The position numbers were made by a program, and so were the translations under genes. Below, one piece after another: positions 1-53,603 of a stretch of DNA of 53,603 nt. The notes beneath the pieces are model-generated. The model was not told where the DNA came from. It was given only the letters and a program-made list of their open reading frames with translations, and searched no databases. The stretch comes from Candidatus Omnitrophota bacterium. Its GTDB lineage: Bacteria > Omnitrophota > Gorgyraeia > Gygaellales > Profunditerraquicolaceae. The first letter of the stretch is position 1. Every line of letters begins with the position of its first letter. The DNA lies in contig JAKPTF010000020.1 of assembly GCA_029571225.1 (NCBI GenBank), positions 1 to 53,603 on the forward strand. Direction: 5' to 3'.

Positions 1-1
1 C

Positions 2-298
2 GGGCAGATTTCAAGGATTTTTATCGCCGGAGGCTTCGGCACGTCCCTGAACATACGGTCGGCGATCGTCATAGGGCTGCTCCCGGATGTGGATGAGGCC
101 AAATACCTTTTTGTCGGCAACAGTTCCCTTGCAGGCGCGCGCCAGCAGCTGGTATCGGAGCCTGCCCTTGCCCGGGCGAGGGATATCGCCTCTCGCATGA
201 CCTACCTGGAACTGTCGGTTGAGCCGGGGTATATGGACGAGTATATGGCCGCGCTGTTCTTCCCGCATACGGACCTGTCGCGGTTCCCGAATTTTTGA
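2..298 (+). CDS. acsV: Corrinoid-protein reductive activator (RACo/AcsV, DUF4445 type), C-terminal part
   Basis: Partial gene: only the last 98 codons lie in the window, in frame from base 2 to the TGA at 296-298. The visible part reads IAGGFGTSLNIRSAIVIGLL, then KYLFVGNSSLAGAR, which is the C-terminal ATPase (ASKHA-fold) part of the large ferredoxin-type proteins that reduce the inactive cobalt of the corrinoid iron-sulfur protein in ATP-dependent fashion. The upstream part, with the expected N-terminal 2Fe-2S domain, is not visible. Twelve bases downstream begins the nickel-insertion ATPase, and AcsD and AcsE follow, so the context is the Wood-Ljungdahl carbonyl branch. Methanol- or methylamine-linked activators share this domain, but the acs neighbours make the AcsV role most likely. 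Confidence 0.8.
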   Translation, partial: GQISRIFIAGGFGTSLNIRSAIVIGLLPDVDEAKYLFVGNSSLAGARQQLVSEPALARARDIASRMTYLELSVEPGYMDEYMAALFFPHTDLSRFPNF

Positions 299-309
299 AG
301 GACCTTTGT

Positions 310-1059
310 ATGGCACACATCATAGCGCTCGCCGGCAAGGGCGGCACGGGCAAGACCACGACGGCAGGGCTTCTCGTGCGGCTTCTGGTCGAACAGAAGG
401 CGGGGCCGGTGCTTGCGGTCGACGCCGATCCGAATTCGAACCTCGGAGAAACGCTCGGCGTCCCGGACGGCCCGACCGTCGGGGGCATCCTCGACCAGGT
501 CGCGGCGCACGCGGATAAAATACCGGGCGGCATGTCAAAGGACCGGTATATCGAATATCAGGTCCAGACCGCCGTGAAAGAGGCAGAGGGGTTTGACTGC
601 CTGACCATGGGAAAACCCGAGGGCCCGGGTTGTTACTGCTATGTCAATAACGTCCTGCGCGGCGTCGTTGAGAGGCTGATCGGGGATTACCGCTGGGTCA
701 TCATCGATAACGAAGCGGGGCTGGAGCATCTCTCGCGCAGGACAACGCGGCGCTGCGACACGCTCCTGGTTATTGCCAGCGATACGCCGGTGGCGCTGCG
801 GGCGGCCCAGCGCATCAGCGTTCTTGCGGACGAGCTCAAGATCAAGACAGGCAGGAAGGTCCTGCTCGTCAACGCGGCGGCAGGGGATATCAGGCCGGAA
901 AGGCTTGCCGGCCTGCGGGACCTATATGCGGGCCGCATCCCGTATGATGAAGCGGTGGAAAGATCGGGCGCGGCAGGGGGATCGATCTGGGATCTTCCGT
1001 CGTCGTCCCCGGCGTACCTGGCCGTGCGCACATTCGTCGAAGGTCTTATCAGGAAATAG
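310..1059 (+). CDS. acsF: CODH/ACS nickel-insertion ATPase (CooC/AcsF family)
   Basis: A 249-residue P-loop ATPase of the MinD/SIMIBI class that helps load nickel into carbon monoxide dehydrogenase or acetyl-CoA synthase. A deviant Walker A (GKGGTGKT) lies at residues 9-16 and AVDADPNSN at 36-44. A Cys-Tyr-Cys pair sits at 108-110, the place of the CXC metal site known from characterised CooC. I chose the ATG at 310, preceded by GAAGGA at 297-302, over an in-frame TTG at 295 that would lie in this ribosome-binding site. It sits between the corrinoid activator and acsD, so it belongs to the acs cluster. Whether it serves CooS, AcsB or both cannot be told from sequence. Confidence 0.9.
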   Translation: MAHIIALAGKGGTGKTTTAGLLVRLLVEQKAGPVLAVDADPNSNLGETLGVPDGPTVGGILDQVAAHADKIPGGMSKDRYIEYQVQTAVKEAEGFDCLTMGKPEGPGCYCYVNNVLRGVVERLIGDYRWVIIDNEAGLEHLSRRTTRRCDTLLVIASDTPVALRAAQRISVLADELKIKTGRKVLLVNAAAGDIRPERLAGLRDLYAGRIPYDEAVERSGAAGGSIWDLPSSSPAYLAVRTFVEGLIRK

Positions 1060-1106
1060 AACAGAGGCATACACAGAAACGTTATAACACGGAGGGCATG
1101 ACAGCT

Positions 1107-2069
1107 ATGGCAGTCGAACCGTTGATCGAAAAATGGCAGGGGAGTGTCGCAGAGGTGGCCATCGGCGCAACAGCAAAAGACGGCGGGACGCGGTCCCATG
1201 CCGTTGTCGTCGGAGGGGAAACGGGCCTGCCGTTTCTGGCTGACACCCCGGCCATGCCCCATAAGCCCGTTGTGGCTCTGGAGATCTGGGACACGCCGCC
1301 GGCTGACTGGCCCGATGAGCTGGCCGCCTGTTACCAAAAGGTATGGAACGATCCGTTCGCGTGGGCGCAGAGCTGTGTGGCCGACCACAAGGCCCAGCTT
1401 TTATGCGTCCGGCTCCAGGGATCCCATCCTGACAGCGGCGCAAAAACGGCCGCGCAGCAGCAGAAGTTCATATCGGGATTGCTTAAAAAAGTGAAGGTTC
1501 CGCTTGTCATCATCGGCTGCGGAGACGACCAGGCCGATAATCAGGTCCTGCCAGCGTGCTGCGAAGCGGCCAGGGGCGAGAAATGCCTTTTCGGAAGCGC
1601 TGTCCAGGATAATTATAAGACGCTTGCCGCTTCCGCGTTCGCCGACGGCCACAGCATTATCGCCGAATCGCCCATCGATATCAACATCGCCAAACAGCTC
1701 AACATCCTGATCTCGGACATGGGCGTGCCGCTTGACCGGCTCGTCATCAACCCGACGATAGGCGCGCTCGGATACGGCCTCGAATACGCGTATTCAATCA
1801 TGGAGCGCGCGCGGTTGTCCGCGCTGTCCGGGGATAAAATGGTGGCGATGCCTTTTATCTGTTTCGTCGGCCAGGAGGCGTCGCGCGCGAAGGAATCCCG
1901 CGTGACCGAGCGGGAATTCCCGCAGTGGGGCTCTGTAAAGGACCGCGCCTGCATCTGGGAGGCGTTGACTGCCTCGAGCCTGATCCAGGCAGGGGCGGAT
2001 ATCCTCGTCATGCGCCATCCGGCTGCCGCAGGCCTCGTCAACAAGTATATTGAAACATTGACCGCGTAG
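1107..2069 (+). CDS. acsD: Acetyl-CoA decarbonylase/synthase delta subunit (corrinoid Fe-S protein small subunit)
   Basis: Encodes about 320 residues matching AcsD/CdhD, the TIM-barrel small subunit of the corrinoid iron-sulfur protein. With AcsC it carries the methyl group from methyltetrahydrofolate to acetyl-CoA synthase. Recognisable stretches include the internal DINIAKQLNILISDMGVPLD and the conserved INPTIGALGYGLEYAYSIME; the enzyme partner AcsE follows directly. Two in-frame ATGs exist, at 1098 and 1107. GGAGG at 1091-1095 is only 2 bases from the first and 11 from the second, so 1107 is preferred; 1098 would add three residues. The large subunit acsC is not in the window and must lie elsewhere, probably upstream. 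Confidence 0.9.
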   Translation: MAVEPLIEKWQGSVAEVAIGATAKDGGTRSHAVVVGGETGLPFLADTPAMPHKPVVALEIWDTPPADWPDELAACYQKVWNDPFAWAQSCVADHKAQLLCVRLQGSHPDSGAKTAAQQQKFISGLLKKVKVPLVIIGCGDDQADNQVLPACCEAARGEKCLFGSAVQDNYKTLAASAFADGHSIIAESPIDINIAKQLNILISDMGVPLDRLVINPTIGALGYGLEYAYSIMERARLSALSGDKMVAMPFICFVGQEASRAKESRVTEREFPQWGSVKDRACIWEALTASSLIQAGADILVMRHPAAAGLVNKYIETLTA

Positions 2070-2098
2070 GATTATAATAGAAAGACAAGAGAGGGCAT

Positions 2099-2887
2099 AT
2101 GTATATCATCGGCGAATTGATCAACGGCATGTACGTATCGATCACCAGGGCGATAAAAACGCGCGACGAGGAGATCATCCGGAAATGCGCCCTTGATCAG
2201 ATCGCTGCGGGCGCCGACGCGCTTGACGTGAATTGCGGCCCCGGCTCGAAACAGCCCGCGGATGACATCCGGTGGCTCGTCAAGACCATCCGCAGCGTCA
2301 CGGATAAGACGATCGTGCTTGATTCAAGCAAGCCCGGCGTGATCGAGGCGGGCCTCGAGGCGGCGACCGGCCCCGTTATGATCAATTCGACGACCGCGGA
2401 TGCGGCGAAATTGTCTGTTCTGGTGCCGCTTGCCAAGAAATATAACGCCTCGCTCATCGGCCTTGCCATGAATGCCAAAGGGGTGCCGCAGAACAAGGAC
2501 CAGAGGCTGGAATTGGCGGCAACGATCGTGGCGACCTGCGTCGAGAACGATTTTCCCGTGGATAACCTGTATCTTGATCCGATCGTCATGCCGGTCAACG
2601 TGAGCCAGGCGGCCATGGCGGATATTCTCGAATCGATCAGAGAATTCAAGATCATCTCCGAGCCGCCGCCGAAGACCGTCGTGGGCTTGAGCAACGTCTC
2701 GCAGGGCACGCAATTCCGCAGTCTCATCAACCGGACGTTCCTCGTCATGGCGGTTGCGTTCGGGCTTGACGCGGCGATCCTTGATCCGCTCGACAAGGAA
2801 TTGATGGATGCGTTGATCACCGCAGAACTGATCGTCAATAAACAGATATACTGCGATTCGTACCTGGAGGCATACCGTAAAAAATAA
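2099..2887 (+). CDS. acsE: Methyltetrahydrofolate:corrinoid/iron-sulfur protein methyltransferase
   Basis: A 262-residue pterin-binding TIM-barrel enzyme that moves the methyl group of methyltetrahydrofolate to Co(I) of the corrinoid protein, the link between the methyl and carbonyl branches of the Wood-Ljungdahl pathway. It aligns without gaps at the known active-site positions of the Moorella enzyme: Asp75 (in LDSS), Asn96 (MINST), Asp160 (LDPI) and Asn199 (GLSNVSQ) are all present at the same numbers. The ATG follows a GAGAGGGC ribosome-binding site. It is the last recognisable acs gene of the run; 7 bases after its stop an unrelated secreted protein begins. Confidence 0.95.
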   Translation: MYIIGELINGMYVSITRAIKTRDEEIIRKCALDQIAAGADALDVNCGPGSKQPADDIRWLVKTIRSVTDKTIVLDSSKPGVIEAGLEAATGPVMINSTTADAAKLSVLVPLAKKYNASLIGLAMNAKGVPQNKDQRLELAATIVATCVENDFPVDNLYLDPIVMPVNVSQAAMADILESIREFKIISEPPPKTVVGLSNVSQGTQFRSLINRTFLVMAVAFGLDAAILDPLDKELMDALITAELIVNKQIYCDSYLEAYRKK

Positions 2888-2894
2888 CACTCTG

Positions 2895-4205
2895 ATGCCC
2901 GGAACCCGCTGCTGCATTGCCGGTTTTTGCCTTTTTATTGCGGTCGCCGTGACGCCGCCGGCTGCTCTTTGCCAGGAGGATTTTCCCGAGATGGCAAAGG
3001 TCGAGGCCGATTACATCCTTGCGTGCCAGTTCATGGACCCCGCTGATGCCGCATACGGTTGTATCAATAATGTCGCGGGAGCGCCGACCTGGGTCGTGCC
3101 CCGGGAGAACGCCATGGCGATCCTGGGCCTGCTTCTCGCAGAGGACCTGTATCCGGGAAACGACTACCGCAGACGCGCCGGCCTTGCGGCTGACTATCTG
3201 GTCAAGGTGCAGGATGCCGACGGCGCCTGGTTCGACCAGTATCATTACGCGGTCCCGGGGGACGAGGGCGGTTCCGAAGGATCCCTGTCGAAATCCCCGA
3301 CCCAGACCGCAGAGGTGATGATCGCGTTCTACAGGCTCGGCTTTGACAGGGCGCGCTACGGCGCGATGAAAAAAGCGGCCCTGTATCTGATGGCGTGCCA
3401 GACAAACGGCGGCAACGGCCTGCTTCTGGGCGGCGGCAAGGACGCGCAGGGAGGATTCAGGACGTGGCGTTGGGCATCGGATAATTCATACGCCTACCAG
3501 GCATTGAAGGCGGCTGAGACCTGGGCGCTCATGTCGCTGGATGTGCGGTTCGCGCTGTATTGCAACAGGGCGGCAAAAAGGATCATCAAAGGCATCGATA
3601 CGGTTCTCTATGTCGGAGACCGCGATGATCCGGATTTCGGCGTGTGGCGCCGCGTCGTGGATAAAGACAATATTCCGGTCGATCCTTTGTTCCACGACTG
3701 GATCAATTATGCCCCGCAGATGCTGGATCTTCCCTGCCGGGGCGTCAACAGGCCGCGCGTGGGCGAATGGATACACCGCACCCTGCAGGATTCGTCGGGC
3801 GCATGCGTCTGGAACGACGGCGCGGAAATCTCAAGAAGATCCCCCGGATATTCATTCCAGGCTTCGTTGTGCTGGCAGGACCTGCGCCAGAGCGAGTATT
3901 ACATCGACGCGTTGAACTGGGCGCTTGACAGCGGCCTGTGGATGAACCAGCCTGCGTGCGACGGCGTCGCGGGCGGCTGGGTGGACTGGTCGCAGACCGC
4001 CGGGGACGGATCAGCGGTCCGGGCCGACTGCTGGCAGCGGTTCATCGACACGAGTTTTTATGCCATAGCGGCATACAACGGCGGGTATGATTTCCGGATC
4101 ATTCCGGGTTTCTTGAGGATCGGCTATTCTAATCCCCGCAGATCGAGCGGGGCCGTTCCGTGTTATCTGCAACTGCAGTTCCCTGATACAGAAGACAAGG
4201 ATTAG
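2895..4205 (+). CDS. Secreted protein of unknown function, probable alpha/alpha-toroid fold
   Basis: I do not recognise this 436-residue protein. It opens with a signal peptide (hydrophobic core about residues 7-24, ending AALCQ), so it is exported. The rest holds helix-pair-like units with aromatic/acidic turns, such as [45 protein letters not shown] and [15 protein letters not shown]. That pattern resembles six- or seven-hairpin toroids of polysaccharide-active enzymes or terpene-cyclase/prenyltransferase-like proteins; this is inference. Several Cys residues (for example ACQF, YGCINN, MACQ) could form disulfides. It starts 7 bases after acsE and is followed 26 bases later by trpB, so it is probably co-transcribed with both, though the pathways are unrelated. 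Confidence 0.7.
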
Positions 4206-4231
4206 CAAAAACGTTTGACGTGCGAGGACCG

Positions 4232-5419
4232 ATGAAGCTTCCCGACAGCAAAGGTTATTTCGGCGCATTCGGCGGCAGGTTCGTCCCTGAAACGCTGATG
4301 GCTGCTCTGTCAGAACTGGACAGGAGTTACCGGGCGATCAGCGACGACCCGTCGTTCAGGGCGGAGCTCTCGTATTATTTACGGGAATATGCGGGAAGGC
4401 CCACACCGCTTTACTACGCGAAGAACTTGAGCAAATACCTGGGCAAGGCAAAGATTTATCTGAAGCGAGAGGATCTCCTGCATACAGGCGCGCACAAGAT
4501 CAACAATACGCTCGGCCAGGGGCTTCTGGCAAAACGCATGGGCAAGACCCGCGTCATTGCAGAGACCGGCGCGGGTCAGCACGGTGTCGCGACCGCGACC
4601 GTCGCCGCATTATTCGGATTGAAGTGCGCCGTGTATATGGGCGAGGAAGATACGATCCGTCAGCGTCTCAACGTTTACCGGATGAAATTGCTCGGTTCCG
4701 AAGTCGTTACGGTGACAACCGGGACCAAAACGCTTAAGGATGCGATCAACGAAGCGTTCCGCGATTGGGTCACCAACGTGCAGGACACGTTCTATATTTT
4801 CGGCACTGTCGCCGGTCCCCATCCGTATCCCATGATGGTGCGCGATTTCCAGGCAGTGATCGGCAGGGAAGCGCGCAGGCAGATCATTGAGAGGGAAAAA
4901 CGCCTGCCTGATTACCTCGTCGCCTGCGTGGGCGGCGGCAGCAACGCCATGGGTCTGTTCTATCCTTTCTATAACGATGCGAAGGTCAGGTTCGTCGGGG
5001 TCGAAGCTGCAGGCAAAGGCGTCTCGACCGGAAAACACGCCGCGACGCTTGTCGCCGGCGGCGTCGGCGTGCTCCACGGGGCAAAATCCTATGTATTGCA
5101 GGACAAAGACGGGCAGATTTCTCCGACGCATTCGATATCCGCAGGCCTTGATTATCCGGGCGTCGGTCCGGAACACTCTTTTTTCAAGAAGATAAAGCGG
5201 GCCGCGTACGTCGCGGCCACGGACGATCAGGCGCTTGAAGGGTTCAAGCTCTTGTCCAGGACCGAGGGCATCATTCCGGCTCTGGAATCCGCCCACGCGG
5301 CCGGATACCTGCCCCGGCTTGTCCGTAACATCAAAAAGGATTCCATTGTGGTCGTGTCTGTTTCAGGCAGGGGGGACAAGGATATGGATACGGCCATTTC
5401 GCACATCAAGGTTTCGTGA
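4232..5419 (+). CDS. trpB: Tryptophan synthase beta chain
   Basis: A 395-residue PLP enzyme that condenses indole with serine to give tryptophan. The PLP lysine is Lys89 in GAHKINN, the catalytic acid is Glu111 in ETGAGQHG, and the phosphate loop GGGSNAMG starts at 234. The characteristic start [17 protein letters not shown] supports the ATG at 4232; a GTG at 4220 would only add four residues and run into the GAGG at 4224-4227. The stop overlaps the first GTG of the trpA frame, so the pair is translationally close. No trpE, D, C or F gene is nearby, so indole-glycerol phosphate must come from genes elsewhere. Confidence 0.97.
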
Positions 5420-5427
5420 AAGGCGCC

Positions 5428-6219
5428 ATGAACAGGATCGACGCTGCATTCAGGCAATTGCGAAAAGACGGCAGGAAAGCGTTTATCGCGTTTTTGACCG
5501 CCGGCTACCCTGACCTTGCAGCGACGGAAAAACTGGTTCTTGAACTTTCGAACCGGGGCGCAGACCTGATCGAGCTTGGCATTCCGTTCTCCGACCCTAT
5601 GGCAGACGGCCCTGTCATCCAGGAATCCTCGCAGGCAGCGCTGGACCGTCATGTCAGGCTGACCGACGTTCTGCAACTCGTCAAGAGCCTGCGCCGCAGG
5701 ACGCAGATTCCGCTGTTGTTCATGTCGTATTACAATCCGATCCTGTGCATGGGTGAATGCCGGTTTGCCAAAGAGGCTGCCCGGTGCGGGCTGGACGGCG
5801 TCATTGTGCCGGACCTTCCGCCTGAAGAAGGGCGTTCTTTATCGAAGGCCGCGCGCATGAACGGGATTCATACGATCAGCTTCGTCGCCCCTACCACGGA
5901 CCGCAAACGCCTCGCCTTCATCGCTCACGCGGCACGGGGATTCATCTATTATTTGAGCGTCGCCGGAGTGACCGGCGCGCGCAGGACCCTGCCTGCCGAC
6001 GTCGCTTCGCACGTCAGGGGCATACAGCGGCTGACCCGGACGCCCGTATGCGTGGGTTTCGGCGTATCGACGCCTGGCCAGGTCAGGAACATCCAGTCAG
6101 TCGCCGATGGAGTGATCGTGGGCAGCGCCATCATCAGAAAGATCAAGGAACACAGGCAGGATGCGCGCCTTGTCTCGAAGGTCGGCGCGTATGTTGCTTC
6201 ACTGGCGGGAAAAAAATGA
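5428..6219 (+). CDS. trpA: Tryptophan synthase alpha chain
   Basis: A 263-residue TIM barrel that cleaves indole-3-glycerol phosphate to indole and glyceraldehyde 3-phosphate in complex with TrpB. With the ATG at 5428, the catalytic residues fall at the classic numbers: Glu49 (DLIELGIPFSD) and Asp60 (MADGP). The frame also opens at a GTG at 5416 inside the trpB stop region, but AAAGG just upstream of 5428 and the family start MNRIDAAF favour the ATG. The phosphate-binding end (VGFGVSTPGQV, then GVIVGSAII) is intact. Its TGA shares bases with the start codon of the following peptidase (ATGA overlap). Confidence 0.97.
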   Translation: MNRIDAAFRQLRKDGRKAFIAFLTAGYPDLAATEKLVLELSNRGADLIELGIPFSDPMADGPVIQESSQAALDRHVRLTDVLQLVKSLRRRTQIPLLFMSYYNPILCMGECRFAKEAARCGLDGVIVPDLPPEEGRSLSKAARMNGIHTISFVAPTTDRKRLAFIAHAARGFIYYLSVAGVTGARRTLPADVASHVRGIQRLTRTPVCVGFGVSTPGQVRNIQSVADGVIVGSAIIRKIKEHRQDARLVSKVGAYVASLAGKK

Positions 6220-7496
6220 AAAAAAACCTCTACCGCAAAACAAAGCTCGATAACGGGGTGCGCCTCATCAGCTGCCCCATGAAGGACCGCAAATCCCTTG
6301 CGCTGGGGATATGGGTTTCGGTCGGTTCCCGCTATGAAGAGCCTCACTCGGCAGGGATCAGCCATTACCTCGAGCATATGGTCTTCAAGGGGACCAGGAA
6401 CTACACCTGCAGGCAGATCAAGGAATCGATCGAAGGGGTGGGCGGGTCGTTCAACGGTTTTACCTCCGAAGAGGTTACCTGTTATTTTGTCAAAATGCCT
6501 TCGAGGTATCTCGACAGGAGCCTGGACATCCTTTCCGATATGGTCGCACAGCCGCTGCTGCGCGATGAGGACATACGCAAGGAGCGCACGGTGATCCTGG
6601 AAGAGATCAAGATGTACAAGGATCAGCCGCAAAGCTACGTATACGAACTGCTCGACGGTTTATTATGGCCGGATCATCCGCTCGGCACCAGCACCCTGGG
6701 CAGCGAGCGCACAGTCGGTTCGATCGACAGGCAGGCGCTGAGGTCGTACCGCAGCCGCTGTTATTCCCCGGCGAACATCGTCGTCAGCGCCGCGGGCGCG
6801 TTCGACCACGGATCTCTGGCGGAAAAGGTAAGGGCGTGCCTGGGAGGGCTCACGGGAGGGCAGGTCAACCGTTTCCTGCCGGCCCGTCCTTCGCAAAAGG
6901 CGCCGCAGGTCAGGATACTGGCGAAAGACACGGAGCAGAGCCATCTGGTGGTCGGGTTTCACGGGCTGAAACGCAACGATCCGATGCGGTATTGCCTTTC
7001 CTTGCTGCATATCGTGCTCGGGGCGAATTCTTCAAGCAGGCTCTTCAATGAGGTCAGGGAAAAACGGGGCCTTGCCTACGAAATAGGCACGCATGTGAAA
7101 TTCATGGCCGATACCGGTGTTTTTATCGTGCATGCGGGAGTCGATAACACGAAGGTCGAAAACACGGTCAGGCTCGTCTTTGACGGGCTGCAGGAGATCA
7201 GGGACGGCCTGGTCGGGGCTGATGAATTGAAGCGCGCCAAAGAATATTATCTGGGCCAATTGACCCTTGCCATGGAAGACACCATGGACCAGATGCTCTG
7301 GATCGGCGAGACGACCACGACCCTTGATACGACGTTCTCGCTGGACGATATCGTCAGAGAGGTCAAAAAGGTGACGGCGAATGATATCCGGGGCGCGGCC
7401 AGGCTCTTGTTAAGGCCGGATCGCATCAATTTCGCCATGATCGGCCCCTGGAAGAACAAGGAGCGCGTTGTGCAAAAGTGGTTCAGGCTGAAATGA
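6216..7496 (+). CDS. M16-family zinc peptidase (processing-peptidase-like)
   Basis: A 426-residue insulinase/mitochondrial-processing-peptidase-like protein. The inverted zinc motif HxxEH (HYLEH) is at residues 50-54, with the downstream helix RKERTVILEEI that supplies the third ligand and the C-terminal R-Y type loop (NSSSRLFNEVREKRGLAYEI). One M16 core of this length normally dimerises. No signal peptide is seen, so it is cytoplasmic or periplasm-associated by other means. The start is the ATG that overlaps the trpA stop; a longer frame from 6048 only reads through trpA in another phase. In other bacteria such YmxG-type peptidases have no settled substrate, so none is assigned. Confidence 0.9.
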   Translation: MKKNLYRKTKLDNGVRLISCPMKDRKSLALGIWVSVGSRYEEPHSAGISHYLEHMVFKGTRNYTCRQIKESIEGVGGSFNGFTSEEVTCYFVKMPSRYLDRSLDILSDMVAQPLLRDEDIRKERTVILEEIKMYKDQPQSYVYELLDGLLWPDHPLGTSTLGSERTVGSIDRQALRSYRSRCYSPANIVVSAAGAFDHGSLAEKVRACLGGLTGGQVNRFLPARPSQKAPQVRILAKDTEQSHLVVGFHGLKRNDPMRYCLSLLHIVLGANSSSRLFNEVREKRGLAYEIGTHVKFMADTGVFIVHAGVDNTKVENTVRLVFDGLQEIRDGLVGADELKRAKEYYLGQLTLAMEDTMDQMLWIGETTTTLDTTFSLDDIVREVKKVTANDIRGAARLLLRPDRINFAMIGPWKNKERVVQKWFRLK

Positions 7497-8509
7497 CCCT
7501 CCTGTATTCGTTTCTCCTTTCTATCCTGCTTTTGTGTTTTCTGGTCATATCGTTCTTTTTTTCCCTGTCCGAGACCTCGATCATCGCCATCAGCAAGATC
7601 AAATTGCGCCACCTGACCGTCCAGAAGGCGCGCCACAGCTCGAACGTCCAGTACCTCATGACGCATTCCGACCGGTTCATCGTCGGCATCCTGATCGGCA
7701 ATAATTTCGTCAATATCGCCTTTTCCGTCATCCTCTCGGCGATCTGCGTTTATTTCGCAGGCCCGCGCCTCGGCGTGGTCATCGCGACCATGCTTTCCGC
7801 CGTGCTGATCATGGTTTTCTGCGAGATACTGCCCAAGATGATCGCCTTGAAGAACACTGACCGCATGGCCCTGGCGGTCGCTCCGGTGATGGAGGCGTAT
7901 ACCCGGATGATCACGCCTCTGGCGAAGGTCTTCACCGGCACCGCAGACGCGATATTCGATGTTCTGGGCATCAAGCGGACCAAGCGCTCTTCGCTCATCA
8001 CCGAAGAGGAACTGCGGCTCATGATCGAGGTCGGACGGGAGGACGGCGTCTTGAGCGAGGAAGAACGCAAGATGTTCCACCGCATCTTCGAGTTCGGGGA
8101 CATCAAGGTGGGGGATGTCATGATCCCCAGGGACAAAATGGTGGCTGTCAGCATATCCGCCAGCCCCGAGCAGCTTCTTGATATCCTCGCGGAGCAGGGA
8201 CATTCGCGCCTGCCTGTCTATAAAGGGAGCGTTGAAAATGTCATGGGGATCATCTATGCCCGGGATCTGTTGTATATCCTGCGGGACAAGGGGCTGTTCC
8301 TCCTGCAGGATATCGTGCATCCAGCGTATTTCGTGCCCGCGCAGACACGGGTGAGCGAACTGCTCCGGAAGTTCCTGGTCGACAAGATCCAGATCGCGGT
8401 CGTGGTTGACGAAAAATCCAGGGCTCTGGGGCTGGTGACCCTCGAGGACCTGCTCGAAGAGATCGTGGGCGAGATCGAAGAGCAGCCGTATGCCCGTACC
8501 GCGAAATAG
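7493..8509 (+). CDS. CNNM/CorC-type membrane protein (DUF21 plus CBS domains)
   Basis: A 338-residue protein of the HlyC/CorC (CNNM) family, linked in other organisms to magnesium or cobalt transport. The first roughly 140 residues hold the DUF21 membrane domain with three or four hydrophobic helices and the family signature FFSLSETSIIAIS. Two CBS repeats follow (IMIPRDKM-type segment MIPRDKMVAVSI, then VVVDEKSRALGLVTLEDLLE). The usual C-terminal CorC_HlyC domain is missing, as the protein ends soon after the second CBS. The ATG at 7493 overlaps the peptidase stop (ATGA); an upstream GTG at 7478 is less likely. It ends an unbroken plus-strand gene run that starts before the window. Confidence 0.9.
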   Translation: MTLLYSFLLSILLLCFLVISFFFSLSETSIIAISKIKLRHLTVQKARHSSNVQYLMTHSDRFIVGILIGNNFVNIAFSVILSAICVYFAGPRLGVVIATMLSAVLIMVFCEILPKMIALKNTDRMALAVAPVMEAYTRMITPLAKVFTGTADAIFDVLGIKRTKRSSLITEEELRLMIEVGREDGVLSEEERKMFHRIFEFGDIKVGDVMIPRDKMVAVSISASPEQLLDILAEQGHSRLPVYKGSVENVMGIIYARDLLYILRDKGLFLLQDIVHPAYFVPAQTRVSELLRKFLVDKIQIAVVVDEKSRALGLVTLEDLLEEIVGEIEEQPYARTAK

Positions 8510-8514
8510 GCTTC

Positions 8515-8541
8515 TTGACAGCCAATTTGAATTGTGATACT
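8515..8541 (+). promoter_or_regulatory. Putative sigma-70-type promoter for the zinc-ribbon gene and rsfS
   Basis: A perfect -35 box TTGACA (8515-8520) is followed after 15 bases by GATACT (8536-8541), preceded by TG one base away as in extended -10 promoters. Spacing is shorter than ideal; TATACC at 8541-8546 is an alternative -10 at 20 bases. It is the only AT-rich break after a run of packed genes, which makes a new transcription start plausible. Confidence 0.45.
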
Positions 8542-8651
8542 ATACCCGTAATAGACACCAGGGCGGTTCGAGTGAGCTTTCTGGGAAAGCTATTGACAAA
8601 GCGATCCCCTCAGATCAACCCCCGAGGACCATGAAGGAGGCAAAGAAGGCT
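8542..8651 (+). other. Leader region with small hairpin before the zinc-ribbon gene
   Basis: The 110 bases before the ATG at 8652 hold no gene. AGCTTTC (8575-8581) and GAAAGCT (8585-8591) form a seven-pair hairpin with a three-base loop. A second TTGACA (8593-8598) has no matching -10. I recognise no known riboswitch here. Confidence 0.4.
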
Positions 8652-8801
8652 ATGGCAGAAAAAGGTTATTGCGTGAAGTGCAAAGCGTCAAAAGAGATGA
8701 AAGACGAGCAGAAAGTGACCATGAAGAACGGCCGCTCCGCCATGAAAGGCAAATGTCCCTCCTGCGGAACCGGCATGTATAAGATTTTAGGGAAGAAATA
8801 G
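8652..8801 (+). CDS. Small zinc-ribbon protein, DUF5679-like
   Basis: A 49-residue protein with two cysteine pairs: YCVKCKAS near the start and CPSCGTGM near the end, spaced as in a zinc ribbon. Family members of this DUF5679 type start with a short M-A-x-x-YCVKC and carry a conserved K-x-M-x-x-x-x-x-x-T-M-K-N-G-R segment, which is visible here as KVTMKNGRSAMKG. Function is unknown; a role in binding nucleic acid or in transcription is only guessed from the fold. An in-frame ATG at 8631 would add seven residues, but it lies in the AAGGAGG that probably serves as ribosome-binding site. Confidence 0.8.
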   Translation: MAEKGYCVKCKASKEMKDEQKVTMKNGRSAMKGKCPSCGTGMYKILGKK

Positions 8802-8825
8802 TCTTGATAGGAGAGTCCGTCATTG

Positions 8826-8868
8826 CAGGCCCCGTTGGGGTGAATAATCCCCTGACGGGGTTTGCCTG
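8826..8868 (+). terminator. GC-rich stem-loop between the zinc-ribbon gene and rsfS
   Basis: CAGG-CCCCGT-T-GGGG pairs with CCCC-TG-ACGGGG and an outer CCTG across the loop TGAATAAT. The arms are strong, but only TTT follows and there is no long U-run, so it may be a partial terminator, a processing site or an mRNA stabiliser. Confidence 0.45.
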
Positions 8869-8887
8869 TTAAGAGAGGGAGAGGATT

Positions 8888-9259
8888 TTGAGCGATCATA
8901 AGAAACTCGCGCTGCAGATAGCCCGCCTTGCCAGAGGCAAGAAGGCATTGAAGGTCATGGTGCTGGATATGCGCAAGGTGTGCAATTTCTGCGAATATTT
9001 CGTCATCGCCAGCGGTTCTTCGCTGAGGCAGGTCAATGCCATTGCGGAGCATATAGACCAGGAGATGAAAAAGGAAGGCGAACGGTCCCTGTCAACGGTC
9101 CCGGCGAACGACGCCTCGGGCTGGATCGTGCTCGATTACTCCTCCATAGTCGTGCATATTTTTCATGCGCCGCTGCGCGAATTCTACGACCTGGAGCATT
9201 TGTGGTCCGATGCCGCGCGTGTGCGCGTGCCGGCCGGTACTTCCGGGTCTTCGAAATAG
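8888..9259 (+). CDS. rsfS: Ribosome silencing factor RsfS (Iojap family)
   Basis: A 123-residue protein that binds L14 on the large subunit and blocks subunit joining when growth slows. The family core is clear: VMVLDMRKVCNFCEYFVIASGSS, then the C-terminal WIVLDYSSIVVHIFHAPLREFYDLEHLWSDA. It starts at TTG (8888) behind a purine-rich AGAGAGGGAGAGGA; no ATG fits the conserved N-terminus. The last ten residues (VPAGTSGSSK) are a nonconserved tail. In many bacteria rsfS sits beside nadD, but here it lies before argS, so no shared-pathway conclusion is drawn. Confidence 0.95.
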   Translation: MSDHKKLALQIARLARGKKALKVMVLDMRKVCNFCEYFVIASGSSLRQVNAIAEHIDQEMKKEGERSLSTVPANDASGWIVLDYSSIVVHIFHAPLREFYDLEHLWSDAARVRVPAGTSGSSK

Positions 9260-9289
9260 CCTTCCGGCGAAACGCATATTGATAATTCC

Positions 9290-10927
9290 ATGCATGCATC
9301 CATCCAGGAATCATTAACGACGCTGCTTGAGGCCGCCATCGCCGATGCCGGTTTCGAGGAGAAGCGCGGGGGATCCCCGCTCGAATGGGCGTTGTCTGCG
9401 GGCTTTGGCGACATATCGAACAATGTCGCCATGCGCATCGCTTCTGCCATGAAGCAGCCGCCCATGAAAATCGCCTCCGTTATCGTGGAAGCGCTCCAGA
9501 AGCGCCTGATCGACAGCCCGTGCCGCGCCTCCGTCTCGCAGATCAAGGCGGAAGGGGCTGGTTTTATCAATGTGTACCTCTCCGATGAATATTTCCGCCA
9601 GGTCCTCCTTGATATCATCGAACAGGGAAGCGGGTTCGGCAGGTCGTCCGAGGGAAAGGGCCGCAAGGTCCTTGTCGAATTCGTCAGCGCCAATCCGACG
9701 GGCCCTCTGTCCGTGGCCCATGCCCGCCAGGCAGCGGTGGGAGACGCCCTGGCGAACATCCTGGCATTCCTTGGCTTCGAGGTCCAGAAGGAATATTATC
9801 TCAACGACGAAGGCAACCAGATCAATACGCTCGGAAAGTCGGTTGAGGCGCGCCTGAAGGAGCTTAACGGCGAGAAGGTCGAATTCCCCGAGAACTATTA
9901 CCAGGGCGATTATATCGTGGACATGGCGCGCAGGATCCGGGACGAGAAGATCGAGGTGCGTGATTTTGCCCAATACAGCTCGAATTATATCCTCGATATC
10001 ATCAAAAAAGAGCTGGAAGATTTTCACGTGAAGTTCGATTGCTGGTACAGCCAGAAGAGTCTGCGCGAGAGCGGCAAGCAGCAGAAGGCCCTCGATTACC
10101 TCCGCTCGGCCGGCCATCTCTTCGATGAGGATGGGGCTGTCTGGTTCAGGTCGACCGCGTTCGGCGATGACAAGGACCGTGTCGTGATCAAGTCTGACGG
10201 CGCGTTCACGTACCTGGCGCCCGATATCGCCTACCACGGGGACAAGTTCGCCCGCGGTTTTGACTGGCTCATCAACCTGTGGGGCCCGGATCACCACGGC
10301 TATATCCCGCGCCTGAAGGCCGCGGTGATGGCGCTCGGCGGCAGGGCCGATTCGCTGTCCGTGGTCATCGTGCAGCTGGCTTCGATCTTCCGCAACGGCC
10401 GGGTCATCGAGATGTCGACCAGGCGCGGGCAGTATATCACCCTGCGGGAAGTCCTTGACGAGGTCGGCGTGGACGCGGCGCGTTACTTTTTCTGCATGCG
10501 CAGGACCTCCAGCCACCTTAATTTCGACCTCGAGGTTGCCAAGAAGCAGAGCCCGGAGAATCCCGTCTATTACGTCCAGTACGCCCACGCCCGCATATCG
10601 AGTATCCTGCGCCAGGCTGGTATTGCGGCCAGGCCGCAGCTGCCCGGGTCTTTTGCCTTCGGGGAAAAGGAAGAGCAGGTGCTGTTGAAGAAATTATGGC
10701 AGTTCCCGTATATATTGAAGGTTTGCCTGGGAACGCTTGATCCCTATATGATGACCGTATACCTGCAGGAGACCGCAGAGGGGTTCCACCGGTTCTACGA
10801 CAAGCATCGCGTACTGGGCCAGGACCCCGCATGCACCCAGGCGCGGCTCTGCCTCATTTACGCTGCCAGATCCGTGCTTGCCAGAGGCCTGGACCTTCTG
10901 GGCGTGACCGCTCCGGAACAGATGTAA
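9290..10927 (+). CDS. argS: Arginyl-tRNA synthetase
   Basis: A 545-residue class I synthetase. It has the N-terminal Add-1 tRNA-binding domain (residues 1 to about 100), the catalytic core with SANPTGPLSVAHARQAA (HIGH equivalent) and the KMSK-position segment IEMSTRRGQYITLREVLDEV. The alpha-helical DALR anticodon-binding domain follows, with the typical YVQYAHARISSILR start and a C-terminal RLCLIYAARSVLARGLDLLGVTAPEQM. The first His of HIGH is Ser and the KMSK lysine is absent; both changes are tolerated in ArgRS, where KMSK is often lost. It starts 30 bases after rsfS and is followed by recJ after 28 bases. Confidence 0.97.
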   Translation: MHASIQESLTTLLEAAIADAGFEEKRGGSPLEWALSAGFGDISNNVAMRIASAMKQPPMKIASVIVEALQKRLIDSPCRASVSQIKAEGAGFINVYLSDEYFRQVLLDIIEQGSGFGRSSEGKGRKVLVEFVSANPTGPLSVAHARQAAVGDALANILAFLGFEVQKEYYLNDEGNQINTLGKSVEARLKELNGEKVEFPENYYQGDYIVDMARRIRDEKIEVRDFAQYSSNYILDIIKKELEDFHVKFDCWYSQKSLRESGKQQKALDYLRSAGHLFDEDGAVWFRSTAFGDDKDRVVIKSDGAFTYLAPDIAYHGDKFARGFDWLINLWGPDHHGYIPRLKAAVMALGGRADSLSVVIVQLASIFRNGRVIEMSTRRGQYITLREVLDEVGVDAARYFFCMRRTSSHLNFDLEVAKKQSPENPVYYVQYAHARISSILRQAGIAARPQLPGSFAFGEKEEQVLLKKLWQFPYILKVCLGTLDPYMMTVYLQETAEGFHRFYDKHRVLGQDPACTQARLCLIYAARSVLARGLDLLGVTAPEQM

Positions 10928-10955
10928 CAATCCCCCTGCAGACAGCCTGACCGCT

Positions 10956-12641
10956 ATGAACGCTCATGCCATCCTGAATATTCCCGCCGTTGATCCTGTC
11001 CTGACCGCATGCCTTTGCGAGAAGCTGTCTGTTTCCCGCGTGCTTGCCCAGGTGCTCGTCAACCGCGGCATCACGAACGTCAGCGATGCCGACCGGTTCC
11101 TGCACGTCGATATCGGGCATCTTCATGACCCCTTCGCGTTCGGCTCGATGAAGGAGGCGGTTTCCCTGATCAAACGCGCGATCGCGCGTAAAGAGCGGAT
11201 CCTGGTGCACGGCGATTACGATGTGGACGGTATCACCTCCGTGTCGCTTCTGGAGAACGTCCTTATGCCCATGGGCGCCGTTGTGGAGCATCATATACCG
11301 CACCGGTTGAAAGAGGGGTATGGCCTGCACAAGACCATACCGCGCCGCGCCCATGAAAAAAAGGTCGGGTTATTCATCACCGCGGACTGCGGGACCAACA
11401 GCGAGCGCGAAATAGCGGAATTAAGGCGATTGGGCATGGATGTATTGATCACCGATCATCATGAACCGGCTGATCCCCGCAGCGTTTCTGCGGCGTCGGT
11501 CGTCATCAATCCGAAGGCCGCGGGATCCGGGTATCCGTACCGGGACCTGGCCGGGGTCGGGGTTGTCTATAAGTTATGCCAGGCTTTGACAGGATCGCGC
11601 CTCGAAGAGGACCTGGACCTTGTCGCGCTGGGGACCATCGCGGATTCGGTCCCCCTGACCGGGGAGAACAGGGTTATCGCCTGCGAGGGATTGCGGCGTA
11701 TCGCCCGGACCAGGAAGGTGGGTCTGCGGATGCTTCTTGAATCAAGCGGCATCGGAAATAAGGCATTGCGGCCCGATTCCGTCAGTTTTATTCTCGGCCC
11801 GAGGATAAACGCGAGCGGCAGGATGGACACTGCCGACGTTGCGTTCAATCTGCTTTCCAGCGTGCACGCGCACGAGGCACAGGGGCTGGCCAGGGAGATA
11901 GAATCTTTCAACCGCCAGCGCCAGAGAGTGGAGAGCGCCATCATGGAAGAGGCGCAGGACATGATCTCTCGCGAAATCAATTTCAGGGACCATCAGATTA
12001 TCGTCCTGGCAAAGGAGGGTTGGCATCTCGGTGTCCTGGGCATCGTCGCTTCGAAGCTCGTGGACAAGTTCAACCGTCCGGTGATCCTGATATCCGTCAG
12101 CGAGGCCGGATGCCGGGGGTCGGGCAGATCGGTGAGGAATTTCCGCCTTTTCGACGGCATTGCGTCATGCAGGGACCTGCTGGAGAATTTCGGAGGCCAC
12201 CAGCACGCGGTCGGCATGGTTATCAGCCGCGACAACATCAATGATTTCAAGAACCGGATCAACGAATACGCCAGGCGTAGCCTTGTGCTCGATGACCTTC
12301 TGCCCCGTATCTGCGTGGATATGGAACTCGGTCTGGCAGATATTACCGATGCTTTGATCAGGGAATTGGAAAGCCTGGAGCCTTTCGGCGAAGGGAATCC
12401 CAAGCCGCTGTTTTTGACCAGAGGCCTCCGGTTAAAGGGCGAGCCCAGGCTTTTGAGCAGGGACACGCTTAAATTCTGGGTGACTGACGGAAGGATCACG
12501 CATCAGGCAATAGGTTTTGGAATGGGAAAATATCTGGAAAAGCTGTGTGGCATGGAGCAATTCGACCTGGCGTATAACCCCCGAATAGACAAGTGGTTGG
12601 GTCAGGAATCCACGATCCTTGAGGTAGAGGAGATACTCTAA
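10956..12641 (+). CDS. recJ: Single-stranded-DNA 5'-3' exonuclease RecJ
   Basis: A 561-residue DHH-family nuclease used in recombination and mismatch repair. Motif I is HGDYDVDG (DYDVDG at 87-92), motif II is the FITADCGT segment near 140, and motif III is DHH at 167-169 (ITDHHEP). The DHHA1 part (LGPRINASGRM, then RGSGRS and the GGHQHAVGM glycine-rich loop) and the C-terminal OB fold (GLRLKGEPRLLSRDTLKFWV) are complete. It converges on rpmB with only two bases between the stop codons, so transcription of the two genes must meet inside or beyond them. Confidence 0.97.
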   Translation: MNAHAILNIPAVDPVLTACLCEKLSVSRVLAQVLVNRGITNVSDADRFLHVDIGHLHDPFAFGSMKEAVSLIKRAIARKERILVHGDYDVDGITSVSLLENVLMPMGAVVEHHIPHRLKEGYGLHKTIPRRAHEKKVGLFITADCGTNSEREIAELRRLGMDVLITDHHEPADPRSVSAASVVINPKAAGSGYPYRDLAGVGVVYKLCQALTGSRLEEDLDLVALGTIADSVPLTGENRVIACEGLRRIARTRKVGLRMLLESSGIGNKALRPDSVSFILGPRINASGRMDTADVAFNLLSSVHAHEAQGLAREIESFNRQRQRVESAIMEEAQDMISREINFRDHQIIVLAKEGWHLGVLGIVASKLVDKFNRPVILISVSEAGCRGSGRSVRNFRLFDGIASCRDLLENFGGHQHAVGMVISRDNINDFKNRINEYARRSLVLDDLLPRICVDMELGLADITDALIRELESLEPFGEGNPKPLFLTRGLRLKGEPRLLSRDTLKFWVTDGRITHQAIGFGMGKYLEKLCGMEQFDLAYNPRIDKWLGQESTILEVEEIL

Positions 12642-12643
12642 TA

Positions 12644-12874
12644 TTAAACAGCTTTCTTAAAATTGCCTTTTTTGATGCATTTCGCGCAGATATACGCGTG
12701 GACGGGAGTCCCGTCTACGATAATGCGCATTTTCTGAAGATTGGGAAGGAATTTGCGCTTTGTCCATCTGACGGTTTTGCTGCCGGTTCCGCCTTTTTTC
12801 TTCAAAAGGCCCTTGCGGACGACGATCTTGCCTGTCTGCGGCCCTTTGCCGCATAAGCTGCATGATTTATGCAT
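12644..12874 (-). CDS. rpmB: Large-subunit ribosomal protein L28
   Basis: A 76-residue basic protein of the large subunit. The L28 signature is visible: KSCSLCGKGPQTG at the start, RWTKRKFLPNLQKMR in the middle and the C-terminal TPVHAYICAKCIKKG. Two cysteine pairs (Cys5/8 and Cys63/66) make it the zinc-binding form. AAGGAG (minus strand, 12882-12887) sits seven bases before the ATG. It stands alone on the minus strand with its own promoter, facing the rpsB operon head to head and recJ tail to tail. It is often near rpmG or the rpsB region in other genomes. Confidence 0.97.
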   Translation of the reverse strand: MHKSCSLCGKGPQTGKIVVRKGLLKKKGGTGSKTVRWTKRKFLPNLQKMRIIVDGTPVHAYICAKCIKKGNFKKAV

Positions 12875-12926
12875 GATAAAACTCCTTGGGTTAATGAGGG
12901 ATTGTATTCTCTCTGTGCAGGATTAA

Positions 12927-12954
12927 AGTATACGCAAAATCGAGGCTTTGTCAA
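12927..12954 (-). promoter_or_regulatory. Putative sigma-70 promoter for rpmB
   Basis: On the minus strand a perfect -35 TTGACA (12949-12954) is followed after 16 bases by TATACT (12927-12932). Transcription would start near 12920 and give a leader of about 45 bases with a good ribosome-binding site. Confidence 0.75.
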
Positions 12955-12981
12955 GCATAATTCAAAAATGCAATAAAAAAC

Positions 12982-13009
12982 TTGCAAAAATGCGCAAAAA
13001 ACGTATAAT
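12982..13009 (+). promoter_or_regulatory. Putative promoter P1 of the rpsB operon
   Basis: TTGCAA (12982-12987), 16 bases, then a perfect TATAAT (13004-13009). The stretch before it is A-rich (A-tracts at 12964-12995), like an UP element. The transcript would start near 13016, about 200 bases before rpsB. Confidence 0.7.
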
Positions 13010-13039
13010 TAAAAGTTCTTAAGGGTAACGCAAAATTAT

Positions 13040-13067
13040 TTGCATTATAAACAAACTATGTTATACT
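13040..13067 (+). promoter_or_regulatory. Putative promoter P2 of the rpsB operon (extended -10)
   Basis: TTGCAT (13040-13045), 16 bases, then TATACT (13062-13067) with TG at 13059-13060, giving the extended -10 form TGTTATACT. The start would fall near 13074, just before the first arm of the leader structure. Confidence 0.65.
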
Positions 13068-13076
13068 TAATGAACT

Positions 13077-13121
13077 GGGTTTTTGCCTGACCGGTCAGGG
13101 AACCGTAAGGCTGTAAAACCC
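13077..13121 (+). ncRNA. Structured 5' leader of rpsB, possible S2 autoregulatory element
   Basis: GGGTTTT (13077-13083) pairs with AAAACCC (13115-13121), and GCCT (13085-13088) with AGGC (13108-13111). Inside lies the 14-base palindrome CCTGACCGGTCAGG (13086-13099), with CGGT/ACCG as an alternative inner pairing. The rest of the leader, 13122-13213, shows no clear fold to me. rpsB leaders are controlled by S2 in other bacteria, so such a role is inferred from position; the fold itself is read from the sequence. Confidence 0.5.
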
Positions 13122-13213
13122 ATCGGATGCATCAATTGCCTTGCACCAAGTCCTGCCCCTGAGAACCATCAAGGGTGAACCGGGTAAAAGGCGCGAATGA
13201 AGGAGGAAACACC

Positions 13214-14104
13214 TTGCCATCAGATCTTATCAAACAGCTGCTTGAATCAGGCGTCCACTTCGGACACAGAACATCCCGCTGGAACCCCAAAATGAAAAAA
13301 TTCATCTTCGGCCAGAGGAGCGGCATTTATATCATCGACCTCGAAAAGACCGAAGAATGCCTCGCCCGGGTCAAGGATTTTCTGATCGATGTTACCGCAA
13401 AGGGCGAATTCATCCTTTTCGTCGGGACCAAGAAACAGGCCCAGGAAGTCGTTCTGCGCGAAGCCCAGCGGTGCGGCATGCATTACGTCACGGAGCGCTG
13501 GCCCGGAGGGATGCTCACCAATTTCGCCACCATCAAGAAGAGCATTAACCGCCTGAAGGAGATCGAGACCAAGAAACAGGACGGGACCTTCGAGAAGCTG
13601 ACCAAGAAGGAAGTATCGTTATTGGAGAAAGAGCTCGTGAAGCTCAAGAAGAGCTTTAGCGGCATCATCGCCATGGAGCGCATGCCCAAGGCCCTGTTCA
13701 TCGTGGATACCAAGAAGGAAGAAACGGCGGTGCACGAGGCGCGCAGGTTGGGTATCCCGGTCATCGGATTGCTCGATACCAATGCTGACCCGGACCTGGT
13801 CGATTATCCGATTCCCGGCAATGACGACGCGACCCGTTCGATCAGCGTGATCACGACGTATGTCGCCGACAGCGTCATCGAAGGCAGGAAGAAGTTCCTC
13901 TCATACCTCTCTCATGAGGGGGTCGCCATGAAACCGGATGCTACGGCGGCCGACGCCCCTGTGGTTGCGCCGGAAGAAGAGGTTAAGATCAAGGAGATCG
14001 AAGAGATTATCGAGGATACGACCAAAGATGACCAGAAGGCGGCAAAAAAGACGCATGCCGCCGGCGCTGTTGCAGACAAATCAAAAGCAAGAAAGAAGGT
14101 ATAA
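13214..14104 (+). CDS. rpsB: Small-subunit ribosomal protein S2
   Basis: A 296-residue S2. The N-terminal family start [23 protein letters not shown] and the motifs [21 protein letters not shown] and [26 protein letters not shown] are all intact. The start is the TTG at 13214, with GGAGG seven bases upstream; a GTG at 13175 would run through this ribosome-binding site. The last 50 residues form a charged, Ala/Lys/Glu-rich tail ([19 protein letters not shown], then KKTHAAGA) that is longer than the E. coli end and probably disordered. It leads the operon with tsf, pyrH and frr, the common bacterial order. Confidence 0.97.
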
Positions 14105-14108
14105 ATCA

Positions 14109-14630
14109 ATGAACATATCAGTCGAGTCGATCAAGGAATTACGTAATTTGACGTCCGCGAGCATGGCGGAATGCAAAAAAGCCCTGAGCGAGACCGGCGG
14201 CGACGTGTCCAAGGCGGTCGTCCTCCTGCGCAAGCGGGGGCTGGAGATCGCGGCCAAGAAAGGCGAACGCAATGCCAAGGAAGGCAGGATCGAGGCGTAT
14301 GTGCACCACGGCAATAAGGTGGGCGTTCTGCTTGAGGTGAACTGCGAGACCGATTTTGTGGCAAAGAACCCGGATTTCGTCCAGTTCACCAGGGACCTTG
14401 TGCTCCATATCACCGCGAGCAGCCCCGCGTATATAAAGAAGGAAGACGTTCCCGCGGATGTCCTGGCGCAGGCCGAGGACAAGGAAAAGTATTACAAAGA
14501 GCATTGCCTGCTGGAACAGGTTTTTGTCAAGGATCCCAGCATGACCGTTAAGGATTATATGGGCAGCATCGTATCCAAGATGGGCGAGAAGATCGTTATT
14601 AACAGGTTCTCAAGGTATAAGATCGGCTGA
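14109..14630 (+). CDS. tsf: Elongation factor Ts, short form
   Basis: A 173-residue guanine-nucleotide exchange factor for EF-Tu. The N-terminal UBA-like domain (IKELRNLTSASMAECKKAL) and the first core subdomain (VGVLLEVNCETDFVAKNPDF) are present. The C-terminal end CLLEQVFVKDPSMTV-KDY and GEKIVINRFSRYKIG is also present. Compared with the E. coli protein of about 283 residues the second core half and coiled coil are reduced, as in the short Thermus form of roughly 196 residues. The ATG at 14109 is 4 bases after the rpsB stop; a long frame from 13938 overlaps rpsB and is rejected. The TDFV contact region to EF-Tu is intact, so function is expected. Confidence 0.95.
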   Translation: MNISVESIKELRNLTSASMAECKKALSETGGDVSKAVVLLRKRGLEIAAKKGERNAKEGRIEAYVHHGNKVGVLLEVNCETDFVAKNPDFVQFTRDLVLHITASSPAYIKKEDVPADVLAQAEDKEKYYKEHCLLEQVFVKDPSMTVKDYMGSIVSKMGEKIVINRFSRYKIG

Positions 14631-14633
14631 TAT

Positions 14634-15359
14634 ATGTCCAAGAGGGCGCGGTTCCGACGCATCGTGTTGAAGCTGAGCGGCGAGGCGCTGCAGGGCAGGC
14701 AAACCCACGGCATCGACCAGGCAGTGCTGGTATCCATCGCCCGTCAGATCAAAGAGATCAAGCGGATGGGCGTCGAGGTAGCGCTGGTCCTGGGCGGAGG
14801 AAATATATTCCGTGGCCAGGAGAACACCGGGTCGCGCGGGCTTGATATGGACCGGTCAGTCGCAGACTACATGGGAATGCTGGCGACCGTGATCAACGGG
14901 CTTGCGCTGCAGGACGCGCTCGAGAAGATGCGCGTGCCCACCCGCGTCATGACCGCCATCGAGATGCAGAAGATCGCAGAGCCGTATATCAGGCGCAGGG
15001 CCGTCAGGCACCTCGAAAAAGGCAGGGTCGTCATCTTTGCCGCGGGAACGGGCAACCCCTATTTCACCACCGATACCGCCGCTGCGCTGCGTGCCATGGA
15101 GATCGGTGCGGATGTGATCCTGAAGGCGACCAAGGTTGACGGTGTGTACACCGCTGACCCGAAAAAGGTCAGGACCGCCAGGAAGTTCACATCGCTCAAA
15201 TATATCGACGTACTGAAGAATCGCCTGCAGGTCATGGACGCGACCGCGGTGAGCCTGTGCATGGATAATAAGCTTCCGATTATCGTGTTCGATCTCACCA
15301 AAGAAGGCAATATCAGGCGGGTTGTCCGGGGCGACGCAATAGGCACCGTTGTGCAATAG
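14634..15359 (+). CDS. pyrH: UMP kinase
   Basis: A 241-residue amino-acid-kinase-fold enzyme that phosphorylates UMP to UDP. The N-terminal KLSGEALQG, the phosphate loop [11 protein letters not shown], the UMP site [20 protein letters not shown] and the C-terminal [16 protein letters not shown] with [13 protein letters not shown] are all visible. It starts 3 bases after tsf and precedes frr, as in many genomes. Bacterial PyrH is usually a hexamer inhibited by UTP; that is family knowledge, not read from this sequence. Confidence 0.97.
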
Positions 15360-15376
15360 ATTCCGAGGAGGCGCAT

Positions 15377-15937
15377 ATGACTGTCAAGGAAGTTCTGCAT
15401 GCCACAGAAGACAAACTGAAGAAAAGCCTTGAATTCGTTCAGCGAAATTTTGCCGAGGTCAGGACCGGCCGCGCCAATCCGGCGCTCGTCGAAGGGTTGC
15501 ATGTCGATTATTACGGCACGCCGACAATGCTCAAGCAGCTCGCCTCGATATCGGTCCCTGACGCCCACATGCTCGTTATCCAGCCGTGGGACCAGACCGC
15601 GATCCCTGAGATCGAGAAGGCGATCCTGAAATCAAATCTCGGCATGACCCCCGCGGTCGATGGGAAGATGGTCAGGTTGTCGGTTCCGCAGCTGTCAAAG
15701 GAGCGGCGCCAGGAGCTTGCCAAGGTCGTCCACAAGATGGCCGAGGAGGGCCGCGTGTCCCTGCGGACCGTGCGCCATGAATCCAAGGCCCTTCTGGAGA
15801 AGCTCGAAAAGGACAAAGTGGTCACCGAAGACGATAAATTCCGCGGCATCGACGAGATTCAGAAGATGGTCGACCGGTACGGGCTCAAGATAGAAGAATT
15901 GCTCAAGGCCAAGGAAAAAGAAGTCCTTGAGTTGTGA
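15377..15937 (+). CDS. frr: Ribosome recycling factor
   Basis: A 186-residue protein of normal length that splits post-termination ribosomes with EF-G. Family landmarks: FAEVRTGRANPALVEGLHVDYYGTP near the start, the hinge QPWDQTAIPEIEKAI and SNLGMTP, then domain I helices ending RHESKALLEKLEK and KMVDRYGLKIEELLKAKEKEVLEL. The ATG follows GAGGAG closely. It closes the rpsB operon; 63 bases later the first tRNA begins with no clear terminator between them. Confidence 0.97.
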   Translation: MTVKEVLHATEDKLKKSLEFVQRNFAEVRTGRANPALVEGLHVDYYGTPTMLKQLASISVPDAHMLVIQPWDQTAIPEIEKAILKSNLGMTPAVDGKMVRLSVPQLSKERRQELAKVVHKMAEEGRVSLRTVRHESKALLEKLEKDKVVTEDDKFRGIDEIQKMVDRYGLKIEELLKAKEKEVLEL

Positions 15938-15946
15938 CATAGATTT

Positions 15947-15983
15947 GGGCCTCTAGTCCCACGTCGCTGCGCTCCTGGGACTA
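15947..15983 (+). repeat. Partial copy of the tRNA-Lys 5' end fused to a palindrome
   Basis: GGGCCTCTAG at 15947-15956 repeats exactly the first ten bases of the tRNA-Lys gene that starts 54 bases downstream, and the preceding ATT is shared too. It runs straight into an inverted repeat: TAGTCCCA (15954-15961) and TGGGACTA (15976-15983) with a 14-base loop. No promoter or U-run accompanies it. Confidence 0.7.
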
Positions 15984-16000
15984 AGTCGGCTTATCGAATT

Positions 16001-16073
16001 GGGCCTCTAGCTCATGTGGTAGAGCACCACCCTTTTAAGGTGGCTGTGCCGCGTTCGAGTCGCGGGAGGCTCA
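16001..16073 (+). tRNA. tRNA-Lys (anticodon TTT)
   Basis: A full cloverleaf. The acceptor GGGCCTC pairs with GAGGCTC (one G-T pair), the D arm is GCTC/GAGC, the anticodon stem CCACC/GGTGG holds loop CTTTTAA with anticodon TTT, and the T stem CCGCG/CGCGG holds TTCGAGT. The discriminator base is A; CCA is not encoded, since CTA follows. Fragments of both ends occur again nearby. Confidence 0.95.
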
Positions 16074-16197
16074 CTAAATAATACCCGTAAGACGAACTGT
16101 TCCGCCCCGTCCGATAAATAAGTAGCAAATTGACGGGATGATTCCCCGAATACGTGAGCGTTCTGGGGAATCAAGTCGCGGGAGGCTCACTAAATAA
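16058..16197 (+). repeat. 24-base direct repeat of the tRNA-Lys 3' end with intervening hairpins
   Basis: Bases 16058-16081 (from the T loop through the acceptor and eight bases beyond) recur exactly at 16174-16197, 116 bases on. Between them lie CCCGTC/GACGGG (16106-16111 and 16132-16137) and a hairpin with arms GATTCCCC (16140-16147) and GGGGAATC (16165-16172). The whole 16074-16255 stretch between the two tRNAs holds no gene. A tRNA 3' end repeated in direct order is what site-specific integration leaves, but there is no integrase and the spacing is far too short for an element. Confidence 0.75.
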
Positions 16198-16255
16198 CAC
16201 GCGGAACCTCATCTGTTGCGCAAAAAGTCAGAGCCAGCCCCATTCTTTGAAATGC

Positions 16256-16337
16256 GGGCGGATGGCGGAATTGGCATACGCGATAGCCTTAGGAGCTATT
16301 GGGAAAACCCTTGGAGGTTCAAATCCTCTTCCGCCCA
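16256..16337 (+). tRNA. tRNA-Leu (anticodon TAG)
   Basis: An 82-base tRNA with a long variable arm. The acceptor GGGCGGA pairs with TCCGCCC, the anticodon stem ATAGC/GCTAT holds loop CTTAGGA with anticodon TAG, and the T loop is TTCAAAT. The discriminator is A; CCA is not encoded. Confidence 0.95.
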
Positions 16338-16354
16338 TAACATATCGAGAATAT

Positions 16355-16430
16355 GCGGGAGTAACTCAGTTGGTAGAGTGCTACCTTGCCAAGGTAGTTG
16401 TCGCGGGTTCGAACCCCGTCTCCCGCTCCA
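16355..16430 (+). tRNA. tRNA-Gly (anticodon GCC)
   Basis: A 76-base tRNA. The acceptor GCGGGAG pairs with CTCCCGC, the anticodon stem CTACC/GGTAG holds loop TTGCCAA, and the T loop is TTCGAAC. Unlike the two tRNAs before it, this gene encodes its CCA end (TCCA at 16427-16430). Confidence 0.95.
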
Positions 16431-16493
16431 ATTTATTTCATCAATGCATACGATATCCGCCGTGTATCAAAGTGCAGGAAGGAGACACAAGGT

Positions 16494-16961
16494 ATGAAGA
16501 TAATGGATTTTCTCTCAAAGGCCGCGATCCAGGCGGATATCAAGTCCACTAAGAAAGAAGATGTCATCAAGGAAATGGTGGATCTTTTGATTTCCGCCAA
16601 CGAGCTCGATAGATCGGCCCGGAACAAGGTCATCGACGCGCTCATGGAGCGCGAATCGCTCGGCTCCACGGCAATCGGCCAGGGCATCGCGATCCCGCAT
16701 GCCAAGACCGACAGCGTGTCAAAGCTCGTCGGGGCGTTCGCCCTGTCGAAGAAGGGCGTCGATTTCGATTCCCTTGACGGAGAGCCTGTGTACATCTTCT
16801 TCATGCTCCTCGCCGCCCAGGATTCCGCAGGACCGCATCTGAAGGCATTAGCCCGTATATCCCGTCTTTTTAAAGATAAATACTTCCGAGATAACCTGCG
16901 CAATTGCGTTGATGAGAATGCCATCATCAAGGTCATAAGCCAGGAAGACGACAAAATTTAA
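16494..16961 (+). CDS. ptsN: PTS EIIA-type protein (PtsN / fructose-family EIIA)
   Basis: A 155-residue EIIA domain of the mannitol/fructose/nitrogen family. The phosphorylated His is His69 in GQGIAIPHAK, and the helix MERESLGSTAIGQG before it is typical. No EIIB or EIIC domain is attached or nearby, so it is more likely a regulatory PTS output (PtsN-like) than part of a sugar transporter. AGGAAGGAG sits nine bases before the ATG. A longer reading frame from 16398 would translate through tRNA-Gly and is rejected. It begins the run ptsN-yvcK-HPr-EI. Confidence 0.88.
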   Translation: MKIMDFLSKAAIQADIKSTKKEDVIKEMVDLLISANELDRSARNKVIDALMERESLGSTAIGQGIAIPHAKTDSVSKLVGAFALSKKGVDFDSLDGEPVYIFFMLLAAQDSAGPHLKALARISRLFKDKYFRDNLRNCVDENAIIKVISQEDDKI

Positions 16962-16970
16962 AGCCGCGTC

Positions 16971-18209
16971 ATGCTCACGCAGATCACTCGAATCCTGAAG
17001 TGGCTCTATCCGGGCATCGGTATCAAGCGCTGGATGGGATTGAGCGCCTTTGGGGCGCTGCTTCTGATCATCGGGTCGAGCGGCCTGCAGTCCAAAGCGT
17101 TCTTTGTCATACGCCTGCTGGACTGGTGTATTTTACTGCTGGGGATCATTATTCTGATCATGGGGATCAAACGGCTGACCCAGGCCTTTATCGCCGCGGT
17201 CATACCGGCTGCGCGGGAGAACGAGTTAGTCGACATTCTCTATCAGCGCAAACAGCTTGCCCGGGGGCCTAAGATCGTTGCCGTCGGGGGCGGCACCGGC
17301 CTCTCGACGCTGTTGACGGGTCTTAAGGAGTACACGTCGAACATTACCGCCATCGTCACGGTTGCGGATGACGGGGGTTCTTCCGGCAGGATCAGGCAGC
17401 AGTTCGATATACTGCCTCCCGGGGATATCCGCAACTGTCTTGTCGCCCTGGCGGATGCCTCCACCATGATGCGCGATCTTTTTCAGTTCCGCTTCGAACA
17501 GGGGTCGGAGCTGGCCGGGCACAGTTTCGGCAACCTGTTCATAACGGTCATGACGCGGCTCACCGGCGATTTCGAAAAGGCGATCCGGGAGACGAGCAAG
17601 GTCCTGGCGCTGCGGGGCCAGGTCATCCCATCGACATTGAGCAATGTCGTCCTCGTCGCGTCGCACCAGGACGGGACCGTCACGGAGGGGGAGCAGAAGA
17701 TCCCCAGGGCCAACAAGCCGATACGGAACGTTTCCCTGCGGCCCGAAGGGTCTGAGGCGACGCCGGAGGCGCTGCGCGCGATACGCGAGGCGGACCTTAT
17801 CGTCCTGGGTCCGGGGTCGCTCTATACGAGCATCATCCCGAACCTTCTGATCAAGGACATCACGTCTGCCATTTCCGCGTCGCGGGCGATCAAGGTGTAT
17901 GTGTGCAACGTCATGACCCAGCCGGGTGAGACAGACGGGTATTCCGCCTCGAATCATATCAAGGCGCTGATCGAGCATTCGCACCCCGCGCTCATAGATT
18001 ACTGCATCGTCAATACGGGAAAGATCCCGCAGGAACTGCTTGCCCGTTATACGTCTGAGCAGTCGTTCCAGGTCGTGAATGACCGCAAAAAAATCGAGCA
18101 CATGGGGTACCGGGTCGTCGAGGATGATACCATACTGATCGAGAACTTCATCCGCCACGATCCCATGAAGCTTGCCAAGATAGTTCTGGATCTTCTGGAG
18201 GAGATCTAA
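16971..18209 (+). CDS. yvcK: YvcK/CofD-family gluconeogenesis and cell-shape factor
   Basis: A 412-residue protein. Residues 1-80 carry two hydrophobic helices (LSAFGALLLIIGSSGL and LLDWCILLLGIIILIMGI) that anchor it in the membrane. The YvcK domain follows with KIVAVGGGTGLSTLLTGLK, TVADDGGSSGRIRQQF and LPPGDIRNCLVAL; the C-terminal GPGSLYTSIIPNLL and YVCNVMTQPGETDGYS are also typical. In Bacillus, YvcK binds UDP-sugars and is needed for growth on gluconeogenic carbon and for normal wall synthesis. The membrane-anchored form is seen in several Gram-negative lineages. Next to HPr here, as yvcK is to crh in Bacillus. Confidence 0.93.
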   Translation: MLTQITRILKWLYPGIGIKRWMGLSAFGALLLIIGSSGLQSKAFFVIRLLDWCILLLGIIILIMGIKRLTQAFIAAVIPAARENELVDILYQRKQLARGPKIVAVGGGTGLSTLLTGLKEYTSNITAIVTVADDGGSSGRIRQQFDILPPGDIRNCLVALADASTMMRDLFQFRFEQGSELAGHSFGNLFITVMTRLTGDFEKAIRETSKVLALRGQVIPSTLSNVVLVASHQDGTVTEGEQKIPRANKPIRNVSLRPEGSEATPEALRAIREADLIVLGPGSLYTSIIPNLLIKDITSAISASRAIKVYVCNVMTQPGETDGYSASNHIKALIEHSHPALIDYCIVNTGKIPQELLARYTSEQSFQVVNDRKKIEHMGYRVVEDDTILIENFIRHDPMKLAKIVLDLLEEI

Positions 18210-18214
18210 AGGTT

Positions 18215-18484
18215 ATGCCGCTGGTCACCAAAGCAGTGATCGTCAGGAACAAGCAGGGTTTGCACGCGCGCCCTGCCGCTTTATTCGTGCAGGTGGCGAA
18301 TAAATTCGATTCGCGCGTGACGGTCACCTATAACGATGAAAAGGTAAACGGTAAATCTATCATGGGCATCTTGATGCTCGGCGCCGAGCAGGGAATGGAG
18401 ATCACGATCGAAGCCGAAGGCAGGGATGCCGAAGCCGCACTGGCGGAGCTTGAGAAGATAGTCTCGCGAGAGGAAGAGCCATGA
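18215..18484 (+). CDS. ptsH: Phosphocarrier protein HPr
   Basis: An 89-residue HPr. The phosphohistidine is His17 in GLHARPAA and the regulatory serine is Ser48 in VNGKSIMGI (His15 and Ser46 in the usual numbering), so HPr-kinase-type control is possible; no hprK gene is in the window. It overlaps the enzyme I start by four bases (ATGA). With EI and PtsN it can form a phosphate relay from phosphoenolpyruvate. Since no membrane permease is near, its output may be regulatory, acting through PtsN or YvcK; that last step is inference. Confidence 0.95.
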   Translation: MPLVTKAVIVRNKQGLHARPAALFVQVANKFDSRVTVTYNDEKVNGKSIMGILMLGAEQGMEITIEAEGRDAEAALAELEKIVSREEEP

Positions 18485-20211
18485 TTACCCTCAAAGGCAT
18501 AGCGGCAGCACCGGGCATCAATATCGCCCCGGCCTATAAGTTCGGCAAGGAGGAGTTCGAGATTCCCATGCAGCCGATCAAGGCCGAGGATATCCCGCTC
18601 CAGATCCAGCTCTTTGAGGAATCCCTTATTGCGACCCGTAAGGAGATCATCGAACTGCAGAAGCGCATTGCCCAGGAGATGGGTCAGGAGGAGGCGCAGA
18701 TCTTCGACGCGCATCTGCTGGTTCTGGAAGACCGGATGCTTATCGAAGAGGTCATCTCCCGGCTCAAAAAGGACCAGGTCAATGTCCCGTATATCTTTTC
18801 CGAGGTCCTCAAAAAATATATACAGGTTTTTTCAAAGATAGAAGACGAATACCTGCGTGAGCGTATCGCCGACCTCAACGACGTGGGCAAACGCGTCCTG
18901 CGCAACCTCCTGGGCAAGGAGCACCGCAGCCTCAAGGACCTGCAGGAACGCGTGGTCGTGGTCGCGCACGACCTCTCGCCGTCCGACACTGCCGCGATGC
19001 ACAAGCAGATGGTGTGCGCGTTCGTGACCGACATCGGCGGCAAGACGTCGCATACCGCCATCATGGCCAAGTCTCTGGAGATCCCTGCGGTCGTGGGCCT
19101 CGGGGAGACGATCAATAAGATCAAGGCGGGGGACATGCTCATTGTCGACGGGACCATGGGCGTCGTCATCGTCAATCCCGACGAAGAAACGCTGCGCATC
19201 TACCGCGAGGAAGAACAGAAACTGCGGGGCGTCGCGGAGAAATTTTTGCAGGTCAAGGACCTGCCGGCGGTGACGCTCGACGGCCGTACCATCGACGTCG
19301 CCGCGAACATCGAGCTTCCCGATGAGATACCGTCGGTCAAAGTGCACGGCGGCCAGGGAATCGGGCTGTACCGTTCCGAGTTCTTTTACATGAACCGCAA
19401 GGACGCCCCGACTGAAGAAGAGCACTTTCACGCGTATAAATACGTCGCGGAAGAGATGAAACCGTATCCGGTCATCATCAGGACGCTGGACCTCGGCGGG
19501 GACAAGTTCCTTTCACAGTTCGACATGCCCAAGGAGATCAAGCCGTTTTTGGGGTGGCGCGCGATCCGTTTTTGCCTCGCGAACCCCGATATCTTCAAGA
19601 TGCAGCTGCGCGCGATCCTGCGGGCATCCGTATACGGCAAGCTGAAACTCATGTATCCGATGATCACCAGCATCGATGAGCTCAAGCAGGCGAACACGAT
19701 CCTTGAGGAATGCAAGGAAGAGCTGCGCAAAATCCGCCAGCCGTTCGACGAGGAGATCGAGGTCGGGGTCATGATCGAAGTCCCGTCCGCCGCGCTCACC
19801 GCCGATCTTCTTGCCAAGGAAGTCGATTTCTTTTCCATCGGCACCAACGATCTTATCCAGTATGCCCTGGCGGTCGACCGTACGAATGAGAAGGTTGCGT
19901 ATCTGTATGAGCCGGCTCATCCGGCGGTCCTGCGCATGATCAAGAGCATTATCGATGCCGCGCATGCCAACAATATCTGGGTGGGGATGTGCGGGGAAAT
20001 GGCTTCAGATGAAATTTTCACCCCTGTTCTCCTTGGCCTGGGGCTTGATGAGTTCAGCATGCCGTCGCTTGCGGTGCCGCAGATCAAGTATATCCTGCGG
20101 TCCCTGTCTATGGCAGAGGCGCGCAAGATTGCCGAAGAGGCGCTGTCTTTGACCACGGCAAAAGCGGTCGAATCGTTCATGCAGTCGAAATTAAAAGAGA
20201 TCCTCAAGTGA
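18481..20211 (+). CDS. ptsI: PTS enzyme I (phosphoenolpyruvate-protein phosphotransferase)
   Basis: A 576-residue full-length enzyme I that passes phosphate from phosphoenolpyruvate to HPr. The active His is His191 in GGKTSHTAIMAKSLEIPAVVG, within the N-terminal swivelling domain that starts GIAAAPGI. The PEP-binding TIM barrel shows GIGLYRSEFFYMNR, RTLDLGGDK, GWRAIRFCL and VGVMIEVPSA. The GTNDLIQYALAVDR and WVGMCGEMASD segments with the catalytic Cys follow. No GAF domain precedes it, so it is the ordinary form and not the PtsP form. Its ATG overlaps the HPr stop. Confidence 0.97.
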   Translation: MITLKGIAAAPGINIAPAYKFGKEEFEIPMQPIKAEDIPLQIQLFEESLIATRKEIIELQKRIAQEMGQEEAQIFDAHLLVLEDRMLIEEVISRLKKDQVNVPYIFSEVLKKYIQVFSKIEDEYLRERIADLNDVGKRVLRNLLGKEHRSLKDLQERVVVVAHDLSPSDTAAMHKQMVCAFVTDIGGKTSHTAIMAKSLEIPAVVGLGETINKIKAGDMLIVDGTMGVVIVNPDEETLRIYREEEQKLRGVAEKFLQVKDLPAVTLDGRTIDVAANIELPDEIPSVKVHGGQGIGLYRSEFFYMNRKDAPTEEEHFHAYKYVAEEMKPYPVIIRTLDLGGDKFLSQFDMPKEIKPFLGWRAIRFCLANPDIFKMQLRAILRASVYGKLKLMYPMITSIDELKQANTILEECKEELRKIRQPFDEEIEVGVMIEVPSAALTADLLAKEVDFFSIGTNDLIQYALAVDRTNEKVAYLYEPAHPAVLRMIKSIIDAAHANNIWVGMCGEMASDEIFTPVLLGLGLDEFSMPSLAVPQIKYILRSLSMAEARKIAEEALSLTTAKAVESFMQSKLKEILK

Positions 20212-20221
20212 GGCTTGCTCG

Positions 20222-20968
20222 ATGAAAGTGATCATCCTTGCCGCGGGGTACGCGACGCGTCTGTATCCCCGCACGAAGAACTTTCCCAAGCCGCTGCTCG
20301 AGGTCAATCGAAAACCGATCATCGAGTATTTGATCGAGAAGGTGGAACTCATTCCGGCCGCGTCCAAGGTCATCGTTGTCACCAACGCCCGGTTCGCGGA
20401 TATTTTCCGGCGCTGGGCCGAAAAACTGGATACGCATCTGCCCATTGAAGTGCTCAATGACGGCACGAGGACCCCGGAACAGCGCCTCGGCGCAGTGGGC
20501 GATATGTCGCTGGCGTTCCGGAAGGAGTCGTACCGGGGAGATTTCCTGGTGCTCGGCGGCGACAATTTTTTCCAGGACCCGCTTGACGCGTTCATCGGGT
20601 CCGCCCGGCGCAGAAAGAATGCTGCGACGATAGGGGTTTTTGACATTAAATGCAGGAAGGAGGCCTCGCGCTTCGGGGTCGTGAAGCTTGACGCCAGGCA
20701 CAGGGTCGTGGATTTCACGGAAAAACCAAGCGCCCCTCGTTCAAGCCTGATCGCCATGTGCCTGTATTATTTTCCTCAACAGTCACTCGGCCGCATCAGG
20801 GAGTATCTGGCAGACGGCCGAAATTCATCCGATGCCGCGGGCGCGTATATCAAATGGCTTGCCCGCACGTCAACCGTGTACGGTTATCGTTTCGGCCATT
20901 TGTGGGTGGATATCGGAAACAAGCAGACCTATGACAGGATCAATGAATTAACCAGTGGAAAGGAGTAA
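20222..20968 (+). CDS. Nucleotidyltransferase (sugar-1-phosphate type)
   Basis: A 248-residue single-domain Rossmann-type nucleotidyltransferase. The N-terminal signature [19 protein letters not shown] and [17 protein letters not shown] marks the NTP_transferase family of glucose-1-phosphate thymidylyl- and uridylyl-transferases. The metal-binding Asp is in [11 protein letters not shown], and the lysine and glutamate of VDFTEKP bind the sugar phosphate. GYATRL replaces the more usual GGxGTRL. Length and the C-terminal [17 protein letters not shown] (the usual WxDIGTPE site) suit a short monomodular enzyme, but base and sugar specificity cannot be read. It stands between enzyme I and metK without obvious linkage to either. 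Confidence 0.85.
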
Positions 20969-20972
20969 CTGC

Positions 20973-22136
20973 ATGGAAAAGTTCTTCTTCAGTTCGGAGT
21001 CCGTCACGGAAGGCCATCCCGATAAGCTGTGCGATCAGGTGTCGGATGCCGTCCTGGATTCGGTATTGCGCGAAGACCCTGCCGGCCGCGTCGCCTGCGA
21101 GACCTATGTGACCATGGGGCTTTTGATCGTGGGCGGCGAGATCACCACGCATACCTATGTCGATATACATAAGCTGGCCCGGCAGATCATCAAGGATATC
21201 GGTTATACCCACCCGAAATACGGGTTTGATTATCATACGTGCGCTATTATCAATACGATCCACTCGCAGTCGCCCGATATATCCCAGGGCGTCGATACCG
21301 GCGGCGCCGGCGATCAGGGCATCATGTTCGGATACGCGTGCAAGGAAACCGAGGATCTTATGCCCCTGCCGATCTCCCTTGCGCACGCGCTGACGAGCCG
21401 CCTCACCGAAGTCCGGAAAAAAGGCATCCTGAAATATCTTGGGCCGGACGGCAAATCGCAGGTTGGGGTGGAATACCATAATAACAAACCGGTCCGAGTC
21501 GACAGCGTCGTCATCGCATCCCAGCATACAGACGAGGTCCTTGATAAGTCAGGCAATAACATGTCCGATAAGGCGCGCAAGGAGATCATCGAGGTCGTGG
21601 GCAAAGAGGTCCTCAAAAGCTGGGTCGATAAGAACACCAAATATTACGTCAATCAGACAGGCAAGTTCCTGATCGGCGGGCCGCAATCCGATACCGGCAT
21701 GACGGGCCGCAAGATCATCGTCGACACCTACGGCGGCACCGTGCCGCACGGCGGCGGAGCGTTCTCAGGCAAGGACCCGACCAAAGTGGACCGTTCGGCT
21801 GCGTATATGTGCCGGTATATCGCCAAGAATATCGTCGCGGCGGGCATCGCCGAGAAATGCCTGATACAGCTCGCGTACGTCATCGGATACGCGGATCCCT
21901 TGTCGGTGTTCGTCAACACCTACGGGACGGGCAAAATACACGATTCGGCGATCGTCAAACTGGTGCGGGAGAATTTCGAACTGACGCCCAAGGGTATCAT
22001 CAAGTCGTTGAACCTGCTGCGGCCTATATACAGGAAGACCGCCGCATACGGCCATTTCGGCAGGACCGAACCGGAGTTCACCTGGGAAGCCCTTGACAAG
22101 GTCGAGGTTCTTAAAAAAGCTGCGGCAAAAATATAA
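20973..22136 (+). CDS. metK: S-adenosylmethionine synthetase
   Basis: A 387-residue three-domain enzyme that makes SAM from methionine and [29 protein letters not shown] opens the protein (residues 3 onward), [12 protein letters not shown] is the ATP-site signature, and [19 protein letters not shown] is the phosphate loop. The ATG at 20973 lies behind GGAAAGGAG; an upstream GTG at 20955 is inside that site. The adenosylhomocysteinase gene follows after 18 bases, so synthesis and recycling of the methyl cycle are joined. No SAM riboswitch is seen upstream; the intergenic gap is only four bases. Confidence 0.97.
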
Positions 22137-22154
22137 AATCACCAAGGAGATTGC

Positions 22155-23414
22155 ATGAGATACGATGTAAAGGACTTGAAGCTTGCGAAAAAAGGCGCCT
22201 TGCGCATCGAATGGGCGCGCAACAACATGCCGGTGCTCGGGCTTGTCGCTGCCCGTTTCAAGAAGGAAAAACCGTTGACGGGCCTGTCGATCGCCGCGTG
22301 CCTGCATGTGACGACCGAGACCGCGGTGCTCATGGAGGTCTTGAAGGCCGGCGGCGCCAGCGTCGCGGTGTGCGCTTCAAACCCGCTTTCGACGCAGGAT
22401 GACGTTGCCGCTTCTCTCGTGTCTCATCTGAAAATCCCGGTGTTCGCCATCAAAGGCGAGGATACCAGAACATATTATCGGCATCTGGTGTCCGCGCTTG
22501 CCGTTGGGCCGAACATCACCATGGATGACGGGGCTGATCTCGTATCAACGATCCACCAGGACCCTGCGAAATATTTCAGGAAGCCGATCCTCGGCGGGAC
22601 GGAGGAGACCACGACCGGCGTCATCAGGCTGCGCGCCCTGGCAAACCAGGGGAAATTAAAATATCCCATCATCGCCGTCAATGACGCGCTGACCAAGCAT
22701 ATGTTCGATAACCGCTATGGCACAGGCCAGTCGACGATAGACGGGATCGTGCGCGCGACGAACAAGCTTATTGCCGGGTCGAATTTTGTCGTGTGCGGTT
22801 ACGGCTGGTGCGGACGGGGCCTGGCAATGCGTGCGCAGGGAATGGGCGCAAACGTGATCGTGACGGAGGTCGATCCTCTGCGCGGCCTTGAAGCGGTCAT
22901 GGACGGCTATCGCGTCATGACCATCAAAGAAGCATCGAAGATCGGCGATATTTTCGTCACCGTTACCGGAGACCTCAATGTCATCCGCAAGGAGCATTTC
23001 AGCGTCATGAAAAACGGCGCGATCGTGTGCAATTCCGGCCATTTCAACGCCGAGATCGAGATCCCGGGACTCGAGAAGCTCAAGAAATCCAAGAAGATCA
23101 TCAGGGATTACGTCGAGGAATATACCCTGCGTAACGGTAGAAAAATATATCTCCTGGGTGAAGGGCGCCTTATCAATCTCGCGGCTGCCGAAGGCCATCC
23201 GGCGTCTGTTATGGATATGTCATTTTGCAACCAGGCGCTCGGCGTCGAATATATGAAACAGCATTATAAAGAGATGGACCGGAATGTTTACAAGGTCCCG
23301 GACCCGATCGATAACGAGATCGCCCGTTTGAAGTTAACGTCGATGGGCGTGACGATCGATACGCTGACCGCTGAACAAAAGCGGTATTTGTCAAGCTGGG
23401 AGATGGGAACGTAA
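22155..23414 (+). CDS. ahcY: Adenosylhomocysteinase
   Basis: A 419-residue NAD-dependent hydrolase that splits S-adenosylhomocysteine to adenosine and homocysteine. Substrate segments [14 protein letters not shown] and [11 protein letters not shown], the [18 protein letters not shown] catalytic stretch and the NAD-binding loop [18 protein letters not shown] are all intact. The C-terminal tail ends SWEMGT rather than the familiar K-P-x-x-Y-R-Y, typical of the shorter microbial type. Homocysteine released here is the substrate of the methionine-synthase-like protein at 44.1 kb. AGGAG precedes the ATG. Confidence 0.96.
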
Positions 23415-23437
23415 GCAGCTGGCATCACGGGAGGACG

Positions 23438-24403
23438 ATGGCAACGCGCAGGATCGGTGTTTTGACCTCCGGCGGGGATGCGCCGGGCATGAACGCGGCG
23501 ATACGCAGCGTCGTGCGCAGCGCCTCCCATGCCAATATCGAGGTGATGGGGATATTCCGGGGATATGCCGGCCTCATCAATGAAGAGCTCAAGGTCCTTG
23601 ACCATCATTCCGTCTCGAACATCATCGGCCGCGGCGGAACGATCCTCAAGACCGCGCGCAGCCTGGAGTTCCTCACCGAAGAAGGGCAGCGCCGGGCGGT
23701 TGAGATCGTCAGGAAGTATCAGATAGACGGGTTGATCGTGATCGGCGGCAACGGGACCTATGGCGGCGGGATCGTTCTTTCGAAGAAGTGGGGTATCCCC
23801 TGTATCGGTATTCCCGGAACCATCGATAACGATATCAACGGCACGGATTCGACGATCGGCAGCGATACCGCGGTCAATACCGCGCTCGAGGCGATCGATA
23901 AGATCCGTGATACCGTGACCTCCATGGAACGCATATTTGTGGTCGAGGTCATGGGCAGGGATTCGGGATATATCGCTTTGCAGGTCGCGCTTGGCGGCGG
24001 CGCCGAAGACGTGCTGGTGCCGGAACGTAAGTTCGATATCGTGCGCATGTGCCACGATATCGTCGAAGGCAATATCAGGGGCAAGGTCAGCTGGATCGTC
24101 GTTGTGGCCGAAGGCGCTGGCAGCGCCGAATCGGTTGCCAAGCAGATCACGGACCTGACGTCGCTTGAAACGCGCGTCGCGGTCCTTGGCCATGTCCAGC
24201 GCGGAGGCGTTCCGACCGCCAAGGACAGGAACCTCGCAAGCCTCCTGGGCATAGAGGCGGTGCGGCTTCTGTCCGAAGGTCAGTCCGGAAAGGCAGTGGG
24301 CATTATCTCTGACAAGATCAATGTGGTCGATCTTGAATTTGCCGTTACCAGGAAAGAATCGCAGATTGATACGATCTATGAGGCATTGAAGAAACTGACG
24401 TAA
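23438..24403 (+). CDS. pfkA: 6-phosphofructokinase
   Basis: A 321-residue phosphofructokinase. GVLTSGGDAPGMNAAIRSVV binds nucleotide phosphate, the catalytic Asp is Asp130 in GTIDNDINGTD, and MGRDSGYIALQ is the fructose-6-phosphate loop. The residues that separate ATP from pyrophosphate enzymes (Gly in GGNGT and in PGTIDND) are of the ATP type. One oddity: the metal-site Asp of GGDGS in most enzymes is Asn105 here (GGNGTY). It is followed 26 bases later by an aldolase, so the two catalyse consecutive glycolytic steps. Confidence 0.94.
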   Translation: MATRRIGVLTSGGDAPGMNAAIRSVVRSASHANIEVMGIFRGYAGLINEELKVLDHHSVSNIIGRGGTILKTARSLEFLTEEGQRRAVEIVRKYQIDGLIVIGGNGTYGGGIVLSKKWGIPCIGIPGTIDNDINGTDSTIGSDTAVNTALEAIDKIRDTVTSMERIFVVEVMGRDSGYIALQVALGGGAEDVLVPERKFDIVRMCHDIVEGNIRGKVSWIVVVAEGAGSAESVAKQITDLTSLETRVAVLGHVQRGGVPTAKDRNLASLLGIEAVRLLSEGQSGKAVGIISDKINVVDLEFAVTRKESQIDTIYEALKKLT

Positions 24404-24429
24404 TCTCGAAAACAGGAAGGAGAACGAAC

Positions 24430-25755
24430 ATGGGAAGAAGACCGGTTGACGTTGAAAAAATAGTCATGGACCTGATCATGTCGGATGACATGAATGTCAA
24501 GAAGACGCTTGCGAAAAAGATCCTCGATATGGCGTATAAGAAGGGTATTTACCCTTCGAGCATCCACGAACTGTATATGGCGCGGGGCAGGAACGAGTAT
24601 ACGGGCTGCACCATACCTGCCATGAACCTGCGCTCCATGACGTATGACCTGGCGCGGGCGGTGTTCCGCGTCGCCAAACGCAATAATTCAGGCGCTTTTA
24701 TTTTCGAGATCGCCAAATCCGAAATGGGCTATACGAACCAGCCGCCTGTCGAATATACGAGCGTGATCCTGGCAGCAGCCATCAAAGAGAACTGGACCGG
24801 CCCCGTCTTTATCCAGGGCGATCATATCCAGGCCAATGCCAAGAAGTACGCCGAGGACCCGCAGAAGGAGCTTGATGCGCTCAAGGCGCTTATTGCCGAC
24901 GCGATCGCCAACGGCTTCTACAACATCGATATCGACACCTCGACGCTTGTAGACCTGTCGAAGCCGAGCCTCAAGAAACAGCAGTACAATAATTACATCG
25001 CCTGCGCGAAACTGACCCATTTTATCCGCCAGATCCAGCCGCGCGGCATCATGGTGTCGGTGGGCGGCGAGATCGGCGAGGTGGGCCATCAGAACTCGAC
25101 CCCTGAGGACCTGCGCGCGTTCATGGAAGGCTTCAAGGAATCCCTGCGCAAAGGGCTTGTGGGCATCAGCAAGATCAGCGTGCAGACCGGCACGTCGCAC
25201 GGCGGCGTTGTCCTGCCTGACGGCACGATCGCGCAGGTGAAGCTCGATTTCGAGACGCTGCGCACGATCTCCAAGATCGCCCGCGACGAATACGGCATGG
25301 CAGGCGCAGTGCAGCACGGCGCGTCAACCCTGCCCGCAGAGGCATTCCATAAGTTCCCGGAAACGGAGACCGCGGAGGTGCATTTGGCGACCGAGTTCCA
25401 GAACATGATCTATGACAGCAAGCATTTCCCCAAGGACCTCAAGGCGAAGATGTATGAATGGCTCAAGGTCAACGCTGCCAACGAGCGTAAAGAGGGTGAG
25501 ACCGAAGAGCAGTTCTTTTACAAGGCGCGCAAAAAAGCGCTCGGCGCGTTCAAGAAAGACATCATGTCGATGCCCCGCGACCTGCGCGACGCGATCTCCG
25601 CGGAGCTTGAGGCGAAATTCGAATTCCTGTTCAAGCAGCTTAACGCCGTCAACAATAAGGAGCTCGTGGACAAATTCGTGACGCTCAAGCGCGTTATCGT
25701 GCGCAAGCGGCAGGACGGCGCGGAAGTGACGCACGACGGCGAAGGCGCCGATTAG
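24430..25755 (+). CDS. Class II fructose-bisphosphate aldolase-like protein, long form
   Basis: A 441-residue class II (zinc) aldolase, longer than the usual 280-360 residues. The catalytic Asp and first zinc His lie in [16 protein letters not shown] Glu follows in [16 protein letters not shown], and further His residues in [14 protein letters not shown] and [16 protein letters not shown]. The extra length is at both ends: an N-terminal helical part before [16 protein letters not shown] and a C-terminal basic helix region ([17 protein letters not shown], then [17 protein letters not shown]). The pfkA neighbour argues for fructose 1,6-bisphosphate, but tagatose bisphosphate or a related ketose is possible. 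The large FBA-like subgroup is found in other anaerobes. Confidence 0.85.
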
Positions 25756-25784
25756 TCTTACCGTTTTTCAATCAAGAGGCGGAT

Positions 25785-27437
25785 ATGCGTTCAGATACCA
25801 TCAAGAAGGGTTTGGAGCGAGTGCCGCACCGGGCGCTCTTGCATGCGACCGGCGTCAGCAGAAAAGACCTGAAGCGGCCGTTCATCGGCATTGCCACTGC
25901 TTTTACCGACCTTATTCCGGGCCATATCGGCATCAGGGATATGGAGCGGTTTGTCGAGCGCGGCATCTGTTACGGCGGCGGTGTTCCTTTTATTTTCGGC
26001 ATCCCGGGTATATGCGACGGCATTGCCATGGGCCATCTGGGCATGTGCTATCCGCTTGCATCGCGCGAGCTCATCGCCGATTCCGTCGAAACCGTGTGCA
26101 ACGCGCATCAGCTTGACGGTATCGTGTGCATAACCAACTGCGACAAGATAACGCCCGGAATGATCATGGGCGCGCTCCGGCTGAACATCCCCGCGCTTAT
26201 CCTGACCGCAGGCCCCATGATGTCGGGCCGTATCGGAAGGAGGAAGCTCGCCTTCGTGCACGACAGCTATGAAGCGCTCGCGCGCGCGAAAAAAGGCGAC
26301 ATATCCGACAAAGAACTCGCGTGCCTTGAAATGGAGGCATGCCCCGGCGCAGGTTCGTGCCAGGGATTATATACGGCTAATACCATGGCCTGTTTGATAG
26401 AGACCATGGGCATGTCAATGCCCGGATGCGGAACGGCATTGGCCGGTTCGGCAAAAAAACGAAGGATCGCAGAGGCGACGGGTGAGCGCGTGGTAGAGAT
26501 GGTGTCAAAAGGCATTAAGCCGCGCGATATCGTCACGCTCAAATCGCTTGAAAACGCGATCGTCGTGGACATGGCACTGGGCGGCTCAAGCAATACGGTT
26601 TTGCATCTGACCGCGATCGCGCACGAAGCAGGCATCAAGCTGGACCTGAAGCGATTCGACCGCATTTCCCGGTCCGTGCGCCATATTGCGAACATCGAGC
26701 CTGCCGGCACGCATTATATGGAGGATATCGAGTTCTCCGGAGGCATTCCCGCGGTGTTGAAGCGGCTCAAAGACCATCTGCATAACGTAAGGACCGCGAG
26801 CGGCCGCATGGTGTATGACATTGCCGATGAAGCGAGGATACTCGATGAGGACGTTATCAGGCCGTTTGACCGTGCATACCACAATGAGGGAGGGATCGCC
26901 GTGCTCTACGGTAATCTCGCTCCTGACGGCGCTATCGTGAAGCAGTCGGCAGTCAGTAAACAGATGATGAAATTCACGGGCAAGGCAAAGATCTTTAACC
27001 GCGAAGAAGAAGCGATGAAGGCGATCATGAACAATAAGATCAAAGCGGGCGATGTGATCGTGATCCGTTACGAAGGCCCGGCAGGCGGCCCGGGAATGAG
27101 GGAAATGCTCGCGCCCACCGCCGCGATAGTCGGATTGGGCCTGGCCGATTCTGTCGCGCTTATCACCGACGGCAGGTTTTCCGGCGGCACCAAAGGGCCC
27201 TGCATCGGCCATGTGTCGCCCGAGGCGTCGGCAAAAGGCCCCATTGCAATTTTAAAAGACGGCGATATAATAACCATTGATATCCCAAACAGGAAGTTGA
27301 GTTGTAACCTGTCAAAACAGGAGATAGCGCGCAGGTTCAGGGCGTGGAAACCGGTAGCGCCGAAGATCACCACAGGTTACCTGGCGCGGTATTCCCGCAT
27401 GGTCAAGTCAGCCGATAAAGGAGCGATAGTCCAGTAA
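25785..27437 (+). CDS. ilvD: Dihydroxy-acid dehydratase
   Basis: A 550-residue iron-sulfur dehydratase of valine, isoleucine and pantothenate synthesis. Cluster-ligand cysteines are visible in [14 protein letters not shown] and [29 protein letters not shown] and the C-terminal [20 protein letters not shown] are also family marks. It starts 29 bases after the aldolase and opens the run ilvD-ilvB-ilvN-ilvC-leuA, with one base or overlaps to ilvB. The oxygen-sensitive 4Fe-4S type, expected in an anaerobe, fits but cannot be distinguished from 2Fe-2S by eye. Confidence 0.96.
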
Positions 27438-27438
27438 A

Positions 27439-29103
27439 ATGACCGGATCGCAGATATTGATAGAAAGTCTCAAAAAACAGGGCGTTGAGGTTATCTTCGG
27501 GTACCCCGGCGGACAGGTCTTGCCGTTGTTCGACGCTTTATACGACGCGCCGTTTCGATTCATCCTTACGCGCCACGAGCAGGCGGCAGCCCACGCGGCT
27601 GACGGATATTCGCGCGCGACCGGCAAAGTCGGCGTGTGCATTGCCACGTCCGGCCCGGGCGCCACGAACCTGATAACCGGCATCGCCAACGCCTACATGG
27701 ATTCAATCCCCATGATCGCCATCACCGGCCAGGTCAAATCCTGGCTTATCGGCAACGACGCTTTTCAGGAAGCCGACGTCACCGGCATCACGCGGCCCAT
27801 TACCAAGCATAACTACCTGGTAAAAGACATCAAGGATCTTGCGCGCATTGTCGCTGAGGCGTTCTATATCGCATCGAGCGGCAGGCCCGGCCCGGTCCTC
27901 ATCGATATCCCGTCTGATATCCAGCAGGCGGAACATGAGTTCAACTGGCCAGAGTCTATTGAGATGCGCAGTTATAAGCCGACGTTATTCGGCCATCCGG
28001 GACAGATCAAGAAGGCGGTGAAGGCGATTGTTTCGTCGAAAAAACCCATCATCTATGCGGGCGGCGGGGTCATCACTGCAGGCGGCCATAATGAATTACG
28101 GGAATTTGCAGAAAAGATTAACGCGCCGGTCACCCTGACGCTCATGGGCCTGGGCGCATTTCCCGGCAACCATCCGCTGTTCCTGGGCATGCTGGGAATG
28201 CACGGCACCGCATACGCGAATTACGCGACCATGAACGCGGACCTTATCATCGCGGTCGGCGCGCGGTTTGACGACCGGGTTACCGGCAAGCTTGCGACGT
28301 TCGCCAAGAACGCCAGGATCATCCACATCGACGTGGATCCGTCTTCGATCAGCAAGAACGTCCCGGTGGACATCCCTATCGTGGGTGATGCCAAGAACGT
28401 GCTCGGCCAGATCCTCGAAGAGATCAAAAAAACGCCTGATACGGCGGAGTGGCTCAAGACCGTGGAGGCGTGGAGGAAGAAACACCCGCTGACGTATCAA
28501 TACAAAGGCAAGATCAATCCGCAGTATGTCATCGAGCAGATCGGCGAGGTGACGAAAGGTGAGGCGATCATTACGACCGAAGTCGGCCAGCATCAGATGT
28601 GGGCTGCGCAGTGGTATAAGGTCCTGCATCCGCGGTCGTTCATTTCTTCGGGCGGCCTGGGCACCATGGGCTTCGGGTTTCCCGCTGCCATGGGAGCCAA
28701 GATGGGCTGCCCCGAAAAGACGGTCTTCGACATTGCCGGCGACGGCTCCATACAGATGAATATCCAGGAGCTGGCGACGTGCGTGTGCAATAAGATTCCC
28801 GTCAAGGTCGCCATCCTCAATAACGGGTGGCTTGGCATGGTGCGCCAGTGGCAGGAATTGTTCTATAAGCACCGGTATTCGCACACGTGCATGTTCAATC
28901 CGGATTTTGTGAAAGTCGCTGAGGCATACGGCGGCGTGGGCATCCGCGTCACAAAAAAAGAAGACGTGAGGCCTGCGATCGAAAAGGCCATCGCGACCGA
29001 TAATATCGTGTTCATCGATTTCCATGTCGAGCCCGAGGAGAACGTGTTCCCGATGGTGCCTGCGGGCGAATCAATCGATAAGATGATCGGGGGTCTTGCA
29101 TGA
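27439..29103 (+). CDS. ilvB: Acetolactate synthase large subunit
   Basis: A 554-residue ThDP enzyme joining two pyruvates, or pyruvate and 2-oxobutyrate. [14 protein letters not shown] opens the protein, the catalytic Glu is in [22 protein letters not shown] contact region [20 protein letters not shown], and the ThDP/Mg motif [16 protein letters not shown] with INNGWLGM-type [12 protein letters not shown] follows. The frame overlaps ilvN by four bases (ATGA). Ferredoxin-dependent pyruvate supply at 45-48 kb could provide its substrate. Confidence 0.97.
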
Positions 29104-29573
29104 AACACACAATCTCCGTGCTGGTCGAGAATAAATTCGGCGTTCTTGCCCGGGTGGCCGGGCTGTTCAGCGCGCGCGGCTATAACATCGCATCGCTTGC
29201 GGTGAGCGAAACGCTTGACCCCGATGTTTCGTATATGACGATCGTGGTCGAAGCCAAAGACGCGGCAATACTCGAACAGATCAAGAAGCAGCTTAATAAA
29301 TTGATCGATGTCATCACGGTCACGGATTTTACCCGCAAAGACCATGTCGAGAGGGAATTGGTGCTCGTCAAGGTCGGATGCACGCCGAAGAATAAGGCGA
29401 AACTGGAATCGATCGTCAAGAAATTCATCGGCACGGTCATCCAGTGCAAGAATGACACGGCGATCATCGAAGCTGTCGGAGAGCAGGCCCAGATCAAGCA
29501 GCTTCTGGATAATTTGGAACCCTTCGGCGTGAAAGAGCTGGTCAGGACCGGCAAGATCGCCGTTGCATATTAA
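29100..29573 (+). CDS. ilvN: Acetolactate synthase small (regulatory) subunit
   Basis: A 157-residue subunit. The N-terminal ACT domain reads [30 protein letters not shown], the valine-feedback site region, and a second ALS_ss_C domain starts at RELVLVKVG. It joins ilvB by a four-base overlap and ilvC follows after 14 bases with a AAAAGGAGG ribosome-binding site. Normal family length. Confidence 0.97.
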
Positions 29574-29587
29574 AAGGAGGAAACACC

Positions 29588-30580
29588 ATGGCAAAGATAT
29601 ATTATGATAATGATGCGGACCTGGGGTTATTGAAGGGAAAGAAAATAGCCATTATCGGATACGGCATACAGGGCCGCGGACAGTCGTTGTGCCTGCGCGA
29701 TTCAGGCTGTGAAGTTGTCGTGTCGGAAATGGCAGGGACCCCGAACTTCGAATTGGCGAAACAGGACGGGTTCGTGCCTGTGTCCGCCGCTGAGGCAGCC
29801 GCAGCAGCCGATATCATCCAGATCCTGACGCAGGACCACGTGCAGGCAAAGGTGTATGCAGAGGCGATCAAGCCGAACCTGAAAAAAGGCAAGGCCCTGT
29901 GTTTTTCTCACGGTTTCAATATCAGGTTCAAGCAGATCAAGCCGCCCAAGAACGTGGACGTGTTCATGGTCGCGCCCAAAGGGCCCGGCGCTCTGGTGCG
30001 CAAGATGTATGAAGAGGGAAAAGGCGTGCCGTGCCTGGTCGCCGTGTTCCAGGATGCGACCGGCAATGCCAAGCAGCTCGCGCTTGCGTATGCAAAAGCG
30101 CTGCGCGCAACAAGGGCCGGCGTTATCGAAACGACCTTTGACGAAGAGACCGAGACCGATCTTTTCGGCGAACAGGCAGTTCTGTGCGGCGGCGCGTCGG
30201 AACTGATCAAGGCGGGCTTCGATACGCTCATCGAAGCCGGATATCAGCCGGAGATCGCGTATTTCGAAGTGTTGCATGAATTAAAACTTATTACCGATCT
30301 TATTCAGGAACGCGGGATCAGCGGAATGCGCAGGGGCGTTTCCAATACCGCCTGTTACGGCGACCTTTCCCGCGGCCCGCGCATCATCACCGAGCGGACC
30401 CGTAAGGAGATGAAAAAGATCCTCAAAGAAATAAAGAGCGGCAAATTCGCCCGCGAATGGATCAAGGAAAACGAAGCAGGCAGGCCGAATTTCAACAGAT
30501 TATTGCAGGAAGGCGACAACCATAAGATCGAGCAGGTAGGAAGGCAGCTCAGAGAGATGATGCCCTGGATGAAAAAATGA
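29588..30580 (+). CDS. ilvC: Ketol-acid reductoisomerase (class I), cofactor loop unlike NADPH type
   Basis: A 330-residue short-form enzyme that isomerises and reduces acetolactate. The Rossmann start is [21 protein letters not shown], the metal/substrate helices contain [41 protein letters not shown] and [17 protein letters not shown]. The cofactor-specificity loop after beta strand 2 is [19 protein letters not shown] (Ser46, Glu47, Met48). NADPH enzymes have Arg and Ser residues here (GLRxGS-S type) to hold the 2'-phosphate; an acidic residue at the strand end favours NADH. So an NADH-preferring enzyme is predicted, from residue pattern only. Confidence 0.96.
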
Positions 30581-32088
30581 CGGAAAAACTCATAATATTT
30601 GATACGACGCTGCGCGACGGAGAACAGGCGCCCGGCGCCTCTCTGAACCACGTGGAAAAGATGGAAATAGCCAGGGAGCTGGCTGATATGGGCGTGGATG
30701 TGATAGAGGCGGGGTTTCCTATTTCTTCTCCCGGTGATTTCGAATCCGTCAAAGAAATCGCCAAGGCAATCAAGGGGCCTGTTATCTGCGGTCTGGCGCG
30801 GGCGATCAAGGCGGACATTGACGCCGCATATGAGGCGACAAAATACGCCCGGCGGCCGCGCATTCACGTGTTCCTCGCTACCTCCAAGGTCCACATGCAG
30901 TATAAACTCAAAAAAGCGGAGGATGAGATTTTCAGGCTTGCCGTGGAATTCACCAAATACGCAAAGAAATACTGCAATGATATCGAATTTTCTCCCGAGG
31001 ACGCGTCGCGCACCGAGCGGCAGTTCCTGTTCAGGGTTCTTGAGGCGGTCATCGACGCGGGCGCCACCACCGTGAACATACCCGATACGGTCGGCTATAC
31101 ATACCCTGAGGAATACGGCTCGCTCATCAAAGCGATCAAGGAGAACGTTCCCAATATCGATAAGGCGGTGATCTCGCTTCATTGCCATAACGATCTGGGC
31201 CTGGCAGTCGCTAATTCGCTTGCCGGTGTCAAGAACGGGGCCAGACAGGTCGAGTGCACGATCAACGGCATCGGAGAGCGCGCGGGCAACTGTTCCATGG
31301 AAGAGATGGTCATGGGCATACGCACGCGCAAGGATATATTCGCCGATATCGACAGCTCCATCAAGGCCACGCATATCTGGAAGGTCTCGCGCCTCGTTTC
31401 GAAACTGACCGGTTTTGCAGTCGCGCCCAACAAGGCGATCGTCGGCGGCAATGCGTTCCGCCATGAATCCGGCATCCATCAGGACGGTGTTCTCAAAGAG
31501 CGTTCGACGTACGAGATCATCAGGCCGGAAGACGTCGGCTTCACGGGCACCGGCATTGTCCTGGGCAAACATTCCGGCCGCCATGCGCTTGCCGAACGCC
31601 TCAAGGACCTGGGGTACGGTGATCTTACCGTCAGCCAGATCGACAAGGTCAACGAACGGTTCAAGGTCCTTGCTGACAAGAAAAAGACCGTCTTTGACGA
31701 CGACCTCATATCGCTCGTCGAAGACGAGTTTAAGCCGGTGAAATCGCTCTGGATGCTCGAGAGCTTTGAGATTCATTCCGGCTCGAACGTCACCCCGAGC
31801 GCCGAGGTTTTTCTGAAGTTCAAGAATAAGGCCGTCAACGCCCGGTCCACCGGCGACGGCCCGGTGGACGCGTGCTTCAAGGCCATTGACAAGATAACCG
31901 GCATCAAGGGCGAGCTTCAGGATTACCGCATCGAAGCGGTGACAAAGGGCAAGGACGCACTCGGTGAGGTCAGCCTGAAACTCAAGGCAAAGGGCAAGAT
32001 CGTGACCGCGCGCGCCTCATCGACAGACATCATCGAATCTTCCATACGCGCATACCTGAACGCCCTGAACAAGATCGAGTCTTTTTAA
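30577..32088 (+). CDS. leuA: 2-isopropylmalate synthase
   Basis: A 503-residue enzyme that condenses acetyl-CoA with 2-oxoisovalerate, the first leucine step. The DRE-TIM signature [15 protein letters not shown] opens the protein, zinc ligands lie in [16 protein letters not shown], and [11 protein letters not shown]-type [16 protein letters not shown] follows. The C-terminal regulatory (LeuA dimer) domain, from about residue 370, is present, so leucine feedback is expected. Its start overlaps the ilvC stop (ATGA). The leuB, C and D genes are not in view. Homocitrate or citramalate synthases look similar, but the ilv context supports LeuA. Confidence 0.94.
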
Positions 32089-32104
32089 CCGGCTCACCCT
32101 GCGC

Positions 32105-32947
32105 ATGGCTCAAAAAAAGCCACTCCCGACATTATTCGGCGTGCTCGGATATCCTGCGAAGCACAGCCTGTCCCCACGCATGCACAATGCGGCGTTCAAG
32201 GCGCTCAAGATCAACGCCCGCTACCGTATCTTCGAAGTGGAGCCTTCCCGCCTGAAGGCTTTTTTTGCGTCGCTGTCCAGGCGCGGCATCGCGGGCCTCA
32301 ACGTGACGATCCCCTATAAACAGTCGGTGTTCCCGTTTTTGAGAAGCGTGACGGAGGAAGCGGCCATGATCGGCGCGGTAAACACGATCAAGGTCTCCGC
32401 AAACGGGCTGCGCGGATATAATACGGACGGCGAAGGTTTTCTGCGGCATCTGATCGATGACCTTTCGTTCGATCCGCGCAACAGGAACATCGCCGTGCTT
32501 GGGGCAGGGGGCGCGAGCCGCGCGGTATGCGTGTACCTGTGCAAGGCCAAGCCCAGGAGCATCGCCATCTTCAACCGGGACCGGTCCAAGACCATAGACC
32601 TCGTGCATCTGTTGAACATGCACAACACCGGCATCGAGTTCATCGCCGCGGACACGGTCGCGCATCTCGGCCTCGAGAAGGCAGATCTCCTGGTCAACAC
32701 GACGTCCGTCGGTATGAATGAGACGGATCCGAGCCTCGTCGATCCTTCGTATCTGCGCCCCGGAATGCTTGTTTATGACCTGGTGTATTCGAGAAAAAGC
32801 ACCCGGTTGCTCGGCGATGCCGGGAATAAAGGGTGCCGCACCGCCAACGGACTGGGGATGCTGTTGTATCAGGGCATGGCGGCCTTCAAGATCTGGACCG
32901 GCCGCACCCCGCCCAAAAAGATCATGGCACGATCACTGGGGTTGTAA
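32105..32947 (+). CDS. aroE: Shikimate dehydrogenase
   Basis: A 280-residue NADP-type dehydrogenase of the chorismate pathway. The substrate part has GYPAKHSLSPRMHNAAF and the catalytic pair Lys72 (NVTIPYKQSV) and Asp108 (GYNTDGEGF). The nucleotide loop is VLGAGGASRAVCVYL, followed by NRDRSKT, whose Arg suggests NADP. The C-terminal GLGMLLYQGMAAFKIWTG is canonical. It follows leuA by 16 bases; with trpBA it is the only aromatic-pathway gene in the window. Confidence 0.96.
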   Translation: MAQKKPLPTLFGVLGYPAKHSLSPRMHNAAFKALKINARYRIFEVEPSRLKAFFASLSRRGIAGLNVTIPYKQSVFPFLRSVTEEAAMIGAVNTIKVSANGLRGYNTDGEGFLRHLIDDLSFDPRNRNIAVLGAGGASRAVCVYLCKAKPRSIAIFNRDRSKTIDLVHLLNMHNTGIEFIAADTVAHLGLEKADLLVNTTSVGMNETDPSLVDPSYLRPGMLVYDLVYSRKSTRLLGDAGNKGCRTANGLGMLLYQGMAAFKIWTGRTPPKKIMARSLGL

Positions 32948-32949
32948 CC

Positions 32950-33258
32950 ATGGATATCATAACGCGCTCTTTTGAGACAGCAAACGGCCTGGTCGAGGGC
33001 GTCCAGGTCAAGTGGGAAGGCTTCAGTATATTGATGGTGACGGGCAAAAAGGGGTTCCTGGTCTGCGGCGTCTTTGACCTTGAGGCGATCGAGTCTTTCG
33101 GCGCCGCAGCCGCGATCGTCGAAAGCACGCCGCAGAACCCTATCGGCACGCTGGAGCGCTTTCCCTTGCGCACGATCACGAAAGTGAACGCGCGGGCGAA
33201 ACAGCTTGGCATTACGCCTGGCATGCCGGTGGGCCAGGCATTCGACCTTATCGCATGA
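32950..33258 (+). CDS. DUF1805 (YunC-like) protein
   Basis: A 102-residue protein of the DUF1805 family. The core reads VQVKWEGFSILMVTGKKGFLVCGVFDLEAIESFG and the end ITKVNARAKQLGITPGMPVGQAFDLI, as in Bacillus YunC. No enzymatic activity is known for the family. It begins two bases after aroE and its stop overlaps the next start (ATGA). The frame can be extended upstream into aroE from 32833, but the conserved start fits the ATG at 32950. Confidence 0.8.
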   Translation: MDIITRSFETANGLVEGVQVKWEGFSILMVTGKKGFLVCGVFDLEAIESFGAAAAIVESTPQNPIGTLERFPLRTITKVNARAKQLGITPGMPVGQAFDLIA

Positions 33259-33767
33259 CAATGACTGCGAAAACTTTTATCATGACGGTCTTCTGCATCT
33301 CGTCCCTGCTATTGCCCGCCGGAGTCAGGGCCCAGACCCTGCAGGAGCGGCTGATAAGCTCGACGTTCAAAACGCTTGCCAAAACGTACGTCTCTGCGTC
33401 GGATATGGAGAAACTCAAGAAAAACACACTCGAGAGCATGGCAGGCCTCGACACCGGGGAGTTCAGGGCGAAATACCCCCGTACCCTGCAGCTTATCGGC
33501 GAGTCCCCGGCGCTGGCAAAACAATTCGGGCTGCGGCCGGACATGTCTGTCGAACAGGCGCGTTCGTTCGTCAGGTCGATGAACAAGAAAAAAGCGTGCA
33601 TGGTCATCGATGCCGCGGCTGACGGGGCAGTTGCGCGCCACGTCCTGGAGGATATTTCTCGAAGGGCAAAGGCTGCGGGATCCAACAATATCGCCGACCA
33701 GGTTTCGGCGGTCTGGCGCGCCCTGCAGGACAGGCTTGACCGGACCGCGCACAGGAGCCCGTCATGA
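33255..33767 (+). CDS. Secreted protein of unknown function
   Basis: I do not recognise this 170-residue protein. A signal peptide covers about residues 1-26 (FIMTVFCISSLLLPAGVRAQ), so the mature part of some 144 residues is periplasmic or outside. The mature part is mostly charged helix (MEKLKKNTLESMAGL, SVEQARSFVRSMNKKKACMVIDAAADGA, ARHVLEDISRRAKAAG) with no repeat or metal motif. It overlaps DUF1805 before it and LemA after it, both by ATGA, so it is translated with the LemA-DUF2207 pair and may work with those envelope proteins; that link is inference. Confidence 0.7.
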   Translation: MTMTAKTFIMTVFCISSLLLPAGVRAQTLQERLISSTFKTLAKTYVSASDMEKLKKNTLESMAGLDTGEFRAKYPRTLQLIGESPALAKQFGLRPDMSVEQARSFVRSMNKKKACMVIDAAADGAVARHVLEDISRRAKAAGSNNIADQVSAVWRALQDRLDRTAHRSPS

Positions 33768-34312
33768 CGGCAACCGTTATCATCGTTCTGGCGGCAGGGA
33801 TGTTGGTCATCGTCATCTTCAACCGCGCGGTCAGGATGAAGACGCTCGTGGCCGAGGCGGCGAGCGGCATTGACGTCCAGCTCAAGCGCAGATACGACCT
33901 GATCCCAAATATCGTCGAAGCGGTCAAGGGGTACATGCAGCACGAGCGCACGGTGCTCGAAAAGGTTACGCTCCTGCGTTCCGAGGCCCAGCGCGCCGGC
34001 TCCGTGCAGGATAAAGCTGCGGTTGAAAACCAGTTGTCGGCTGCGCTCAAACACGTGTTGGCGCTTGCCGAGAATTATCCCGATCTCAAGGCGAGCAAGA
34101 ATTTCCTCGATCTGCAGTCCGCCCTTATCGGCGTTGAGGACGAGCTCCAGCTTTCCCGCAGGTATTACAACGGCACGGTACGGAATTACAATATACTGGT
34201 CCAGTCATTTCCCGGCAATCTGGTGGCGTCTGTTTTCAGATTCAAACCGGCGGAATTCTTTGAAATAGAATACGCCACTGAACGCCGGAACCCTGACGTG
34301 AAATTCACCTGA
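33764..34312 (+). CDS. lemA: LemA family protein
   Basis: A 182-residue LemA. One N-terminal transmembrane helix (TVIIVLAAGMLVIVIF) precedes the helical-bundle domain with VQLKRRYDLIPNIVEAVKGYM, LAENYPDLKASKNFLDLQ and the C-terminal YYNGTVRNYNILVQSFPGNLVASVFRFKPAEFFE, all family marks. The role of LemA is not settled. The DUF2207 gene follows 4 bases later; this LemA-DUF2207 pairing is common across bacteria and suggests a joint envelope function. Confidence 0.95.
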   Translation: MTATVIIVLAAGMLVIVIFNRAVRMKTLVAEAASGIDVQLKRRYDLIPNIVEAVKGYMQHERTVLEKVTLLRSEAQRAGSVQDKAAVENQLSAALKHVLALAENYPDLKASKNFLDLQSALIGVEDELQLSRRYYNGTVRNYNILVQSFPGNLVASVFRFKPAEFFEIEYATERRNPDVKFT

Positions 34313-34316
34313 GCCC

Positions 34317-36254
34317 ATGCTCAACAAGAGCCTCGTCATCCTGGGTATTGCGTGTGCGCTGTGCCAGACGGCCGTCAATGCCCGGGCCCAGGGCGTCCCT
34401 GCCGAAAAGATCCTTTCATTCCAGAGCGATATCCTCATCGAGACAGACGGTTCCATGACGGTTACGGAAACGATAACCGTTATTGCGGCCAATGAGAAGA
34501 TCAGACACGGTATATACCGGGATTTTCCCACCCGTTATCAGGACCGGTTCCGGCACACCTACAACGTTACGTTCGACGTCCTCCGGGTCATGCGCGACAA
34601 CAGCCCCGAACCGTTTCACCAGGAAGCCCTGGGTAACGGCACGCGCGTGTATATCGGCTCAAAAGAGAGCCTTGTGGCGCCGGGCGTGCACGTGTATTCC
34701 CTGACCTACAAAACCAGCCGCCAGCTCGGCTTCTTCAAGGATTTCGACGAATTATACTGGAACGTAACCGGCAACGGCTGGGACTTCGTCATCGAATCGG
34801 CAAAGGCGTCGGTGGCGCTGCCTGAGTCTCTTTCGGGAAAGATAAGATCGTTCGAGGCGTATACCGGGCCGTCCGGAGCACAGGGGGCCGATTATTCATC
34901 CGGCATGGAAGATTCCGGTAAAGTCGTCTTTACCGCGACAAGGCCTCTTCAGCCGGGAGAGGGATTGACCATTGCGGTCACGTGGCCCAAGGGTTACATA
35001 ACCGAGCCGTCTCCTCAGACGAAGGCGCGCTGGTTTATAGAGGATAACGCGATCGTCATTATCGGTTTCCTGGGGCTGGTGCTGGTCGTTCTGTATTATG
35101 CATACGTCTGGTCTCGGTTCGGCAGGGATCCGGCAAAGGGCACCATTATCCCGCTCTTTAAGCCGCCGTCTGACCTCACACCCCAGGCCGTGAGGTTCAT
35201 CATGCGCATGGGATACGACAACAAGGTGTTCGGCTGCGCAGTGATCAACATGGCAGTCAAGGGTTTTCTGTCCATCCGGGAAGAAGATTCCGTGTATACC
35301 CTTTACAAGACAGGCAGGAACCGGATCCCGTTGAGCCCCGATGAGCAGGAGCTGGCCGATACGCTTCTGTCTTCTTCAGAGATCGAGCTGCGCAATACCG
35401 AACATGCGACCATCAGCGCCGCGATCAGGGCTTTGAGGTTCCATATGCAAAAGGCGTATGACAGGGTCTATTTCTTGACCAACGCGCAGTATTTTATCCC
35501 AGGTCTCGTGGGGTCCGCGGTTGTGCTTGTTGTGAGCGCTTTTATCCAGGCCGGACCGAGCTTCCCGATAGCGCTGTTCATGTCCTTCTGGCTCACGGGC
35601 TGGAGTTTCGGCACTTTTTTTCTCATGGCCCTGGTTGTCAATTCGTGGAAACTGTATCTGCGTTCCGCGCCCCGGTCGCCCGGCCTTCTGGGCCAGGCGC
35701 TTTCGGTCTCATTGTTCTGCGTGCCGTTCCTACTCGGGGAATTCTTCGGCATCGGCGTATTCATATTCGCCACGTCGCTTGCCCTGGTGCCCTTGTTGCT
35801 GCTGCTGGTGGGGGTCAATATCCTGTTTTACCATCTGCTCAAGGCTCCGACGCTGGCAGGCAGGCGGGTCATGGACAGGATCGAAGGCTTCAGGATGTAT
35901 CTGTCCGTTGCGGAAAAGGACCGCATGAACGCCCTCTACGGACCGAAGCGCACGCCTGAATTGTTCGAGCAGTATCTGCCGTACGCCCTGGCGCTGGATG
36001 TCGAACAGGAATGGGCGCAAAAATTCGCCTCCGTCCTGCAATCGGCCGGCGCAGACCAGACGGGCTACCGCCCGGCGTGGTATACGGGTCCGGCGTGGGG
36101 CGCGCTCGGCGCTGCGGGCTTTGCGTCACATGTCGGAGGTTCTTTTTCACAGGCGATATCCTCCGCATCGGCGCCTCCGGGTTCAAGTTCGGGGTCAGGG
36201 GGAGGCGGTAGCTCCGGCGGAGGAGGCGGAGGAGGGGGCGGCGGCGGATGGTAG
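34317..36254 (+). CDS. DUF2207 membrane protein with glycine-rich tail
   Basis: A 645-residue membrane protein. A signal peptide (to about residue 24) leads to the extracytoplasmic DUF2207 domain (ILSFQSDILIETDGSMTVTE, then IRHGIYRDFPTRYQD). A transmembrane helix near 245-265 (IVIIGFLGLVLVVLYYAYVW) follows, then a cytoplasmic part with a winged-helix-like FIMRMGYDNKVFG region. Two or more further hydrophobic segments lie at about 385-490. The last 25 residues are Ser/Gly-rich, ending in a run of glycines and Trp, like the tails of other LemA-linked DUF2207/TPM proteins. It starts 4 bases after lemA. Confidence 0.9.
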   Translation: MLNKSLVILGIACALCQTAVNARAQGVPAEKILSFQSDILIETDGSMTVTETITVIAANEKIRHGIYRDFPTRYQDRFRHTYNVTFDVLRVMRDNSPEPFHQEALGNGTRVYIGSKESLVAPGVHVYSLTYKTSRQLGFFKDFDELYWNVTGNGWDFVIESAKASVALPESLSGKIRSFEAYTGPSGAQGADYSSGMEDSGKVVFTATRPLQPGEGLTIAVTWPKGYITEPSPQTKARWFIEDNAIVIIGFLGLVLVVLYYAYVWSRFGRDPAKGTIIPLFKPPSDLTPQAVRFIMRMGYDNKVFGCAVINMAVKGFLSIREEDSVYTLYKTGRNRIPLSPDEQELADTLLSSSEIELRNTEHATISAAIRALRFHMQKAYDRVYFLTNAQYFIPGLVGSAVVLVVSAFIQAGPSFPIALFMSFWLTGWSFGTFFLMALVVNSWKLYLRSAPRSPGLLGQALSVSLFCVPFLLGEFFGIGVFIFATSLALVPLLLLLVGVNILFYHLLKAPTLAGRRVMDRIEGFRMYLSVAEKDRMNALYGPKRTPELFEQYLPYALALDVEQEWAQKFASVLQSAGADQTGYRPAWYTGPAWGALGAAGFASHVGGSFSQAISSASAPPGSSSGSGGGGSSGGGGGGGGGGGW

Positions 36255-36278
36255 CGCCGGCGCAGCGTCTTTTAATCC

Positions 36279-36307
36279 TTGAGCGCGCCGCGAATTCATG
36301 ATACAAT
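36279..36307 (+). promoter_or_regulatory. Putative promoter for the prepilin peptidase gene, leaderless start
   Basis: TTGAGC (36279-36284), 17 bases, then TACAAT (36302-36307). Only six bases separate the -10 box from the ATG at 36314, so transcription would begin at or next to the start codon. No ribosome-binding site is present before that ATG. Confidence 0.55.
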
Positions 36308-36313
36308 CCCGCT

Positions 36314-37144
36314 ATGGTCGATACGGCGATAATGGTTTTTGTTTTTATTTTCGGATCTCTGGTGGGCAGTTTTCTCAACGTCTGCATATACCGCATGCCC
36401 CGCAATGAATCCATTGTCTGGCCCGGCTCCCATTGCCCGCACTGCAATAAGCCCATTCCCTGGTATCTGAACATCCCGCTTGTCAGTTATATCCTGCTTG
36501 TGGGCAGATGCAGGTATTGCAAAAAGCCGATATCGGTCCGCTATTTCATCGTTGAGCTGCTCACGGCGCTGGCCTTCATCGCCGTCGTCAGGCGCTACGG
36601 CATCGGGTATGAGGCATTGATGTACGCGGTCCTTTTCTGCGGCCTCATCATTGCGACGTTCATCGATATCGCGTACCGCATCATCCCCGATGAGATATCC
36701 CTCGGGGGAATCGCCGCGGGCTTCCTGTTCAATGCCGGGCGCGGGTTCCTGAATTCCTCCGGCGCCTATGACCTGGGCCCCGCCGTTGATTCGTTCCTCG
36801 GCATCATCGTCGGGGGAGGGATCATCTTTCTGATGGGTTTCGTCTTCGACCTGGTCTATTTCAGGCTCTTGAAAAGGCCGCCGATACAGGGAGAGACCGA
36901 ATCCATGGGCGGCGGCGACGTCAAACTCCTTGCCATGATCGGCGCTTTTGCCGGATGGAAGGCGGCGGTCCTTACGTTCTTCATCGCGCCGTTTTTAGGG
37001 ATCATGGTCGGGATCGTCAACATGATCGTGAAAAAGGACCATTTGATCCCGTACGGCCCGTTTTTGTCGCTTGCCGCATGTATCAGCATTTTCTGGGCCG
37101 AGAGGATACTCGATTTCGTATTCCTCGCGCATTATTACCGGTGA
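36314..37144 (+). CDS. pilD: Prepilin leader peptidase / N-methyltransferase
   Basis: A 276-residue A24-family aspartic protease with eight or so membrane helices, which cleaves and methylates type IV prepilins or type II secretion pseudopilins. The N-terminal domain FGSLVGSFLNVCIYRMPR carries two zinc-type pairs, Cys41/Cys44 and Cys66/Cys69. The catalytic aspartates are Asp118 (FIDIAYRIIPDE) and Asp202 (GGGDVKLLAMIG). The presence of the cysteine domain points to a bifunctional enzyme. Pilin or secretion genes are not in the window. Confidence 0.95.
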   Translation: MVDTAIMVFVFIFGSLVGSFLNVCIYRMPRNESIVWPGSHCPHCNKPIPWYLNIPLVSYILLVGRCRYCKKPISVRYFIVELLTALAFIAVVRRYGIGYEALMYAVLFCGLIIATFIDIAYRIIPDEISLGGIAAGFLFNAGRGFLNSSGAYDLGPAVDSFLGIIVGGGIIFLMGFVFDLVYFRLLKRPPIQGETESMGGGDVKLLAMIGAFAGWKAAVLTFFIAPFLGIMVGIVNMIVKKDHLIPYGPFLSLAACISIFWAERILDFVFLAHYYR

Positions 37145-37148
37145 CCCG

Positions 37149-37868
37149 ATGGCTGTTCTCGAAGGGTTGGAGTTCTATATATCCAAGCGGGCCGGCAGGG
37201 CGATCATCGACCATAAGATGATCGACGACGGCGACCGCATCGCGGTGGCCGTATCCGGAGGCAAGGACAGCCTTACCCTCTTGCAGATACTGGCTGACCG
37301 CAGAAAATTCGTCCCGATCCGCTATGACCTCGTTGCGGTGCACGTCGATTTCGGTTTCCACCCCCGCCAGACGAAATATCTCATCCGCCGGTTCAAGTCC
37401 ATGGGTATCCCGTATTCCATCGAGAAGTCCGACATCCTGAAAAGAACGGACCCCGAGAAGATCAACTGTTTCTGGTGCGCCTGGAATCGGCGCAGGGAGC
37501 TTTTCTGCGCAGCGGACCGCCTGAACTGCGGGAAAGTGGCCTTCGGCCATCACAAGGACGACATCGCGCAAACCATGCTCATGAACCTTTTTTTTCACGG
37601 CGAGATCTCGACCATGTGCCCCCGCCAGGAGCTGTTCAAGGGCAAAATCGTCGTCATCAGGCCCCTGGCATACGTGGAGGAATCGATGATCAGGAAGTTC
37701 GCCCGGCAGCGGAAGTTCTTGACGGTATCATGCCAGTGCCCTCATGCGGACGTCTCAAAGCGGCGCACGGTGAGCCGCATCATCGCCGGCCTTGCCAAGA
37801 TCTGCCCGGAAGTGACCACGAACATCAACAAGAGCACCGGCCGTATCAAAAAGGACTATTTGGGCTAA
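37149..37868 (+). CDS. ttcA: TtcA-family tRNA 2-thiocytidine (PP-loop) protein
   Basis: A 239-residue N-type PP-loop ATPase. SGGKDS lies at 36-41 and the cluster cysteines are Cys107 and Cys110 (CFWCAWNRRRELF), with a later CQCP near 197. These fit TtcA, which thiolates cytidine 32 in tRNA with a 4Fe-4S cluster. The GHHKDDIAQTMLMNLFF segment that binds the nucleotide is typical. It starts 4 bases after pilD at an ATG; a longer frame from 37071 would overlap pilD. A related archaeal-type thiouridine synthase (TtuA) cannot be fully excluded. Confidence 0.85.
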   Translation: MAVLEGLEFYISKRAGRAIIDHKMIDDGDRIAVAVSGGKDSLTLLQILADRRKFVPIRYDLVAVHVDFGFHPRQTKYLIRRFKSMGIPYSIEKSDILKRTDPEKINCFWCAWNRRRELFCAADRLNCGKVAFGHHKDDIAQTMLMNLFFHGEISTMCPRQELFKGKIVVIRPLAYVEESMIRKFARQRKFLTVSCQCPHADVSKRRTVSRIIAGLAKICPEVTTNINKSTGRIKKDYLG

Positions 37869-37888
37869 TGCCGGATTAGTGATATAAT
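37860..37888 (+). promoter_or_regulatory. Putative promoter before the DUF167 gene (extended -10)
   Basis: A perfect TATAAT (37883-37888) with TG at 37880-37881 gives the extended form TGATATAAT. The -35 candidate TTGGGC (37860-37865) is weak but spaced by 17 bases, overlapping the end of ttcA. Confidence 0.5.
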
Positions 37889-37917
37889 CGGTTCATACGA
37901 CAGGCAGGAACAGGCAT

Positions 37918-38139
37918 ATGATCATCAGCGTCAGGGTTTCGCCGCGGTCGAGCAGGGCGCGCGTTCAGGAAGCGGGCGGCGTCTATAAAGTGCATTGCAC
38001 AAGGCCTGCGGTGGACGGCCAGGCCAATGAACAGGTCATCGAGCTGCTGGCAGATTATCTGAACGTCAAGAAATACCGGATCAGGATTGTCCGGGGCGCG
38101 ACAAGCAAGACTAAATTCGTGGAGATCTCCGATGCATAG
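37918..38139 (+). CDS. DUF167 (YggU) family protein
   Basis: A 73-residue protein of the YggU/DUF167 family. IISVRVSPRSSRARV, then the conserved VHCTRPAVDGQANEQVIELLADYL and the final IRIVRGATSKTKFVEI match the whole domain. Function is unknown in bacteria. Its TAG overlaps the next gene, whose ATG lies eight bases before this stop. AGGCAGGAACAGGC precedes the start. Confidence 0.9.
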   Translation: MIISVRVSPRSSRARVQEAGGVYKVHCTRPAVDGQANEQVIELLADYLNVKKYRIRIVRGATSKTKFVEISDA

Positions 38140-38887
38140 CGCACAGGTGTCATACGAACAGCAGCACGGCCTTTTGGGCAATCTTTTTCCGCACAGCATC
38201 GCCTTGCGGTTCTCGGGCAGGGCCGACGGCAATATGTCGTTCACCCACGGCGATACTTCCGCAGCGCCGGGCAACCGCAGGAGGTTCCTCCAAGGCAGCG
38301 GTATCGATGCGTCGCGCCTGGTTTGCGCCAGGCAGGTCCACGGCGATGCGGTCAGTGCCGTTACCGAGGCGGATATGGGCCGGGGAGCGTTCGACGCTGA
38401 CGGTGCGATCGCTGATACCGATGCGCTGATCACGGACCGCCGCCGGGTGCCGTTGGCGGTTTTTACCGCTGACTGCCTTTCGATCTTTCTGTACGACGCC
38501 CAGCAGCAGGTCATCGGCCTGGTTCATGCGGGTTGGCGCGGCACCAGGGAGAACATCGCGGGCAAGACCGTCCAGGCGATGATGAGGGCGTATGACTGCT
38601 TGCCGGAGAACATCTACGCCGGGTTCGGCCCTGCGATCCGCAGCTGCTGTTATCGCGTTGGTGATGAGTTCGCCGGAGTCTTCAAGCACGGGCTCGTACA
38701 GCGGGACAACGGCTGGTATTTCGATCTTGTCCGGGCAAACACCGAGCAGCTCCGCCGCAGGGAGATCAAGCAGGCCAATATCTTCGATTGTTCAATATGC
38801 ACGTCATGTCGCCATGACGAGTATTTTTCATACCGTAAAGACGGCGGTTCGTGCGGGAGGGCCATGGCCGTTCTGATGATACGCTGA
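38132..38887 (+). CDS. pgeF: Multicopper polyphenol oxidase/laccase-domain protein (PgeF, YfiH type)
   Basis: A 251-residue protein of the YfiH/PgeF family, described as purine nucleoside phosphorylase/adenosine deaminase (FAMIN-like) and cell-wall editing factor. The metal-site residues are in ARQVHGDAV (His), FTADCLSIFLYD (Cys) and GLVHAGWRGTRENI (His). The C-terminal ICTSCRHDEYFSYRKDGGSCGRAMAVLMI is typical. The ATG at 38132 lies inside the end of DUF167; a longer frame from 38087 is out of keeping with the family start. In many genomes it neighbours YggS/DUF167 genes, as here. Confidence 0.9.
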   Translation: MHSAQVSYEQQHGLLGNLFPHSIALRFSGRADGNMSFTHGDTSAAPGNRRRFLQGSGIDASRLVCARQVHGDAVSAVTEADMGRGAFDADGAIADTDALITDRRRVPLAVFTADCLSIFLYDAQQQVIGLVHAGWRGTRENIAGKTVQAMMRAYDCLPENIYAGFGPAIRSCCYRVGDEFAGVFKHGLVQRDNGWYFDLVRANTEQLRRREIKQANIFDCSICTSCRHDEYFSYRKDGGSCGRAMAVLMIR

Positions 38888-38908
38888 CGGCCCCGGAGGG
38901 ATGCGCAC

Positions 38909-39229
38909 ATGCACATAATGGTTTTCATAACGGTCCCGAAGGAGCGCGATGCGCGCACGATCGCGCGGGCGCTCGTCGAAAAGAAACTTGCCGCCTGCGT
39001 CAGCTCTGCGAAGGGTGTCGAGTCCCTGTTCCGGTGGAAGGGCGCGGTCGATAAAGCCGTGGAAATACTGCTGATCGTGAAATCGACAAAAGCCCGATTG
39101 CCCCGGATCATCAGGCTCGTCAGGTCCCTGCATCCGTACGAAGTCCCCGAGATCATTGCCGTGCCGGTCATCGGTGGCTATCGCGGCTATCTGGATTGGA
39201 TCGATGAATCTGTCAGGCAGTCTTTTTGA
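38909..39229 (+). CDS. cutA: Divalent-cation tolerance protein CutA
   Basis: A 106-residue CutA, a trimeric ferredoxin-like-fold protein related to PII. Clear marks: IMVFITVPKERDARTIARALVEKKLAACV, SLFRWKGAVDKAVEILLIVKS and the C-terminal LHPYEVPEIIAVPVIGGYRGYLDWID. Copper or other metal tolerance is the classic association, but the cellular role is uncertain. It is followed by ccdA, whose start overlaps this gene by 26 bases. Confidence 0.95.
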   Translation: MHIMVFITVPKERDARTIARALVEKKLAACVSSAKGVESLFRWKGAVDKAVEILLIVKSTKARLPRIIRLVRSLHPYEVPEIIAVPVIGGYRGYLDWIDESVRQSF

Positions 39230-39878
39230 TTTCGCTACGGCTTTTGCGGGAGGGGTCGCGGTTAGTTTCACCCCGTGCGTCTTTCCGCTGATCCCGGTCA
39301 CCGCGGGCTATATCGGCGCCCGGTCCGCCGGCAGCCGTTTGCGCGGATTTTCTCTTGGCTTTGCGTACGTCTCCGGCATTGCGGTCACATATGCGGCACT
39401 GGGCATCGCCGCGTCCCTGACAGGATCGATGTTCGGAAGGATCAGCGCGCATCCCGCAACGCGCATGGCCGTCGGGATCGTCATCGCCGTATTCGGCCTT
39501 GCCATGCTCGATCTGTTCCATATTCCGGTCCTGCGGACCGCCCGGATGCCGGTTCTGAAGCGGGGCTGTTATGCGTCCACGTTCGCGCTCGGAATCAGCT
39601 CCGGTTTTGCCGTGGCTCCGTGCACCACGCCCGTCCTCGGGTCGATCCTGGTCATATTGTCCCAGAACGGCAACGTCGTATACGGAGGGTTCCTGCTGGT
39701 GTGTTTTGCCTATGGCATGGGCGCGATCCTGCTGTTAAGCGCCGTGTTCAGCGCGCTTTTGACCTCGCTTCCCAAGGCAGGGCCGTGGATGGTTGTTCTG
39801 CAAAAGGTGTATGCCGTTGTCCTGCTTGCGGCAGGGGCATATTTCATCATCGATGGCATAAGGAGGGTATCCTGGTGA
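39204..39878 (+). CDS. ccdA: Cytochrome c biogenesis membrane protein CcdA (DsbD transmembrane type)
   Basis: A 224-residue membrane protein with six hydrophobic helices that carries electrons from cytoplasmic thioredoxin outward. The two redox cysteines are in AVSFTPCVFPLIPVTAGYIG and GFAVAPCTTPVLGSI. The ATG at 39204 overlaps the cutA end; the frame could extend to 39156 but the transmembrane start fits 39204. The TGA is shared with the thioredoxin-like gene (GTGA overlap), so the pair forms an electron relay: CcdA in the membrane and a periplasmic thioredoxin as acceptor. Confidence 0.92.
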   Translation: MNLSGSLFDFATAFAGGVAVSFTPCVFPLIPVTAGYIGARSAGSRLRGFSLGFAYVSGIAVTYAALGIAASLTGSMFGRISAHPATRMAVGIVIAVFGLAMLDLFHIPVLRTARMPVLKRGCYASTFALGISSGFAVAPCTTPVLGSILVILSQNGNVVYGGFLLVCFAYGMGAILLLSAVFSALLTSLPKAGPWMVVLQKVYAVVLLAAGAYFIIDGIRRVSW

Positions 39879-40366
39879 TAAAACGTTTCGCAGCCATGGT
39901 TCTGTGCGTGTCCGTCTGTTGTTCTGTTTTGTTGATTCCCGCTTCGGGGCAGGGAACGGGCCAAAGCGCCGCCCCGTTCACGCTCAAAGACCTTTCGGGC
40001 AACGCCTATTCATTGAGCGATTACAGCGGCAAAAAACCGGTCCTGCTTTTTTTCTGGACGACATGGTGCCCGTACTGTCTGACGAAACTGCGCCTGATGA
40101 ACACGGAATATGAGGGGCTCGAAAAGAGCGGCGTCGCCCTGCTGGCCGTCAATGCGGGGGAGCGGCGCTCCAGCGTCGAGCGGCTGGTGCGTAATTACGG
40201 CATACGGTATACCGTCCTTGTGGATGAATCGTCATCGGCGACCGATGATTACCGTGTTATCGGCGTGCCCACGTTCGTCCTGATCGATCGCGAAGGCCGG
40301 ATTAGATATAAAGGCAACGAGTATCCTGAGTCTGCGATCGAAGAGCTTACTGGCAGGCAGGAATGA
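39875..40366 (+). CDS. Periplasmic TlpA-like thioredoxin
   Basis: A 163-residue protein. A signal peptide (about 1-26, AMVLCVSVCCSVLLIPASG) is followed by a TlpA/ResA-type thioredoxin domain: PFTLKDLSGNAYSLSDYSGKKP, the redox centre FFWTTWCPYCLTKL (WCPYC), and the cis-Pro loop VIGVPTFVLIDREGRI. It starts at GTG overlapping the ccdA stop, so it is expected to receive electrons from CcdA. A long plus-strand frame from 39275 overlaps ccdA in another phase but includes this gene's own frame only at its end. Such pairs serve cytochrome maturation or general disulfide reduction. Confidence 0.9.
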   Translation: MIKRFAAMVLCVSVCCSVLLIPASGQGTGQSAAPFTLKDLSGNAYSLSDYSGKKPVLLFFWTTWCPYCLTKLRLMNTEYEGLEKSGVALLAVNAGERRSSVERLVRNYGIRYTVLVDESSSATDDYRVIGVPTFVLIDREGRIRYKGNEYPESAIEELTGRQE

Positions 40367-41721
40367 TCCCGAATCAGTCGCTTCTTGTTGACCTGTATGA
40401 ATTGACGATGGCGCAGGTCTATTTCCTGCGCAAACGCCGCACGCGCGCCACGTTCGACCTGTTCGCGCGCCAGCTTCCGGTCAACCGTTCGTTCCTGATC
40501 GCCGCGGGGCTCTCTGACATTCTGGGGTATATCAAAGCGCTGCGGTTCACGCCTGACGCCTTGAGGTATTTGAAGGGCCTGCACATCTTTTCTGACGAAT
40601 TCCTTCGATACCTGGCACGTTTCCGTTTCAGCGGCGACATCTGGGCCATGCCCGAGGGCACGGTGTTTTTTCCGGGCGAGCCGGTTGTCCGGGTGACCGC
40701 ACCGATCATGGAGGCGCAGATGATCGAGGGTTTCCTGCTCAACACGATCAATCTGCAGACCATGATAGCGTCAAAAGCGGCACGCGTGGTGCAGGCCGCG
40801 GCAGGCAGGCAGGTGTTCGATTTTTCCCTGCGCAGGACGCACGGCGCCGACGCGAGCGTCAAGGTCGCCCGTTCCTCGTACCTGGCGGGATTCAACGGGA
40901 CATCGAATGTTCTGGCAGGCAGGCTCTACGGAATCGGCCTGTCAGGCACGATGGCTCATTCATTCGTGATGGCGTTCGGCTCCGAGATCGAGGCATTCCG
41001 GGCGTATGCGCGGGTGTTCGGCAGCAGGACGATTCTGCTCGTCGATACCTTTGACCTGTGGGAGGGCGTGCGTAATGCCATCCGTACGGGCCGCGAAATG
41101 GAACGAAAAGGCGCGCGGCTTTTCGGCATCAGGATAGACTCGGGCGATCTTATCTCTGCCGCGCGGCGCGCGCGCAGGATGCTCGACAAAGCCGGCCTGC
41201 GGTACGTCAGGATCATCGCGAGCGGCAATCTCGATGAACGCTCGATCAGCCGCATCGTCGGCGAAGGCGCTCCCATCGACGGTTTCGGCGTCGGCACCCA
41301 TATGGGCACGTCAAGCGACGCCCCGGTGCTTGACGTCATCTACAAGATGTCGGAGGTGACGGACAGCCGGGGGCGGTTCGTGCCGGTGATGAAATTGAGC
41401 AAGGCAAAGGTGACGCTGCCGGGCCGCAAGCAGGTTTACCGTGTCTGCGGCGCATCAGGCACCTATGTCAAAGACATCCTCGCATTGGAAGAAGAAAAAG
41501 TGCACGGGGCCGCTTTGCTTGTCCCTGTTGTGCAAAACGGCGCAGTAATGTATAATATACCCGGGCTTGAGTCCTGCCGCAGGCTGGCAGCCGATGAGGT
41601 AGCGCGCCTGCCCCGCGATCTGAAGCGGATATCGGGCGTTGGCAGGTATCCGCTGGTCATGTCAGCCGGGTTGAGGGATTTGAGCGCACGGTTGGCGCGG
41701 AAATTACGCGCACGGCAGTAA
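40363..41721 (+). CDS. pncB: Nicotinate phosphoribosyltransferase
   Basis: A 452-residue NAD-salvage enzyme of the NAPRTase family that makes nicotinate mononucleotide. LVDLYELTMAQVYFLR opens the protein; FSLRRTHGADASVKVARSSYLAGFNGTSNV holds the phosphorylated-His region, and FGIRIDSGDLISAA with VGTHMGTSSDAPVLDVIYKM the PRPP and substrate side. The start overlaps the thioredoxin stop (ATGA). The nicotinamidase gene starts on the base after its stop, so nicotinamide-to-NAMN salvage is encoded as a unit. Confidence 0.96.
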   Translation: MIPNQSLLVDLYELTMAQVYFLRKRRTRATFDLFARQLPVNRSFLIAAGLSDILGYIKALRFTPDALRYLKGLHIFSDEFLRYLARFRFSGDIWAMPEGTVFFPGEPVVRVTAPIMEAQMIEGFLLNTINLQTMIASKAARVVQAAAGRQVFDFSLRRTHGADASVKVARSSYLAGFNGTSNVLAGRLYGIGLSGTMAHSFVMAFGSEIEAFRAYARVFGSRTILLVDTFDLWEGVRNAIRTGREMERKGARLFGIRIDSGDLISAARRARRMLDKAGLRYVRIIASGNLDERSISRIVGEGAPIDGFGVGTHMGTSSDAPVLDVIYKMSEVTDSRGRFVPVMKLSKAKVTLPGRKQVYRVCGASGTYVKDILALEEEKVHGAALLVPVVQNGAVMYNIPGLESCRRLAADEVARLPRDLKRISGVGRYPLVMSAGLRDLSARLARKLRARQ

Positions 41722-42282
41722 ATGGTCATCCGTTCGCAAAAACGCATAGTTTTTTTCGATATCGACACGCAATACGATTTTATGGATCCGGCGGGCCGCC
41801 TCTACGTGAAGGGCGCGGCGTCGATCGCGGGGAATCTCAGGAAGATTACGGCGCTGGCTGATCGTCGAGGTATCCCGGTCGTATCCACATGCGACTGGCA
41901 CGCGGCGCGGGATCCGGAGTTCGCGTCGTTTCCGGCGCATTGCGTGCGCAATACGCCGGGGGCGCGCAAGATACCCCAGACGATAGCCAAGAGGACGGAA
42001 CAGACGGTGTTGCGCAAATTCACGACTGACGTTTTCTCGAACCCGGCCGTCGGCAGGGCGGTCGGCCGCTACACCGACGTCTACGTCTACGGGGTGGCGC
42101 TTGACTATTGCGTCAAGACCGCATGCCTCGGTGCGCGGCGGCTCGGGCTTCGCGTGTATATGGTCAAAGATGCAGTCAGGGCCATCTCGCCCAAAACGGG
42201 AAGGGCGGTCATGGCTCTGTTGCGCCGCCGCGGCGTGAGGTTCATAACCATGAAAGGATTGAAAAGGAGAATTCTTGTATGA
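41722..42282 (+). CDS. pncA: Nicotinamidase
   Basis: A 186-residue isochorismatase-fold amidase that converts nicotinamide to nicotinate. The catalytic triad is Asp15 (FFDIDTQYDFM), Lys99 (VLRKFTTDVF) and Cys130 (VALDYCVKTAC). The metal site D-x-H...H typical of true nicotinamidases is present as Asp58 and His60 (TCDWH) and His73 (FPAHC). This makes a nicotinamidase more likely than a general isochorismatase. It abuts pncB and overlaps the next start (ATGA). Confidence 0.93.
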   Translation: MVIRSQKRIVFFDIDTQYDFMDPAGRLYVKGAASIAGNLRKITALADRRGIPVVSTCDWHAARDPEFASFPAHCVRNTPGARKIPQTIAKRTEQTVLRKFTTDVFSNPAVGRAVGRYTDVYVYGVALDYCVKTACLGARRLGLRVYMVKDAVRAISPKTGRAVMALLRRRGVRFITMKGLKRRILV

Positions 42283-42905
42283 GCGACCGGGTGCAGGAAC
42301 TGTTGAAAAATCTCAATCGGAGGAATTTCGAAGCTTTGTATTGCAAGACGCGCGATGAGGTCCACGCCGCAATTATGGACCGTATTCCGGAGTCCGCCAC
42401 GGTGGGTTTCAGCGGCTCGCAGACCCTGGAACAGCTCGAAATCGTCGAGATGCTGCAATCCCGGGGGAACAATGTCCTTGATCAGTACGACCCAAAATTA
42501 AGCAGCGATGAGTCCCTGCGTATCCGCAGATTGAGCATCCAGGCGGATTGTTATCTGTGCAGCGCCAACGCGGTCTCAATGCAAGGCGAGCTGGTTTTTT
42601 TGAGCGCCTACGGCCACCGGACCGCGGGCATTGCGGCCGGAAAACGGGTCATCGTCATTTGCGGGTCCAACAAGATAGTCGAGACGCGCGAGGCGGCGAT
42701 CAAGCGCGCGCGGGAACACGCGGCCCCGCTGAACGTCAAGCGCCTTCATTGGGACGCGCCGTGCGCCAAGGACGGTACGTGCCGCCAGGATGTCTGTTTT
42801 TCCCCGGATTATATCCGCATGTGCTGCCAGATGCTGATTCTGGAATCCGAAGTCGATCCTGAGCGCCTGACGGTCATCATCGCCGGCGAAGACCTGGGGT
42901 TGTAG
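42279..42905 (+). CDS. LUD-domain (DUF162) protein
   Basis: A 208-residue LutC/YkgG-like protein. The LUD core shows ATVGFSGSQTLEQLEIVEML, SANAVSMQGELVFLSAYGHRTAGI and KRVIVICGSNKIVETREAAI. The C-terminal part adds a cysteine-rich segment, CAKDGTCRQDVCFSPDYIRMCCQM, as seen in many anaerobic LUD proteins. LutC acts in lactate oxidation with LutA and LutB, but neither is in the window, so a lactate role is not supported. It starts by ATGA overlap with pncA and the next gene follows two bases after its stop. Confidence 0.88.
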   Translation: MSDRVQELLKNLNRRNFEALYCKTRDEVHAAIMDRIPESATVGFSGSQTLEQLEIVEMLQSRGNNVLDQYDPKLSSDESLRIRRLSIQADCYLCSANAVSMQGELVFLSAYGHRTAGIAAGKRVIVICGSNKIVETREAAIKRAREHAAPLNVKRLHWDAPCAKDGTCRQDVCFSPDYIRMCCQMLILESEVDPERLTVIIAGEDLGL

Positions 42906-42907
42906 CC

Positions 42908-43384
42908 ATGCTCACCAAGCGCGTGAACGAATTCCTTAAAAAACGGACGTTCCTGAACGTCGCCACCGCGACGCTTGACGGCAAACCGAACACCGTTTCG
43001 AAGCTGATTCTCAAGGTCGAGGACAACTTCATATATCTGGTCGATTATAGTATCGGCCGGACGTACACCAATGTGAAGGCGAACCCGCAGGTTTCCCTTT
43101 CGTTCTTTGATGTGGAGAGCCTGTCGGGGTATCAGATCAACGGCCCGGTCGAATTGATCGAGAAAGGGCCCCAGTTCGATGCCATCAAGGCGGAACTGAT
43201 GGAAAAGGAGATATCGCTGGCGACGGAGCGCATCATCAAAGGAGTGTCGAGCGGCCACAGCCATGACAAATTCGAGCTTGCGCCGCCGAAACATTTCGTG
43301 ATCTTCAAAGTGAGGATGGAAGAGATCGCGGAGGTCGCCTATTCGGGCGAAATCAAACGGGAAAAATCATACCAGAAGACATAG
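42908..43384 (+). CDS. Pyridoxamine 5'-phosphate oxidase-like flavin-binding protein
   Basis: A 158-residue split-beta-barrel protein. FLNVATATLDGKPNTVSK and NFIYLVDYSIGRTYTNVKANPQVSLSFFD match the PNPOx-like family, which binds FMN or F420. Key residues for true PdxH activity are not obvious, so a vitamin B6 role is not claimed. The last part (KHFVIFKVRMEEIAEV) is the family strand at the dimer edge. It sits 2 bases after the LUD gene and 2 bases before ebfC, probably translated in the same operon. Confidence 0.83.
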   Translation: MLTKRVNEFLKKRTFLNVATATLDGKPNTVSKLILKVEDNFIYLVDYSIGRTYTNVKANPQVSLSFFDVESLSGYQINGPVELIEKGPQFDAIKAELMEKEISLATERIIKGVSSGHSHDKFELAPPKHFVIFKVRMEEIAEVAYSGEIKREKSYQKT

Positions 43385-43386
43385 CC

Positions 43387-43680
43387 ATGCTCGATAAGAT
43401 CAAAGGCCTCATGGAGATGCAAAGGAAAATGCAGGAGGTCAAGCGTCAGCTCGACGCTATGACATTCGAGGTCAAAAGCTCCGACGGCTTCGTCACCATC
43501 GCCATGAACGGGTCGCAGCAGGTGCAATACGTGAAGATCGGCGGGGCAGTGCCGGAAACGAAGACGGAGGTCCTGGAGCGGCAGTTCAAGGATACGTTTA
43601 ACGCTGCAATCCGCCGTTCCCATGAACTGGCGGCGCAGAAGATGAAGGATATCACGGGCGTGAACATACCGGGGGTGTGA
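43387..43680 (+). CDS. YbaB/EbfC-family nucleoid-associated protein
   Basis: A 97-residue protein. The N-terminal coiled-coil helix MLDKIKGLMEMQRKMQEVKRQ and the segment FVTIAMNGSQQVQYVKI match the EbfC fold, which forms DNA-binding dimers. Family members usually carry a short G-x-G-x-V-x-V-x-x-G before that strand; it is replaced here by KSSDGFVTIAMNG, a divergent form. ebfC is usually found between dnaX and recR; here it sits with a PNPOx-like gene and a Minf_1886 protein, so the context is unusual. Confidence 0.8.
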   Translation: MLDKIKGLMEMQRKMQEVKRQLDAMTFEVKSSDGFVTIAMNGSQQVQYVKIGGAVPETKTEVLERQFKDTFNAAIRRSHELAAQKMKDITGVNIPGV

Positions 43681-43682
43681 TC

Positions 43683-44063
43683 ATGGAAAAAACCAAAGGG
43701 TTTTGGGAGATCGTGGAAGCGATATACGAGCGCGACGGCCGGTACAGGCCCGACAGCTATGAGTTCGTCATGCAGGCGCTGCGCTTCACCCAGAAAAAGC
43801 TCAAGCGCGCCGGACACGTCAGCGGCAGGGAACTGTCCGAAGGCATCCGTCAGTACGCCCTGAAGACCTACGGCCCCATGGCGCGCACCGTGCTGGAATA
43901 CTGGGGTATCCGTTCGACCGAGGATATCGGCAATATCGTCTTCAATATGATCGCCGTGAAGCTGTTCTCCAAGACCGAGGATGATTCCATCGATGATTTT
44001 AAAGGTCTTTACCGGTTCGATGAAGCATTCAAACGGACGATAACCGACCTGACCATCACATGA
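43683..44063 (+). CDS. Minf_1886 family protein
   Basis: A 126-residue conserved protein of unknown function. The stretch YRPDSYEFVMQALRFTQKKL, then GHVSGRELSEGIRQYALKTYGPMARTVLEYWGI and DIGNIVFNMI match the Minf_1886 family known mainly from Verrucomicrobia, Planctomycetes and relatives. No catalytic motif is visible; it looks fully helical. The ATG at 43683 is 2 bases after ebfC, with a GTG at 43677 as the alternative. Its presence supports a PVC-group host. Confidence 0.8.
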   Translation: MEKTKGFWEIVEAIYERDGRYRPDSYEFVMQALRFTQKKLKRAGHVSGRELSEGIRQYALKTYGPMARTVLEYWGIRSTEDIGNIVFNMIAVKLFSKTEDDSIDDFKGLYRFDEAFKRTITDLTIT

Positions 44064-45112
44064 GCATGAGGGCAATAGCCACGGGCATCGGCAGCCTGCC
44101 GTTCACGGACCCCGCGCAGGCGGCCGAATTTGTGTTCAGATACCTTCCCGAGGCCCCGTTCTGGCCGCAGCTTCCGAAGCGTAACGTGCGCGAGGGCATG
44201 GTTGAGCAATACAGCGAGGCGCTGCCCGGCCTGAAGGTCACCGATGACGGACTGCAATTCGACCGGAAAACCGCCGAAGAAGCGCTCGAGCCTTTTTATG
44301 AGCGCATCATCTCGATGGACCTGGACCATTTCAGGATCAGCCCTGACCACGCCGCCGGCCTTTACGCTTTCTACGCAGCGCTGAAACAGCGAGGCACCGC
44401 GGGCATCAAGTTCATCAAATGCCACGTGACAGGACCGTTCACCTTTGCCGCCGGCATCATTGACGAAGACAAAGCTGCCCTTATCCATGATGAGATCCTC
44501 ATGCAGGCGATGGTCAAGGGGCTGGCAATGAAGGCGCTCTGGCAGGTCAAGCTGTTTTCGGAATTCGGAAAGCCGATTGTCGTGTTCATCGATGAACCGT
44601 ATCTGGCAGGGTTCGGGTCGGCGTTCACCGCATTGACGAGGGAGACGGCAGTCAGGGTCCTGTCCGAGGTCTCTGCCGCGATCAAGACCCCGGACTGCCT
44701 GGTGGGCGTGCACTGCTGCGGCAACACGGACTGGTCCATATTCACCGATGTCAGGACCATAGATATCATCAATTTCGATGCGTTCGGTTTTCTGGATAAA
44801 TTCACCCTGTATGGCGGTGAGATATCGAAATTCCTCGAGCGCGGAGGCTATATCTGCTGGGGTATTGTGCCTACGCAGGAGTTCAGACCGGGCCTGACAT
44901 CCCGGTCGCTCTCGGACAGGATACAGCAGGGTATCGGCGTTCTGGCCCGTAAAGGCGCAGACCCAGGCCTGCTGTCGGAACAGCTCTTGATCAGTCCCAG
45001 CTGCGGGCTCGGCACCCTCGATCCTTCAAGCGCTGACCAGATCTTCCGCCTTCTCAAAGAGCTTTCAGGGCATATCCGTTCGACCCCTCCGCAAGGCGGA
45101 AAAAATCATTGA
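44060..45112 (+). CDS. Core methionine-synthase-like (UroD/MetE C-terminal fold) methyltransferase
   Basis: A 350-residue TIM-barrel protein of the MetE catalytic domain/UroD superfamily. Zinc-thiol ligands are His218 and Cys220 (VGVHCCGNTDW) and Cys315 (LISPSCGLGTL), the H-x-C...C pattern that activates homocysteine. No N-terminal folate domain exists, so it cannot be a classic MetE. Stand-alone cores of this kind in anaerobes with the Wood-Ljungdahl pathway (MesB type) are thought to take methyl groups from the corrinoid protein. That fits AcsD/AcsE here and metK/ahcY, but is inference. Other possible substrates are coenzyme M or methoxylated compounds. The ATG overlaps the Minf_1886 stop (ATGA). 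Confidence 0.8.
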   Translation: MSMRAIATGIGSLPFTDPAQAAEFVFRYLPEAPFWPQLPKRNVREGMVEQYSEALPGLKVTDDGLQFDRKTAEEALEPFYERIISMDLDHFRISPDHAAGLYAFYAALKQRGTAGIKFIKCHVTGPFTFAAGIIDEDKAALIHDEILMQAMVKGLAMKALWQVKLFSEFGKPIVVFIDEPYLAGFGSAFTALTRETAVRVLSEVSAAIKTPDCLVGVHCCGNTDWSIFTDVRTIDIINFDAFGFLDKFTLYGGEISKFLERGGYICWGIVPTQEFRPGLTSRSLSDRIQQGIGVLARKGADPGLLSEQLLISPSCGLGTLDPSSADQIFRLLKELSGHIRSTPPQGGKNH

Positions 45113-45137
45113 CAACTCAAACCCTCCGGTTTACAAT
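45109..45137 (+). promoter_or_regulatory. Strong putative sigma-70 promoter of the por operon
   Basis: A perfect TTGACA (45109-45114), 17 bases, then TACAAT (45132-45137). The -35 box overlaps the last codons of the preceding gene. Transcription would start near 45144, about 30 bases before the ATG at 45174. Confidence 0.8.
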
Positions 45138-45173
45138 AGCTTCTGTTTTATTTAAAAATAAGGAGTGCAAAGC

Positions 45174-45722
45174 ATGAAAGAAATCCGAATTCACGCCCGT
45201 GCAGGGCAGGGTGCGATCACGACCGCTACGATCCTGGGTAACGCCTATTTCCTGAAGGGCCAGTATCCATACGCGTTCCCGCATTTCGGCGCGGCGCGTA
45301 TGGGCGCTCCCATGAATGCGTTCGTCCGTGTCGATTCCCGGCCGGTGAGGCTGCGCAGCCAGATTTATGAGCCTGATTATATCATCATCGTCGATGCGAC
45401 GCTTATGCGCGGTTTCAATTGTTTTTCCGGCCTCAAAGAGGACGGGGTCGCGGTCGTATCTCAAAGGGAAGGGGTCGAGGTCCCTAAGCTTAAGGCCAAG
45501 CAAAAATGCTACGTTCTTCCGGCCAACGATATCGCCCTGAAGACCATCGGCAGGCCGCTGGGCAATACCGCGCTTCTGGGCGCGTTCTGCGCCGCTACCG
45601 GCGATCTTGATCTGGACAGCCTGATTAAGGCCGTGGGCAAGCGGTTTTCCGGCAAGGCACTTGAAGGCAATATCGAGGCGATCAGGCAGGGTTTTGATTT
45701 TGTCAATAAACTCAAGAAATAA
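45174..45722 (+). CDS. porG: 2-oxoacid:ferredoxin oxidoreductase gamma subunit (PorG)
   Basis: A 182-residue gamma subunit. EIRIHARAGQGAITTATILGNAYF opens the protein and YPYAFPHFGAARMGAPMNAFVRVD follows, both typical of the PorG/VorG family. AAGGAG is eight bases before the ATG; an upstream GTG at 45165 overlaps this site. It heads the run gamma-delta-alpha-beta-ferredoxin, the same subunit order as pyruvate oxidoreductases of Thermotoga-like and other anaerobes. The complex reversibly decarboxylates pyruvate, or carboxylates acetyl-CoA, with ferredoxin. Confidence 0.93.
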   Translation: MKEIRIHARAGQGAITTATILGNAYFLKGQYPYAFPHFGAARMGAPMNAFVRVDSRPVRLRSQIYEPDYIIIVDATLMRGFNCFSGLKEDGVAVVSQREGVEVPKLKAKQKCYVLPANDIALKTIGRPLGNTALLGAFCAATGDLDLDSLIKAVGKRFSGKALEGNIEAIRQGFDFVNKLKK

Positions 45723-45750
45723 TATCCAGTAAAACGCAAGGAGCGTTGGT

Positions 45751-46023
45751 ATGTTCGGTCCGCTTATCTGCAAAGCAGGTTCCAGTATCAAGAATAAAAC
45801 CGGGTCATGGCGTGTGGAGATGCGGCCGCGGTTCCTTCATAAGAACTGCATCGGCTGCAAAATGTGCCTGGTCATCTGCCCGGAGGGGTGCATTACCGGA
45901 GAGGAAAAGAACGCCTATGATTTCGATCCGGCTTTCTGCAAAGGCTGCGGACTGTGCGCGGTGGCCTGCCCCAAGAAAGACATCGAGATGGTCAAGGAAG
46001 AATCCGTAAAAGAGCAGAAATAA
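45751..46023 (+). CDS. porD: 2-oxoacid:ferredoxin oxidoreductase delta subunit (PorD)
   Basis: A 90-residue ferredoxin-like subunit with two 4Fe-4S motifs: NCIGCKMCLVICPEGC at about 47-62 and CKGCGLCAVACP at about 68-79. It relays electrons from the catalytic alpha-beta pair. The lead segment SWRVEMRPRFLHKNC is characteristic of PorD. It follows porG after 28 bases and precedes porA after 37 bases, all in the same direction. Confidence 0.94.
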   Translation: MFGPLICKAGSSIKNKTGSWRVEMRPRFLHKNCIGCKMCLVICPEGCITGEEKNAYDFDPAFCKGCGLCAVACPKKDIEMVKEESVKEQK

Positions 46024-46060
46024 CCATGAGTGTTTACAAGCCTACGAAAGAGGATGTGAT

Positions 46061-47242
46061 ATGAAAGAGTTCCTTGAAGGTTCCATGGCAGTCGCCAGGG
46101 CTGTCGCATTATGCAGGCCGGGCGTCATTTCGGCATATCCGATCACGCCGCAGACCCATATTGTCGAAGAACTTGCCCAGATGGTCGCCGACGGGCACCT
46201 CAATGCGCAGTTCGTCAACGTCGAATCAGAGCATTCAGCGGCTTCGGTCGTCCTTGGCGGCGAGGCTGCGGGCGTGCGTTCTTATACCGCCACGAGCTCG
46301 CAGGGGCTTTTCCTCATGGCGGAGGTCGTGTTTAATATCGCCGGCATGCGCCTTCCCATTGTCATGACCGACGCCAACCGCGCTATCTCGGCGCCCATCA
46401 ATATCTGGAACGACCAGCAGGATACCATATCGCTGCGCGATTCAGGATGGGTGCAGCTCTATATGGAGGACCTCCAGGAAACAGTCGATTTCCATATTAT
46501 GGCGTATCGCCTCGGGGAAGATAAATCCATCATGCTTCCCGTCATGGTCTGTATGGACGGCTTTATCCTGACCCACGGCATCGAAACCGTCGATATGCCG
46601 TCACAGGAACAGGTCGATAAATTCCTCCCGCCGTATAAAGCCCTCTACAAGCTTGACGTCGAGAATCCCATGACGCTGGGGCCGCTGGCCGATCCGGATT
46701 ATTATCTGGAAGCGCGCTACGCGATCCACGCGACCCATAAGAAGGTCCTGGAGCTTCTTCCGAAGATCACCGCCGAATACGCGAAGGCGACAGGCAGGTC
46801 GTATAACGGATTGGTCGAAGGGTACCAGATCAAGGATGCCGAACGCGTCCTCGTGGCCATGGGCTCCGTGTGCGGCACGATCAAGGATGTGGTCGACGAA
46901 CTGCGCGCCAAAGGCAAGAAAGTCGGATTGCTCAAAGTCACCTGTTTCAGGCCGTTCCCGGCAGAACAGATCTGCGGCGCATTAAAGAACGTCGCACGCG
47001 TCGGCATCGTCGATAAATCGGTTTCGCTCGGCTCCTACGCGCCGCTCGCCGCGGAGATGAAGGCGGCGTTCTTCGGCAGGAAAAAGAAGCCGGAGATCAT
47101 ATCGAGCTTTGTCGCGGGCCTCGGCGGCAGGGACATCACCAAAGAATCGGTCAAAGAGATGTTCAGCATGCTCACGCAAAAGGAGAAGGCATGCGAGTAT
47201 ATAGACCTCAAACCGGAATTATTAAAGGAGAATTATGAATAA
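46061..47242 (+). CDS. porA: 2-oxoacid:ferredoxin oxidoreductase alpha subunit (PorA)
   Basis: A 393-residue alpha subunit. ISAYPITPQTHIVEEL, NVESEHSAASVVLGGEAAGV and TATSSQGLFLMAEVV are family signatures. NRAISAPINIWNDQQD and the SGWVQLYMEDLQETVDF segment fit the pyruvate-type enzymes. The last part (KKVGLLKVTCFRPFPAEQI) is the C-terminal transketolase-like domain. Its stop overlaps the porB start region by eight bases. Substrate is most likely pyruvate; 2-oxoisovalerate or 2-oxoglutarate are less likely. Confidence 0.95.
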   Translation: MKEFLEGSMAVARAVALCRPGVISAYPITPQTHIVEELAQMVADGHLNAQFVNVESEHSAASVVLGGEAAGVRSYTATSSQGLFLMAEVVFNIAGMRLPIVMTDANRAISAPINIWNDQQDTISLRDSGWVQLYMEDLQETVDFHIMAYRLGEDKSIMLPVMVCMDGFILTHGIETVDMPSQEQVDKFLPPYKALYKLDVENPMTLGPLADPDYYLEARYAIHATHKKVLELLPKITAEYAKATGRSYNGLVEGYQIKDAERVLVAMGSVCGTIKDVVDELRAKGKKVGLLKVTCFRPFPAEQICGALKNVARVGIVDKSVSLGSYAPLAAEMKAAFFGRKKKPEIISSFVAGLGGRDITKESVKEMFSMLTQKEKACEYIDLKPELLKENYE

Positions 47243-48119
47243 ACATCTGTATGCCCCCGGGCACACCGCCTGCGCCGGATGCGGCCAATCGCTCGCCGTG
47301 CGGCTCGTCATGGACGCGGCGGGAAAGAACACGATCGTCGCCAACAATACCGGCTGCCTTGAAGTCTTCTCGACCAAATATCCCGAATCCGCCTTTGAAG
47401 TGCCGTTCATCCATTCCCTGTTCGAGAACGCGCCTGCGGTCGCATCAGGGGTCGAAGCCGCGCTTATCCACCTGGGCAAAAAGGAAGGCACCAACATCAT
47501 CGCCGAGGCAGGCGACGGCGGGACTGCGGATATCGGCCTTCAATCACTGTCGGGCATGTGGGAACGCGGCCATGATATCCTCTATATATGCTATGACAAT
47601 GAGGCCTACATGAATACCGGCATCCAGAGAAGCGGCCTGACCCCGCATCTTGCCAATACCACCACGAGCCCCAAGGGGCAGAAATCGAGCGGCAACCTGC
47701 GTTTCAAGAAGCCGATCCCCGAGATCGCCAACGCGCACGGCATCCCGTATGTGGCGACTGCGTCCATCGGTTATCCTCAGGATATCCAGCGCAAGGTAAA
47801 AAAAGCGCTTTCGATCAAAGGCCCGAAATACCTGCAGATCCATGTCCCGTGCCCGCTGGGCTGGCAGTTCGCGCCGCAGGCATCGGTCGATGTGGGCAAG
47901 CTCGCGGTCGAGACCGGCTTGTATCCGCTGTTTGAATATGAGAACGGCCAGTTGACTGCCGTGCGCAAGATCACCCCGAAGCCCGTTGAGGAATACCTCA
48001 AGTCACAGGGCAGATTCAAACATCTCTTGAACAATCCTGAAGGTATTGCCCAGGTCCAGGCTGTTGCGGACAGGAATATAGCGAAATACGGTTTAAAGGC
48101 GGAAAACACGAGCGCGTAA
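47235..48119 (+). CDS. porB: 2-oxoacid:ferredoxin oxidoreductase beta subunit (PorB)
   Basis: A 294-residue ThDP-binding subunit. CAGCGQSLAVR (residues 13-15 region) supplies cluster ligands, NNTGCLEVF follows, and the ThDP/Mg motif is GDGGTADIGLQSLSGMWERG with CYDNEAYMNTGIQRSG. The C-terminal half keeps the remaining fold with no obvious cluster motif. It overlaps porA by eight bases and the ferredoxin gene follows 25 bases downstream. With acs genes at the other end of the window, it can provide pyruvate from acetyl-CoA. Confidence 0.95.
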   Translation: MNKHLYAPGHTACAGCGQSLAVRLVMDAAGKNTIVANNTGCLEVFSTKYPESAFEVPFIHSLFENAPAVASGVEAALIHLGKKEGTNIIAEAGDGGTADIGLQSLSGMWERGHDILYICYDNEAYMNTGIQRSGLTPHLANTTTSPKGQKSSGNLRFKKPIPEIANAHGIPYVATASIGYPQDIQRKVKKALSIKGPKYLQIHVPCPLGWQFAPQASVDVGKLAVETGLYPLFEYENGQLTAVRKITPKPVEEYLKSQGRFKHLLNNPEGIAQVQAVADRNIAKYGLKAENTSA

Positions 48120-48144
48120 ACGCGCCTAAGTAGAGGAGAGACAG

Positions 48145-48327
48145 ATGGCAAAGATCACCGTTGATGCATCCACCTGCGTCGGATGCGGACTGTGCGAACA
48201 GAACTGCCCTGAAGTGTTCAAGGTCGAAGGCGACGGCATCGCGCACGTCATCGCGCAGGCCTGCGCGAAACATAATCTCAAGGAAGTCGCGGAGCAATGC
48301 CCCGTGACTGCGATTGCGGTCAGCTAA
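48145..48327 (+). CDS. 4Fe-4S ferredoxin
   Basis: A 60-residue single-cluster ferredoxin of the Fdx/PF13370 type. CVGCGLCEQNCPEVF provides three cluster cysteines and the fourth ligand; CPVTAI near the end supplies the remaining one, and the middle region lacks a second cluster. It is the last gene of the por operon and probably the electron carrier for that enzyme. GGAGAG precedes the ATG. Confidence 0.93.
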   Translation: MAKITVDASTCVGCGLCEQNCPEVFKVEGDGIAHVIAQACAKHNLKEVAEQCPVTAIAVS

Positions 48328-48341
48328 CAACAGTACATACC

Positions 48342-48401
48342 AAAAAGAGAACGCCTTTGGGGATCCGCAGAGGCACGATCCCAAAAAGGCGTTCTCTTTT
48401 T
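48342..48401. terminator. Strong two-way terminator between the por operon and ppiD
   Basis: A stem of about 23 pairs: 17 outer pairs (48342-48358 with 48385-48401) with AAAAA on the left and TTTTT on the right, and six inner pairs GGGATC/GATCCC (48360-48365 and 48377-48382) around an 11-base loop. The A-run and U-run let it stop transcription in both directions, as needed between the converging ferredoxin and ppiD genes. Confidence 0.9.
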
Positions 48402-48417
48402 GTGCAGGGCGATGTGT

Positions 48418-49824
48418 TTAGCTGCCAGTCGCCTTCTTTTTCAATTCCTGAACGAATGCCCCGAACGCTTCCTGTTTTTTCCGGGAGAGGAACTTTTCGC
48501 CGAAGGCGGTTTTTTCTGATGAGAATTTGGCTTCGTCGATCGGTATCAGGGATTTGACCTTGATGATGTAATAACCTCCCGGTATTTCGAGCACTGGGCT
48601 GAATTCTTCCCCTTTGAGCTTCTTCGCCTCTGTGAAGAACGTATCGGAGGCCCCGATTCCCTGGATATAGCTTCCGAATTTGAATGGGTCGGTCGCGCTC
48701 GATTTCAGGCCGAATTCAGCCGCGACCGCATCAAAATCAGCGCGCGGCGCTGCCCCGTCCTTGAGCCTGGCTAACGCGGCATTGATTTTCTGCGAGGCCG
48801 TTTCTTTCGCTTTCTTCTGCAATACGATCTCTCTGATCTTGTCTTTGACCGTTTCGTACGCAGGGATATACGGTTCTTTGATATCCTTTACCCTGAAGGC
48901 GTAATACTTCGAATCTATCTGCCTGATCGGAAGCACCGTGCCCCTGGCAACCCGGAGGAGGGATTCGGTCATGTCATTTGCCCACCCGATGCCCGGCACC
49001 GGGTCAGACTGTGTGAAAAATCCGGTCTCCGATATTGCCAGGCCCATTTCCTTGGAGGCTTTATCGAAACCGTCCTTTTTTTCCAGTATCTGGCTTGCGC
49101 CGACCGCCTGCGGTTCGGACTCGAATGTCAGATACTCCAGGTTGAACGATATCGGTTGCTTGAATTCCTGCGCGTTCTTTGAAAAATAGTCGGTCAGTTC
49201 CGCGTCATCCACGACAATGTTTTTCTGGAACTCCGCGGGCAGCCCGGCAATATAGGATATGCTGATCTGTTCATTTTCCTTCTCATACGCAGCGCGGACA
49301 TCGCTGTCCGAGGCCGTAACGGCCGCGGTAACCTGGTCGTAGAGCCTGGTGAGGACCAGGTTCTGCCTCGTCATTTCTTCGAACGCCCGCGGCTGAACGC
49401 GCAGGACGTAACGCATCACATACTCGTATCCTGCGGGGTCGAACGCGCCTTTTCGCTGGAACGCGGGGTTTCGGGCAATGGCCCGGCGCACGTCCTCGTC
49501 GCTGACCCGGATGCCGCGGCTGCGGCCTTCATGGAGCAGTATCAGCCGTTCGAGCGCAAGGTTCCTGAAATCAAGGAACTTTTCGACCTGGCTGAACGAG
49601 TCGCCGAATTGCATCATGGTCTGCATGCGCACGGCCTGCATCGCCTGGGAGAAGTCTTCGGCCGGCACGCGCCTGCCGAATATCACGGCCGCGGGCGCGG
49701 AAGGCTCTTTGGCCGACCGCATGATGCTCGATGTCCCCCACAGCAGGAAGCCGGGAAGGATGCAGATGAATATGCCTATCATTATCTTCTTGTTGCGTTC
49801 CTTGTTCGCGAAGATCTGCAGCAT
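48418..49824 (-). CDS. PpiD/SurA-like periplasmic peptidyl-prolyl isomerase
   Basis: A 468-residue membrane-anchored chaperone. The N-terminus (MLQIFANKERNKKIMIGIFICILPGFLLWG) is a short cytoplasmic part with one transmembrane helix near 14-32. It is followed by a SurA_N-like domain (RGIRVSDEDVRRAIARNPAF and ALERLILLHEGRSRGI). The middle and end (VPGIGWANDMTESLLRVARGTVLPIRQI, then GYYIIKVKSLIPIDEAKF) resemble the parvulin and C-terminal SurA parts. Active-site residues of parvulin are not clearly conserved, so isomerase activity may be weak or absent. It is the only gene besides rpmB on the minus strand and shares its promoter region with hisG. Confidence 0.85.
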   Translation of the reverse strand: MLQIFANKERNKKIMIGIFICILPGFLLWGTSSIMRSAKEPSAPAAVIFGRRVPAEDFSQAMQAVRMQTMMQFGDSFSQVEKFLDFRNLALERLILLHEGRSRGIRVSDEDVRRAIARNPAFQRKGAFDPAGYEYVMRYVLRVQPRAFEEMTRQNLVLTRLYDQVTAAVTASDSDVRAAYEKENEQISISYIAGLPAEFQKNIVVDDAELTDYFSKNAQEFKQPISFNLEYLTFESEPQAVGASQILEKKDGFDKASKEMGLAISETGFFTQSDPVPGIGWANDMTESLLRVARGTVLPIRQIDSKYYAFRVKDIKEPYIPAYETVKDKIREIVLQKKAKETASQKINAALARLKDGAAPRADFDAVAAEFGLKSSATDPFKFGSYIQGIGASDTFFTEAKKLKGEEFSPVLEIPGGYYIIKVKSLIPIDEAKFSSEKTAFGEKFLSRKKQEAFGAFVQELKKKATGS

Positions 49825-49862
49825 TACGATGCTCCTTTGTTGTCGTTTTATGAATATCTCCT

Positions 49863-49890
49863 ATTATAATACTTTTTTTTTCTTTGACAA
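49863..49890 (-). promoter_or_regulatory. Putative promoter of ppiD (shares its -35 with hisG)
   Basis: On the minus strand TTGTCA (49885-49890) is followed after 16 bases by TATAAT (49863-49868). The -35 box lies on the same bases as the plus-strand -35 of hisG, offset by one. Confidence 0.65.
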
Positions 49891-49912
49891 GGCATAGTCG
49901 ACCCTGTATAAT
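49884..49912 (+). promoter_or_regulatory. Consensus sigma-70 promoter of hisG
   Basis: TTGACA (49884-49889), exactly 17 bases, TATAAT (49907-49912): a full consensus promoter. The start would fall near 49919, immediately before a ten-pair hairpin. Confidence 0.85.
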
Positions 49913-49921
49913 AACTAACTG

Positions 49922-49949
49922 TGCCGGAAGCTTAAACGCGCTTCCGGCA
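49922..49949 (+). promoter_or_regulatory. Hairpin at the 5' end of the hisG transcript
   Basis: TGCCGGAAGC (49922-49931) and GCTTCCGGCA (49940-49949) form ten perfect pairs around the loop TTAAACGC. No long U-run follows, so it is more likely a stabilising or regulatory 5' stem than a terminator. Confidence 0.6.
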
Positions 49950-49967
49950 TTATAAAAAGGCCTGTTT

Positions 49968-50852
49968 ATGAAAAAAAACGTGCTGAAACTGGGGCTGCCC
50001 AAGGGAAGCCTGCAGGAATCGACATTCAAAATGTTCCGCAAGGCGGGGTTCAATGTATCCCTGTCTTCGGAAAGGTCCTATTTCCCCTCCATGGACGATC
50101 CGGAGATAGAGGCCGTGCTCCTGCGCGCCCAGGAGATGTCCCGGTACGTCCAGGACGGGGCGCTGGACTGCGGCATCACAGGAAATGACTGGATCATGGA
50201 GAACAGGTCGGACGTGGTCCGCGTAACAGATCTGGTTTATGCCAAACAGAGCCTTTCAAAGATCCGCTGGGTCGTGGCTGTTCCCGCGGCGTCCGGCATC
50301 ACCTCCATCAAACAGCTCAATAACAAGCGTATTGCAACGGAATTGGTGAATGCCACAAAGGAATACTTCAGGAAGCACAAGGTCAATGTTGACGTTGAAT
50401 TCAGCTGGGGTGCTACCGAGGTCAAGGTCAACTCCGGCCTGGTCGATGCCATCGTGGATCTTACCGAAACAGGCTCAAGCCTCAGGGCGAACAAACTGAT
50501 AGAGCTGGACACGATCTGCGAATCAACAACGCAGTTTATCGCAAACAAATCCGCGTATAGAGACGGTTTCAAGCGGATGAAGATGGACCAGATCGCTTTA
50601 TTGCTAAAAGGCGCCATCGCCGCCGAGCGCATGGTCGGCGTCAAGATGAACGTGAGGAAAAAAGACCTGGGGGCGGTGGTCGCGCTTTTGCCCGCGTTGA
50701 AAGAACCGACCGTGTCGAGCCTGTCGTCTACGGGATGGTTCGCGGTCGAGACTGTCATCGAAGAGAAAGTCGTGCGGACGCTGATCCCTGAACTCAAGAA
50801 ACACGGTGCTGAGGGCATCATCGAATATCCGTTAAACAAGGTCATCTATTAG
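49968..50852 (+). CDS. hisG: ATP phosphoribosyltransferase, long form
   Basis: A 294-residue HisG that joins ATP and PRPP in the first histidine step. [20 protein letters not shown] opens the protein, [13 protein letters not shown] and the PRPP loop [15 protein letters not shown] mark the catalytic domain. The last 75 residues ([20 protein letters not shown] and [24 protein letters not shown]) are the ACT-like domain of the long, histidine-inhibited form, so no HisZ partner is needed. It stands apart from other his genes. AAAAAGG precedes the ATG. Confidence 0.97.
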
Positions 50853-50882
50853 CAAAACCGTATCAACTACCGGAGGGGCACT

Positions 50883-50981
50883 ATGCCTTGTGGCAAGAAG
50901 CGTAAGAGAAAGAAGATCATGACCCACAAGAGAAAAAAGATGCGTCGTCTCCGCCGTCATCTCAAGAAGAGAGACTGGTAA
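50883..50981 (+). CDS. Tiny basic ribosomal-type protein (AURKAIP1/COX24, mS38/bS22-like)
   Basis: A 32-residue peptide, too short for most gene finders: it begins MPCGKKRKRKK, continues IMTHKRKKMRRLRRH and ends LKKRDW. The lysine/arginine composition and the K-[IM]-x-T-H-K-R-K-K-x-x-R-x-x-R core match the bacterial AURKAIP1/COX24-domain peptides, related to mitochondrial mS38 and mycobacterial bS22, which bind ribosomal RNA in the small subunit. CGGAGGGG gives a strong ribosome-binding site. It follows hisG by 30 bases and probably shares its promoter. Confidence 0.85.
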   Translation: MPCGKKRKRKKIMTHKRKKMRRLRRHLKKRDW

Positions 50982-50985
50982 CGGT

Positions 50986-51006
50986 CGCGCCGGTACAGCC
51001 GGCGCG
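50986..51006 (+). terminator. GC-rich hairpin after the small ribosomal-type gene
   Basis: CGCGCCGG (50986-50993) and CCGGCGCG (50999-51006) form eight strong pairs around TACAG. A modest T-rich stretch follows without a true U-run, so termination may be partial. Confidence 0.45.
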
Positions 51007-51032
51007 CATCCTTCCATTTATTTAAGGGTATA

Positions 51033-52016
51033 ATGACTCCTCGTGGTGTTGTGAGCGTTGGGCGGGTGTTGCTTTGTTTTTTGTCCATATGCGCGTTTAT
51101 GTCAGCGTGCGTGCGCGCTGCAGATACAAAGACGGCTTCGGCCATGGCCCGCTACATCAGCGGGAACTTCTATGAGAAGACCGGAGACCTGGACCGCGCC
51201 ATCCAGGAATACAAGGCAGCGTTAAAGCAGGATTACGAGAACGGCCGTATTCATTTAAGCCTCGGGTCCGCGTACCTGAAGAAAAACGCCATACCACAGG
51301 CCATCGAAGAGCTTCGTCTTGCCTCTCGATTCGACCCTGAAGCGGTCGAGCCCCATGCGATACTGACGCTTTTATATTTTTCCCAGGAGGACCAGCAGGC
51401 AGCCGGCAGAGAATACGAAACCGCCCTTTCCAAGGCAGCCGTTCTTGACCCTTCGAACACCGCGGTTTATAAAAGCCTGGGCATGGTACACCTGCATAAC
51501 AAGAATTATGCGCAAGCCGAGAATGCCTTCAAGCTCATCCTGGAGCTGACCCCGAAGGATGCGGAGGTCCTCTTCTATCTGGCGAATATCTATGACGAGA
51601 CCGGCCGTGACGAACTGGTCGAGGATACGCTCAAGAAATCCCTCGAGGCCGATCCCGACTATGCACAGTCCCTGAATTATCTGGGTTATTTATACGCCGA
51701 ACAGGGAAGGCTGCTGGCAGAGGCGTTGAAACTCATCAATAAGGCGCTTGCGCAGGAGCCGGATAACGGCGCGTATGTCGATTCGCTCGGCTGGGTGTAT
51801 TTCAAACAGGGCAGGGTCAAGGAGGCAGTCGAAGTGCTGGAACGCGCAAAGACTTTGCTAGAAGACCCTGTCATCTACGAGCATCTCGGCGACGCGTATT
51901 TCAAACTCAAGAACGTCCCGAAAGCGATTGAGAACTGGGAAAAAGCTGCAGAGCTTGACCCGGAGAAGAAAGAGGTCAGGGCTAAACTCGAGCAGCACAG
52001 GCCGCGTCAGCAATGA
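51033..52016 (+). CDS. Exported TPR-repeat protein, possible lipoprotein
   Basis: A 327-residue protein. A signal sequence (VLLCFLSICAFMSACVRA, about residues 12-29) precedes at least six tetratricopeptide repeats, such as ARYISGNFYEKTGDLDRAIQEYKAALK, LAKAYLQ-like IHLSLGSAYLKKNAIPQAIEELRLA and LGWVYFKQGRVKEAVEVLERA. Cys at FMSAC could be a lipobox, although Met at -3 is unusual. TPR proteins mediate protein contacts, so the partner is unknown. TAAGGG lies before the ATG. Its stop overlaps the transketolase start (ATGA). Confidence 0.85.
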   Translation: MTPRGVVSVGRVLLCFLSICAFMSACVRAADTKTASAMARYISGNFYEKTGDLDRAIQEYKAALKQDYENGRIHLSLGSAYLKKNAIPQAIEELRLASRFDPEAVEPHAILTLLYFSQEDQQAAGREYETALSKAAVLDPSNTAVYKSLGMVHLHNKNYAQAENAFKLILELTPKDAEVLFYLANIYDETGRDELVEDTLKKSLEADPDYAQSLNYLGYLYAEQGRLLAEALKLINKALAQEPDNGAYVDSLGWVYFKQGRVKEAVEVLERAKTLLEDPVIYEHLGDAYFKLKNVPKAIENWEKAAELDPEKKEVRAKLEQHRPRQQ

Positions 52017-52837
52017 AAGAAATCTCCGATAATCAGATCAAGGAACTTCAGCAGAAAGCCCGGCAGATCAGGCGCGATATAGTCGATATGCTATGCCGGG
52101 CGTGCTCGGGCCATCCGGGCGGGAGCCTTTCCGCTGCCGACCTGGTCACCGCTTTGTATTTTTCCGTGCTCCGCCATGACCCCAAAAACCCGAAATGGCC
52201 GGACCGGGACAGGTTCCATATGTCCAAAGGCCATTGCTGTCCGTTGTGGTATGCGGTGCTTGCTCACGCGGGATATTTCCCCAAAGAAAAGCTTCTCACT
52301 CTGCGAAAGCTCGGTTCCATGCTCCAGGGCCATCCTGACCGGCGCACGCCGGGCGTGGATGCGGCCAGCGGTTCTCTGGGGCAGGGATTGTCCGTAGCAT
52401 TAGGCATGGCGCTAGCGGGTAAGATGGACAAGAAAGATTACCGCGTGTACTGCCTGCTTGGGGACGGGGAGACTCAGGAAGGCAATGTATGGGAAGCTGC
52501 CATGGCCGCCTCGCATTACCATTGCGATAATCTTTGCGCTATCCTCGATTACAACGGATTGCAGATAGACGGCAGGACAGCGGATGTCATGGGCATCGAA
52601 CCGGTCGCGGCAAAATGGGCGGCGTTTGGCTGGCATACCATCGAGATCGACGGCCATGACATGAAGGCTATCCTGGCCGCCTTCGAACAGGCGGCAGAGA
52701 CGGCCGGCAAGCCCACGATCATCATCGCGCGCACGACGAAAGGAAAGGGAGTATCGTTCATGGAGAACGTGTGTAAATACCACGGTGTCGCGCCGACCAG
52801 GGAAGAAGCGGACAAGGCTTTCGGGGAATTGAGTTAA
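52013..52837 (+). CDS. Transketolase, N-terminal subunit
   Basis: A 274-residue ThDP-binding half of a split transketolase. GHPGGSLSAADLVTALYF, DRFHMSKGHCCPLWYAVL and SGSLGQGLSVALGMALA are family marks, and the ThDP motif is LLGDGETQEGNVWEAAMAASHY with LDYNGLQIDG. The catalytic partner follows one base after this stop. Split forms are common in archaea and many anaerobes and work in the pentose-phosphate interconversions. A role in a DXPS-like reaction is less likely from the motif set. Confidence 0.94.
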   Translation: MKEISDNQIKELQQKARQIRRDIVDMLCRACSGHPGGSLSAADLVTALYFSVLRHDPKNPKWPDRDRFHMSKGHCCPLWYAVLAHAGYFPKEKLLTLRKLGSMLQGHPDRRTPGVDAASGSLGQGLSVALGMALAGKMDKKDYRVYCLLGDGETQEGNVWEAAMAASHYHCDNLCAILDYNGLQIDGRTADVMGIEPVAAKWAAFGWHTIEIDGHDMKAILAAFEQAAETAGKPTIIIARTTKGKGVSFMENVCKYHGVAPTREEADKAFGELS

Positions 52838-52838
52838 T

Positions 52839-53603
52839 ATGGCTGAATCGCTCTATCAACGGGATATTTACGGCAAAACGCTGATCGAACTCGGCAAACA
52901 GGATCCCTCCATCGTCGTTCTCGACGCGGATCTATCGAGCTCTACGCGGACCGGATGGTTTGCCAGGGAATTTCCGAGCCGGTTCTTCAATTTCGGCGTG
53001 GCGGAACAGAACATGATGGCGACCGCAAGCGGCCTGGCATCATGCGGCAAAAAGGTGTTCGCCACGACATTCGCGATGTTCGCTACCGGGCGCGCATGGG
53101 ACCAGATTCGCAACAGCGCCGCCTACAATAATTTCGACATCAAGATTGTGGCCACGCACGCCGGCGTCACTGTCGGGCCGGACGGAGCCAGCCACCAGGC
53201 AATCGAAGACATATGCCTGATGCGCGCCATCCCGAATATGAAGATCATCGTTCCGTGCGACGGCCCGCAGACGCGAGACGCGGTCATCGCTGCGGCATCG
53301 CAGAAAGGTCCGTTCTACGTGCGCCTCGGCAGGACCAGGGTTCCGACGATTGAGGGGGCAGGCGCATTCGTTATGGGCAAGGCCCAGGTGTTGTCGCAGG
53401 GCGATGACGTTGCTCTCATCGCGTGCGGCCTCATGGTCAGCGAAGCGCTGGCAGCGGCACAAAGCCTTTCTCAAAAAGGCGTCCGATGCAGGGTAGTCAA
53501 TATGCACACGATCAGGCCGTTCGACAGTCAGGCCGTCATAGACGTGGTAAGACAGACCAGAGGGATCGTCGTATACGAAGAACATTCGGCGATCGGAGGG
53601 CTT
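52839..53603 (+). CDS. Transketolase, C-terminal subunit (cut by window end)
   Basis: Partial: 255 codons run to the window end without a stop. The pyrimidine-binding domain shows VVLDADLSSSTRTGWFAREF, NFGVAEQNMMATASGLA with the catalytic Glu, and the C-terminal domain begins near VALIACGLMVSEALAAAQSL. It starts one base after the N-terminal half and the two form the heterodimeric enzyme. About 55 more residues are expected beyond the edge. Confidence 0.94.
   Translation, partial: MAESLYQRDIYGKTLIELGKQDPSIVVLDADLSSSTRTGWFAREFPSRFFNFGVAEQNMMATASGLASCGKKVFATTFAMFATGRAWDQIRNSAAYNNFDIKIVATHAGVTVGPDGASHQAIEDICLMRAIPNMKIIVPCDGPQTRDAVIAAASQKGPFYVRLGRTRVPTIEGAGAFVMGKAQVLSQGDDVALIACGLMVSEALAAAQSLSQKGVRCRVVNMHTIRPFDSQAVIDVVRQTRGIVVYEEHSAIGGL

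Follow-up and report, generated by a model that had tools for sequence, protein, structure and literature searches.

The MesB family of core methionine synthases, and the prediction that its members take their methyl group from the corrinoid iron-sulfur protein (CFeSP), have already been published (PMC7005905, PMC7857596), so that the novelty of the case described here is limited. Price et al. set the threshold of the family at no less than about 29% identity or 130 bits to the MesB of Dehalococcoides mccartyi; in MetE, the zinc is bound by His641, Cys643, Glu665 and Cys726, and the homocysteine by Ser433 and Asp599 (PMC7857596). The Wood-Ljungdahl pathway of the Omnitrophota has also been described (PMC10066038); the word methionine does not occur in the main text of that publication. 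Here we carry the prediction for MesB over to an uncultured phylum, on which the MesB publication is silent in its main text, and add a test of co-occurrence and mutual exclusion inside one phylum, with switches inside two of its families (f1 and f34).

The mesB-like gene and its predicted active site

The window (the whole stretch of DNA analyzed, 53,603 nucleotides from a Candidatus Omnitrophota bacterium) contains at 44060-45112 (+ strand) a gene for a protein of 350 aa. Its open reading frame, conservation and predicted fold make it probable, at a high level of confidence, that this is a core methionine synthase of the MesB type. The protein is a single barrel domain, and the N-terminal domain of MetE is missing, as an earlier note on this DNA had claimed. 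The start ATG overlaps the stop codon of the preceding gene (ATGA) in an operon-like row on the + strand. Upstream are LUD domain, PNPOx-like, YbaB/EbfC and Minf_1886 family genes (42282-44063, +, also operon-like), partly conserved beside the mesB-like gene in the family and order of the window. Directly downstream are porG, porD, porA and porB (45165-48119, +), for a 2-oxoacid:ferredoxin oxidoreductase, a neighbor conserved in the order. This neighborhood does not by itself indicate the function of the gene.

The predicted zinc ligands are His218 (codon at 44711-44713), Cys220 (44717-44719), Asp240 (44777-44779) and Cys315 (45002-45004), all on the + strand like the codons given below. The pattern formed by His218, Cys220 and Cys315 had been pointed out in the earlier note and stands. 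Asp240, the predicted fourth ligand, had been overlooked there, together with two residues of the putative homocysteine site, namely Ser12 (44093-44095), equivalent to MetE Ser433, which contacts the carboxylate, and Asp178 in a DEP motif (44591-44593), equivalent to MetE Asp599, which contacts the amino group (roles as in MetE, PMC7857596). All six residues are invariant in 147/147 relatives (67/67 Omnitrophota homologues and 80/80 further loci), far beyond chance. The further loci are the best 80 of at least 568 from a contig scan of named records and belong to Nitrospirota, Planctomycetota (including Brocadia and Scalindua), deltaproteobacterial groups, Aminicenantes, Elusimicrobia, Lentisphaeria and Omnitrophota; no Chloroflexota-titled record appears among these 80 best loci.

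The complete set of residues invariant in the 67 Omnitrophota homologues is S12, P36-Q37, E45, Q50, K120, G125, D178-E179-P180, H218, C220, W225, D240 and C315-G316, of which E45 and Q50 are candidates for the equivalent of MetE Glu484. His122 (44423-44425) agrees in number and motif (K-x-H-x-x-G) with His122 of D. mccartyi MesB, the proposed lower ligand of cobalamin, and falls within a K-x-x-x-T-G-P stretch common to MetE. Since this position of the HxxG motif is occupied by Gln in 90/147 relatives, it does not define the family, and we have rejected a cobalamin-ligand histidine as a family feature. In a phylogenetic tree, the clade of the window makes up one supported group of its order, with L076 and L139 inside it. 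The remaining Omnitrophota are grouped apart from it, with other phyla between the two; the deep branches are weak.

The AlphaFold2 model of the protein, built with 29 homologues, has a mean pLDDT of 93.8 and a pTM of 0.92. Its 16 best fold matches in the PDB are MetE (E 6e-9 to 6e-7), followed by a Methanosarcina mazei methyltransferase (4ay7, MtaA-like) and UroD at E 1e-6. A Pfam search with the protein gave no match (several close relatives weakly pass the Meth_synt_2 cut-off), and its sole significant NCBIfam match was PRK00957, 'methionine synthase', with 34 bits vs. a cut-off of 258, so that automatic annotation may miscall a methionine auxotrophy that is probably untrue. Within the family, PRK00957 is matched by 13/29 members (best E 1e-12), the MtbA/MtaA models weakly by one or two of the 29 (E 0.005) and the URO-D model weakly by one (7e-4); the window protein itself matches neither the URO-D nor the MtaA/CmuA models. 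By model matches and fold, there is no grouping with coenzyme-M methyltransferases or UroD, in keeping with the earlier note. An hhalign comparison of the family with Omnitrophota MetE gave a low probability (18%), with the KxxxTGP, DEP, HxC, Asp/Glu and Cys elements collinear, an arrangement that is consistent with a relationship and not proof of it. Matches to pentatricopeptide proteins, obtained with phmmer and with a profile against PDB sequences, were discarded as artifacts of summed weak repeats, and no true relative was found among them. A URO-D search of the relatives yielded two fragments, unsuitable as an outgroup. A further URO-D-like match (G079 C2:346603-347337, L186) lies within a reading frame that runs for 42,913 codons without interruption.

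Methionine synthases and CFeSP across the Omnitrophota

The window also carries, all on the + strand, a gene for a cooC-like ATPase of CODH maturation (295-1059; a CbiA/ParA-type P-loop ATPase, named CooC from its place beside acsD and acsE), acsD (1098-2069), for the small subunit of CFeSP, the proposed methyl donor, acsE (2099-2887), for the methyl-THF:CFeSP methyltransferase, metK (20955-22136), for methionine adenosyltransferase, and ahcY (22155-23414), for adenosylhomocysteinase. The earlier note took the presence of acsD, acsE, metK and ahcY as a link from CO2-derived methyl groups to SAM. The genes are indeed there, but as evidence for such a link their position is weak, because cooC and acsDE are 41 kb and metK and ahcY 21 kb away from the mesB-like gene and no linkage of this kind was seen in the flanks of relatives examined. 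The support for a CFeSP-fed synthase comes from the comparison of genomes and not from the sharing of a 53-kb window with acs, metK and ahcY.

The assembly to which the window belongs (1.92 Mb, 114 contigs) is 88% complete. Within it we found no MetH apart from the pterin domain of AcsE, no Meth_synt_2 (MetE) protein, N- or C-domain, and no S-methyl_trans; the absence of a complete metH or metE is what the earlier note had proposed to check. MTHFR is encoded. AcsC was found nowhere in this assembly, the contig of which breaks 5' of cooC-acsD-acsE; only AcsD is present, at a contig edge, and most carriers of the family have both CFeSP subunits. HcyBio is absent from this genome and present in G205, of the same genus, and in 20/31 genomes searched.

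Across 285 Omnitrophota genomes, the mesB-like protein was found in 101. CFeSP is present in 97 of these 101 carriers (39 expected), the MetH homocysteine domain (S-methyl_trans) in 3 (42 expected) and MetE in 4 (20 expected). The corresponding Fisher p-values (1e-55, 1e-26 and 1e-7) ignore relatedness and are inflated, and the absences provisional, because the genomes are related and incomplete. In the whole set, 94 genomes have only the mes-like protein, 104 only MetH, 41 only MetE and 28 none of them. The same alternation is seen within single families: in f1, 48 genomes have mes and CFeSP without MetH and two have MetH without mes and CFeSP, and in f34 the respective numbers are two and six. 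We regard the co-occurrence and these switches as the main evidence that the mes gene would be the methionine synthase of CFeSP genomes, and at the level of genomes they give good support to the folate-free, CFeSP-fed synthase put forward in the earlier note. There are exceptions. In family f19, G053 and G138 (L060, L056) have a mes-like protein without detected CFeSP, MetH or MetE, and G003 and G080 contain divergent homologues together with split MetE and without CFeSP. The donor may therefore not always be CFeSP. It also counts against the CFeSP reading that in the order of the window the gene keeps company with por genes and not with acs genes. Three f20 genomes (G055, G075 and G133) combine mes-like protein and CFeSP with an S-methyl_trans protein in a frame of 613-633 aa, shorter than MetH.

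In distant relatives the gene has other neighbors, namely genes of CODH/ACS or of homocysteine biosynthesis. The order mes-cooC-cooS-acsB is found in Lentisphaeria/Victivallales (L141, L145) and mes-cooC-cooC-cooS in Aminicenantes and Tritonobacter (L102, L142). In an Actinomycetota record (L127:4241-7029) HcyBio (PF01837), a NIL-ferredoxin and mes form one run, an apparent operon that would lead from homocysteine synthesis to methionine. Beside acsC, at L153:2827-3975, there is an ORF with intein/homing-endonuclease-like sequence.

Eleven genomes with clear CFeSP lack the 345-aa mes form, MetH and MetE, and eight of the 11 encode a protein of 228-244 aa instead. This short form aligns with the mes family by hhalign (probability 99.7%, E 1e-26), and its seven complete copies keep all of the S, D (DEP), H, C, D and C residues, with a His-Cys distance of 62. 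Loci of the short form are L170:1348-2046 (+), L166:1324-2058 (+), L167:1315-2010 (-), L168:1342-2028 (+), L171:1297-2004 (-), L172:1321-2034 (-) and L173:1306-2001 (-). In a phylum-wide search, strong matches were obtained in exactly those 8/285 genomes, and counting both forms 105/110 CFeSP genomes have a core synthase. Its gene follows folE and purH in several genomes and is 12-15 kb from acsC/acsD in three. The structure model had a pLDDT of 68, leaving the fold unsupported, and no significant PDB match to it was found. A core synthase function is suggested by the conserved residues and by complementarity only. The folE of G215 (L170:1-1341) is interrupted by an intein-like insert. Taken further, the pattern would mean that Wood-Ljungdahl Omnitrophota make methionine almost only by CFeSP-charged, folate-free core synthases, and that f25, f28 and f38 have swapped in a minimal synthase of about 231 residues, a generalization to which we give even chances. 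If true, the short form, with about 110 residues fewer, would be smaller than the described MesA-MesD enzymes and would show the minimum that an enzyme needs for corrinoid-dependent methionine synthesis.

The origin of the methyl group

The interpretation that we favor, and consider quite likely, is a MesB-type core methionine synthase that most likely receives its methyl group from methyl-CFeSP; zinc binding, homocysteine as acceptor and CFeSP as donor are what we infer. In the MetE-like barrel, His218, Cys220, Asp240 and Cys315 would coordinate a zinc ion that binds and deprotonates homocysteine, and Ser12 and Asp178 would hold the carboxylate and amino group of this substrate. With no folate domain, the enzyme would depend on a methyl-corrinoid protein as methyl donor. 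This is most likely methyl-CFeSP (AcsC/AcsD), charged by AcsE from the methyl-THF that the Wood-Ljungdahl methyl branch would supply. MetK would convert the methionine into SAM and AhcY would return homocysteine. Should CFeSP be the donor, the carrier of methyl groups in CO2 fixation would itself be the branch point for methionine and SAM.

A core methionine synthase could also be served by a methyl-corrinoid protein other than CFeSP, either a stand-alone B12 protein or one that resembles MtbC/MtaC, CFeSP being then a mere correlate of anaerobic C1 metabolism. The two f19 genomes without CFeSP would fit this, as would an Aminicenantes locus (L103) with a gene for a B12-binding protein about 0.9 kb upstream of mes, and Price et al. 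(PMC7857596) allow such donors for paralogues. Nevertheless, CFeSP, the only corrinoid family surveyed, is found in 97/101 carriers, and neighborhoods with mes, cooC, cooS and acsB do exist, which makes this alternative unlikely in our opinion. Direct use of methyl-THF, with the N-domain of MetE dispensed with or borrowed as in split MetE, appears very improbable. MTHFR is encoded in the genome, and some homologues do have suggestive neighbors: in G003 (L063), which lacks CFeSP, the gene has metF as its immediate neighbor on one side and a split metE pair on the other, and in G043 (L064, L065) mes-like paralogues are located downstream of metE and thyX, so that the homologues of these two genomes possibly have a different methyl donor. 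Against it, the window's own genome has no protein with a MetE N- or C-domain, MesB was inactive with methyl-THF (PMC7005905) and such an enzyme would have no need of co-occurring with CFeSP. An acceptor other than homocysteine, as in the corrinoid:thiol methyltransferases (MtaA/MtbA/CmuA) or the UroD superfamily, is scarcely credible to us. The superfamily fold is shared, with the MtaA-like 4ay7 and UroD as the next fold matches, and one or two of the 29 members match the MtbA/MtaA models at E about 0.005; yet the homocysteine-site Ser and the Asp of DEP are invariant, 13/29 members match the methionine synthase model, and both the exclusion of MetH/MetE and the HcyBio operon (L127) speak for homocysteine.

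Comparison with described methionine synthases

Among the described enzymes, the C-terminal domain of MetE (Meth_synt_2) has the fold, the zinc site and the homocysteine site in common with the window protein, but MetE has in addition an N-terminal folate domain and a Glu as zinc ligand where the window protein has Asp. Lacking both the two-domain build and this Glu, the protein is not a MetE. MesA of methanogens, for which the nearest library model is probably PRK00957, is also a single-domain core methionine synthase; however, it is confined to methanogens, where it is predicted to use MtrA, and the bacterial origin of our protein and its score (34 vs. 258 bits) rule out this identity. MesC, with His replacing Cys643, is ruled out by the invariant Cys220. 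MesD is found in aerobic bacteria and needs MesX (DUF1852); the window's genome has CODH/ACS genes.

In published residue numbers and length, the closest resemblance is to MesB of D. mccartyi (cbdbA481; PMC7005905, PMC7857596). MesB is a single domain of about 343 aa, against 350 aa here, and its zinc ligands His215, Cys217, Asp236 and Cys312 (PMC7005905) have a spacing of 2/19/76 vs. 2/20/75 in the window protein, with Asp as the fourth ligand in both. The distance from His to the last Cys is 97 in both proteins and 85 in MetE. The homocysteine-site Ser and Asp are likewise shared, and both proteins have an HxxG with His122, a position that varies within the family. MesB is confined to genomes with CFeSP, and in the Omnitrophota 97/101 carriers have it. 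In D. mccartyi, metK and ahcY belong to the same operon as the mesB gene, whereas the gene of the window adjoins por genes. Finally, D. mccartyi lacks MetF and AcsE and the genome of the window has both, therefore methyl-THF can charge CFeSP here, and the genomes containing AcsE and MTHFR, together with the 231-aa form, make the role of CFeSP as donor tractable to a test.
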